A stretch of DNA of 41,528 nt. Origin: Bacillota bacterium. Lineage in GTDB: Bacteria > Bacillota > Sulfobacillia > JAJZYS01 > JAJYTV01. The stretch covers positions 1-41,528 of the forward strand of contig JAJZQO010000017.1 in NCBI GenBank assembly GCA_021847575.1. The letters run 5' to 3'. Positions 1 to 41,528 of the stretch are shown here, piece by piece (the stretch's first letter is position 1; every line of letters begins with the position of its first letter). The notes under the pieces were generated by a model. That model saw nothing but the letters and a program-made list of their open reading frames with translations, searched no databases and was not told the origin of the DNA. Made by a program: the position numbers and the translations under genes.

Positions 1-2
1 CG

Positions 3-374
3 ACGCAGCTTGGCCTCATGGCAACCGTCTTCACGCTGCTTGCTGTTCTGATCCTGTACGGCGCGCGCGACCCGCTTGCCACGCTGCATCAGGGCCCTGC
101 GGGTGAACGCGAAGAGGTGAGCGCGGTCGAGAGCCTGGAGCGCAGGTTCGGGGCTGTGCTGACAGAGCGCGAACTCGAGGTCGGGCGGCTCGCAGTCGGA
201 GGCGTATCGAACCGGGAGATCGCCGAGAAGCTCTATCTTTCGGAGAACACGGTCAAGACGCATCTCAAAAGCGTCTTCCGCAAGACGGGTTGCGCCAATC
301 GCAACGAGCTTTTCCGGAGTCTCGTGGGCGACGCGGCGACGCTTGATGCGCGCGGTCTCCACAAGGGACGGTAG
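3..374 (+). CDS. LuxR-family response regulator, C-terminal part
   Basis: The reading frame is open to the left edge, so this is probably the C-terminal end of a longer protein. An ATG at 18 is possible but has no clear ribosome binding site. What is visible is a hydrophobic segment (VFTLLAVLILYG), a short linker, and a complete GerE/LuxR helix-turn-helix of about 60 residues with the typical LTERELEV, SNREIAEKL and SENTVKTHL motifs. This domain binds DNA as a dimer. A membrane segment directly before it suggests a multi-pass membrane-anchored LuxR regulator whose sensor part lies outside the window. The target genes are unknown. The following gene on this strand is more than 700 bases away, so it is not an operon partner. 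Confidence 0.85.
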   Translation, partial: TQLGLMATVFTLLAVLILYGARDPLATLHQGPAGEREEVSAVESLERRFGAVLTERELEVGRLAVGGVSNREIAEKLYLSENTVKTHLKSVFRKTGCANRNELFRSLVGDAATLDARGLHKGR

Positions 375-1107
375 GGAGCGTGATGTCAACCGCTGCCCGA
401 GTTGTTCGGTGGTGCGCGTTGCCCAGTGCCGACCTGCGATGGCTGTTCTCGGAATCCGCTTGCGCGGGTGCCGACCATCCTCGCGCATGAGATGTGGCCG
501 GCGAACCACTGCTGGGAGTCGCCCCATGCCTCTCGCGGCAAGCCGCTTGCGCACTCGCATGGGACCAGTATCAGCCCCACCAGCGGAAGTCTCGCGACTT
601 CCTCCAGGGCCTTGGACCGTCGCGGCCCGTTCTGGCGTTAGCCCCGCCGATAGCGTGAAGGGCTGCCGGAGGCTGTTCAGTATGCACGGTTGCGCCACCC
701 TCACGGGCGCGTCCTCATTCAGTCGCATGCTCCTCAGCGGCGGTGGGATAGCGGAAAGTCCGATCCCACTTGCGTTTTTGGAGCGTCGGGAGGTGGCGGC
801 GGTGGCGGCGCGATCATCATCCGTCGCGGCTGGGGGCGGCAGAGGATGCCTTGGTGGCGCTTCCGGGTCCTTGTGCGGGTCCTCGGGGGTCCTTTCGTCG
901 CGCCAGAGCGCTGAATGGGCATGGTCAACCGTGCACGCGGATCCATGCAACCAACACGCAGAGCGTCCCGCTCGACCGCCAGAGGCTCGCCCGGGGCGGC
1001 CCGGCCGGTGCAGACCCGCAGGGGATGACCTTCGGGTGTCGAAATGCGACAATGGGTTAGGCTAAATTAATGAAGCCGTGGACCCGGCTGCGGAAGGAGC
1101 CACAAGG
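375..1107. other. long intergenic stretch, no supported gene
   Basis: About 730 bases without a convincing gene. A 240-codon frame on the plus strand and shorter frames on the minus strand read as low-complexity, Arg/Ser/Pro/Gly-rich translations with no family resemblance and no good ribosome binding site. A short GGC/GGT-rich tract lies near 790-815. I looked for tRNA, tmRNA, RNase P and SRP RNA signatures and saw none. An AT-richer patch around 1050-1075 could hold the promoter of the downstream cytochrome operon, but no clear -35/-10 pair is visible. Confidence 0.5.
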
Positions 1108-1233
1108 ATGCACCCTTGGGAACTCTTCAACCTCACCGCGTCCGACATTGGCATAGTCCTCCTGATGGTCGTCGTGTTCATTCTGGCGCTCTGGCTGCCG
1201 TACCCCCACGGCCAGGAGAGGAGAAAGCCATGA
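1108..1233 (+). CDS. 41-residue single-span membrane peptide
   Basis: A small gene at the head of the cytochrome b operon. It has a clear Shine-Dalgarno sequence (AAGGAG at 1094-1099, 8 bases before the ATG), and its TGA overlaps the ATG of the cytochrome gene as ATGA. The product starts MHPWELFNL, has one hydrophobic helix of about 20 residues (IGIVLLMVVVFILALWL) and ends in a short charged tail. It has no Cys and only two His. The good start signal, the four-base overlap and the membrane helix together indicate a real gene. By analogy with small subunits of cytochrome complexes (PetG/PetL/PetN class), it may stabilise the cytochrome b complex. That role is inference, because there is too little sequence to assign a family. 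Confidence 0.7.
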   Translation: MHPWELFNLTASDIGIVLLMVVVFILALWLPYPHGQERRKP

Positions 1234-1859
1234 ACTGGACGAGACGGGTACGTTCGTGGCTCGAGCGCGAGTTGCCGCTCGAGGACCTGCTCCCGGACCA
1301 GCTGCCGGAGTACGTGCGGTCTTACGTATACCTCTTCGGTGTGCTGACGATCGCAAGCTTTCTCATGCTCGTCGTTTCCGGCATCGTGCTCGTCCTGTTC
1401 GGTCCCGATTGGTGGCACATCTCGCCGGTGGGACACTTCATCAACAGCGTCCACTTCTGGTCCGTGCAGGCGTTCTTCTTCTTCATGGTGCTGCACCTCT
1501 GGGCCCAGTTCTTCATGATGGCCTGGCGCGGTGGTCGCGGGGCCAATTGGGTGACGGGCGTGCTCCTCTTCGTCTCGTCGATCCTGGCCGCACTCACCGG
1601 TTTTCTCTCGCAGCAGAACTTCGACTCCCAGTGGATCGCGCTGCAGGGCAAGGATGCATTCAACGCACTGGGTGTGGGGGCATTTTTCAACCTGATCAAT
1701 TTCGGCCAGATGTACGGCTTGCACATCTTTCTGCTGCCGCTCGTGATCGCGGTCCTGATCGGCATCCATCTCTTCCTCGTGCGCTCCAAGGGCGTCGTGA
1801 CACCCTACGAACCCAAGCCGAGGGGGGGCAAGACGCGTGGGCAGACCCGCCATGAGTGA
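1230..1859 (+). CDS. cytochrome b6-like N-terminal cytochrome b
   Basis: A 209-residue membrane protein matching the N-terminal, di-haem half of cytochrome b/b6, the quinol-oxidising core of bc1 and b6f complexes. Four histidines sit where the b haems are bound: H75 and H89 (14 apart) in the second helix and H165 and H180 (15 apart) in the fourth. The 14/15 spacing is the b6-type pattern. Four hydrophobic spans are evident at roughly 31-57, 76-98, 108-127 and 162-184. The ATG overlaps the upstream peptide gene and the end overlaps the next gene, so expression is coupled. The Qo-site PEWY segment belongs to the C-terminal half of cytochrome b (subunit IV). It is not in this protein or its neighbours, and no Rieske or c-type cytochrome gene is adjacent. 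Electron donor and acceptor are therefore uncertain. Confidence 0.9.
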   Translation: MNWTRRVRSWLERELPLEDLLPDQLPEYVRSYVYLFGVLTIASFLMLVVSGIVLVLFGPDWWHISPVGHFINSVHFWSVQAFFFFMVLHLWAQFFMMAWRGGRGANWVTGVLLFVSSILAALTGFLSQQNFDSQWIALQGKDAFNALGVGAFFNLINFGQMYGLHIFLLPLVIAVLIGIHLFLVRSKGVVTPYEPKPRGGKTRGQTRHE

Positions 1860-2787
1860 GCGCTCGCGCAAGCAGTACCGCGGTTTGCGGATGGTCGAGG
1901 CGGACCTTGTCAAGGAGCTCGCGTGGGCTCTTGCCGCCGTCGCCGTCCTCGTGCTGCTGCTCGCGGCGTTGTTCTCGAGTTCGGATGAGCCGACGCTGAC
2001 GGCGCAGCAGGTGGCCATTCAGAACCCTTTGCAGCTTGTAGCGACCGCCCTGCACATCCTCGACGGACAGAACGCCATCGCGGGTTACGGTCCACCCTAC
2101 AACCGGGGCAGCGGATCCCTTCAGTCGATCGGAGGTTTCTCCCCGCAAGCCTGGGCGGGGGTGACGATCCCAATCGACGCGCCGAGGGTGTTCGTGCTCG
2201 ACCCCCTGCGCCGCATGCGCTACCTGGATCCTGCCCTCGGTCCCGCGCTCGCCACCTTCGAATCGGCGAGTCCTTCCAGGCAGCGGGCATGGGAGACGGC
2301 CTACCTCAAGGCGCTCGGCAAGGCGACCGTCAGCAGCGGACGGGTGGTGCTGCCCAGGGTCAGCGCGGGCCCGCTGCCAACGCTGCTCAGCGCCTACCTG
2401 AACCTCGCGCGGACCGGTGCTCTCGAGGCGACAGTCAACCTCAGCGGCAGGATCTACCAGACCGACTTCACGCGCGCTCTCCTCCTGCTGCAGGGCACAC
2501 CGCTGCAAACCAAGGCCGCGAGCGAGGACCTGCTCGGCAGCCAGTGGGGCATGATGAAGGAGCCAGGCAACTATCCGGGTGCCGTCTGGCTCTGGTTCTA
2601 CACCCTGCTCTACCAGATCCCACCGTACAACTCGTCGCCGGTAGCTGATCTGCTGGTAGGCGTCACGGTGGGACTTGCGACGTTTGTCCTTCTGTTTGTC
2701 CCATGGATCCCGGGCCTGAGGGACATCCCCAAGGTGATCCCTGTCTACCGCCTGATCTGGCGGCGTCACTACCATGGGCCCAAATAG
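1852..2787 (+). CDS. bitopic cytochrome-b-associated membrane protein, function unknown
   Basis: Predicted 311 residues from the ATG at 1852, which overlaps the end of cytochrome b by 8 bases; an in-frame ATG at 1837 would add five residues. One hydrophobic span lies near residues 22-42 and a second near 258-283, leaving about 215 residues probably outside the membrane. That domain has no cysteine, no CxxCH and only one histidine, so it is unlikely to carry haem or an iron-sulfur cluster. Notable stretches are YGPPYN, QWGMMKEPGNYPG and, after the last span, FVPWIPGLRDIPK followed by PVYRLIW. It is not subunit IV: that family has three helices and a PEWY motif. From memory, similar proteins accompany short cytochrome b genes in other Gram-positive and Chloroflexi-like genomes. 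A structural or electron-transfer accessory role is inferred from the operon only. Confidence 0.8.
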   Translation: MSERSRKQYRGLRMVEADLVKELAWALAAVAVLVLLLAALFSSSDEPTLTAQQVAIQNPLQLVATALHILDGQNAIAGYGPPYNRGSGSLQSIGGFSPQAWAGVTIPIDAPRVFVLDPLRRMRYLDPALGPALATFESASPSRQRAWETAYLKALGKATVSSGRVVLPRVSAGPLPTLLSAYLNLARTGALEATVNLSGRIYQTDFTRALLLLQGTPLQTKAASEDLLGSQWGMMKEPGNYPGAVWLWFYTLLYQIPPYNSSPVADLLVGVTVGLATFVLLFVPWIPGLRDIPKVIPVYRLIWRRHYHGPK

Positions 2788-3037
2788 CCGCCGGCCTCTG
2801 CCCCTGCCGCGGCCGCCCCGGGCTGTTTGGCTGGTGCCTGGGCTCGTGTGCGGTGTCGTCGGGACGGGACTGCTCTACGAGGGCGCGACCGCCGTACGGC
2901 TTCTCGACCTCGCGATCGGTGCCCCGCTCTTCGCTCTCGGGCTGCTCGTGGTCGGCTGGCCCTTCGTACTCGCCATGGCGCACGTCTCGCAGGCGGGACA
3001 GCGTCGTCGCGCACGCCGCCGGTCTTCCCGGCTCTAG
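2774..3037 (+). CDS. small two-helix membrane protein
   Basis: 87 residues, with an ATG that overlaps the end of the preceding gene by 14 bases. The N-terminus is Pro/Arg-rich, then come two hydrophobic segments (about residues 17-36 and 44-68) and a very Arg-rich tail (RRRARRRSSR). The positive tails at both ends predict an N-in, C-in hairpin. No family is recognised. It is the last gene of the cytochrome b operon and is followed by a long gap. It could be a further small subunit or assembly factor of that complex. The overlap and membrane character support it being real, but codon evidence alone is modest. Confidence 0.6.
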   Translation: MGPNSRRPLPLPRPPRAVWLVPGLVCGVVGTGLLYEGATAVRLLDLAIGAPLFALGLLVVGWPFVLAMAHVSQAGQRRRARRRSSRL

Positions 3038-3482
3038 CTGTGGGGAGAACGTCAAGGAGCCTCCAGTAGACGCAAGCTGGAAGCATGAATTGCGAACAGG
3101 CGACTCCCAGCGGATCGTCGGCCACGTGTCATGCACCGGCGGCCCCTCAGTGACATATCCATATCTGCTGGGGTATTGAGGGTCGAAGCGGGCCCTCTGG
3201 CTTTGGCCCGCCGCGTTGCGACTATGCCGCAGGTCCGGCCGCTTCAGGACCAGCTGCGCTGGGGGAGTAGAGCATGCCTGTTCGGCGTCGCTCCGAGGGC
3301 TCCTGCACCGGCAACGACAAGCGCGCTGACGCAGACTGCCGCCCTCTGCACGGGCGTCGAGGTGCGCCCACACCGGCTACCTCCGACCTCGACAGCGCGG
3401 GCGGGTCGTCGCCGCGCCCCGCCGCTGTCTGCTCAGCGGTCGTCAAACGGCCTCCGCGCCTTCGACCTGCCCTGCGGCACCG
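3038..3482. other. intergenic stretch with a stem-loop
   Basis: 445 bases between the cytochrome operon and spoVR. Frames here give no recognisable protein. A 7-base-pair stem (GCGGGCC 3188-3194 with GGCCCGC 3205-3211, 10-base loop) could end the cytochrome operon, but no T-run follows. No consensus promoter for spoVR could be picked out. A sporulation-sigma promoter is possible but not demonstrable by eye. Confidence 0.4.
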
Positions 3483-4685
3483 ATGAGGCGTGACAGGGTG
3501 CTCGAGCGCCTGCGCGCGCGGGCGGAGGAGTTCGGGCTGGCGCCCGGGGAGATCCTGATGCAGCGCCTGCCGCCGCAGGCGCTGTGGAGTCTCGCGTCCT
3601 ACGGATTCTTCGGCCGCTACGGACACTGGTCGCGGGGCAAGGCGTACCAGCGCCTCAAGGTCCAGGGTGAGCTCGGCCTGCAGCGCATCTACGAGCTGAT
3701 CGTGCACACGGAGCCGCCGCAGGCGTTCGTCCTTGCGGGCAACCGGCCGATCGAGGACATGCTCGTCTCCGCCCATGTCCTCGGGCACGCCGACTTCTTC
3801 CACCGCAGCGCGTGGCTCAGGAAGCGCGATCCGGACGTGGGCAGGCGGGTCCTTTTGCACCGGCAGCGGATCTCGGCTTATGTCGCGGAGCATGGGCAGG
3901 ATGCCGTGGAGTCGCTTCTGGACGCAGCCCTCCTGATCGAAGGCCATGTGGCCCGTCTCGGCCCGGAGGATCTCTTGGGCGTCATCGCGCGGCAGGCCCC
4001 GCTCGCCGCCTGGCAGCGGGACTGCCTCGACATGGTGCGCGAGGAGGCGCTCTATTTTCAGGCGCAGGAGCGCACCAAGGTTCTCAACGAGGGCTGGGCT
4101 TGTTTCTGGCACCTGCGCATCCTGCGCAGGGAAGACCTCCCTGCCAGGGACCGGCTGGACGTCGCCCTTCTGCACAGCCAGCTGGTCGCTATGCCTCCCG
4201 GACGCTTGAACCCCTACACCCTCGGTCTTGACGTGCTGGAGCAGTTCGCCCGCGAGGCTGGCGCGAGGCCAGGCGAAGCACCGGAGGGAGAGGCGCTCGA
4301 AGCCATGCTCGAGCTCGCGGCGTTCGCCGATGACCGCTCGCTGATCCGCGACCACCTGCGGCAGGAAACCGTCGACCGACTGGGGATCACCGTGCCGACG
4401 ACGGAGGGCGGGGAGAGCCGCGACCTTGCGGACGTCCGCCGCGAGATCCTGCGCCAGGTCGGGGGTGCGTGGCGGCCCGCCGTGGAGGTAGAGCAGGGGG
4501 TGGCGGGCTGCACCCTGCGCCTTCGCCACCTGCATGACGGCCGCGACCTGGACCTTCCCGACGCGGAGGGGGTGCTCAGCGAAGTGCAGCGGCTCTGGGG
4601 CGCCCCGGTGCTCCTCGAGACGATGGTGGGCGGGCAGAGGGTCTGCCTGCGCCACGACGGGCAGGAGGTGCGGCGGGACGGGTGA
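3483..4685 (+). CDS. spoVR: SpoVR family protein
   Basis: 400 residues that align with SpoVR/YcgB from the start. Hallmarks are RYGHWSRGK (about 40-48), the EDMLVSAHVLGHADFFHRS block (near 85-104), the NEGWACFWH signature (near 204-212) and NPYTLGLDVL (near 242-251). In Bacillus SpoVR takes part in spore cortex formation; in enterobacteria its homologue YcgB is expressed with the YeaG kinase. The biochemical activity is not established. The ATG at 3483 is the only usable start before an in-frame stop at 3327, apart from a GTG at 3498, and neither has a strong Shine-Dalgarno. The protein is shorter than the usual 470-510 residues, mainly at the C-terminus. prkA lies 2.6 kb downstream on the same strand, as expected for this pair, but two metabolic genes lie between them. 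Confidence 0.93.
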   Translation: MRRDRVLERLRARAEEFGLAPGEILMQRLPPQALWSLASYGFFGRYGHWSRGKAYQRLKVQGELGLQRIYELIVHTEPPQAFVLAGNRPIEDMLVSAHVLGHADFFHRSAWLRKRDPDVGRRVLLHRQRISAYVAEHGQDAVESLLDAALLIEGHVARLGPEDLLGVIARQAPLAAWQRDCLDMVREEALYFQAQERTKVLNEGWACFWHLRILRREDLPARDRLDVALLHSQLVAMPPGRLNPYTLGLDVLEQFAREAGARPGEAPEGEALEAMLELAAFADDRSLIRDHLRQETVDRLGITVPTTEGGESRDLADVRREILRQVGGAWRPAVEVEQGVAGCTLRLRHLHDGRDLDLPDAEGVLSEVQRLWGAPVLLETMVGGQRVCLRHDGQEVRRDG

Positions 4686-4749
4686 TCGGCTGGCAGGAAT
4701 CGGAGAATTGCACGCGAAGCCAGGGCCAGATGCTGCGGGAGGTGGCAAG

Positions 4750-6315
4750 ATGCCAGTTCAGCTGACTCCACTCAGGTTTCTCGCACAAAGCGAGCGGCGC
4801 GAGCCCGAAAAGACCGCCATCGTGTGTGGCGAAACCCGCCTGACCTACCGCGCTTACGCCGATCGCGTCCGGCGGCTGATCGGTGCCCTCAAGGGACTCG
4901 GCGTCGAGCACGGCGACCGCGTCGCCTACCTCGGTCTCAACTGTCATCGTCTTCTCGAGCTCTACTACGCGGTGCCGGCGCGCGGAGCGATCCTGAGCCC
5001 CTTGAACGTGCGGCTGACGGCTCCGGAGCTGCTTTTCATCCTGCAGGACCTCGAACCGAAGCTGCTCGTCACCGACCAGACGCTTCTGCCGATGGCCAAG
5101 GCCTTGCAGGCTCGGGCAGGTGTGCCCATCGTGCTGCTTTCCGGGCCGCCGGAGACCGAGGGCGTCCTGTTCTATGAGGATATTCTGGCCGGCGCGGAGC
5201 CCATCGACCTGATGGCCGGGGATGTCGAGGAGTCCGACGTGGCCGAGATCTTCTATACGAGCGGCACGACGGGCAGGCCCAAGGGCGTCCAGCTGACGCA
5301 CCGCAACCTGTACCTGCACGCTCTGGGCGTTGCCGTTTCGGCGCCGATCCATGCCGACGAGGTGCAACTTGTCGGCACCGTGCCGCTCTTCCATGTCAAC
5401 GGCTGGGGTGGGCCCCAATTCATCGTGGCGCAGGCGGCGACGCAGGTGGTGACGTCCCGCTTCGACGCCGGCGAGTTCTACCGCCTTGTCGAGGCCGAGG
5501 GCGTCACGCTGGCGATGCTCGTGCCCACGATGCTCGCGGCGGTGCTGAACTATCCCGGACGCCGGAGCCACGACACCTCGAGCCTGCGCCGCGTGATCAT
5601 CGGAGGTGCGCCGCCGCCGCCTGCGCTGATCCGCGAGGCCCGCGAGGAGCTGCAGGTGGACTGCTCGGTGGGCTACGGGCTCTCCGAGACCTGCCCTGTC
5701 CTTACCCTTGCGACCATCAAGGACAGCCTCAAGGACGCGCCGCTCGAGGAGCAGTACCAGCTGCGCGCCATGACGGGCCTGCCGATCGTTGGCTGCGACC
5801 TGCGCGTGGTGCAGGAGGACGGCCTGGAGGTCGCGCACGACGGCAAGGCGGTCGGCGAGATCTGGGTGCAGGGCGACATGGTGTTCGACGGCTACTGGCG
5901 TCGGCCCGAGGAGACGGCGCAGGCGTTTTCGGACGGCTGGTTCCGCACCGGCGACATGGCGGTTGTGGAACCTTCGGGATACCTCAGGATCGTGGATCGC
6001 AAGAAGGACATCATCATTTCCGGCGGCGAAAACATCAGCTCGGTCGAGGTGGAGGACGCCCTCTACACCCACTCGGCGGTGCTGGAGGCCGCCGTGGTGG
6101 CGCGGGCGGACCAGCGCTGGGGCGAGGTGCCGTACGCGTTCGTCTCTTTGCGGCCGGGCGCGGTTGCCACGGGTGAGGAGATCCTCGACCATCTCAAGGG
6201 ACGCCTCGCCGGCTTCAAGATCCCGCACGGGATCGAGATCCTGCCCGAGCTGCCCAAGACGGGCACGGGCAAGGTGGTCAAGCTGCAGCTGCGCGAGTCG
6301 CTCAAGAATCGCTGA
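4750..6315 (+). CDS. AMP-forming acyl-CoA synthetase
   Basis: A 521-residue member of the adenylate-forming family, which activates a carboxylic acid to its acyl-AMP and then to acyl-CoA. The phosphate-binding loop YTSGTTGRPKG is at about 169-179. The A5 motif GYGLSET, the A7 TGD, the A8 region KKDIIISGGENIS and the C-terminal PKTGTGK with its catalytic lysine are all present, so both half-reactions should work. The start is the ATG at 4750, with GGGAGG at 4737-4742; a longer open frame upstream overlaps spoVR and is not needed. Length is normal for medium/long-chain fatty acyl-CoA ligases. The substrate cannot be read from sequence. The leucine-type operon further right lacks such an enzyme, so it may feed that pathway. 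The hydrolase gene follows 22 bases later. Confidence 0.92.
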   Translation: MPVQLTPLRFLAQSERREPEKTAIVCGETRLTYRAYADRVRRLIGALKGLGVEHGDRVAYLGLNCHRLLELYYAVPARGAILSPLNVRLTAPELLFILQDLEPKLLVTDQTLLPMAKALQARAGVPIVLLSGPPETEGVLFYEDILAGAEPIDLMAGDVEESDVAEIFYTSGTTGRPKGVQLTHRNLYLHALGVAVSAPIHADEVQLVGTVPLFHVNGWGGPQFIVAQAATQVVTSRFDAGEFYRLVEAEGVTLAMLVPTMLAAVLNYPGRRSHDTSSLRRVIIGGAPPPPALIREAREELQVDCSVGYGLSETCPVLTLATIKDSLKDAPLEEQYQLRAMTGLPIVGCDLRVVQEDGLEVAHDGKAVGEIWVQGDMVFDGYWRRPEETAQAFSDGWFRTGDMAVVEPSGYLRIVDRKKDIIISGGENISSVEVEDALYTHSAVLEAAVVARADQRWGEVPYAFVSLRPGAVATGEEILDHLKGRLAGFKIPHGIEILPELPKTGTGKVVKLQLRESLKNR

Positions 6316-6337
6316 TGTTCGACCTGGGAGGCGTACC

Positions 6338-7123
6338 GTGAAGGCAAGGGAAGTGGAGCTGCAGGGCGAGGGCCGCGCGATCGAGGGGTACCTCGCGGAG
6401 CCCGAGGCTCCGGGCACGCATCCGTCCCTGATCGTCGTGCACGAGATCTGGGGCCTCGACGACCATATACGCGACGTGGCCCGCCGTTTCGCCGACGCGG
6501 GATTCGTTGCCCTCGCGCCTGACCTCTATACGGGGACCTGGCGCGAGGCGATGCAGCCAGACCGCATCATGGCCGGCATGAAGTTCCTGCGCGAGGCACC
6601 GCCCGAGGTGCAGCGGGACCCGAGTACGCTCGGTCCCCTGCTGGACGCGCGACCGCCCGAAGAGGCGTCTGCCCTGCGCACGCTGATGCGGGTGATGACG
6701 CCTGGGCAGCGCGCTTCGTTCGCCCAGGACCTGCGCGGCGCGGTCCGGTTCCTGCGGGGACTGCCGCAGGTGGACGCCGGGCGCGTCGCCTGCCTCGGCT
6801 TCTGCATGGGCGGCGGCATCACGGCCCAACTCTCGACGATCGAGCCGGACCTGTGGGCCGCCGTGATCTTCTACGGCGAGAATCCGCCCATCGACCACGT
6901 CGGGGAGATCAGGGCCAAGGTGCTGGGGCTCTACGGCGGCGACGACGTCCGCATCACGGCCAATGTCCCCGAGTTCGCCGATGCGATGGCCGCCGCGGGC
7001 AAGCGGTTCTCCCATCACGTCTATGCGGGTGCGCCCCACGCGTTCTTCAACGACACGCGGCCGAGTTACCGCCCGGAAGCGGCGGCCGACGCCATGCGCC
7101 GCGTCCTCGAGTTCCTCGACTGA
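6338..7123 (+). CDS. dienelactone hydrolase family protein
   Basis: 261 residues with an alpha/beta-hydrolase fold of the dienelactone hydrolase type. The catalytic triad is Cys156 in GFCMGGG, Asp202 (or Asp203) in GGDD and His234 in APHAFF; Glu36 in HEIWGL is the residue that activates the cysteine in this family. It starts at a GTG with GGGAGG at 6326-6331, 22 bases after the acyl-CoA ligase, so the two are probably cotranscribed. An insertion at about residues 66-128 (WREAMQPD to MRVMTPGQ) extends the cap region compared with the classic 235-residue enzyme. The family cleaves cyclic or activated esters. No other chlorocatechol-pathway gene is nearby, so the true substrate is unknown and need not be dienelactone. 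Confidence 0.9.
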   Translation: MKAREVELQGEGRAIEGYLAEPEAPGTHPSLIVVHEIWGLDDHIRDVARRFADAGFVALAPDLYTGTWREAMQPDRIMAGMKFLREAPPEVQRDPSTLGPLLDARPPEEASALRTLMRVMTPGQRASFAQDLRGAVRFLRGLPQVDAGRVACLGFCMGGGITAQLSTIEPDLWAAVIFYGENPPIDHVGEIRAKVLGLYGGDDVRITANVPEFADAMAAAGKRFSHHVYAGAPHAFFNDTRPSYRPEAAADAMRRVLEFLD

Positions 7124-7162
7124 CACCTCAGCCTCGATCCGCCGCATATCCTGCTAAGGGAA

Positions 7163-7192
7163 CGCGCTGCTTCGCCTCGGCGGGGCAGCGCG
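7163..7192. terminator. possible stem-loop between hydrolase gene and prkA
   Basis: CGCGCTGC (7163-7170) pairs with GCAGCGCG (7185-7192) around a 14-base loop that can itself fold. It lies 40 bases after the hydrolase stop and 50 bases before the prkA start. No T-run follows, so it may be a Rho-type or attenuating hairpin or a processing site rather than a strong intrinsic terminator. Confidence 0.35.
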
Positions 7193-7242
7193 ATCTAGCC
7201 AGATCTGCGTGCTCGGCGGAGCTCGAGGCGGGAGGGGTATCG

Positions 7243-9105
7243 TTGGACATCGCTGAGCGGATCGGGCGCGGCGAACCGCCGGCCGGCCAGCGGGAGTGGC
7301 GCGGCGACTTTTCGCAGTACATCCAGATCTGCAGGCGCCAGCCGCATGTCGCGGATCTCGCGCACCGGCGCGTTCACCGCATGCTCGTGGCGGCGGGCGG
7401 GGCGAAGGGCCTGTGCGAAGGCCAGCTCTTCGGCTTGGACGCCGCGTTTTCGGAGATCGACGCCTTCTTCGCCGCCGCCGCACAGGGGCTCGAGGTGCGG
7501 CGGCGCATCCTGTTGCTGCTCGGGCCCGTCGGGGGCGGCAAGTCCAGCTTCGTGGAGATCATGAAGCGCGGCTTGGAGCGCTTCTCGGTGGAGGAAGAGG
7601 GGAGTCTCTACGCCATCGCGGGCTGCCCGATGCGGGAGGAGCCTCTGCATCTGCTGACGGGGGAACTGCGCAGGGCGGCGGAGCAGGAGCTTGGCGTGGT
7701 CGTCGAGGGTGACCTCTGCCCTGTCTGCCGCATGCGCTACGGCGGGCTCACGGGCAAGGACCTCCTCGCCGTGCCCGTCGAGCGGGTGACGATCAGCGAG
7801 GAGAGGCGCCGCGGCGTGGGTACCTTTGCGCCGTCCGACCCGAAATCCCAGGACATCGCGGAACTGACCGGCTCCCTCGATCTCGCCGCCATTTCGGACT
7901 ACGGCGTCGAGTCCGACCCCAGGGCGTTCCGCTTCGACGGCGAGCTCAACGTGGCGAACCGGGGCCTGATGGAGTTCGTCGAACTGCTGAAGTGCGACGA
8001 GCGGTTCCTCTATACCCTGCTGACTCTGGCGCAGGAAGGCAGGTTCAAGACAGGACGCTATGCGCTGATGTACGCGGACGAGGTGGTGGTCGCCCACTCG
8101 AACGAGGCCGAATACCAGACCTTCATCCACGATGCGCGCAACGAGGCGCTCAAGGATCGCATGGTGGTGGTGCGCATGCCCTACGCCCTGCGCGTCAAGG
8201 ACGAACGGCGGATCTACGAGCGCCTGGTCGCCGATCGCCGGCGGCCCGACACGCACATCGCTCCGCACGCGATCGAGGCCGCCGCCACCTTCGCCGTCCT
8301 GACGCGGCTCGAGCAGAGTCGCCGTCGCGAGATCGGCCAGCTGCAGAAGCTCAGGCTCTACGACGGGGAGGAGGTGCCGGGACTCGGCCCGCGCGACCGC
8401 CTGGACCTGCAGCGCGAGAGTAGCCGGGAAGGCATGCATGGCGTCTCGCCACGCTACGTGGTCAACCAGCTGGCGCGTGCCCTCGTGCGTTCGGACGGCT
8501 GCCTGACGGTCGGGGCAACGCTGCGCGCCCTGTACGAAGGGCTGCAAAGCCATCCTTCGATCGAGGCCTCGGACCAGGAAACCTACCGCAACCTCTTGCA
8601 CGAGGTGGCGGAGGACCTCGGGCGTCGCCTCGAAGCCGAAGTCTACCCGTATTTCGTGGACGCCTTCGAGGACAATTTGGCCGCACTATGGCACCGCTAC
8701 CTCGAGTCGCTCGACGCCTATCTGACGGCCCTGCGCATCGGCGAGCCGGCGCCCGACGACCTGGAGCGGCGCCTGCGCAGCGTCGAGGAGGAGGTCGGGG
8801 TGACGGAGGCGCAAAAGCGCGCCTTCCGCGAGGAGATCGGCGTGTGGGCCGCCAGCATGCGCAGCCGCGGCCAGGTCTCTGCCCTTCCCCAGCACCCGGC
8901 CCTGCGCACAGCGCTCGAGCGGCATCTCTACAGCCGCATCCAGACGCTCGTGCAGGGTGCCCTCCAGGATGTGGCGCCAGGCGAGGCGATCGGCGCGCGC
9001 ATCACTGCGGTGCGGCAAAGACTGCTGCAGGAGGGATACTGTCCGCGCTGCAGCGAGGATCTTCTGCAGGCGCTCGGCGGACCGGTTCCCTTCGCCCTCG
9101 GCTGA
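7243..9105 (+). CDS. prkA: PrkA serine protein kinase / AAA+ ATPase
   Basis: 620 residues, close to the 631 of Bacillus subtilis PrkA, and homologous to enterobacterial YeaG. An AAA+ module comes first, with Walker A GPVGGGKS at 94-101, and the kinase-like domain is in the C-terminal half. Two CxxC pairs (CPVC near 160 and CPRC near the C-terminus) are typical of the family. PrkA influences sporulation entry and stress responses; both kinase and ATP-dependent protease activities have been proposed. The start is a TTG at 7243 with GGAGGGG six bases upstream. The frame is open for 390 bases more, but that stretch overlaps the hydrolase gene and lacks family similarity. The usual partner yhbH (DUF444) is not between spoVR and prkA or next to either. 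Confidence 0.95.
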   Translation: MDIAERIGRGEPPAGQREWRGDFSQYIQICRRQPHVADLAHRRVHRMLVAAGGAKGLCEGQLFGLDAAFSEIDAFFAAAAQGLEVRRRILLLLGPVGGGKSSFVEIMKRGLERFSVEEEGSLYAIAGCPMREEPLHLLTGELRRAAEQELGVVVEGDLCPVCRMRYGGLTGKDLLAVPVERVTISEERRRGVGTFAPSDPKSQDIAELTGSLDLAAISDYGVESDPRAFRFDGELNVANRGLMEFVELLKCDERFLYTLLTLAQEGRFKTGRYALMYADEVVVAHSNEAEYQTFIHDARNEALKDRMVVVRMPYALRVKDERRIYERLVADRRRPDTHIAPHAIEAAATFAVLTRLEQSRRREIGQLQKLRLYDGEEVPGLGPRDRLDLQRESSREGMHGVSPRYVVNQLARALVRSDGCLTVGATLRALYEGLQSHPSIEASDQETYRNLLHEVAEDLGRRLEAEVYPYFVDAFEDNLAALWHRYLESLDAYLTALRIGEPAPDDLERRLRSVEEEVGVTEAQKRAFREEIGVWAASMRSRGQVSALPQHPALRTALERHLYSRIQTLVQGALQDVAPGEAIGARITAVRQRLLQEGYCPRCSEDLLQALGGPVPFALG

Positions 9106-9150
9106 CGCTGCTTGCCATCGCGCGCAGCTTGCCCTATCGTTGGGCGCGAG

Positions 9151-9750
9151 ATGGGGGTGCTGATAGTAGACGGGTTCGACCGGACCGTGTTCCTCTGGTG
9201 GAACGGACTCGCCGGCAGGAACGCCTTCGTGGACGCGCTGGCGGTGCTCGCCGCCCAGTACGCCATCTTCGTCGTAGCGGGACTGATGGTCGTGCTCTGG
9301 TTCGCCTTGCCGCGCCGCGAGGCCGGTCTGCGACGGCAACTCCTGTACGCGGCTCTCGCTGCGGTCGTGGCGATCGCCGTCAATTACGCCATCTCCGCGC
9401 TCTGGTACCGCCCGCGCCCGTTCGTGCTCTACCCGCACCTGGTGCACCAGCTTGTGCAGCACGTCGCCGATGCGTCCTTCCCTTCGGACCACGCGGCTGT
9501 GGCGGCGGCGGTGGCCTTTGCCCTGCGCGGCCAGAACAAGGCCCTGCAGTGGGTGATGTGGCTGCTGACGGCGCTGATCGTGCTCGCGCGGGTGTTCGTC
9601 GGCGTGCACTGGCCGACGGACGTCCTCGGGGGAGTCGCAGTGGGCTTCGTGGCGGCGACGGCCGTCCAGACCCTTTCGGGGCCCCTCAGGCGACCGGCCG
9701 ATTTCGTCCTGGGCCTCTTCCGCATGCATGAGGGGCAGCGGGCCCGCTAA
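9151..9750 (+). CDS. bcrC: undecaprenyl-diphosphatase, BcrC type (PAP2 family)
   Basis: 199 residues if started at the ATG at 9151; an in-frame ATG at 9112 would add 13 residues of unlike character. The three PAP2 phosphatase motifs are visible: WYRPRPF, the ADASFPSDHA block and ARVFVGVHWPTDV, with the catalytic histidines in PSDH and VHWP. The wording around motif 2 is that of Bacillus BcrC rather than a generic PAP2 protein. Five or six membrane helices place the active site on the outer face. There it converts undecaprenyl diphosphate to the monophosphate and so recycles the lipid carrier for peptidoglycan and wall polymers. This fits the wall-polysaccharide genes to the right. Loss or overexpression in relatives changes bacitracin resistance. 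Confidence 0.88.
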   Translation: MGVLIVDGFDRTVFLWWNGLAGRNAFVDALAVLAAQYAIFVVAGLMVVLWFALPRREAGLRRQLLYAALAAVVAIAVNYAISALWYRPRPFVLYPHLVHQLVQHVADASFPSDHAAVAAAVAFALRGQNKALQWVMWLLTALIVLARVFVGVHWPTDVLGGVAVGFVAATAVQTLSGPLRRPADFVLGLFRMHEGQRAR

Positions 9751-9789
9751 CCCCTGCGGGATGACATATTTCGGAGGTGGACGCAAGCG

Positions 9790-10224
9790 ATGCTGACCGG
9801 AAGCATCACCTGGCTCAACAACATGGCGATGGTGGCGAAGAGCGGCAGCGGGCACGAAATCGTGATGGACGCCGCTGCCGCAGTCGGCGGGGAGGAGCGC
9901 GGCGCGCGCCCGAAGGAGCTCACACTGCTCAGCCTGGGCGGCTGCACCGGCATGGATGTGATTGCGATCATGCAGAAGAAGCGGGTTCCGTTCACGAGTT
10001 TCACCATCGACCTCGAGGCTGACACGTCCAAAGAGCACCCCCAGGTGTTCACGGAGATCCGGCTGGTCTACAGGACCGTGGGTGAAGGGGTGCAGCGCGA
10101 CCACGTCGACAGGGCCATCCAGCTTTCGCAGAACAAGTACTGCGGCGTGACCCACATGCTCAACAAGACGGCCAAGCTGGTCATCATCAGCGAGGTCAAC
10201 GGGGAGCGCAAGACACTGAGCTGA
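9790..10224 (+). CDS. OsmC/Ohr family protein
   Basis: 144 residues with the OsmC fold signature. Both conserved cysteines are present: Cys52 in LGGCTGMD and Cys118 in NKYCGV. In the family these two reduce organic hydroperoxides through a disulfide cycle. The spacing and sequence are closer to the YhfA-like OsmC branch, whose substrates are poorly known, than to Ohr proper. The ATG at 9790 has GGAGGT at 9773-9778, a rather long 11 bases upstream. It stands 39 bases after bcrC and is the last plus-strand gene before a convergent minus-strand gene. Confidence 0.88.
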   Translation: MLTGSITWLNNMAMVAKSGSGHEIVMDAAAAVGGEERGARPKELTLLSLGGCTGMDVIAIMQKKRVPFTSFTIDLEADTSKEHPQVFTEIRLVYRTVGEGVQRDHVDRAIQLSQNKYCGVTHMLNKTAKLVIISEVNGERKTLS

Positions 10225-10304
10225 AGGCTCAGGGGTGAACGCGGCCTCGGCGGTGCGGGGGCCGAGCGGGCCCGGGCGGCGGGCTCGCACCGTCCGCTGC
10301 GGCT

Positions 10305-10344
10305 GAAGAGAAAGCGGCCCAGGCCGTGTGCATGGCCTGGGCCG
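10305..10344 (-). terminator. intrinsic terminator of the acyltransferase gene
   Basis: A perfect 11-base-pair stem (CGGCCCAGGCC 10315-10325 with GGCCTGGGCCG 10334-10344, 8-base loop). On the minus strand it is followed by a pyrimidine-rich tail, CTTTCTCTTC. It lies 33 bases past the stop codon of the minus-strand gene. Confidence 0.8.
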
Positions 10345-10377
10345 ACCTGCGCCCATGGCCTCGGGTGCGGTCGCCGC

Positions 10378-12246
10378 CTATTGGCCGACCGCCCCGGCCT
10401 GCCTCGGCTGGCGTGCCGCTAGGGTGCCCGCCAGCAGGTTCGCGTAGAACTGAGCCCCCTGCGGGTTCAGGTGCACGCCGTCGGGGTAGAAGAACCCCGC
10501 ATGGCCCTGGCTTGCACCGTACCAGTCCACGAGCACCGTGTGGGGGTAGCTCCTCGCGACGGAGGCGAGCAGCCGGTTGACCTGCCCTTGCCATGGGCGC
10601 GGCACGCGTGTGTTGACGAGCAGGATCTCCTTGGCGCCTGCGAGGGAGCGCAGCAGCGAGAGGAGCGCGGCGCGCGTGTAGGGGCCGTTCGTGCCGAGTT
10701 CCAGGATCACTCTGGAGCCGAGTTGGCGCCGGGCCCTCAGTTGCGCGATGACAGGAGGCGTCTGCCAGAGCTGTCGGCCGACAACCGCGTCGATGGTGAT
10801 GCCTGGCAGCAACCGCTCGAGATACGGCGCCGCGTCGATCATCACCGAGTCCCCGATCGCGGTGACGTTGGCGCCCGCGGGCATCTGCGGGGACGACTCG
10901 GCCCGGGGCGGCGCCAGGCGCCCCCTGGGCGCGACGGCACGTCGCACATACACGTAGACGTTGGATGCAGGTGAGATGTGCGGTAGAGGTGGAGGGGGCA
11001 GGATGCTCAGGGACTTTGGCATCGTGCTCGCGGCCGCGGCCGGACCAAGGCCGACGAGACCGCCACAGGCGACGACCAGCAGGAGCGATGTCGTGGCTAC
11101 CGTGACGAGACCGTGCAGCGACAGGCTCCTGCGGCGCAGGGCTCGCCGGCGCCACAGCCGCCAGATCCGCTCAAAGGCCCCTTGCCTGATCGGCTCTTCG
11201 ATATAGCGCCAGGAAAGCGCCGCCAGCAAGATGGAGACAGCCACCTGCAGCCCGGCCTGCAGTGGGGAGAACCCTGTCTGGCCCACGGGCGTCGTCAGCG
11301 CGATAACAGGATAGTGCCAGAGGTAGATGCCGTACGACCGCACGCCGAGCCAGCGCAGCGGCTCTGTGCCCAGCACGCGTGCGACGCGGCTGCCAGGGCA
11401 GGTGGCCGCCGCGACGACCGCTGCCGTCGCCAGCGACAGGAGCGCGAGCCCCAGCGGGTAGAGGAAGGGGTCGCGCTCGCCGGTGGCGGCGAAAAGCACG
11501 AGGACGGCAACGAGCCCGCCAAAGCCAAGCAGGTCCAACGGCAGGCGCAGACGCTGGGAGACCTGACCGACCCGTCGGCTCGGCCACACCTGTGCCAGCG
11601 CAGCGCCAAGGAGCAGGGCGAACGCGCGCGTGTCGGTGCCGTAGTAGACCCTGTCCGGCCCCGCGCCGGAATGGAAGAGCACGCCCAGGGTGACCGCGGA
11701 GGCTATGGCCAGCGCGAGCGTTGCGACGAAGAGAGCCCAGCGCGGCAAAAAGCGCAGGCCCAGCCAGAGCAAGCCTGGCCAGACGAGGTAGAACTGCTCT
11801 TCCACCGCGAGAGACCAGAGGTGGGTCAGTGGTGACGGCGGTCCGAAGCTCGCGAAGTAGGAGACGTGGTGGAAGATGTACCACCAGTTGCTCACGTAGA
11901 GTGCCGCGGCGAGGACCTCGCCGCGCAGTTCACCGAGGCGCGCAGGATCGACCAGCGTCACATAGGCCGCGACGGCAGACAGGAGCACGACGAGGGCAGG
12001 CAGAAGACGGCGTGCGCGCCTCAGCCAGAAGCCCCGCAGGTCGAGCGAGCCGAGCCGTTCCCACTGGTCGATGAGGATGTCGCTGATCAGGTAGCCCGAG
12101 AGCACGAAGAAGACGCCAACGCCCAGGAGACCGCCTTGCGCCATGGGCAGGCCGAGATGGAAAGCGATCACGCCGAGCACGGCAACCGCGCGGAGCCCGT
12201 CAAGGCCCGGCATGTAACGGCCCTTGGCGGATACCGGCTTCGGCAC
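10378..12246 (-). CDS. OatA-like membrane O-acyltransferase with SGNH domain
   Basis: 622 residues in two parts. Residues about 12-400 form an acyltransferase-3 domain with around ten membrane helices, beginning PGLDGLRAVAVLGVIAFH, with His30 as the likely catalytic histidine. Residues about 460-610 are an extracellular SGNH hydrolase-fold domain with Ser467 in IGDSV, ELGTNG, and Asp589/His592 in PDGVHL. This is the architecture of OatA/YrhL-type enzymes, which carry acetyl groups across the membrane and attach them to peptidoglycan MurNAc or to a wall polysaccharide. Which polymer is acetylated cannot be told here. The GTG start at 12246 has GGGAG/GAGGT upstream. An ATG at codon 12 is a weaker alternative. 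It is a single-gene unit, opposite in direction to its neighbours. Confidence 0.92.
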   Translation of the reverse strand: MPKPVSAKGRYMPGLDGLRAVAVLGVIAFHLGLPMAQGGLLGVGVFFVLSGYLISDILIDQWERLGSLDLRGFWLRRARRLLPALVVLLSAVAAYVTLVDPARLGELRGEVLAAALYVSNWWYIFHHVSYFASFGPPSPLTHLWSLAVEEQFYLVWPGLLWLGLRFLPRWALFVATLALAIASAVTLGVLFHSGAGPDRVYYGTDTRAFALLLGAALAQVWPSRRVGQVSQRLRLPLDLLGFGGLVAVLVLFAATGERDPFLYPLGLALLSLATAAVVAAATCPGSRVARVLGTEPLRWLGVRSYGIYLWHYPVIALTTPVGQTGFSPLQAGLQVAVSILLAALSWRYIEEPIRQGAFERIWRLWRRRALRRRSLSLHGLVTVATTSLLLVVACGGLVGLGPAAAASTMPKSLSILPPPPLPHISPASNVYVYVRRAVAPRGRLAPPRAESSPQMPAGANVTAIGDSVMIDAAPYLERLLPGITIDAVVGRQLWQTPPVIAQLRARRQLGSRVILELGTNGPYTRAALLSLLRSLAGAKEILLVNTRVPRPWQGQVNRLLASVARSYPHTVLVDWYGASQGHAGFFYPDGVHLNPQGAQFYANLLAGTLAARQPRQAGAVGQ

Positions 12247-12439
12247 GTGACCTCGCTCCCTTCACCCAGGAACAGCAGGACAGGGCACGGGCCAGGGCGG
12301 GAGGGGCTTCGAGTTGTGGGTGAGGCAGGGTGTAGGCAACCCGCCAATAGAAATAGAACTTACGAGGATCTGCAATAAGTATACGGCGCGACGGCACCTC
12401 AGGTTCCTGAATATCATGCCCTTTTCGCATGAGTAGGTG

Positions 12440-12474
12440 GACATGTCGCTATGGATAGGGGGACGTCCATATGG
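12440..12474. repeat. cluster of short palindromes, possible operator
   Basis: Within 35 bases lie GACATGTC (12440-12447), TATGGA/TCCATA (12450-12455 and 12466-12471, 10-base spacer), GGACGTCC (12461-12468) and CCATATGG (12467-12474). The TATGGA/TCCATA pair has the size of a dimeric regulator site. It sits about 195-235 bases upstream of the acyltransferase start and about 440 bases before the acyl-CoA dehydrogenase gene. Confidence 0.3.
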
Positions 12475-12838
12475 CAGCCAGCAACCTTGGTATTGAAAAT
12501 AGGTAGACGGGCGGCGTGCCATGACTGGCTTCGATTGACGAAGGGCAACTTATACGTTGACTTGGGTTGCCTGACGGAGGCTCAGGAATGTAGATCGATG
12601 TGTCACCATGGACCACAGACTTTCGCCGGGCCGCAAGAGACCGGGACAGGCTGCCGTCGAAGCAGTTCTATGAGGGGCGGACGAGGTTATGACTGTCGCC
12701 GCGGGCCGGGGCTGCCTGCCTGGGGTCGGGGCGCTTCGCCGGCGAGCATGACGTGCGCCGCCACCCTGGAGGACGTTCCGGCGACCAGGCAGGTTGCGTG
12801 CTCGCAGGGACTTGAGCATCCCGACGGCCGACCGGCCG

Positions 12839-12867
12839 TTCCCAGCATCAGGGGCTCAGGCTAGAAT
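12839..12867 (+). promoter_or_regulatory. candidate vegetative promoter of the acyl-CoA operon
   Basis: TTCCCA (12839-12844), 17 bases, then TAGAAT (12862-12867). The -35 matches 4 of 6 and the -10 matches 5 of 6 of the SigA consensus. Transcription would start near 12874, giving a leader of about 38 bases with GGGAGG at 12899-12904 before the ATG at 12912. Confidence 0.5.
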
Positions 12868-12911
12868 CGACATAGGCGCACGATAGCGTAAAGGAAGCGG
12901 GAGGCGAAGCG

Positions 12912-14057
12912 ATGGATTTCACGCTTGCCGAGGAAGACCGCATGGTGCAGGAGACGGTGCGCGATTTCGCGGAGCGGGAACTCGGGCCCGGCGCCGCCGC
13001 GCGCGACCGCGACGGCACGTTCGATCTCGACGTATACCGCAAGATGGCCGAGCTTGGCCTGCTGGGACTGCCGATCGCAGAAGAGTGGGGCGGCGCTGGC
13101 GGCACCTACCTGCAATACGCGATCGCCGTCGAGGAGATCTCGCGGGTCTGCGCCTCGACGGGCCTCAGCTACGCGGCACACGTATCGCTGGGTCTGGGCA
13201 GCCTCAGCCTGCTCGGCAGCGATGTGCAGAAGGGCACCTATCTCGCGCCGGGAGCCAGGGGGCAGTACCTGGTCGCTTTCGGCCTGACGGAGGCTGGCGC
13301 AGGATCGGACGCAGGCGGCACGCGCACGCGCGCCGCCAAGGTCGAGGGGGGATGGCTCCTCTCGGGCAGCAAGGCGTTCATTACCAACGCCAAGTCGGCG
13401 GGCGTCAGCGTGATCACCGCCGTGACGGATCCGGGCAAGGGCGCACGCGGCATCACGGCTTTCCTCGTGCCGAAGGATACGGAAGGCTTCTATCCGAGCA
13501 CCTCTTACGACAAGATGGGTATGAGGGCGTCCGAAACGGCCGAGATCGAACTGCGCGACGCCTACGTGCCGGACGAGGCCATGCTCGGTGGACGCGGCGA
13601 GGGGTTCCGCGGCTTCCTCGAAGTCCTGGATGGCGGCCGCATCTCGATCGGCGCGCTCGGCGTCGGCATCGCGCAGGCGGCCCTCGAGGCCTCGCTCGCG
13701 TACGCCCAGACGCGCGAGCAGTTCGGTCAGAAGATCGGGCAGTTCGAGGCGATCCAGTTCAAGCTGGCCGACATGGCCATGGAAGTCGAGATGGCGCGCC
13801 TGCTGGTCCACAAGGCCGCGTGGCTCAAGGACCAGCACCAGCCGTTCGGCCAGGTGGCCGCGATGGCCAAGCTCTTCGCCTCGGAGGCCGCGATGCGCGC
13901 CGCGACGCAGGCGATCCAGATCCACGGCGGGAACGGCTACATCCGCGAGTACCCCGTGGAGCGCTACCTGCGCGACGCGAAGCTGCTCGAGATCGGCGAG
14001 GGCACGTCCGAGATCCAGCGGCTGGTCATCGCGCGCGGGCTCGGACTCGGTCGGTAG
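12912..14057 (+). CDS. acyl-CoA dehydrogenase
   Basis: 381 residues, a full-length FAD-dependent acyl-CoA dehydrogenase that introduces the alpha-beta double bond and passes electrons to ETF. Typical blocks are [28 protein letters not shown], the [21 protein letters not shown] stretch and [23 protein letters not shown]. The base is Glu363 in IGEGTSEIQ, the position used by short- and medium-chain enzymes; isovaleryl-CoA dehydrogenases have a small residue there and use another glutamate. The downstream genes nevertheless suggest a leucine/isovalerate pathway, as for the yngJ gene of Bacillus subtilis. The substrate is therefore probably a short or branched acyl-CoA. Strong RBS GGGAGG at 12899-12904. 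First gene of a five-gene operon. Confidence 0.93.
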
Positions 14058-14082
14058 GCATCTCGCGAGGAGGACAACGCAA

Positions 14083-14292
14083 GTGGAGATCTTGAGCCCT
14101 ATGGCCGGCATGCTCCTGCGGTATTCGGTCGCGGTCGGCGACGCGGTCGCCGACGGCCAGGAGGTAGCCGTGCTCGAGTCGATGAAGATGGAGGTGCCTG
14201 TCGCCGCGTCCGGTCAGGGCACCGTCGGGGAGCTCAAGGCGGAAGTGGGGGCATTCGTCCAGGAGGGTGAGCCCCTCGTGTCCTTGCGATGA
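14083..14292 (+). CDS. biotin/lipoyl attachment protein (biotin carboxyl carrier)
   Basis: A 69-residue stand-alone biotinyl domain with the ESMKMEV motif; Lys35 is the residue biotinylated by BirA. Its length matches the small carrier of the Bacillus yng operon. It starts at a GTG with GAGGAGGA at 14067-14074, 26 bases after the dehydrogenase, and overlaps the carboxyltransferase by four bases (ATGA). It should carry CO2 from a biotin carboxylase to the carboxyltransferase encoded next. No biotin carboxylase gene is in this operon. Confidence 0.93.
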   Translation: MEILSPMAGMLLRYSVAVGDAVADGQEVAVLESMKMEVPVAASGQGTVGELKAEVGAFVQEGEPLVSLR

Positions 14293-15812
14293 GCGGTCGC
14301 GACGAGATTGTCGCCCGCCGGCGCGCAATCGCGCAGGGCGGCGCGCAAAAGTACCACGAGCAGGCGTCCCGGCGCGGCAAGCTGTTCGTGCGCCGGCGGC
14401 TCGAGCTTCTCCTGGACCCCGGCAGCTTCGTCGAGGACGGCATGTTTGCGAACGATCTGGCAGGGGATCTGCCCGCTGACGGCGTCGTCACGGGCGTAGG
14501 CCGCATCGACGGCAGGCCCGTGGCCCTGATGGCCAACGACTCGACGGTCAAGGCCGGTTCCTGGGGCAGCCGCACCGTGGAGAAGATCCTGCGCGTGCAG
14601 GAAATGGCGGAGCGCCTCGAGGTGCCGCTCTTCTATCTCGTGGACTCGGCCGGGGCGCGCATCACCGACCAGGTCGAGATGTTCCCCGGCCGCCGCGGCG
14701 CCGGACGCATCTTCTTCAACCAAGTCCAGCTGTCCGGCCGGGTACCCCAGATATGCATCCTGTTCGGGCCCAGCGCCGCCGGAGGCGCCTATATCCCCGC
14801 GTTTACCGACGTCACGATCATGGTGGAGGGCAACGCGTCGATGTACCTCGGCTCGCCCCGCATGGCCGAGATGGTGATCGGCGAGAAGGTGTCGCTCGAG
14901 GAGATGGGCGGCGCCCGCATGCACGCCAGCGTGAGCGGGCTCGGTGACGCCCTCCTGCCCGATGAGGAGGAGGCGATCGCCTGGGCGAGGCGCTACTTCG
15001 CGCTGATGCCGCAGAACTTCCGCGCAGGGCCCGCAGTCGTCGCCGCGGCGCCGCCTGTGGCCAAGGACCTCGCCAAGCTGATTCCCGAGAACCAGAACCT
15101 GCCCTTCGATATGCACGAACTCGTCGACGGCCTAGTCGACGAGGGCAGCTTCCTCGAGATCAAGGAACTCTACGCGCCCGAGCTGATCGTCGGTCTCGCG
15201 CGTCTGAACGGGCAGGTCGTCGGCATCGTCGCCAATCAGCCGAGCGTCAAAGGCGGCGTGCTCTTCGTCGACTCGTCCGACAAGGCTGCGCGGTTCATCT
15301 GGCTCTGCGACGCGTTCAACATCCCTCTCGTCTTTCTCTCGGACGTACCCGGCTTCATGATCGGCACGAAGGTGGAGCGCCAGGGCATCATCAGGCACGG
15401 CGCCAAGCTGATCACGGCCGTGTCGGAGGCGACCGTGCCCAAGTATTGCGTCGTGGTGCGCAAGGCGTACGGCGCCGGTCTCTACGCCATGGCGGGCCCA
15501 GCGTTCGCCCCTGAGGCGACGATCGCCCTGCCGGGCGCGCAGATCGCCGTGATGGGGCCCGAGGCCGCGGTCAACGCCGTGCACTTCAACCACATCCAGG
15601 AGCTGCCGCCCGCCGAGCGGCCAGCCTTCATCAGCGCGGAGCGCCAAAGCTACCGCCAGGACATCGACATCCGACGGCTCGCCTCGGAACTGATCGTCGA
15701 CGACATCGTGCCGCCCGAGAACCTGCGGGACGATCTCGTTCGCCGTCTCGGAGCCGCGGGGAGCCGCACAGTGCAGCAGCCGCCGAAGCGTCACGGCGTG
15801 CCGCCGGTGTAG
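14289..15812 (+). CDS. acyl-CoA carboxylase carboxyltransferase subunit
   Basis: 507 residues covering both halves of a biotin-dependent carboxyltransferase (beta-type, crotonase-like fold twice). The first half contains VDSAGARITDQVEMFPGRRGAGRIFFNQVQLSG, written here only as the family landmark from DSAGAR to RIFFNQ, then GPSAAGGAYIPA. The second half contains the VDSSDKAARFIWLCDAFNIP region, SDVPGFMIGTKVE and RKAYGAGLYAM. It moves CO2 from carboxybiotin to an acyl-CoA. Upstream carrier and downstream HMG-CoA lyase suggest 3-methylcrotonyl-CoA as substrate, as for YngE; propionyl-CoA or geranyl-CoA cannot be excluded. Coupled to the carrier gene by an ATGA overlap. Confidence 0.92.
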   Translation: MSGRDEIVARRRAIAQGGAQKYHEQASRRGKLFVRRRLELLLDPGSFVEDGMFANDLAGDLPADGVVTGVGRIDGRPVALMANDSTVKAGSWGSRTVEKILRVQEMAERLEVPLFYLVDSAGARITDQVEMFPGRRGAGRIFFNQVQLSGRVPQICILFGPSAAGGAYIPAFTDVTIMVEGNASMYLGSPRMAEMVIGEKVSLEEMGGARMHASVSGLGDALLPDEEEAIAWARRYFALMPQNFRAGPAVVAAAPPVAKDLAKLIPENQNLPFDMHELVDGLVDEGSFLEIKELYAPELIVGLARLNGQVVGIVANQPSVKGGVLFVDSSDKAARFIWLCDAFNIPLVFLSDVPGFMIGTKVERQGIIRHGAKLITAVSEATVPKYCVVVRKAYGAGLYAMAGPAFAPEATIALPGAQIAVMGPEAAVNAVHFNHIQELPPAERPAFISAERQSYRQDIDIRRLASELIVDDIVPPENLRDDLVRRLGAAGSRTVQQPPKRHGVPPV

Positions 15813-15822
15813 GAGGCAGGGC

Positions 15823-16731
15823 ATGGAGACGATCACGCTGCGCGAGGTCGGCCTGCGGGACGGGCTGCAGGCAGAGGACCGCGTGCTGTCGACGGACGAG
15901 AAGCTCGAGCTGCTCCGGGCGCTCGCGCCGACGGGCCTGACAAGGCTCGAGGTGACCTCGTTCGTCCATCCGAAGGCCATTCCCCAGCTGGCGGACGCCG
16001 AAGCGTTCCTGGCAAGGGCGGAAAAGCCTGCTGGGCAGATCTGGTCGGCGCTCGTGCCGAACGAGCGCGGCGCCGCAAGAGCGGCGCAGGCGCCGGTCAT
16101 CGACGAGTGGACATTCTTCCTCTCCGCCTCCGAGGCGCACAACCAGGCGAATGTGCGGATGTCGGTCGAGGACTCGCTGCAGGCGGCCGCTCAGGTGGCG
16201 GCCGCCGCCCAGGTGGCGAACCGTGCCATCTCGGGCGTGGTGGCGACAAGCTTCGTCTGCCCCTATGCCGGACCGACGCCGGTCGAGGACGTCGTGCGGG
16301 TGGCCAGGCGGCTCTACGGCCTGGGCTACCACCGGCTCCTGCTGGGCGACACGATCGGCGCCGCCTCACCCAGCATGGTGCGGCGACTCGTCCAGGCCTT
16401 GCAGGATGCGCTGCCCGAGGCCGAACTCGGACTGCACTTCCACAACACGCGCGGCCAGGCTCCGGCCAACGCCCTTGCCGGCGCCGGGGAGGGCGTACGC
16501 CTGTTCGACGGCTCGATCGGCGGCATGGGCGGGTGTCCTTACGCGCCCGGAGCGACGGGCAACGTGGCGACCGAGGATCTCTGCTGGCTCTTCGAGGCGG
16601 AGGGCTACGCGACCGCCCTCGACCTGAAGGCGCTCGCGGGCGCCGCCCGCAGCGCGGAGCGCCTTGTCGGACGCCGTCTGAGCGGGTCCGTGATGCGCAC
16701 CTTCGAGGAGGGGACGGCCTGTGGCGATTGA
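15823..16731 (+). CDS. hydroxymethylglutaryl-CoA lyase
   Basis: 302 residues, a TIM-barrel lyase cutting HMG-CoA into acetyl-CoA and acetoacetate. Catalytic Arg12/Asp13 are in GLRDGLQ, the metal-binding histidines in LHFHNT, and the signature loop GGMGGCPYAPGATGNVATED holds the reactive cysteine. This loop separates the HMG-CoA lyases from homocitrate synthase-like relatives. Nearest described relative is YngG. The ATG at 15823 follows the carboxyltransferase stop by 10 bases with GGAGG in the gap. The 3' end overlaps the hydratase gene by 11 bases. This enzyme is the strongest evidence that the operon degrades leucine or isovalerate. Confidence 0.95.
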   Translation: METITLREVGLRDGLQAEDRVLSTDEKLELLRALAPTGLTRLEVTSFVHPKAIPQLADAEAFLARAEKPAGQIWSALVPNERGAARAAQAPVIDEWTFFLSASEAHNQANVRMSVEDSLQAAAQVAAAAQVANRAISGVVATSFVCPYAGPTPVEDVVRVARRLYGLGYHRLLLGDTIGAASPSMVRRLVQALQDALPEAELGLHFHNTRGQAPANALAGAGEGVRLFDGSIGGMGGCPYAPGATGNVATEDLCWLFEAEGYATALDLKALAGAARSAERLVGRRLSGSVMRTFEEGTACGD

Positions 16732-17488
16732 CGTGACGCGCGCTGCCGTGGCGCGCGTGGTGCTGAACCGGCCGGAGCGGCGCAACGCGCTCGACCGGCA
16801 GGGCCTGCGGCAGCTCGTCGAGGCCTTCACCGAGCTCGGCAGGGGCCAAGGGGTGCGTGCCGTGGTCATATCCGGCGCAGGCGGCAACTTCTGCGCCGGC
16901 GCCGATCTCCGGGAGGTGCGCGAGGCCGCCGACGTCGCGGCGCGCCGCGAATACTTCGGCGGCGTGGCCGACGTGATACGCGCGATGCGCCTCTGCCCAA
17001 GGCCCATCATAGCCTCGGTGGAAGGCTTCTGCCTTGCCGGGGCGATGGGCATCCTGGCAGCCGCCGATCTCGCCTACGCCAGCGAGGACGCGCAGTTCGG
17101 GCTGCCCGAGGTGCAGATCGGGCTTTTCCCGATGGTGGTGCTGGAGCCGCTCTCGCGGCTCGTCGGGCTGCGGGCCCTGGGCGACCTCGCCTTGACCGGC
17201 AGGCGCATCCCGGCCCGGGAGGCCTTGCGCATCGGCCTTCTGAACGATGTCGTGCCGGCTGCGGAGCTGGCTGCGGTGACGGAGCGCAAGGCCTTGGAGC
17301 TTGCGGCGCTCAGCCCTTTCATCCTCGCGATGGGCAAGGAGGCGCTCACGGAGGCCGCGCAACTGCCGTCCGCAGGCGCCCTGCGCTACCTGCAGGGCAT
17401 GGTCAGCCAGGTCGCGTCGAGCAGCGACGGGCAGGAGGGTGTGGCGGCATTTCTCGAGAAAAGGAAACCCGAGTGGACGGGACGATGA
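16721..17488 (+). CDS. enoyl-CoA hydratase/isomerase family protein
   Basis: 255 residues of the crotonase family, GTG start with GGAGGGG at 16707-16713. The oxyanion-hole segment SGAGGNFCAGADL is present. Of the two catalytic glutamates of mitochondrial enoyl-CoA hydratase, the one in GLPEV is present, but the earlier one (GGCELA in the model enzyme) is replaced by glycine in AGAMGILAAAD. Several bacterial 3-methylglutaconyl-CoA hydratases of the LiuC type share this pattern, so hydration of 3-methylglutaconyl-CoA to HMG-CoA is the expected role beside the lyase. The final ATGA overlaps an alternative start of asnS. Confidence 0.88.
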   Translation: MAIDVTRAAVARVVLNRPERRNALDRQGLRQLVEAFTELGRGQGVRAVVISGAGGNFCAGADLREVREAADVAARREYFGGVADVIRAMRLCPRPIIASVEGFCLAGAMGILAAADLAYASEDAQFGLPEVQIGLFPMVVLEPLSRLVGLRALGDLALTGRRIPAREALRIGLLNDVVPAAELAAVTERKALELAALSPFILAMGKEALTEAAQLPSAGALRYLQGMVSQVASSSDGQEGVAAFLEKRKPEWTGR

Positions 17489-17505
17489 GCCAGGGAGGCA
17501 ACAAG

Positions 17506-18789
17506 GTGCGCATAGCGGAGCTCGGAGGCGCGGTGGGGGAGCGGGTGGAGATCAGGGGTTGGCTGACGAGCCTGCGCAAGAGCGGCGGCATCCGCTTCCT
17601 CGTCGTGCGTGACGGGTCGGGGCAGGTCCAGATGGTGCTGCGCGAGAAGGACGTGCCCGCGGACGTCTGGGAGCAGAGCGCCGGGCTCGCGCAGGAGACG
17701 TCGATCATCGCGTACGGGCGTTGCCGCGCGGACGCGCGCGCGCCGTCCGGCGTCGAAATCGACCTTGACAACGTGCAGATCGTGGGCGGCAGCGGCGAAT
17801 ACCCGATTCAGCCGAAGGAGCACGGCGTCGACTTCCTGCTCGACCACCGGCACCTCTGGCTGCGCAGCCAGCGCCAGGCGGCGATCATGCGCGTCCGCAG
17901 CCGCTTCGAGCATGCGATCCGCAACTGGCTCGACGACCAGGGCTTTGTCGCCGCCGATACGCCGATTCTGACGCCATCGGCCTGCGAGGGCACCACGACG
18001 CTGTTCGAGACCACGTATTTCGAGCAGAAGGCGTATCTTTCGCAAAGTGGCCAGCTTTACAACGAGGCCCTGGCGCAGGCGCTCGGCAAGGTTTACTGCT
18101 TCGGGCCGGCGTTCCGCGCCGAGCGTTCGAAAACGCGCCGCCACCTGATCGAGTTCTGGATGGTCGAGCCGGAGATGGCCTTCACGGATCTGGATGGGTG
18201 CCTCGAAACGGTGGAGCAGCTCTTGAGCTACGCGGTGGGCGAGGTCGCACGCCGCTGCGCGGACGACCTCAGGCTGCTCGGGCGGGACCCCGAGGAACTC
18301 GCGCAGGTGAGACCGCCCTTCCCGCGAATCTCTTACGACGAGGCGATCGGGATCCTGCGCGAGGAAGGCCTCGAAATCCCTTGGGGCGAGGACTTCGGCG
18401 CGCCGCACGAAGCGGCGATCTCGCAGCGTTTCGGCCTGCCTGTCTTCGTACACCGCTACCCCACGGCGGCGAAGGCCTTCTACATGAAGCCCGACCCCGA
18501 TCGGCCCGAAGTTGTCCTGAGCGCCGACCTGCTGGCCCCCGAAGGCTACGGCGAGATCGTGGGCGGGGGACAGCGCATCGACGACTACGACCTGCTGCTG
18601 CGGCGGCTCGAGGAAAACGACCTGCCCAAGGACGACTACGACTGGTACCTGGACCTGCGCCGCTACGGATCGGTGCCGCACTCCGGTTTTGGCCTTGGCA
18701 TCGAGCGCACGCTCGCCTGGATGCTGAGACTTGACCACGTGCGCGAGTCGATTCCATTCCCGCGGATGCTTTATAGGCTGCGACCCTAG
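17506..18789 (+). CDS. asnS: asparaginyl-tRNA synthetase
   Basis: 427 residues. An N-terminal OB-fold anticodon-binding domain (VEIRGWLTSLRKSGG, residues about 14-105) is followed by the class II catalytic core, with motif 2 RAERSKTRRHLIEFWMVEPE near residue 201 and motif 3 GFGLGIERTLAWML near the end. The EFWMVEPEMAF wording is that of AsnRS rather than AspRS. I prefer the GTG at 17506, which has GGGAGG seven bases before it and matches the family N-terminus. An ATG at 17485 (overlapping the hydratase stop) and a GTG at 17473 are in frame. No T-box leader is present because the gene is packed against the hydratase. Confidence 0.95.
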   Translation: MRIAELGGAVGERVEIRGWLTSLRKSGGIRFLVVRDGSGQVQMVLREKDVPADVWEQSAGLAQETSIIAYGRCRADARAPSGVEIDLDNVQIVGGSGEYPIQPKEHGVDFLLDHRHLWLRSQRQAAIMRVRSRFEHAIRNWLDDQGFVAADTPILTPSACEGTTTLFETTYFEQKAYLSQSGQLYNEALAQALGKVYCFGPAFRAERSKTRRHLIEFWMVEPEMAFTDLDGCLETVEQLLSYAVGEVARRCADDLRLLGRDPEELAQVRPPFPRISYDEAIGILREEGLEIPWGEDFGAPHEAAISQRFGLPVFVHRYPTAAKAFYMKPDPDRPEVVLSADLLAPEGYGEIVGGGQRIDDYDLLLRRLEENDLPKDDYDWYLDLRRYGSVPHSGFGLGIERTLAWMLRLDHVRESIPFPRMLYRLRP

Positions 18790-18807
18790 TTTGCGGGGTG
18801 ATTCGGT

Positions 18808-19617
18808 GTGGCCGGAATCGGAGAGGAACTGAGAGCCGCACGAGAAGCCAGGGGCATGTCCATCCTCGCGGTGCAGCAGGAGCTGCATATTCGTGAACGC
18901 TATCTCGAGGCCCTCGAGCAGGACGATTTCGAGCAGTTCCCCGGCCTGGTCTATGCCCGGGGCTTCCTGCGCAGCTACGCCCGCTACCTCGGCCTCGACG
19001 CGGAGGAACTCCTGTCGCGCGTGCCCAAGCCTGTCGAAGCCGAGCCGCCGCAAGTGGCGCAGCCCGAGCCGCAACGCCGCCGTCAGATGCGCCCGCTCAC
19101 GATCGGGCGCAGGGGCAGCCAGTGGCCATGGGTCGTCATACCGCTCGTCTTCCTGGTGGCCTTGCTCTACTTCGTCGGCTCCCACCCGAATCTTTTCGGC
19201 GGCGGTCAGCCGCGCCAGACGCAGGTGACGACGCAGCCCGCTGGGCACAAGCAGAAGCCCCGGACGAAGAAGCACAAGCAGAAGCCGCCCGTGCAGCAGG
19301 CAACCTTGACGCCGGCTCCGCCCTCGACGGGACCCTACGGCGGCACCGAGACGAACTACACCGTCGCCAAGGGACCGATCACGCTGCGACTGGAGCTCAC
19401 GGCCCCGTGCTACGTCTATCTCGATGTCGACGGCGCCCAGACGCCGCAACTGGACAGCACCCAGACCTCCGGAACACTGGATTACACGGCGCAGCAGAGC
19501 TTCGTGATCAAGCTCGGCAACGCGTCCGCCGCCACCCTGACGGTGGACGGCCAGGCGGTGTCGCTGCAGGGCCAGCTGGTGCAGTCGATCGGCGTCAGCG
19601 TGCAACAGGGCGGGTAG
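18808..19617 (+). CDS. rodZ: RodZ-like cell-shape protein
   Basis: 269 residues with RodZ architecture. A cytoplasmic HTH_25 domain comes first (about 1-70; GEELRAARE, LHIRERYLEALE, VYARGFLRSYARYLGLD), then a Pro/Arg-rich linker, one membrane helix (about 107-124), a Lys/Pro/Gln-rich linker and an outside DUF4115 beta domain (about 185-265). RodZ ties MreB filaments to the elongasome and sets rod shape. Start is GTG 18808 with GGGGTG upstream, 18 bases after asnS. In many Firmicutes rodZ lies just before pgsA-cinA-recA; here it is about 16 kb from cinA with dacF, dnaK and the polysaccharide genes between. Confidence 0.9.
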   Translation: MAGIGEELRAAREARGMSILAVQQELHIRERYLEALEQDDFEQFPGLVYARGFLRSYARYLGLDAEELLSRVPKPVEAEPPQVAQPEPQRRRQMRPLTIGRRGSQWPWVVIPLVFLVALLYFVGSHPNLFGGGQPRQTQVTTQPAGHKQKPRTKKHKQKPPVQQATLTPAPPSTGPYGGTETNYTVAKGPITLRLELTAPCYVYLDVDGAQTPQLDSTQTSGTLDYTAQQSFVIKLGNASAATLTVDGQAVSLQGQLVQSIGVSVQQGG

Positions 19618-19659
19618 GGCGACCTAGCTGGCGCATGCTAACTTCCCGGAGGGGAGGCC

Positions 19660-20775
19660 ATGCGCCGTCGCATCGCGTGCATCCTGGGTGCGCTCGCTCT
19701 CTTTCTGCCCATGCCGGCGGCGGCCGATGCCCCGCCCGCGCCACCGCCGCACCTCTCATCCGACGCCGCACTGCTCCTCGACGCGACGAGCGGCGAGGTG
19801 CTGTACGCCAAATCCGCCTACGTGCGCCGCTCGCCCGCCAGCACGACCAAGCTGCTGACGGCCCTCGTCGCCGTCCGGTCGGGCGTGCCTTTGGGCCGTG
19901 TGTTCGAAGTGTCGGTCCAGTCGGCCGCTGTGCCGGGCTCGAAGGCGCATCTGCGCGCCGGGGACCGCTATACGCTGCGCGAACTGCTCGAGGGCATGCT
20001 GATGCGCTCGGGCAACGATGCGGCCCATGCGGTCGCGACGAGCGTCGCCCCGGACGTGGAGAGCTTCGCCGAGCGCATGAACAGGACCGCGCTCGAGATC
20101 GGCGCCAGGCAGACGCATTTCGTCAATCCGCACGGTCTTACGGCCGCCCACCACTACACGAGCGCCAAGGATCTCTCACGCATCGCCGAGGCCGCCCTTG
20201 GCGAGCCCGAGATTCGCCGCATCGTGGCCTCGCAGGAACTGACCCTGACACCCGAAGGCCGTGCGGGTCGGCCGATCCGCAACACGAATTCCCTGCTCGG
20301 CAGCTACCTCGGCGCCGACGGCGCCAAGACCGGCACGACCAACGCCGCGGGCAAATGCCTTGTCGCCTCGGCGCGCCGCGAGGGCGTCCACCTGATCGCG
20401 GTCGTGCTGAGGGGAGGCGACCGTTACGGCGACGCGCGACGCCTCCTCGACTGGGGATTCGCCCGCGACAGCGGGGCTCTCGTCTTCGCGCGGGGACAAC
20501 TGCTCGGACACCTGCCCGATGGGCGCCCGCTGGTTCTGGCCGACCGGCTGGCCGGATCCTTCCTGGACGGGCGGGTGCTGCGCCTGCGCATTGTCCGCGG
20601 CGCCGACGGGGCAGGACATGGCGGCATCTCTGGCGTCGCCCTCCTCATGCGTGGATCGGAGCCGATCGCCATAAGCCCGCTGCTCGCTCCACCGCGACCC
20701 TGGCCCTGGTGGCTTCGGCCGGTCGTGCGGCTTCTGCCGCGGCCCGTTGACCCAGGTTCGCTCCACTCCATATAA
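19660..20775 (+). CDS. dacF: D-alanyl-D-alanine carboxypeptidase (DacF/PBP5-like)
   Basis: 371 residues of the S11 peptidase family. A signal peptide of about 22 residues ends at AAADA. The three penicillin-binding motifs are in order: Ser61-x-x-Lys64 (STTK), Ser118-Gly-Asn120 and Lys224-Thr-Gly226. It removes the terminal D-alanine from peptidoglycan pentapeptides and so limits cross-linking. The C-terminal Trp/Arg/Pro-rich tail (RPWPWWLRPVVRLLP) looks like the amphipathic membrane anchor of this family. The ATG has a strong GGAGGGGAGG just upstream. The symbol is by analogy: dacA, dacB and dacF cannot be separated by sequence alone. The stop codon lies inside the dnaK promoter. Confidence 0.9.
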   Translation: MRRRIACILGALALFLPMPAAADAPPAPPPHLSSDAALLLDATSGEVLYAKSAYVRRSPASTTKLLTALVAVRSGVPLGRVFEVSVQSAAVPGSKAHLRAGDRYTLRELLEGMLMRSGNDAAHAVATSVAPDVESFAERMNRTALEIGARQTHFVNPHGLTAAHHYTSAKDLSRIAEAALGEPEIRRIVASQELTLTPEGRAGRPIRNTNSLLGSYLGADGAKTGTTNAAGKCLVASARREGVHLIAVVLRGGDRYGDARRLLDWGFARDSGALVFARGQLLGHLPDGRPLVLADRLAGSFLDGRVLRLRIVRGADGAGHGGISGVALLMRGSEPIAISPLLAPPRPWPWWLRPVVRLLPRPVDPGSLHSI

Positions 20776-20776
20776 T
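20747..20776 (+). promoter_or_regulatory. strong SigA-type promoter of dnaK
   Basis: TTGACC (20747-20752), an 18-base spacer, and a perfect TATAAT (20771-20776), overlapping the last codons of the carboxypeptidase gene. Predicted start near 20783, leaving a leader of about 80 bases before the TTG start of dnaK. It is one of the best promoter matches in the window. Confidence 0.75.
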
Positions 20777-20811
20777 TTCATCGGATGTGCGTTTGGATCG
20801 CGTACGGGGCA

Positions 20812-20835
20812 GGGGGCCGCCGGCAGGCGGTCCCC
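20812..20835 (+). promoter_or_regulatory. hairpin in the dnaK leader
   Basis: GGGGGCCGCC (20812-20821) pairs with GGCGGTCCCC (20826-20835) over ten base pairs with one G-U and a GGCA tetraloop. It lies in the predicted transcript, about 30 bases after its start and 11 bases before the AGGGAAGGGG ribosome-binding region. There is no T-run, so a terminator is unlikely. It may affect stability or translation. No CIRCE element (the HrcA operator) is found. Confidence 0.5.
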
Positions 20836-20865
20836 GAGCGCTCCTAGGGAAGGGGTCATGGCTCG

Positions 20866-22749
<1,884 letters not shown>

Positions 22750-22759
22750 GAGAAACGAC

Positions 22760-22791
22760 CGGGAGCGGCGTCAAGCATGGCGCCGCTCCCG
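22760..22791 (+). terminator. terminator hairpin after dnaK
   Basis: CGGGAGCGGCG (22760-22770) and CGCCGCTCCCG (22781-22791) form a perfect 11-base-pair stem with a 10-base loop, 10 bases after the dnaK stop. The 3' flank (CGTCTACC) is only weakly T-containing. Confidence 0.65.
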
Positions 22792-23044
22792 CGTCTACCG
22801 AGCGGGAACAATGCAAGTGGCCCGGCGCATGCAGGCGGATGCGGCCCCGGGCCTGGAGTCGTCCGCGAGGCTGCAAAAAGCCGAGCGCAACCCGCCGGTG
22901 ACGCTCCTGCTCAATCGCAGGACATGCACTGTCTTGGCCGGACGAACGGCGAATAGCTTGGCGCCTCCGGCACGATCCGGCCGTCCGCTGCCCACTCCGC
23001 CATGCGGTTGAAGGGTGGGATACCGAGAAGGCGTTGTCCGGCGG

Positions 23045-24184
23045 CTAGTCCGGGAGCCGGCTCAGATCGGCGACGAAGGACGCCGCGGCCGCACGGGCGG
23101 AGTAGTGCTTGCGCACGTCGTCCTGCGCGGCGGCGCCGAGCCTGGCCGCGTTCGCGAGGGCCTGCTTGAGAGCCGCCGCCAGGGCCAGGGGGTCATTGGG
23201 GGCGACGAGCAGGCCGTTGCGGCCGCTCTCGATCAGCTCCCTCAGACCGCCGATGCCGCTCGCCACCACGGGCCTGCCGGATGCCATGCCCTCGATCACC
23301 GAGATCGAGGTGGCCTCCTCGACGCCCGCTACAGGGACGGATGGGACGGCGATGCAGTCGCAGGCGGCGTAGTAGGCGGCCATGGCTGCGTGGGGCTGCG
23401 CGCCGGTGAAGATGACGCGGTCCGTGAGGGAGAGCTCGCGCACCTGGCTCTCGAGCCGAGGGCGGTCTACGCCGTCGCCGACGACGAGCAGGCGCGCTTC
23501 AGGCCACGCCTGCAAGGCGGCGACAGCTACGTGCACGCCGTTCTTCGGCGTGAGCCGCCTGGGGCAGAGCACGACCGGACCGTCGCCCAGGCCCAGCTTG
23601 CGGCGCGCATCCGCCTTCGGCGGAAGTCCTTCGGCCCACGCCATGTCGAGGAAGTTCGGCTGGACGCGCGCGTCGTCGCGGCCGGCCGTATCAAGAATGT
23701 GACGGGCGATGCGGCTGTCGACCGCCACGATCCGGTCGGCCGCCTGGTAGCCCGCCTTTTCCCAGCGGGCGAACGCCCGCTCCCCGTACGTTCCTGGACG
23801 CAGGCCGCGCCGGCTCAAGGCCTCGCGCGTGAAGTAGCCGTGCACCGTCAGGATGCAATTTCGCCCCGCGGCCTTGGCGGCCAGCGCGGCCAGCACGTCC
23901 TCCGCGATGATGCGGCTCGTCGGCGGCTCGGCCAAGAGCGCCTCGCGCAGCAGGGAGAGACGCACCCTGTGCGACCAGACGAGCCCCTGGTCCTGGCCGA
24001 GCAGCTGCAGCGCGCGTGAAGGCGCGCGGGCGATCAAGTCCAGCCTGAGTGGCGCATGTCCACGGGGCGTCACGACCTTGACCTCGTGGCCCAAGTCGGC
24101 GAGCGCCGATGCCAGGGTGGCCACATGCGTCGAGAGCCCGCCGGCGTGGGGATAGTCGAAGACAGTGGCGAATACGACCCTCAT
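23045..24184 (-). CDS. GT4-family glycosyltransferase
   Basis: 379 residues of GT-B fold. The N-terminal domain has the donor/acceptor loop PHAGGLSTHVATLASAL, and the C-terminal nucleotide-sugar domain contains CPRRLTPKNG, VVGDG and the EX7E motif in EEATSISVIEGMASG. It should retain the stereochemistry of a nucleotide-activated sugar and work at the cytoplasmic face, probably on a lipid-linked glycan. Start ATG at 24184 has GGAGG seven bases before it and overlaps the upstream glycosyltransferase by four bases. It is the last gene of the csaB-murJ operon. Donor and acceptor cannot be read from sequence. Confidence 0.9.
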   Translation of the reverse strand: MRVVFATVFDYPHAGGLSTHVATLASALADLGHEVKVVTPRGHAPLRLDLIARAPSRALQLLGQDQGLVWSHRVRLSLLREALLAEPPTSRIIAEDVLAALAAKAAGRNCILTVHGYFTREALSRRGLRPGTYGERAFARWEKAGYQAADRIVAVDSRIARHILDTAGRDDARVQPNFLDMAWAEGLPPKADARRKLGLGDGPVVLCPRRLTPKNGVHVAVAALQAWPEARLLVVGDGVDRPRLESQVRELSLTDRVIFTGAQPHAAMAAYYAACDCIAVPSVPVAGVEEATSISVIEGMASGRPVVASGIGGLRELIESGRNGLLVAPNDPLALAAALKQALANAARLGAAAQDDVRKHYSARAAAASFVADLSRLPD

Positions 24185-25209
24185 CTCTCTGCCTCCATGG
24201 CCCGGCGCAGCACCTCGCGGGTCGCACTGACCGTCTCTTCCAGGCGAAAGCGGCGCGACTCCCTGCGCGCCGCGGCGGAAAGCGATTGGCGCTCCGCGAG
24301 CGCAGCCCTGACCGCCCTTGCCAGGTCGTCGGCGTCCTCCGGGCGGCAGAGCCTGCCGCCCGTTCCCACCAGCCAGGGCACGGCGCCGACGGCGCTGGCC
24401 ACCACAGGGACGCCCTGCGCCATCGCCTCGACGGCCGAAAGGCCGAAGCCCTCGGCGCGCGATGGCACAAGCAGAAGGTCGGCTCCGGCCACGATGGTGG
24501 GGAAGTCCGTCCGGTAGCCGAGGAAGTGGACCCGGTCGGAGCAGCCCAGGTCCTGCGCGAGGGCCTCGAGCGCCGGGCCTTGCGGTCCTTCGCCCATGAT
24601 GGCGAGCTGGGCGCCAGGGATGGCCACAAGCGCCCGCAGCGCGATGTCGACGCCCTTCAGGTGCTGCAGGCGCGCGGCGATGCAGAGCAGGGGTCGGCCC
24701 GGAACGAGACCGGGCAGGGTCAGGACATCGGGCGGCGGCGCATCGGCGATGCCGTTCGGCACGACTGCGACGCTGCCCGCGAGAGCGCCCCGCTGCTCGA
24801 GATCCTGAGCGATCGCCTCCGACACGGCGATGAGGTAGCGGCTCCACTGCAGCGTGGCCCCGTCGAGCAGGAGCGCGGCGAACGCCGCTTCGGGGCTGCG
24901 GTAGTCCCTTGCGAGGAAGCTGTGCACCGTGGTCACGACGGGCACGCCACGCATGCGGCCGTAGAGCCGGCCGAGCAGGTTCGCGCGCATACCGTGGGTG
25001 TGCAGGACATCCGGCCGAAGGGCGGAGACGGCGGCGGCGAACTCGGCCACCCGGACCCGGTGCAGATGGCAGCCTTGCGGCGAGATGTGGTCTCGCCCGA
25101 GCGAGACCAGATGCACCTCGTCGCTGTGCGCAAGCCCAGGCAGGACATCCGCCATGTAGCGTGCGGCACCGCCTCCGTCGCCGCCGCCGTAGATTTCCAC
25201 GATGCGCAC
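24181..25209 (-). CDS. GT4-family glycosyltransferase
   Basis: 342 residues, GT-B fold. The N-terminus YGGGDGGGAARYMADVL carries the glycine-rich loop, followed by DVLHTHGMRANLLGRL, AARLQHLKG and the EX7E motif in AEGFGLSAVEAMAQG. It is distinct in sequence from the next gene, so they are not recent duplicates and probably add different sugars. GTG start with GAGGAG seven bases upstream, four bases after the murJ stop. Both lie in one minus-strand operon with a flippase and pyruvyl transferase, which points to wall-polymer repeat-unit assembly rather than a soluble product. Confidence 0.9.
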   Translation of the reverse strand: MRIVEIYGGGDGGGAARYMADVLPGLAHSDEVHLVSLGRDHISPQGCHLHRVRVAEFAAAVSALRPDVLHTHGMRANLLGRLYGRMRGVPVVTTVHSFLARDYRSPEAAFAALLLDGATLQWSRYLIAVSEAIAQDLEQRGALAGSVAVVPNGIADAPPPDVLTLPGLVPGRPLLCIAARLQHLKGVDIALRALVAIPGAQLAIMGEGPQGPALEALAQDLGCSDRVHFLGYRTDFPTIVAGADLLLVPSRAEGFGLSAVEAMAQGVPVVASAVGAVPWLVGTGGRLCRPEDADDLARAVRAALAERQSLSAAARRESRRFRLEETVSATREVLRRAMEAER

Positions 25210-25213
25210 CCTG

Positions 25214-26764
25214 TCATCTCCTCATTGCGGAAATCCGCCGGCCGGGCGACCGCAGGACGCGCCCAAGCAGGTTGAGGGCGTACCGCGCCTTCGCTCCACC
25301 GAGCCAGCGCAGCAGAAGCAGGTAGAGGCCCAGGAGCAGGAGACTCCCGACCACCACAAGGCCGAACTGCATCAGGCGACCGCTCACGAAGCCGATGCGC
25401 GACATAAAGAGGCTGAGCGGCGCGAGCGGGACGGCGGCGACGAGCGACCAGAGATACGGGCGCAACGAGATGGCGTGGCGGCCGACCAGCATGCGCTCAA
25501 GCTGATACGTCGTGACCGAGAAGTAGAGAGCGGCGTCGATGGTCGTGCCGAGCGCGATGCCGGGGGCGCCCATCACCCGGATCAGGAGGTAGTCGAAGAG
25601 CGCGTTGAGGGCGATGAAGACGACACTCGTGCGGGCCAGCACGGCCGTGTTCTTCTCGGCGTAGAAGGCGCGGGCGATGAAGGCCTGCATGGTGCGGAAG
25701 ATCAGGGAGCCCGCGTAGGCGGCGACGATCGCCGCGGTCGCGAGCACGGCGGCATGTCCGAAGCGGCCATAGCCGAAGACGACCTTGGTCGCCGGCACGG
25801 CGAAGCCGATGAGGAGAAAGGCGATCGGCAGCGTTGCCACCCACGTCAGGTAGAGTGCGCGGTCGACCGATCTGATCAGTCCCTCCCTGTCCTGGTTCTG
25901 CGCATGCTGGGCGAAGTCCGGAAACAGCACGGTCGCGAGCGAGGAGCCGAAGAGGCTTACGGGCAGCTCGAGGAAGCGGCCGCCGAACGTCAGTTCCAGG
26001 AGGCCGCCCGTGGCTACGGACGAGGCGAAGGCCTGGTCGACGAGGAAGTTGATCTGACCGACGACGCCTGAGGTGACCTGGCTCGGCATCAGCCTGATCG
26101 CCTGCCACGTGCGCCGCCATGTTTCCGGCGTCGGGGTGCGGAACGGGCGGACGGCAGGCCACATGGAGAGCAGAGCGAAGGTGGCGCCGAGCACGAAGGC
26201 CACACCGGTGCTGATCAGACCGAAGTGGTGCAGCAGCACCAGCACGACGACGTTCGTCAGGGAACGCACCAGGTTGGCGGAGGAGAGCCGGCCGAACTTG
26301 CGCTCGGCGTTCAGCCGCCCTGTCCAGACCGCCGCCAGGTCGAGGGGGATCAGCATGAGCGCGAAGAGCCAGCTGAGCTCGGCGGCCATCTGGGCGCCTT
26401 TCGGCGTGAGTCCGCGGAAGACCACGGGCAGGTAGAGCGGTGCGACAAGACCGAGCACGAGTGTCAGGGGCACGTGAACGGCGAGGATGAAGCGCGTCAG
26501 GGCGCTTGTGAGGCGTGGCGCGTCCTCGCGATCCTCGTGGAAGTAGGGCACCGTGACCGACGACAGCCCCTGGCTCAGCAGCGAGTTGATGGCCTGGGGG
26601 ACCGCCTGCGCCGCGGCATACGCGTCGCCCAGGACACCTGCGCCGAAGTAGGCGCCGATCAGCGTGTCGCGGATGACGCCGGCCAGCTTGCCGAGCATCG
26701 TCCAGGACATCACGGTGAGCGTTGCGGCGGCGCGACTCTGTTCCGTGGCCTGCTCGCTAGGCAT
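25214..26764 (-). CDS. murJ: MurJ/MviN-family lipid II flippase
   Basis: 516 residues with about 14 membrane helices, matching the MurJ/MviN branch of the MOP superfamily. The N-terminal helix region contains GKLAGVIRDTLIGAYFGAG, with the conserved Arg, and later PSQVTSGVVGQINFLVDQ. MurJ turns lipid-linked peptidoglycan precursor to the outer face. Set in an operon with csaB and two glycosyltransferases, this copy might instead, or also, flip the lipid-linked wall-polysaccharide unit. The likely start is the ATG at 26764, which overlaps csaB by 8 bases; 13 further codons upstream are open but unlike the family. The last residues are basic and cytoplasmic. Confidence 0.92.
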   Translation of the reverse strand: MPSEQATEQSRAAATLTVMSWTMLGKLAGVIRDTLIGAYFGAGVLGDAYAAAQAVPQAINSLLSQGLSSVTVPYFHEDREDAPRLTSALTRFILAVHVPLTLVLGLVAPLYLPVVFRGLTPKGAQMAAELSWLFALMLIPLDLAAVWTGRLNAERKFGRLSSANLVRSLTNVVVLVLLHHFGLISTGVAFVLGATFALLSMWPAVRPFRTPTPETWRRTWQAIRLMPSQVTSGVVGQINFLVDQAFASSVATGGLLELTFGGRFLELPVSLFGSSLATVLFPDFAQHAQNQDREGLIRSVDRALYLTWVATLPIAFLLIGFAVPATKVVFGYGRFGHAAVLATAAIVAAYAGSLIFRTMQAFIARAFYAEKNTAVLARTSVVFIALNALFDYLLIRVMGAPGIALGTTIDAALYFSVTTYQLERMLVGRHAISLRPYLWSLVAAVPLAPLSLFMSRIGFVSGRLMQFGLVVVGSLLLLGLYLLLLRWLGGAKARYALNLLGRVLRSPGRRISAMRR

Positions 26765-27881
26765 CGGGGCGCACTTCCGTGGAGCTCGGCAGACCGTCGG
26801 CACCGAGGTGCGGACCTCGTGGGCGCAGGCGTCGCAGGATCCTGTCGGCGCCTGCGAAGGCCAGGCGGCGCTGCTCTTGCGCGTATTCCCTCAGCCTGCC
26901 GCCCCAGCCGGGATGGTCGCCGAGCGCGGCCAGCAGTGCGCCGGGCGCTTCGCCGGCCCGCGCCACCGGCAGCCAGAGCCCGTGGTGGCCCAGAGCGTCG
27001 TGCAGTTCGGAAACCTTGGTGTCGTAGGCGAGACCGATGCTCGGAATGCCCTGGGCGGTCGCCAGCAGCCCCGAATGCAGGCGCATCGCGATGACCGCGC
27101 CGCACAGCGCGTACCGCTCGATGATGTCGTCGAGCGACGGCAGCGCAGGTGGTACGTCGACCTTGTCGCAGCCAAGCAGTTCCTGCAGGGCCTGTCCGAC
27201 TTCGAGATCCTGGCGTTCGAAAGGCAGGAAGACGATGGGGCCGGGGAACCAGCCGTGGACCGCCCTCAGCCCGCGGGCGACCGCCGGCAGGTCGAGGCCG
27301 GGCCAGCGCCGGAGCGAAATGCCGAGCTGCTGGCCGTTCGTGCGCGCGGGCAGATCGAGGGCCCACGCGAGGTCCGGCAGGATCTCCGCCTCGACGCCCG
27401 CGAGGTGCAAAAGGGACTGCGAGGCCTTGTCGCGCACCGTCAAGGCGACGGCGTGGCGTAGCACATCGGCTACTTCGGGCAGGGAAGTATAGCGCAGCGG
27501 GCCGACACCTACGGCCCAGAAGGCGAGCGGGATGCCGTAGCGGTTGGCCCAGCGCGCCAACGAGAGGGTGCGTCCAAGAGTGCCGCGGATGCCGCGGCGA
27601 CCGGAAATGTCCTGGAGGAGGCCGCCGCCGCCCAGGATGAGCGCGTCGCTTTGCCTGAGAGCGAGGGCGCGGGGGACGGCGTCGCGGAAGATGGAGCGGT
27701 CCAGGGCGCGAATGCCGTAGGTCTTCCTGGTGAATTCCGGCTTTCCGGAGAGCACTGTCAGGTCGATAGGGCGGCTTGATGCGCCCATCAGGGCCAGCAG
27801 GCCTGAGAGCACGGCCTCGTCGCCCATGTTGTAGCCGCCGTAGAAACCTGAGGCGAGAAGGCGCAGTGCGCGGTCGCTCAT
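26757..27881 (-). CDS. csaB: polysaccharide pyruvyl transferase CsaB
   Basis: 374 residues. The N-terminus LLASGFYGGYNMGDEAVLSGLLALM and the GGGGLLQD, AVGVGPL, MRLHSGLLATAQGIPSIGLAYDTKV segments are typical of CsaB. The enzyme puts a ketal-linked pyruvate, from phosphoenolpyruvate, on a ManNAc of the secondary cell wall polymer; SLH-domain S-layer proteins bind this group. The ATG at 27881 has no Shine-Dalgarno. The nearest promoter candidate would start transcription about five bases before it, so the message may be leaderless. A TTG at 27923 would add 14 residues but also lacks an RBS. First gene of a four-gene operon with murJ and two glycosyltransferases. Confidence 0.92.
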   Translation of the reverse strand: MSDRALRLLASGFYGGYNMGDEAVLSGLLALMGASSRPIDLTVLSGKPEFTRKTYGIRALDRSIFRDAVPRALALRQSDALILGGGGLLQDISGRRGIRGTLGRTLSLARWANRYGIPLAFWAVGVGPLRYTSLPEVADVLRHAVALTVRDKASQSLLHLAGVEAEILPDLAWALDLPARTNGQQLGISLRRWPGLDLPAVARGLRAVHGWFPGPIVFLPFERQDLEVGQALQELLGCDKVDVPPALPSLDDIIERYALCGAVIAMRLHSGLLATAQGIPSIGLAYDTKVSELHDALGHHGLWLPVARAGEAPGALLAALGDHPGWGGRLREYAQEQRRLAFAGADRILRRLRPRGPHLGADGLPSSTEVRPDA

Positions 27882-27889
27882 AAACGCTA

Positions 27890-27923
27890 TGGTATAATAC
27901 TTTCCGCTTGTCTGCACCGCCAA
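27890..27923. promoter_or_regulatory. divergent promoter with shared -10 element
   Basis: Plus strand: extended -10 TGGTATAAT (27890-27898) without an obvious -35, start near 27905, serving the DUF4330 gene. Minus strand: TTGGCG (27923-27918), 18-base spacer, TATTAT (27899-27894), serving csaB. The two -10 hexamers overlap in five positions because TATAATA reads TATTATA on the other strand. Confidence 0.55.
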
Positions 27924-27940
27924 CGCGGAGGTGGGCCCGA

Positions 27941-28411
27941 GTGGGTCGCAAGTTCAACGGCTTCGATATCCTGGTCGCGGTGATCATCGTGCTCGGTCTC
28001 CTGTTTCTCGCCCGCAAGGCACTGAACCGCGCCGCTCCGGCCGCGCCGCAGCAGACCGTGCTGTTCACAGTAACCTCCGTGCCGACCGTCAACGCGGCGA
28101 CCGACGTCGCGCAGCTCATCAAGGGCGGCACCGTCCAGGTCTCGGCGTCGGGCTCCTTCGTGCAGTTCGGTACGCTGAAGGCCGTCGCCGTCCGTCCCGT
28201 CGAGACCTCTGTCCCCAACGGACGCGGCCAACTCGTCGTGACGACCGATCCGCTCGAAAAGCAGATCGTGATGACGGTCGAGGCGCAGGCGAACATCAGT
28301 CAGAAAAAGGTCACGATCAACGGCAATCCGTTCCTCGTCGGGCAAGGACTGCTGATGCAGGAAGGCGGCGCGCAGGTCAGCGGCTACATCACGAACGTGC
28401 GGGCCAAGTAG
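27941..28411 (+). CDS. DUF4330 family membrane-anchored protein
   Basis: 156 residues. A short basic N-terminus (VGRKFNGFD) leads into one membrane helix (ILVAVIIVLGLLFLARKAL), and about 120 residues follow outside the membrane, rich in Val, Thr, Gln and Ala. The pattern KFNGFDILV and a beta-rich outer domain match DUF4330, a family of unknown function found beside polysaccharide genes. GTG start at 27941 with GGAGGTG at 27927-27933; an earlier in-frame TTG at 27908 has no RBS and would almost coincide with the transcription start. The ligase gene follows after 3 bases, so the two are cotranscribed and the protein may assist polymer export or attachment. Confidence 0.8.
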   Translation: MGRKFNGFDILVAVIIVLGLLFLARKALNRAAPAAPQQTVLFTVTSVPTVNAATDVAQLIKGGTVQVSASGSFVQFGTLKAVAVRPVETSVPNGRGQLVVTTDPLEKQIVMTVEAQANISQKKVTINGNPFLVGQGLLMQEGGAQVSGYITNVRAK

Positions 28412-28414
28412 CAC

Positions 28415-29935
28415 GTGGACCGCTACATAGCCGCCGTCGAGGGCAGCGCGATCCATCGCTTCCTGCGCAGACTCAACCTCTGGCTGTGGCAGGTCTGGCA
28501 GGGCTCGTGGCTCGGCCGGGCGTTCGAGGCACTGGCCCTTTGGGCGCGCAGCAGCTATATCGCGTCATGCTTCGTGGAACGCGGCGAGCCGGCGCCCTCG
28601 TCGATCGCGGGCTTCCTGCGCCGGCGCATCGGTGCGGAGTCCGGCCTTCGGCCCGTGACGCGGCTCGAGGCGTTCGGCCTGTACTTCTTCGTCTTTTTCG
28701 TGCCGATCGAGCTCTTTCTCGAAACGCACTTGCCGAAGACGGTCACCTACCTCGGCGATCTCACGCTCGTCCTGCTGGCCTTGAGCGCATTCATCCGCCT
28801 GAACCGCGCCGGCTGGCCCCTCAGGCGCACCCAGGCCGACCTGCCCGTGCTGCTCCTCCTCGGCGCGGCCTTGCTGTCGGCTCTCTGGAACGCCGTGCCC
28901 TTGGACATCGCGTTTTTCGGCACAAGAGCGTATCTCGAGTATTACGCGCTCTATCTCGTGCTGATCTACCTGCCGTTCTCCGAGGGGCGCCGCCGGGAGC
29001 TGCTCGTCTGGTTCCTGGTGCTGGCGGCGGCAATCGCTCTCTTGGGCGACGCGCAGAAGTTCCTGCATGTCGCCACGCCGCGCCAGTGGCTCGCGGCCGC
29101 CGAAGCGGCCACCACCCGCGCCTATGGCACGATGGGCAACCCCAACACGTTCGGCGGCTTCCTGGTCTGGGCCCTCGCGATGTTCCTTGCGCTGCTGTTC
29201 GGTCGGGTGCGGGGCGGGCTGCGCACACTGTCGCTGATCGGCGTCGTGATCGCCCTGCCCGCCCTCGTCTTCACGCTGTCGCGGGAAGCGCTCATGGCGT
29301 TCGCGGCAGGTGCCCTGCTGATCGCGACCGTGCTCGACAGGCGATTCCTGCTGGTGCTGGTGCTGGGTGCCGTCCTGCTGCCGATCGTCGATCCGCACCT
29401 CATCGAGCGTTTCACCTACGCCCTCAGTTCGGGCTACCTCACGACGAGCAGCACCTACGGCCGCCTGCTGTTCTGGAGCCGCGGGCTGCAGGCGTTTCTG
29501 GCGAAGCCGATCCTGGGCTGGGGCCCAGGCCGCTTCGGCGGGAGCGTCGCGCACCTCTACGGCTCGCCGGTCTACGTTCTCTACGGCCTCGGTTTCAAGC
29601 CGATCATCGACTCGCAGCATGTGCAGACCCTCGTCGAGCTGGGCATCGTCGGCTACATCGCGTTCCTCTGGCTCGGCGTCGCCGCAGTGCGCGCCGGCCT
29701 GAGACTCCACCGCGAGGATCGGGACCCGTTCTGGCGGGCGATGGGGCTCGCCCTGGCGGCCGGCACCACCGGCCTCTACATCCAGTCCGTGTTCGCGTCG
29801 CTCCTCGAAACCCATCAGGTGATCATTGTCTTCTGGCTGCTGTTCGGCATGGTGGCCTGGCGGCTCAAGCAGGCGCGCGAGGCGCGGGCGGGCGTTCCCG
29901 CCGCGGCGGTCGCGGCCGAAGAGGGCAAGGCCTGA
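28415..29935 (+). CDS. O-antigen ligase/polymerase (Wzy) family membrane protein
   Basis: 506 residues with about 10-12 membrane helices and the Wzy_C region. The landmarks are GTMGNPNTFGGFLVWALAMF, FTLSREALMAF, STYGRLLFWSRGLQAF and ILGWGPGRFGG, followed by the large outer loop ending in DSQHVQTLVELGIVGYI. Members polymerise lipid-linked repeats or transfer finished glycans (LCP-independent ligation) outside the membrane. The N-terminal 85 residues before the first helix are longer than usual and Arg/Trp-rich. GTG start at 28415, three bases after the DUF4330 stop, with no good RBS of its own, so translation is probably coupled. The transcript ends at the strong hairpin at 29947. Confidence 0.87.
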   Translation: MDRYIAAVEGSAIHRFLRRLNLWLWQVWQGSWLGRAFEALALWARSSYIASCFVERGEPAPSSIAGFLRRRIGAESGLRPVTRLEAFGLYFFVFFVPIELFLETHLPKTVTYLGDLTLVLLALSAFIRLNRAGWPLRRTQADLPVLLLLGAALLSALWNAVPLDIAFFGTRAYLEYYALYLVLIYLPFSEGRRRELLVWFLVLAAAIALLGDAQKFLHVATPRQWLAAAEAATTRAYGTMGNPNTFGGFLVWALAMFLALLFGRVRGGLRTLSLIGVVIALPALVFTLSREALMAFAAGALLIATVLDRRFLLVLVLGAVLLPIVDPHLIERFTYALSSGYLTTSSTYGRLLFWSRGLQAFLAKPILGWGPGRFGGSVAHLYGSPVYVLYGLGFKPIIDSQHVQTLVELGIVGYIAFLWLGVAAVRAGLRLHREDRDPFWRAMGLALAAGTTGLYIQSVFASLLETHQVIIVFWLLFGMVAWRLKQAREARAGVPAAAVAAEEGKA

Positions 29936-29946
29936 ACGGCGCGGTG

Positions 29947-29992
29947 CGATAAGACGCCCCGGACGGTTCGTACCGTCCGGGGCGTCTTATCG
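29947..29992. terminator. bidirectional terminator, 20-base-pair stem
   Basis: A perfect 20-base-pair inverted repeat (29947-29966 with 29973-29992) with a 6-base loop TTCGTA. It lies between two convergent genes, 11 bases after one stop and 6 bases before the other. The outer stem is AT-richer (CGATAAGAC/GTCTTATCG), so each strand ends its stem with GTCTTAT, a partial U-tract. Confidence 0.85.
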
Positions 29993-29998
29993 CTCGGA

Positions 29999-30736
29999 TC
30001 AGGCCCTTGCCCGATCTGGGCGGTGCAGGTAGGTGCGGACCAGGAAGACGGGCAGGACGAGCATGCGCCTCAGACGCCAGGGCTCGCGGTACAGCCGGTA
30101 GAGCCACTCGAGGCCCGCGCGGCGCATCGGGGCCGGCGCCCGCGGCACACGTCCGGCCAGCACGTCGAACGAGCCGCCTACCCCCATGCGCACCTTGGTG
30201 CCTGTCCTGTCGCCCCAGGCGAGCAGGAAGCGCTCCTGGGCCGGCGAGCCGAGCGCGACAAACAGGATGTCCGCGTTGACCCGCGCGATTGCGGCCGCCA
30301 CCTCCTCGCCCTGCTCTGGCGCGAAGTAGCCGTCGCGCCTTCCGGCGATGACGAGTTGCGGATAGCGCCTCTGGAGCTCAGCCGCCGCGGCTTCGTTGAC
30401 CTCTTCCCGGGCGCCGAGCAGGTAGATGCGCCACCCCTGCGCTGCGGCTTCCTCGATGAGCAGCAGCATGAGGTCCACGCCGGTGACGCGGCTGCGCACC
30501 GCGCCGCCGCGCAGTCTGCTCGCCAGCACGATGCCGACGCCGTCGGCGATGCGCAGGCCCGCTTGCTCGATGAAGTCGCGCAGTTCGGCATCCCGCTGGG
30601 CCTTCATCACCTTTTCCGGGTTGATGGCGATCACCAGTAGCGGCCTCCGCTGGCCGCCGACGGCAAGCCGGACGGCCGCGAGAGCCCCTTCGCTGTCCAC
30701 GGGGTCGACCGGGATGTCCAGGAAGCGTTCGGCCAT
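29999..30736 (-). CDS. tagA: WecG/TagA/CpsF family glycosyltransferase
   Basis: 245 residues, GT26 family, which transfers ManNAc or ManNAcA to lipid-linked GlcNAc. Landmarks are VIAINPEKVMKAQRDAELR, ADGVGIVLASRL, RVTGVDLM, YLLGA and ADILFVALGSPAQERF, followed by a basic, membrane-associating C-terminus (RAGLEWLYRLYREPWRLRRM). In Gram-positives TagA makes the second step of the wall polymer linkage unit. A UDP-ManNAc dehydrogenase gene ends four bases upstream, so either ManNAc (TagA) or ManNAcA (WecG) could be the donor. The ATG at 30736 is chosen because 30 codons further upstream overlap the dehydrogenase and are unlike the family. Confidence 0.9.
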   Translation of the reverse strand: MAERFLDIPVDPVDSEGALAAVRLAVGGQRRPLLVIAINPEKVMKAQRDAELRDFIEQAGLRIADGVGIVLASRLRGGAVRSRVTGVDLMLLLIEEAAAQGWRIYLLGAREEVNEAAAAELQRRYPQLVIAGRRDGYFAPEQGEEVAAAIARVNADILFVALGSPAQERFLLAWGDRTGTKVRMGVGGSFDVLAGRVPRAPAPMRRAGLEWLYRLYREPWRLRRMLVLPVFLVRTYLHRPDRARA

Positions 30737-30740
30737 CTCG

Positions 30741-32054
30741 TCAGATCCGCCAGTAGGCGAGGCCGAACTCTTGCAGGCCGGCTCCGCTCGCGAACCAGTT
30801 GCGGGCGTCGGCGACCAGTGCGCCATGGTGCATGGCGGCGAGGTGCGCAGGTTCGGCGAGCCACTGCTCGAGGGCGTGCTGGCGGCTGAGGAGCATCAGG
30901 ACGTGTGCTCCGTCCACGGCCCAATCCGGGCTCTCGCCCTTCCACGGGAACGACTGGGGCACGGCGGGATCGACCGCGCGCACCTCCGCGCCGGCAGACG
31001 CGAGCAGTTCGCAGACCTCCACCGGCGGCGACAGGCGCGCATCGTTCGAGTAGTCCTTCATCGCGAGGCCGAAGACGGCCACGCGCGGCGTCTCGCCGGG
31101 CGCCAAAAGCCTTGCGTGCGCAATGGCGCGGTCCGCCAGCACCTGCGGCACGGCCGCGTTCGTGCGACGCGCCGCGAGCAGCGTCGGCGTCTCGATGTGG
31201 TTCGCCTCCGCGAAGGGGAGGAAGTAGGAGAGCGCAAGCGGCAGGCAGAAGCCGCCGACGCCGGGACCCGGCTCGAGCAGATGCACCCTCTCGTGCGTGT
31301 TGGCGAGGCGGATCACCTCGAAGACGTCGACGCCGGCGGCCTCGCAGGCGCGGGCGAGCTCCTGCGCGATTGCGATGTTCACGTCGCGCTGCACGTTCTC
31401 GATCACCTTGGAGAGCTCGGCCGCCTCGACCGACTCCGTCGTCGCGATGCTGGCGCGTGTCACGAAGGAGACGACCTGGCGGGCCCGCTCGAGCGACGCG
31501 TCGTCGAAGGCGCCGAGAATCACGGGCATGTTCCTGAATTCGTGGAATGCCCGGCCCTCGGCGATGCGCTCGGGGCAATAGGCGGCGTAGACGTCGACGC
31601 CGGGACGCTTGCCCACCTGCTCGAGCACAGAGAGCAGGTCGCGGCGCGTCGTGCCGGGCGGCACCGTGCTGCGCAGCAGGATGAGGTGGCCGGGACCCGC
31701 GGCCTCGGCCACCTCTCTCAGCGCCCCCTGCAGGGCGGAGAGGTCCAGGACGGCGTCGCGATGCGGAATGCCGACCGTGACGATGGTGGCGTCGGCCGAC
31801 CTCGTCGCTTCGCCCGCGCTCGGTAGGACGTGATAGCGGCCGGAGTCGAGCGCGTCGCGCAGGATCGCGGTGATCGGGCGGCCGGCGTCCGCCTCCAGGT
31901 GGTGGGTGACGCCCTGCTTCAGCTCCTGGCGCAGGCCGGGGTCGATCTCCGCGCCGAACACCTCGGCGCCGGATTGCCAATAGGTGAGGGAGAGCGGCAG
32001 GCCAACGAAGCCCAGACCTACGACGGCGATCTTGAGAGGAGGGGATTGGGACAA
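30741..32054 (-). CDS. wecC: nucleotide sugar dehydrogenase, UDP-ManNAc dehydrogenase-like
   Basis: 437 residues of the UDP-glucose/GDP-mannose dehydrogenase family. The Rossmann motif GLGFVG is at 13-18, and the catalytic cysteine is Cys270 in GPGVGGFCLP, as in WecC. The three family domains (NAD-binding, central, UDP-binding) are complete. It oxidises C6 of a UDP-sugar in two NAD-dependent steps to the uronic acid. The downstream WecG/TagA gene favours UDP-ManNAc to UDP-ManNAcA, but UDP-glucose or UDP-GlcNAc as substrate is possible. No epimerase (mnaA/wecB) lies in the window. TTG start at 32054 with GGAGTG about seven bases before it; an inverted repeat sits just upstream. Confidence 0.88.
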   Translation of the reverse strand: MSQSPPLKIAVVGLGFVGLPLSLTYWQSGAEVFGAEIDPGLRQELKQGVTHHLEADAGRPITAILRDALDSGRYHVLPSAGEATRSADATIVTVGIPHRDAVLDLSALQGALREVAEAAGPGHLILLRSTVPPGTTRRDLLSVLEQVGKRPGVDVYAAYCPERIAEGRAFHEFRNMPVILGAFDDASLERARQVVSFVTRASIATTESVEAAELSKVIENVQRDVNIAIAQELARACEAAGVDVFEVIRLANTHERVHLLEPGPGVGGFCLPLALSYFLPFAEANHIETPTLLAARRTNAAVPQVLADRAIAHARLLAPGETPRVAVFGLAMKDYSNDARLSPPVEVCELLASAGAEVRAVDPAVPQSFPWKGESPDWAVDGAHVLMLLSRQHALEQWLAEPAHLAAMHHGALVADARNWFASGAGLQEFGLAYWRI

Positions 32055-32067
32055 GAGGCGTCACTCC

Positions 32068-32095
32068 CATTCAGCGAACTCGAGCTCGCTGAATG
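32068..32095. repeat. 10-base-pair inverted repeat before wecC
   Basis: CATTCAGCGA (32068-32077) and TCGCTGAATG (32086-32095) are perfect inverted copies around an 8-base centre that contains CTCGAG. The repeat lies between pdaB and wecC, directly adjacent to the wecC ribosome binding site. No T-run follows on either strand. It could be an operator or an RNA hairpin controlling wecC translation. Confidence 0.55.
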
Positions 32096-32132
32096 CCAGT
32101 GTAGCCAATCAGGCGGTGGCGGTCGAGATTCC

Positions 32133-32897
32133 TCAGTCTGCCCTGGCCGCGGCGGCATGCTCCTTGGCGGCGTCCCGCAGCAGCCGGTCGACGGTCACGA
32201 GCCTGTAGCCCTGCCGGCGCAGGCCCGAGATGATCGCGGGCAGGGCGATGTCGGTCTGCTTGCAGGTGTCTGATGCGTGCAGGAGCACGATGTCGCCCGG
32301 ATGCGCAAGGCGCAGCACGCGCCCCGTGATGACGCCGACGCCCGGGTTCATCCAGTCGTGCGAGTCGGTGCCCCAGAGGACGACCGTGTAACCGAGCTGC
32401 TGGGCCACCTCAAGGCTGCGCTGATCGTAGTCGCCGTTCGGCGGGCGGACCATGTCGGGCTTCTTGCCCACGAGCGGCTCCAGGATCGCCTGCGCGGCGA
32501 GGATGTTCTGGGAGACGCCCGCCTTCGAGAGCCCGGAGTAGTTTACGTGCGCCTGCCCGTGGCTTTCCAGCTGGAACCCGCCGCGCCGCAGCTCCGCGAC
32601 GATCTCCGGATGCTGCCCGCTCCAGGGACCGGAAAGGAAGAAGGTCGCCGGCACCTTTTCCCGCTCGAGGATGGCGATCACCTTGGGCGGCATCACCGTG
32701 CCCCAGGAGATGTCGAAAGTTAGGGCGAGTTCCTTTTGTGTCATGGCCGCTGTGCGCAAAGGCAGGGGCGGTGTGGTCGCCGCCGCGGGAGCCGGCGACG
32801 TGCGGCCGACGAAATAGAGGCTCGACGCGACAACGATAAGGCCGAGGGCCACTGCGAACCGGCGCACGGAAAGGCTTCGGCCAGTAAAGAACGCCAC
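32133..32897 (-). CDS. pdaB: PdaB/YlxY-like polysaccharide deacetylase
   Basis: 254 residues. One N-terminal membrane helix (about 14-31) is followed by a NodB deacetylase domain. Metal-binding motif 1 is LTFDISWG (Asp62), motif 2 is SHGQAHVN (His113, His117), motif 3 is RPPNGDYD (Arg151), and LLHASDT is motif 5. Motif 1 in the usual enzymes is TFDDG; the TFDISWG form is that of the sporulation proteins PdaB and YlxY. PdaB is needed to keep the spore cortex intact in Bacillus, though its activity is uncertain. GTG start at 32897 with GGAGGG seven bases upstream. wecC follows 78 bases later in the same direction, but the inverted repeat may separate them. Confidence 0.87.
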   Translation of the reverse strand: MAFFTGRSLSVRRFAVALGLIVVASSLYFVGRTSPAPAAATTPPLPLRTAAMTQKELALTFDISWGTVMPPKVIAILEREKVPATFFLSGPWSGQHPEIVAELRRGGFQLESHGQAHVNYSGLSKAGVSQNILAAQAILEPLVGKKPDMVRPPNGDYDQRSLEVAQQLGYTVVLWGTDSHDWMNPGVGVITGRVLRLAHPGDIVLLHASDTCKQTDIALPAIISGLRRQGYRLVTVDRLLRDAAKEHAAAARAD

Positions 32898-32960
32898 GAC
32901 GCATCCCTCCGGCCCATGCCTATGGCCTTCGGGTTCGTCCCTAGAAGACGGATGCGGCCG

Positions 32961-33170
32961 TCATTGCGAAATGTCGTGACCGAGCCAGGGCAAAGGCTTT
33001 GCCTGGGCCGGCTCCATTGCGGCGTGCGTAAGATAGTCGAGCCGCATCTCCGCCGAGCGCATGCGCAGGATCGCTTCGTCGATGAGGCGCGGGTCGCTGG
33101 TGAAGTTGAAGAGGCGGTATGCGTCCTCGAGCTCGTGCTGCGCCCGCTCGAGCTCATCACCCTCCATCAT
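32961..33170 (-). CDS. DUF2508 (YaaL-like) protein
   Basis: 69 residues, highly charged and helical, with no membrane segment. The central part DPRLIDEAILRMRSAEMRLDYL is the DUF2508/YaaL signature. YaaL of Bacillus lies between recR and the sporulation gene bofA; its function is unknown. Here it stands alone, with pdaB downstream in the same direction (63-base gap). Two ATGs in tandem (33170 and 33167) follow a good GGGGAGGAG ribosome binding site, so either could be used. The small size and family match make this a solid call despite the lack of functional data. Confidence 0.8.
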   Translation of the reverse strand: MMEGDELERAQHELEDAYRLFNFTSDPRLIDEAILRMRSAEMRLDYLTHAAMEPAQAKPLPWLGHDISQ

Positions 33171-33301
33171 CGCGCTTCTCCTCCCCTCCTACAGAATTCG
33201 CCCCGGCGGGCCGCGAAACTGGTCTTGACCGCCAACCCATGTCTATGCGTAACGGCATGGCAGACACGCCATGGCTTGCCCTACGGCAGGGCGTCGTCGC
33301 G

Positions 33302-33310
33302 TGCTATAGT
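33302..33310 (+). promoter_or_regulatory. extended -10 promoter candidate
   Basis: TGCTATAGT fits TGnTATAAT with one mismatch and has no clear -35. Start would be near 33317, about 28 bases before the ATG at 33345, with AGAGGAGG at 33329-33336 as the ribosome binding site. It would drive the unknown gene and the FtsH-like gene. Confidence 0.45.
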
Positions 33311-33344
33311 TTGTAGTGTTCATACTGAAGAGGAGGCTGCCGTC

Positions 33345-33854
33345 ATGCGGTTTCAAGTGCGCCGCATCGCGGCCGCCGCGGCTGCGCTGATTCTCACCCT
33401 GGGGGCGCTTTTCGGCCTGCAGCGCTGGATCTTCCAGACCCAGACGTCGGCGCCGCTCAAGATGCAGCTCGAGCGCGTGGCCGGGGTCCGCAGCGTGACG
33501 CTCGACTTTGCGAACTCGCCGGGTGTCGTGCATGTCGCCCTGAGGCGCGTGTCCGACATCGAAACGACATATGGGCGCCTTGCCGGGCGCATCGAGGCCC
33601 TGGCGCCGGGCGCCGCGCTCGACATCGCGGGAACGTCCGATGCGCGCCTTGCAGCGGCCGCCCAGGACCTTAGCTTCTCCATAGCCCAGGGTCTTGCGAC
33701 CGGCCAATTTGTGGCGATGCGCCAGAACATCCTGGCGCAGGGCAGGCGGGCCGGTGTCGTGGCCCGCGTCTACATCGACCAGCAGAACGTCTACCTCGCC
33801 CTCTACGACAAGGCGCACGCCGACTATTTCGTCTATCCCAGGGGGGCTAAGTAA
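33345..33854 (+). CDS. membrane-anchored protein of unknown function
   Basis: 169 residues. A basic start (MRFQVRRI) and one hydrophobic helix (about 8-26, alanine-rich then LILTLGALFGL) are followed by about 140 residues predicted outside. The outer part alternates beta-like segments (VRSVTLDFANSPGVVHVAL, ARVYIDQQNVYLALYD) with helices, and it has no Cys. I do not recognise the family. The ATG has AGAGGAGG eight bases upstream. Only three bases separate it from the FtsH-like gene, so the two are certainly cotranscribed and probably coupled. An adaptor, regulator or substrate of that protease is a reasonable guess, but nothing in the sequence proves it. Confidence 0.75.
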   Translation: MRFQVRRIAAAAAALILTLGALFGLQRWIFQTQTSAPLKMQLERVAGVRSVTLDFANSPGVVHVALRRVSDIETTYGRLAGRIEALAPGAALDIAGTSDARLAAAAQDLSFSIAQGLATGQFVAMRQNILAQGRRAGVVARVYIDQQNVYLALYDKAHADYFVYPRGAK

Positions 33855-33857
33855 GCC

Positions 33858-35375
33858 ATGTGGAAATGGGTGCTCGGCGGCGTCGCGCTGGGGGTCATGA
33901 TCTTCCTGCTGACGCTTGGCATCGACCTTTTGCCGGTCGCGTTGCTGCTCGGCCTGGTCGTCCTCCTGCTCAACATGCCGGCGGTCATGGGCATGACGCG
34001 GCACTTCGCCCAGCCCGTGCGGGCGTCGGCAGGCGGCATGATCAGCTTCCAGGACATCGGTGGCCAGGCGTCAGCCAAGCAGGAACTGGTGGAGGCACTC
34101 GACTTTCTGCAGGACCCGGAGGCGGTGCAGGAACTGGGTATCCGACCGCTCAAGGGAATCCTGCTCACCGGGCCGCCAGGCACGGGGAAGACGCTTCTCG
34201 CACGAGCGGCGGCCCAGTACACGGGATCCGCGTTCCTCGCGGCGGCCGGCTCGGAGTTCATCGAGATGTACGCCGGCGTCGGCGCCCAGCGCGTGCGCGA
34301 TCTTTTCAACCGCGCGCGGCAACTTGCGCGCGAGCAGACGCGGCAGGCCGCGATCATCTTCATCGACGAGATCGAGGTGCTGGGCGGCAAGCGCGGACAG
34401 AACCAGGGACACCTTGAATACGATCAGACCATCAACCAGCTGCTGGTCGAGATGGACGGCCTGCGCAGCGCCAAGGATGACGTCCAGATCCTCGTCATGG
34501 CAGCGACCAACCGTGCGGACCTCCTGGACGAAGCGCTGATGCGTCCGGGCCGCTTCGACCGCATCGTGCGCGTCGAGCTGCCCGACCGTGCGGCGCGCCG
34601 CGAGATCCTCGCGCTGCACACGCGCCAGAAGCCCCTGGCCGACGACGTCGACCTCGACCGCATCGCCCGCGAGACCTTCGGTTTTTCGGGCGCGCACCTC
34701 GAGTCTCTGACAAACGAGGCCGCGATCATCGCCATGCGCAAGGGGCTACGCCAGATTCACCAGGAACATTTCATCGAGGCGGTCGACAAGGTGATGCTCG
34801 GCGAGAAGCTTGACCGACGCCCCACACGCGAGGAACTGGAACGGGTCGCGCTGCACGAGTCCGGGCACGCGCTCGTGGCCGAGGTTCTCAGGCCGGGTTC
34901 GGTCGCGTCGATCACCATCACGTCGCGTGGCGGGGCCCTCGGCTATGTGCGCCAGGCGCCGCAGGATGACCGCTACCTGCACACCAGCCAGGAGATCGAG
35001 GATGACATCTCCGTCGCGCTGGCGGGCATGCTGGCGGAGGAGCTGACGCTCGGCGGACGCAGCACAGGGGCCCTGCAGGACTTCGAGCAGGCGTTCGACC
35101 GCGGTCGCCTGCTGATCTTCTCGGGCATGTCGCAGCTTGGCGTGGTGAGCGAAGAGACGCTGCCGGAGTCCGAGCTGCATCTCGCGCTGACACAGGTCGT
35201 GCACGAGGTGGAGACGAAGGTGCGGGAGCTCCTCCTCGCGCATGTCGAGGATCTGCGCGTGGCCGCCGCCAGGCTGTGCGAGTCCGAGCGGCTGGGCGGT
35301 GCGGAACTCCGGCGGATCTGCGGCCTGCCGGAACTGGGGGAGCCTGTCGAGGAGGAGATTGCGGCGGCACCCTAG
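33858..35375 (+). CDS. short FtsH-like AAA+ zinc metalloprotease
   Basis: 505 residues. Two hydrophobic helices at about 3-21 and 24-42 are joined by only a few residues. The AAA+ domain follows: Walker A GPPGTGKT, pore loop EMYAGVG, Walker B IIFIDEIEVLG, and the second region of homology ATNRADLLDEALMRPGRFDR. The protease domain has the zinc site HESGH and a third ligand, Asp, in TGALQDFEQA. All key catalytic residues are present. The usual FtsH of 600-640 residues has a periplasmic domain of about 70 residues between its helices and a longer C-terminus; both are missing here. It should degrade membrane or cytoplasmic proteins in an ATP-driven hexamer. It is probably a paralogue beside a full-length ftsH elsewhere. 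Confidence 0.9.
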   Translation: MWKWVLGGVALGVMIFLLTLGIDLLPVALLLGLVVLLLNMPAVMGMTRHFAQPVRASAGGMISFQDIGGQASAKQELVEALDFLQDPEAVQELGIRPLKGILLTGPPGTGKTLLARAAAQYTGSAFLAAAGSEFIEMYAGVGAQRVRDLFNRARQLAREQTRQAAIIFIDEIEVLGGKRGQNQGHLEYDQTINQLLVEMDGLRSAKDDVQILVMAATNRADLLDEALMRPGRFDRIVRVELPDRAARREILALHTRQKPLADDVDLDRIARETFGFSGAHLESLTNEAAIIAMRKGLRQIHQEHFIEAVDKVMLGEKLDRRPTREELERVALHESGHALVAEVLRPGSVASITITSRGGALGYVRQAPQDDRYLHTSQEIEDDISVALAGMLAEELTLGGRSTGALQDFEQAFDRGRLLIFSGMSQLGVVSEETLPESELHLALTQVVHEVETKVRELLLAHVEDLRVAAARLCESERLGGAELRRICGLPELGEPVEEEIAAAP

Positions 35376-35386
35376 GAGGCAACGCG

Positions 35387-36604
35387 ATGCGCGGCGAGAT
35401 CCTGTCGGTCGGTACCGAGCTGCTGTTGGGCCAGATCGTGAACACGAACGCCCGCGAGCTGGCACTGCGACTCGCGGAAGCGGGCGTGTTCGTCTATTAT
35501 CAGGTTACGGTGGGTGATAATCGGCAGCGGTTGCTCGCGGCCTACCGCGAAGCGCTTGGCCGCTCAGATGTCATTGTCGTTACGGGTGGGCTTGGTCCGA
35601 CCTACGACGACTTGACCAAGGAGACGCTCGCCGAGGCTCTCGGCGTTCCACTCGTGGTTGACGAGCGGGCCATGCAGGATCTCAGGGCGTGGTTCGCGTC
35701 GCGCAATCTGCAGATGACGGCCATCCAGGAAAAGCAGGCACAGTGCCCTGCGGGAGCCCAACTGCTGCGCAATCCGGTCGGAACAGCGCCAGGTGTGCTC
35801 TGGCAGGGAGACGGCAAGCTCATCGCGCTCCTGCCGGGCCCACCGCACGAGATGCGGGCCATCTTCGAGGACTCCGTCTTTCCGCGCATCCGCGCGCTGA
35901 GCGGGGAGCACCTGCAGAGCCGGGTGCTGCACGTCACGGGCATCGGCGAGGCGGCCGTCCAGGAACGCTGTGCGGACCTGATGGCGGGAGAGAACCCTAC
36001 CGTCGCCCCATACGCGAAGCTCGCGGAGGTGGAGCTGCGCATCACGGCGCGCGCCGAGGACGACGGCACCGCCCGGGACATGCTCGCTCCGGTCGTGTCG
36101 GAAGTGCGCCGCAGGCTCGGCTGGCACGTCTACGGCGAAGGCGAAGCGAGGCTCGAGGACGCGACCGGCGAGGAACTTGCCCGCCAGGGACTCACGGTGG
36201 CCACGGTGGAGTCTGTGACGGGCGGTCTCGTGGCAGCGCGCCTGATCGCTCACCCGGGCGCCAGCGGTTACGTGCAGGGCGGACTCGTGGCGTACCGGCT
36301 CGAGCAAAAGAGAAATCTGATCGGACTCTCCGACGTGGCTGTCGGCGACGGCGTCTCGGCGGAACTGGCGCAGGAATTGGCCAGGGCGGCCACGCGTCAG
36401 TTCGCCGCCGACGTCGGGATCGGCACCTGCGGCTTCGCGGGGCCGACGGGACGGCAGGTCGGACTTGTCTACCTGGCGGTCGCCGGCACCAAGGGCGAGC
36501 GCGCACGCGAGTTCAGGCTCGGGGCGACGCGCGACGAGATCCGTCAGAGAGCGGCCCAATGGGCCCTGACGCTGCTTTGGCAGCAGTTGCATGAGGAGGC
36601 GTAG
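35387..36604 (+). CDS. cinA: CinA-like competence/damage-inducible protein
   Basis: 405 residues in two domains. The N-terminal part (about 1-170; EILSVGTELLLGQIVNTNA, VTGGLGPTYDDLTKE, LPGPPHEM) is the molybdopterin-binding-like COG1058 domain with ADP-ribose pyrophosphatase activity in characterised members. The C-terminal part (about 260-400) is the PncC-type nicotinamide-mononucleotide amidase domain. In the latter, the usual AESCTGG reads VESVTGG, and the GPGGGTPEKPVG loop is shortened to GPTGRQVG. The amidase activity is therefore less certain. ATG at 35387 with TAGGAGG eight bases upstream. The position close to recA is the usual one in Firmicutes, where the two can be coexpressed. Confidence 0.92.
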   Translation: MRGEILSVGTELLLGQIVNTNARELALRLAEAGVFVYYQVTVGDNRQRLLAAYREALGRSDVIVVTGGLGPTYDDLTKETLAEALGVPLVVDERAMQDLRAWFASRNLQMTAIQEKQAQCPAGAQLLRNPVGTAPGVLWQGDGKLIALLPGPPHEMRAIFEDSVFPRIRALSGEHLQSRVLHVTGIGEAAVQERCADLMAGENPTVAPYAKLAEVELRITARAEDDGTARDMLAPVVSEVRRRLGWHVYGEGEARLEDATGEELARQGLTVATVESVTGGLVAARLIAHPGASGYVQGGLVAYRLEQKRNLIGLSDVAVGDGVSAELAQELARAATRQFAADVGIGTCGFAGPTGRQVGLVYLAVAGTKGERAREFRLGATRDEIRQRAAQWALTLLWQQLHEEA

Positions 36605-36666
36605 TGCTTTTGTCGGAAGACGATAAGATCGGTCTACCCAAGCCCGTGGTACTGGGCGAGGTCAAC

Positions 36667-38241
36667 ATGGAGAACAAGTTCGCAGCGCTCGGCATCTCGC
36701 CGCGTGTTTTGAAGGCCATCGAGGAGATGGGCTTCGAGGAGCCGTCGCCCATCCAGGAGCGCACGATACCCGCAGCCCTTGAGGGCAGGGACGTCATCGG
36801 GCGCGCCCAGACGGGAACAGGCAAGACGGCCGCGTTCGGCATCCCGATCGTCGAGAAGCTGGACCGCACGAGCGGTACCCAGGCTCTCGTGATCACGCCG
36901 ACGCGGGAACTCGCGCTGCAGGTTTCGGAGGAGATCGCGCGCATCGGGCGCTTCAGGGGCGTAAAGACGCTGCCCGTGTACGGCGGGCAGCCCTATGAGC
37001 GGCAGATCCGCGCCATGCGCATGGGCGTGCCCATCATCATCGGCACGCCTGGCCGCCTGCTGGACCACCTGGGGCGTGGCACCCTCGACCTGCAGCACCT
37101 CAAGGTGCTGGTCCTGGATGAGGCGGACGAGATGCTGGACATGGGCTTCATCGAGGACATCGAGAAGATCATGGCGAGCGCGCCCGCGGAGCGCCAGACG
37201 ATGCTGTTCTCGGCCACGTTCCCGGCGGAGATCGAGCGGCTGTCGCGCCGCTACCTGAAAGACCCCCTGCGCATCGCCATCGCCCCTGAGCAGGTGACGG
37301 TGCCCCAGACGGAGCAGGCCTTCTACGAGGTGCGCGGCCACGACCGCATCGAGGCCCTGAGCCGCATCCTCGACATCGAGAGTGTGGAGAGAGGCATCAT
37401 CTTCTGCCGCACGAAGAAGGAAGTGGACGAGCTCAGCGAGGCCCTCAGGGCCAGGGGCTATCTGGCCGCGGGCATCCACGGCGACCTGACGCAGCGTGAC
37501 CGCGAGCGCGTCCTGACGCGTTTCCGGCAGGCAGACATCGAGCTGCTCGTGGCGACCGACGTGGCCGCGCGCGGCCTCGACATCGAGAATGTCAGCCACG
37601 TCATCAACTACGAGATCCCGCAGGACTCCGAGGCCTACGTCCACCGCATCGGCCGCACTGGGCGCGCCGGGCGGAGCGGCGTCGCCATCACCCTGATCGA
37701 GCCGAAGGAGTTCCGCCAGCTGCGCGACCTCGAGCGGGGCATCGGCATGCGCATCCAGCGGCGGGAACTGCCGTCGCTCGAGGACCTCTGGGACAAGCGG
37801 CGCGAGCGGCTCAAGGAGGAGGTCCGGGCCGTCCTGCGCTCGGGCCGGCGACTCGTCGAACTGCGCGAAGTGGTGAAGGAACTGCTTGAGGACGAGGGCG
37901 AGGCGGACTCGCTCGACGTCGCCGCCGCGGCGCTGCACCTGCACGTCGCCGGCGCCCAGGCGCCGGAGGAGGATTTCGGCGACACAGGCGCGGAACCCGG
38001 CATGGTGCGGCTCTTCGTGAACGTCGGACGCGCCCAGGGGGTCCTGCCGGCGGATATCGTGCGTGCGGTCGCCAACCTGTCCGGCATCGCCGGCAGCGTG
38101 ATCGGCGTGATCGACATCTACGACCGGTTCACGTTTGTCGAGGTGCCGAAAGCTGAAGCGAGCCGCGTGATGCAGGCTCTTCAGAGTGGACAGATCAAGG
38201 GCCGGAACATCAACGTCGAACCGGCCCGCCGGCGCAGCTGA
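36667..38241 (+). CDS. DEAD-box ATP-dependent RNA helicase (CshA/DeaD-like)
   Basis: 524 residues. All DEAD-box motifs are present: Q motif GFEEPSPIQ, motif I AQTGTGKT, Ia PTRELA, II DEAD, III SAT, and VI HRIGRTGRAG. The C-terminal 75 residues (GMVRLFVNVGRAQGVLPADI to the basic end) are a DbpA-type RNA-binding domain, as in DeaD/CshA proteins acting in ribosome assembly and cold adaptation. I prefer the ATG at 36667 (MENKFAALGIS), which matches the family N-terminus. A GTG at 36604, overlapping the cinA stop and preceded by GAGGAGG, would add 21 residues. A helicase between cinA and recA is not part of the usual arrangement. Confidence 0.93.
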   Translation: MENKFAALGISPRVLKAIEEMGFEEPSPIQERTIPAALEGRDVIGRAQTGTGKTAAFGIPIVEKLDRTSGTQALVITPTRELALQVSEEIARIGRFRGVKTLPVYGGQPYERQIRAMRMGVPIIIGTPGRLLDHLGRGTLDLQHLKVLVLDEADEMLDMGFIEDIEKIMASAPAERQTMLFSATFPAEIERLSRRYLKDPLRIAIAPEQVTVPQTEQAFYEVRGHDRIEALSRILDIESVERGIIFCRTKKEVDELSEALRARGYLAAGIHGDLTQRDRERVLTRFRQADIELLVATDVAARGLDIENVSHVINYEIPQDSEAYVHRIGRTGRAGRSGVAITLIEPKEFRQLRDLERGIGMRIQRRELPSLEDLWDKRRERLKEEVRAVLRSGRRLVELREVVKELLEDEGEADSLDVAAAALHLHVAGAQAPEEDFGDTGAEPGMVRLFVNVGRAQGVLPADIVRAVANLSGIAGSVIGVIDIYDRFTFVEVPKAEASRVMQALQSGQIKGRNINVEPARRRS

Positions 38242-38290
38242 CGCAATCCGGGGCGGGGCGCCCGCCCCTTTGTCGTGCGGGAGGTCAGCC

Positions 38291-38839
38291 ATGCCGCGCC
38301 TCTTCGTCGCCCTCGGCAGCATTCCGGTGGGCGAGGATCTCCAGCGGCGGATCGCGGCGGTCTGTGCGGGCCTGCCCGCTGTCCGTCCGACGTCCGCCGA
38401 ATCCCGCCACGTGACGCTCGCCTTCATCGGTGAGGTCCCTGCGTCGCGCCTGCCACCGATCGAGGCGGCATGCGCCGCCGCGGCCGGCCAGGGCCGCGCG
38501 GAGGAGTACGTCCTCGACCGGCTGGGCGGCTTTCCAGGGCCAAAGGCGCGCATCGTCGCCTTGACCGGCGCGGCGCCGCCAGGCCTTGTGGGTCTCGCGG
38601 CGGATCTCGGCGAGCGCTTGCGCGCGGCGGGGCTGGACGTCGACCGGCGGCCCTTGCGCTTGCACGTGACGATTGCCCGTCTGCGCGACACTGGTCGCAT
38701 TCCCGCTCAAGCGATCGCTCCACTGCGTGTAATGGCAGAGGAAATCCGACTGTACGAGAGCGAACTTCTCCCTGCCGGAGCGCGTTATCATCTCATCTCG
38801 ACTTACGCCCTTCCAAATGGGCAAGGCCCTTCGGCATAG
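38291..38839 (+). CDS. thpR: RNA 2',3'-cyclic phosphodiesterase (LigT/ThpR)
   Basis: 182 residues of the 2H phosphoesterase family, with the two catalytic histidine motifs HVTL (near residue 40) and HVTI (near residue 123) in the two lobes. These enzymes open 2',3'-cyclic phosphates on RNA ends and were first described as RNA ligases. ATG at 38291 with GGGAGG six bases upstream. The position just before recA is common in clostridia and Symbiobacterium-type genomes. It is 30 bases from recA and should be cotranscribed with it. Confidence 0.9.
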   Translation: MPRLFVALGSIPVGEDLQRRIAAVCAGLPAVRPTSAESRHVTLAFIGEVPASRLPPIEAACAAAAGQGRAEEYVLDRLGGFPGPKARIVALTGAAPPGLVGLAADLGERLRAAGLDVDRRPLRLHVTIARLRDTGRIPAQAIAPLRVMAEEIRLYESELLPAGARYHLISTYALPNGQGPSA

Positions 38840-38869
38840 CTCCGCAACGTCCTGGAAGGTGGGATCGGG

Positions 38870-40972
38870 TTGGACCGCGAGCGGGCGCTGGACATCGCCC
38901 TGGCCCAGATCGAGAAACAGTTCGGCAAGGGCTCCATCATGAGGCTCGGCGAGGCATCCGCCGGCATGAACATCGATGTCATCCCCACGGGGGCCATCGC
39001 GCTCGATGCGGCGCTCGGCGTCGGCGGCGTGCCGCGCGGTCGCATCGTCGAGATCTTCGGGCCCGAATCCTCCGGCAAGACGACCGTCGCCCTGCACATC
39101 GTCGCCGAGGCGCAGAAGCTGGGCGGCATCGCGGCCTTCATCGACGCGGAGCATGCGCTCGATCCTGCCTACGCGCACCACCTCGGCGTCAACATCGACG
39201 AACTCCTGATCTCGCAGCCCGACACGGGCGAGCAGGCGCTGGAGATCGCCGAGGCCCTGGTACGCTCCGGCGCGATCGACGTCATCGTCATCGACTCGGT
39301 CGCGGCGCTCGTGCCGAAGGCGGAGATCGAGGGCGAGATGGGCGATGCCCACGTGGGACTGCAGGCCAGGCTGATGTCGCAGGCCCTGCGCAAGCTCACG
39401 GGGGCCATCTCGAAGAGCCGTTCGACCGCGATCTTCATCAACCAGATGCGGGAAAAGGTCGGCGTGATGTTCGGCTGTCTCTCCTACAAGAGCCGAGTGC
39501 GCTTGGCGGACGGCCGGGCGGAGTGGATTGGCCGCATCGTGAACCGCAGGCTGCCGGTTGAAGTTCTTTCCTGGGACCCCGCCCGCGGCGACATGGTACC
39601 TCGGCGCGTGGTGAGCTGGTTCAACAACGGCCGGACGGAACGCTTCCTGCAGGTCACCGCGCAATATCCAGGCGGCAATGGCCGCGCGCAGGTGAGTTGC
39701 ACCGAGGACCATCCCATCCTGACACCGCGCGGGTATCGCCGGGCGCGGAAACTCCGGATCGGCGACGAGGTCATGGTCGCCGTCGAGCACCGGTTGAGCC
39801 CTGGGCAGCGGCAGGTGATCCTGGGCGGCCTGATGGGCGACGGCCTGCTGTCGCCGGCTGGGCGCCAGGCCCGTTCTGTGCGTTTCCGCATGGGCCATGG
39901 GCAGAAGCAGATTCCCTATGTTGCGTGGAAGGCGTCGCTGCTTGGCGATGTCGCAAAGGCGCACTCTCAGGCCGGCAAAACCGCCGGATCCGTCAACACG
40001 ATGCCGCTGCCGGAACTCTACCCGCTCTACCGTGAAGTCTACCTTTCCGGCGGCAAGCATTTCAGCCAGGACTACCTGAGGAGCCTCACGCCGCTCGGCA
40101 TCGCGCTGTGGGTCATGGATGCCGGCAGCCTCGCGCTGCGCGACAAGACCGGGAGCCGGGGCCGCTACGACATCGCGGTGGCACAGATGGATCTGGAGAC
40201 CCGGGCCAACGTGGCTGCGTGGCTGACGGAACTGTTGCAAGTCCCTGTCACCGTGGAGACCATGGGAGCGCAGAAGAAGGCGCATTTGCGTCTCGGCCAG
40301 GAAGCGACCGATCGCCTCAGCGAACTGATCGCACCGCATGTTCCGCCCGAGATGGACGATAAGCTGCTTTCCCAGCATCGGGGCCGGTTTGCCCCACCGC
40401 AGCCACAGGCGGTCGAGCCCGTCCTGAGGCCGATGCCCGCCAAGGTGATCGACATCCACGAGAAGCCGATCACGCGTGGCCTGAACCGCTTCGACATCGA
40501 GGTGGAAGGCTCGCACAACTTCCTCGCCGACCGTATCATCGTGCACAACAGCCCCGAAACGACCCCAGGCGGCCGGGCCCTGAAGTTCTACGCCTCGGTG
40601 CGCCTGGACGTGAGACGGATCGAGTCTCTCAAGCAGGGGGCGGAAGTGGTCGGCAACCGCACGCGGGTGCGCGTCGTCAAGAACAAGGTGGCGCCGCCCT
40701 TCAAGCAGGCGGAGTTCGACATCATCTACGGTGAGGGCATCTCCAAGGAGGGCAGCCTCGTCGACTTCGGCACCGAGATGGACATCATCCAGAAGAGCGG
40801 CGCCTGGTACTCGTACGCGGGTGAGCGCCTCGGCCAGGGGCGCGAGAACGTGCGCGACCACCTGAAGCAGCATCCCGACTTGGCGCGCGAGATCGAAACC
40901 CGTATCCGTGAGTCGCTCAAGGCGGCGAAACTGCCGCCAGGCGGCGATCAGGAAGCTCCCGACGCGGAGTAA
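38870..40972 (+). CDS. recA: recombinase RecA interrupted by an intein
   Basis: A 700-residue precursor. Residues 1-202 and 561-700 together give a 342-residue RecA, the normal length, and join as [13 protein letters not shown], which is the uninterrupted RecA sequence. The ATPase core has Walker A GPESSGKT at 62-69 and the usual IDAEHALDP and IFINQM segments. The C-terminal part has [17 protein letters not shown] and [14 protein letters not shown]. RecA forms filaments on single-stranded DNA, drives strand exchange and triggers LexA cleavage. It starts at a TTG with AAGGTGGG upstream; the family N-terminus begins here. Because the intein sits in the loop L2 region, splicing is required for function. 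recX follows after three bases. Confidence 0.97.
39476..40549 (+). mobile_element. RecA intein with degenerate LAGLIDADG endonuclease
   Basis: 358 residues from Cys1 (CLSYKSRV) to the C-terminal His-Asn (IIVHN), followed by Ser as the +1 residue. Splicing block B (TEDHPIL) and block F ([15 protein letters not shown]) are intact, so class 1 protein splicing should work. The middle holds a LAGLIDADG homing endonuclease. Its first motif, LGGLMGDG, keeps the catalytic Asp (intein residue 122), but the second reads WVMDAGS, with Ala at intein residue 216 where the metal-binding acidic residue is expected. The site, between GVMFG and SPETT, and phrases such as VSWFNNG, LMGDG and RFDIEVEG are shared with the Mycobacterium leprae RecA intein as I remember it, not with that of M. 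tuberculosis, which is inserted further downstream. Confidence 0.95.
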
Positions 40973-40975
40973 GGG

Positions 40976-41440
40976 ATGGCTCGGGACGCGTGGGAGGAGC
41001 TTCTCACACTGCTGGACCGTCGCGCACTGACGTCGGCCGAGGCGGAAGAGGCCCTGGCGGACAGGGGATGCGCGCGGTCCAAGGCGAGAGCCGCGGTGGC
41101 CAAGGCGCGCCGGCTCGGACTGATCGACGATCGCAGGGTCGCGGAGGAGATCGCGGAGCGTGGCGGCGGCGGGGCGCCGCAAGGGGTCCTGCGCGTACGG
41201 CACGACCTCGAGAGGCGCAGGGTGCCGACGCCTGTGGCCGAGCAGGCGCTCGCCTCGGTTGACGACCTCGCCCGCTGCAGGGATGCCCTGAGGGCCTACC
41301 TCGAGCGCCGCGGACGCCCCACGGACGCGCGGAGCCTCACCCGGCTCATCGGCCACCTCGGCCGCCGCGGCTTCACGGAGGAGTCGGTGCGGGAGGTTCT
41401 GGCGCAGGCAGGCATCGAGCCCAACTGGGACGATGCTTGA
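40976..41440 (+). CDS. recX: regulatory protein RecX
   Basis: 154 residues, helical and rich in Arg, Ala and Glu. The arrangement of three-helix repeats (LDRRALTSAEAEEALADRG, RRLGLIDDRRVAEEI, LIGHLGRRGFTEESVREVL) and the position directly after recA identify RecX. RecX binds RecA filaments and limits or reverses their activity. ATG at 40976 three bases after the recA stop, with GGAGTAAGGG overlapping the recA end, so translation is coupled. Shorter than the 260-residue Bacillus protein but in the normal range for other bacteria. The 88 bases to the window end show no gene; rny often follows. Confidence 0.9.
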   Translation: MARDAWEELLTLLDRRALTSAEAEEALADRGCARSKARAAVAKARRLGLIDDRRVAEEIAERGGGGAPQGVLRVRHDLERRRVPTPVAEQALASVDDLARCRDALRAYLERRGRPTDARSLTRLIGHLGRRGFTEESVREVLAQAGIEPNWDDA

Positions 41441-41528
41441 CGCTACCCCGGTGCTCTGTAAGAATCGCATCAGAATGCCGTTTCCAGGATTGACTGTGAG
41501 ATAGCTTGTAAGCGAGCGGAGACAGAGA

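What the first reader, a model, noticed from the sequence alone, without database searches (positions are those of the whole stretch)
1108..3037. Rieske-less cytochrome b operon with three accessory membrane proteins
A b6-type cytochrome with all four haem ligands is encoded in an overlapping operon. The operon has no Rieske protein, no c-type cytochrome and no PEWY-bearing C-terminal half. Instead there are a 41-residue peptide, a 311-residue bitopic protein and an 87-residue hairpin protein. This may be a quinone-reactive di-haem module that works differently from bc1/b6f, perhaps moving electrons across the membrane or serving as a quinone reductase.
Basis: partly seen in the sequence, partly recalled or inferred. 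Interest (0 to 1): 0.65.

Follow-up and report, generated by a model that had tools for sequence, protein, structure and literature searches.

The report
Rieske-less cytochrome b complex of acidophiles
Many acid-loving bacteria carry a stripped-down, rebuilt relative of the cytochrome bc1/b6f respiratory complex that lacks its usual iron-sulfur partner and appears to be switched on during growth on iron, so it may be a missing electron link between iron and the membrane quinone pool.

Summary
The cytochrome is a b6-type di-haem protein; all four haem histidines are invariant in 81 sequences. The module (41-aa peptide + cytochrome + 311-aa protein) recurs in Bacillota, Actinomycetota, Chloroflexota and Dormibacterota, mostly from acidic sites; the 87-aa protein is a lineage extra.

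One correction: the 311-aa protein is not an unrelated accessory. It is the diverged cytochrome b C-terminal half (helices E and F) with an insertion of about 190 residues just before the PEWY position. In 29 of 80 loci it is fused to the cytochrome, and the fused model matches bc1/bcc cytochrome b (Z 19.6). The p-side quinol site is rebuilt: LPW and PEWY are gone.

It seems to work without Rieske: complete Sulfobacillus acidophilus has this as its only cytochrome b and no bc-type Rieske among the hits read. The window genome holds a separate, self-contained Rieske/cytochrome b-c complex.

The orphan Sulfobacillus cytochrome b was noted before (Justice 2014). Published RNA-seq, matched by gene order, shows it about 30-fold up on Fe(II). 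Best guess: a quinone-linked transmembrane electron conduit of the iron respiratory chain; direction and outer partner unproven.

The parts
1092..1099 (+). ribosome-binding-like GGAAGGAG, 8 nt before the first ATG
   Evidence: read from the sequence
1108..1233 (+). 41-aa one-helix peptide (pepA), conserved small subunit
   Evidence: found in 62 of 80 loci directly before the cytochrome; M20, F24, A27, P31, P33 at least 90% conserved
1230..1859 (+). b6-type di-haem cytochrome, 209 aa
   Evidence: PF13631, PF00033; best solved relatives are cytochromes b6
1452..1769 (+). span of the four haem-ligand codons: H75 (1452), H89 (1494), H165 (1722), H180 (1767)
   Evidence: invariant in 81 sequences and in the 8 distant members
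1608..1637 (+). rebuilt p-side quinol-site motif SQQNFDSQWI in place of LPW-DQ-x-x-YWA
1852..2787 (+). 311-aa protein (bit): diverged cytochrome b C-terminal half / subunit IV equivalent
   Evidence: fusion in 29 of 80 loci; colinear profile matches; model of the fusion
1906..1974 (+). helix E equivalent (residues 19-41)
1996..2571 (+). p-side insertion of about 190 residues (49-240), mostly helical, no Cys, no conserved His
2581..2715 (+). helix F region (residues 244-288) with WLWFY where canonical proteins have PEWY
2774..3037 (+). 87-aa hairpin protein (hp), lineage-specific
   Evidence: 10 of 80 loci

Best explanation
Supported by sequence and model: the operon encodes a reduced relative of the b6f/bc1 core, made of a b6-type di-haem subunit, a subunit IV equivalent whose E-F loop carries an outward-facing helical domain of about 190 residues, and a one-helix peptide. 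The p-side quinol site is rebuilt, and no Rieske or c-type cytochrome belongs to it. Inferred: the two b haems form a wire across the membrane between a menaquinone site on the cytoplasmic side (haem bH end) and a one-electron partner on the outer, acidic side (haem bL end) that docks on or near the inserted domain. Inferred with weaker support: in acidophiles this wire belongs to the iron respiratory chain and stands in for the bc1 complex as the link between the quinone pool and Fe(II)-derived electrons (the uphill branch), possibly running outward to Fe(III) when oxygen is absent. The confidence is for the whole statement; the structural part alone is about 0.85.
For: Structure: invariant haem ligands; fusion of the two subunits in 29 of 80 loci; colinear helix E and F profile matches with clean controls; model of the Acidithrix fusion matched by bc1/bcc cytochrome b, Z 19.6 over 280 residues; family separate from canonical cytochrome b, support 100/99. 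Rieske independence. Iron link: S. acidophilus TPY 'pet I operon', same gene order as ctaA-cytb-bit in DSM 10332, 150 to 4771 RPKM (petB-1) and 471 to 6029 (petC-1) on FeSO4 versus sulfur (PMC5114278); the module is the only cytochrome b of that species. In S. thermosulfidooxidans an adjacent pair of 'cytochrome b/b6 domain' genes falls when Fe(II) is exhausted (PMC6315122). Identified carriers Acidithrix, Acidimicrobium and Sulfobacillus are iron oxidisers that also reduce Fe(III) (PMC8790237; identities).
Against: No activity, spectrum or mutant exists. The TPY RNA-seq has one replicate, and the genes were matched by order and annotation, not by sequence. Sulfocyanin, an obvious outer partner, co-occurs in the window's class (strong hits in 11 of 22 carriers, 0 of 79 others) but not in Acidimicrobiia (3 of 15 against 49 of 133). 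Many carriers are soil bacteria with no known iron metabolism, and many have a canonical bc complex as well. Without a Rieske-like bifurcating partner it is unclear how pmf would drive uphill electron flow.
Confidence: 0.4

Rival explanations
1. Outward conduit: menaquinol is oxidised near haem bH and the electrons leave through haem bL to soluble Fe(III) or another outer acceptor. That would make it the unidentified ferric reductase of Gram-positive acidophiles.
For: All isolated Sulfobacillus species, Acidithrix and Acidimicrobium reduce Fe(III) and the enzymes are unknown (PMC4378227, PMC8790237). A polar p-side motif replaces the hydrophobic LPW in the window family. No fixed redox partner gene, as expected for a small soluble acceptor.
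Against: Transcripts follow Fe(II), and the likely S. thermosulfidooxidans pair falls under high Fe(III) and no Fe(II), although that culture was aerobic. Quinol oxidation on the inner side with electrons going out would consume pmf. Invariant H63 is kept in only one of eight distant members.
Confidence: 0.25
2. Quinone-to-quinone or redox-balancing module: both ends act on quinones, or the haems feed a sensor, with no iron role. The nearby DevS/DevR-like genes in some loci would regulate it by oxygen or redox state.
For: DevS-like GAF histidine kinases lie near in 18 loci and DevR-like regulators in 14; universal stress proteins and pyridoxamine-oxidase-like genes join them in the Acidithrix group. 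Carriers include soil Solirubrobacterales and Dormibacterota.
Against: Such regulators are common and their orientation and distance vary; no DosR-type box was found upstream. Strong Fe(II) induction in S. acidophilus.
Confidence: 0.18
3. Ordinary bc complex in disguise: it borrows the Rieske protein of the canonical complex made from the second locus.
For: The window genome and seven other carriers do encode a Rieske protein.
Against: Those Rieske genes sit beside their own cytochrome b. S. acidophilus has no other cytochrome b, and the three of its four Rieske-domain proteins that were read lack a membrane anchor. LPW, PEWY and the cd1 Tyr are lost, and the insertion lies in the E-F loop, on the side where Rieske docks.
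Confidence: 0.06
4. A decaying copy of a bc complex without function.
For: The canonical quinol-site motifs are lost.
Against: 47 invariant columns in the cytochrome and 24 in the 311-aa protein over several phyla, intact frames, conserved order, fusions, and high published expression.
Confidence: 0.02

Closest known systems
Orphan petB-like di-haem cytochrome b of Sulfobacillus (Justice 2014, PMC4378227; S. thermotolerans, PMC6803676; 'pet I operon' of S. acidophilus TPY, PMC5114278)
   Same: Same family: the S. acidophilus DSM 10332 module is a homologue with the same gene pair. The papers already say that Rieske and cytochrome c are absent from the operon and suggest another function.
   Different: The papers treat the cytochrome alone; in TPY its partner was listed as a cytochrome c subunit, although the DSM 10332 counterpart has no CxxCH. 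The C-half identity, small peptide, fusions, rebuilt site and multi-phylum spread are not described in the papers found.
Cytochrome b6f core (PetB + PetD + one-helix small subunits)
   Same: Split b6 / subunit IV layout, 14/15 His spacing, single-helix small subunit; b6 proteins are the best solved sequence relatives.
   Different: No Rieske, no cytochrome f or c, no haem-ci Cys in the window family, no PEWY or LPW, large insertion in subunit IV.
Actinobacterial/mitochondrial cytochrome b of bcc/bc1
   Same: Fused full-length form in Actinomycetota; fold match Z 17-20.
   Different: Helices G and H are not part of it; the p-side site is rebuilt; no Rieske or c partner.
bc1 complex I (petI operon) of Acidithiobacillus ferrooxidans
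   Same: Proposed place in the iron chain: bc1 run in reverse, the role cited for petI (PMC6803676, PMC4378227); the S. acidophilus operon of that name is Fe(II)-induced.
   Different: A. ferrooxidans uses a full bc1 complex (general knowledge and PMC4378227, PMC6803676).

Membership tests
Cytochrome b/b6 N-terminal family (PF00033 / PF13631) | profile match over the curated cut-off | tested here: met
   44.4 bits (cut-off 27) and 31.5 bits (cut-off 27.2)
Cytochrome b/b6 N-terminal family (PF00033 / PF13631) | two His pairs for two b haems, spacing 14 and 14/15 | tested here: met
   H75/H89, H165/H180, invariant
Cytochrome b C-terminal half / subunit IV (PF00032) | direct profile match | tested here: not met
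   no PF00032 hit for the 311-aa protein
Cytochrome b C-terminal half / subunit IV (PF00032) | helices E and F in cytochrome b arrangement after the N-half | tested here: met
   colinear profile matches, fusions, model of the fusion; by inference from a homologue's model, no experimental structure
Complex III / b6f (bc complex) | Rieske protein in the same operon | tested here: not met
   the window genome's bc-type Rieske belongs to another locus
Complex III / b6f (bc complex) | c-type cytochrome or cytochrome f partner in the operon | tested here: not met
   no CxxCH in the four proteins
Complex III / b6f (bc complex) | quinol-site motifs PEWY and LPW | tested here: not met
   WLWFY and SQQNF instead; note that the window genome's own canonical protein also has PLWF, so PEWY alone is not decisive
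b6-type with haem ci | Cys before the helix A Gly (YC-GG) | tested here: not met
   Leu35 in the window; Cys only in the distant L121/L122 members
c-type cytochrome (the 'petC-1' annotation of the S. acidophilus TPY homologue) | CxxCH | tested here: not met
   absent from the window protein and from the DSM 10332 counterpart (read); the TPY protein itself was not read
Iron-chain quinone oxidoreductase (function) | quinone- and iron-dependent electron transfer | not testable with these tools
   only published transcript levels (PMC5114278, PMC6315122)

The most novel reading that the evidence does not exclude
A Rieske-independent reverse Q-cycle. At a rebuilt p-side quinone site an outer cupredoxin or cytochrome, docked on the inserted domain, supplies the high-potential electron that Rieske would handle, so that Fe(II) electrons and b-haem electrons jointly reduce menaquinone, driven by the steep pH gradient of acidophiles.
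Probability: 0.12. Interest if true: 0.88.

Novelty: new variant of a known kind. Interest (0 to 1): 0.6.

Why it matters
As far as is generally known, Q-cycle enzymes need a Rieske protein. A widespread bc-derived complex that has dropped it and rebuilt its quinol site shows which parts of the core are separable. It is also a concrete candidate for the unknown quinone link of iron metabolism in Sulfobacillus and iron-cycling Actinomycetota, which matter in acid mine drainage and bioleaching, and it can be tested in organisms that grow in culture.

Tried and rejected
Rieske in trans: the window genome's second Rieske (C50) sits in a SUF-type operon and is ferredoxin-type. Sulfocyanin as a general partner: holds in the window's class, fails in Acidimicrobiia. 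Conserved neighbours beyond the module: none general. DosR-type box upstream: none found. A structure search with the window's 311-aa model alone gave no meaningful match; its pTM is only 0.59. The inserted domain was not searched on its own (prediction cap reached). No solved relative of the 311-aa protein by sequence. Invariant H63 as a metal site: kept in only one of eight distant members. 'R207 H208 E209' in the universal list are alignment-gap artefacts. Plasmid-borne 'cytochrome b N-terminal' proteins fall with canonical cytochrome b in the tree. Sigma-70 promoter scan of the operon region: nothing.

Full report
CHECK. The window is contig C20 of a 2.86 Mb genome (99.4% complete). The four overlapping genes exist at the stated coordinates. 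The 209-aa protein is a cytochrome b6-like protein; the other three have no meaningful Pfam or NCBIfam hit.

A CONSERVED MODULE. One scan of 84,980 species genomes gave 258 relatives of the cytochrome, of which the best 80 were kept. The 41-aa peptide, the cytochrome and the 311-aa protein stay together (79 of 80 loci have the 311-aa protein, 62 a detectable peptide); the 87-aa protein is kept only in 10 close relatives. Carriers include Bacillota, Chloroflexota, Dormibacterota and several Actinomycetota orders, mostly from bogs, palsas, fens and what look like mine-drainage MAGs (habitats read from record titles and partly from memory). In the window's own class 22 of 101 sampled genomes carry it, including all nine sampled members of its order; in the class of Acidithrix 15 of 148 do, two of them only as distant relatives.

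THE 311-AA PROTEIN IS THE MISSING HALF. In 29 of 80 loci the cytochrome and the 311-aa protein form one open frame, in the order of a full-length cytochrome b. Profile comparison with canonical C-halves gave two colinear matches: residues 1-36 (1-48 with more members) to helix E (P 8e-4, then 9e-5) and 248-286 to helix F just after the Trp of PEWY (P 0.005; 0.001 with the distant subfamily as master), against controls at P 0.1-0.2. Each match alone is weak; order, register and fusion make the case. The AlphaFold model of the Acidithrix fusion (no templates, pLDDT 78.9, pTM 0.74) is matched best by bc1/bcc cytochrome b in both structure searches (Z 19.6, 280 residues, rmsd 4.3, model 8-512 against chain 17-489). 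The fit to bovine cytochrome b ends at residue 317, beyond helix F. Between E and F lies a mostly helical insertion of about 190 residues without Cys or a conserved His. The distant L121/L122 subfamily still has GPWY where canonical proteins have PEWY, a plausible intermediate.

A REBUILT QUINOL SITE. Across 81 family members, 8 distant members and 6 canonical proteins, the four His and several structural Gly/Arg/Trp/Pro residues are shared, but LPW is gone, the Tyr of the canonical YW pair is Gln134 in practically all members, and Asp142 is a new near-universal residue. The haem-ci Cys is absent in the window family. The family with its subfamilies splits from canonical cytochrome b with 100/99 support, so this is an old branch, not a recent relic; the tree program warns that some long branches meet.

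NO RIESKE. The window genome has a separate canonical complex: Rieske (L005 9950-10633) followed by a 466-aa cytochrome b fused to a c domain; its other Rieske is in a SUF-type operon. Seven more carriers show a Rieske-motif gene beside a second cytochrome b. In the complete S. acidophilus genome the module is the only cytochrome b found. Of its four Rieske-domain loci three were read, and none has the membrane anchor of a bc Rieske; the fourth, C1:2962625, an open frame of 124 aa, was not read.

FUNCTION. Justice et al. [quoted passage not shown] The S. thermotolerans genome paper likewise finds only a cytochrome b subunit, in two copies, without the bc1 complex (PMC6803676). In S. acidophilus TPY the 'pet I operon' lists TPY_3081 (cytochrome oxidase assembly), 3080 (petB-1) and 3079 ('petC-1'), the same order as ctaA-cytb-bit in DSM 10332. 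On FeSO4 versus sulfur petB-1 rises from 150 to 4771 RPKM and petC-1 from 471 to 6029 (PMC5114278; one RNA-seq replicate, RT-PCR of petC-1 4.9-fold). In S. thermosulfidooxidans an adjacent pair of 'cytochrome b/b6 domain' genes falls when Fe(II) is exhausted by Leptospirillum (PMC6315122); that this pair is the module is likely but was not checked by sequence. These data tie the module to iron growth. Direction is open: expression follows Fe(II) rather than Fe(III), which favours the uphill branch, while the shared ability of carriers to reduce Fe(III) by unknown enzymes (PMC8790237) keeps the outward conduit alive. No universal p-side partner was found. Shown: gene content, conservation, C-half relation, lack of Rieske in the operon. 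Inferred: haem occupancy, quinone site near haem bH, outer partner, direction.

VERDICT. A real and widespread variant of the b6f/bc1 core. The orphan cytochrome b is known in one genus. As far as the papers found here show, the recognition of its C-half partner, small subunit, fusions, rebuilt site and multi-phylum spread is new.

Noticed in passing
L126 4868-7871 (S. acidophilus DSM 10332): The partner gene corresponding to TPY_3079 is annotated in the literature as a cytochrome c subunit (petC-1), but the DSM 10332 protein has no CxxCH; a likely mis-annotation.
   Followed up: partly
L005 10630-12030: The window genome's canonical complex has a cytochrome b fused to a C-terminal c domain (CATCH) and carries PLWF instead of PEWY.
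   Followed up: partly
L121 4519-6195 and L122 2142-3818: A distant subfamily in Acidimicrobiia keeps the haem-ci type Cys (YCMGG) and GPWY, so it may bind a third haem.
   Followed up: partly
L027 8001-11043: Split and fused-looking copies of the module lie in tandem in one genome.
   Followed up: no
L042, L051, L056, L059, L036, L084 flanks: DevR-like regulators and universal stress proteins near the module, and in some of these loci pyridoxamine-oxidase-like and PhoU-like genes; it recalls a DosR-type neighbourhood.
   Followed up: partly
window 3483-4685 and about 7000-9105: A SpoVR gene (Pfam) and a probable PrkA-type kinase (read from the sequence only) are separated by an acyl-CoA ligase and a dienelactone-hydrolase-like gene.
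   Followed up: no
window 3-374: The contig starts inside a gene ending in a LuxR-type HTH with a possible membrane part, upstream of the operon; a candidate regulator.
   Followed up: no
L109 4869-5978, L110 4836-5948: Plasmid-borne cytochrome b N-terminal proteins in Pseudarthrobacter and Streptomyces, each following a small hypothetical gene; on the Streptomyces plasmid heavy-metal ATPases flank them.
   Followed up: partly
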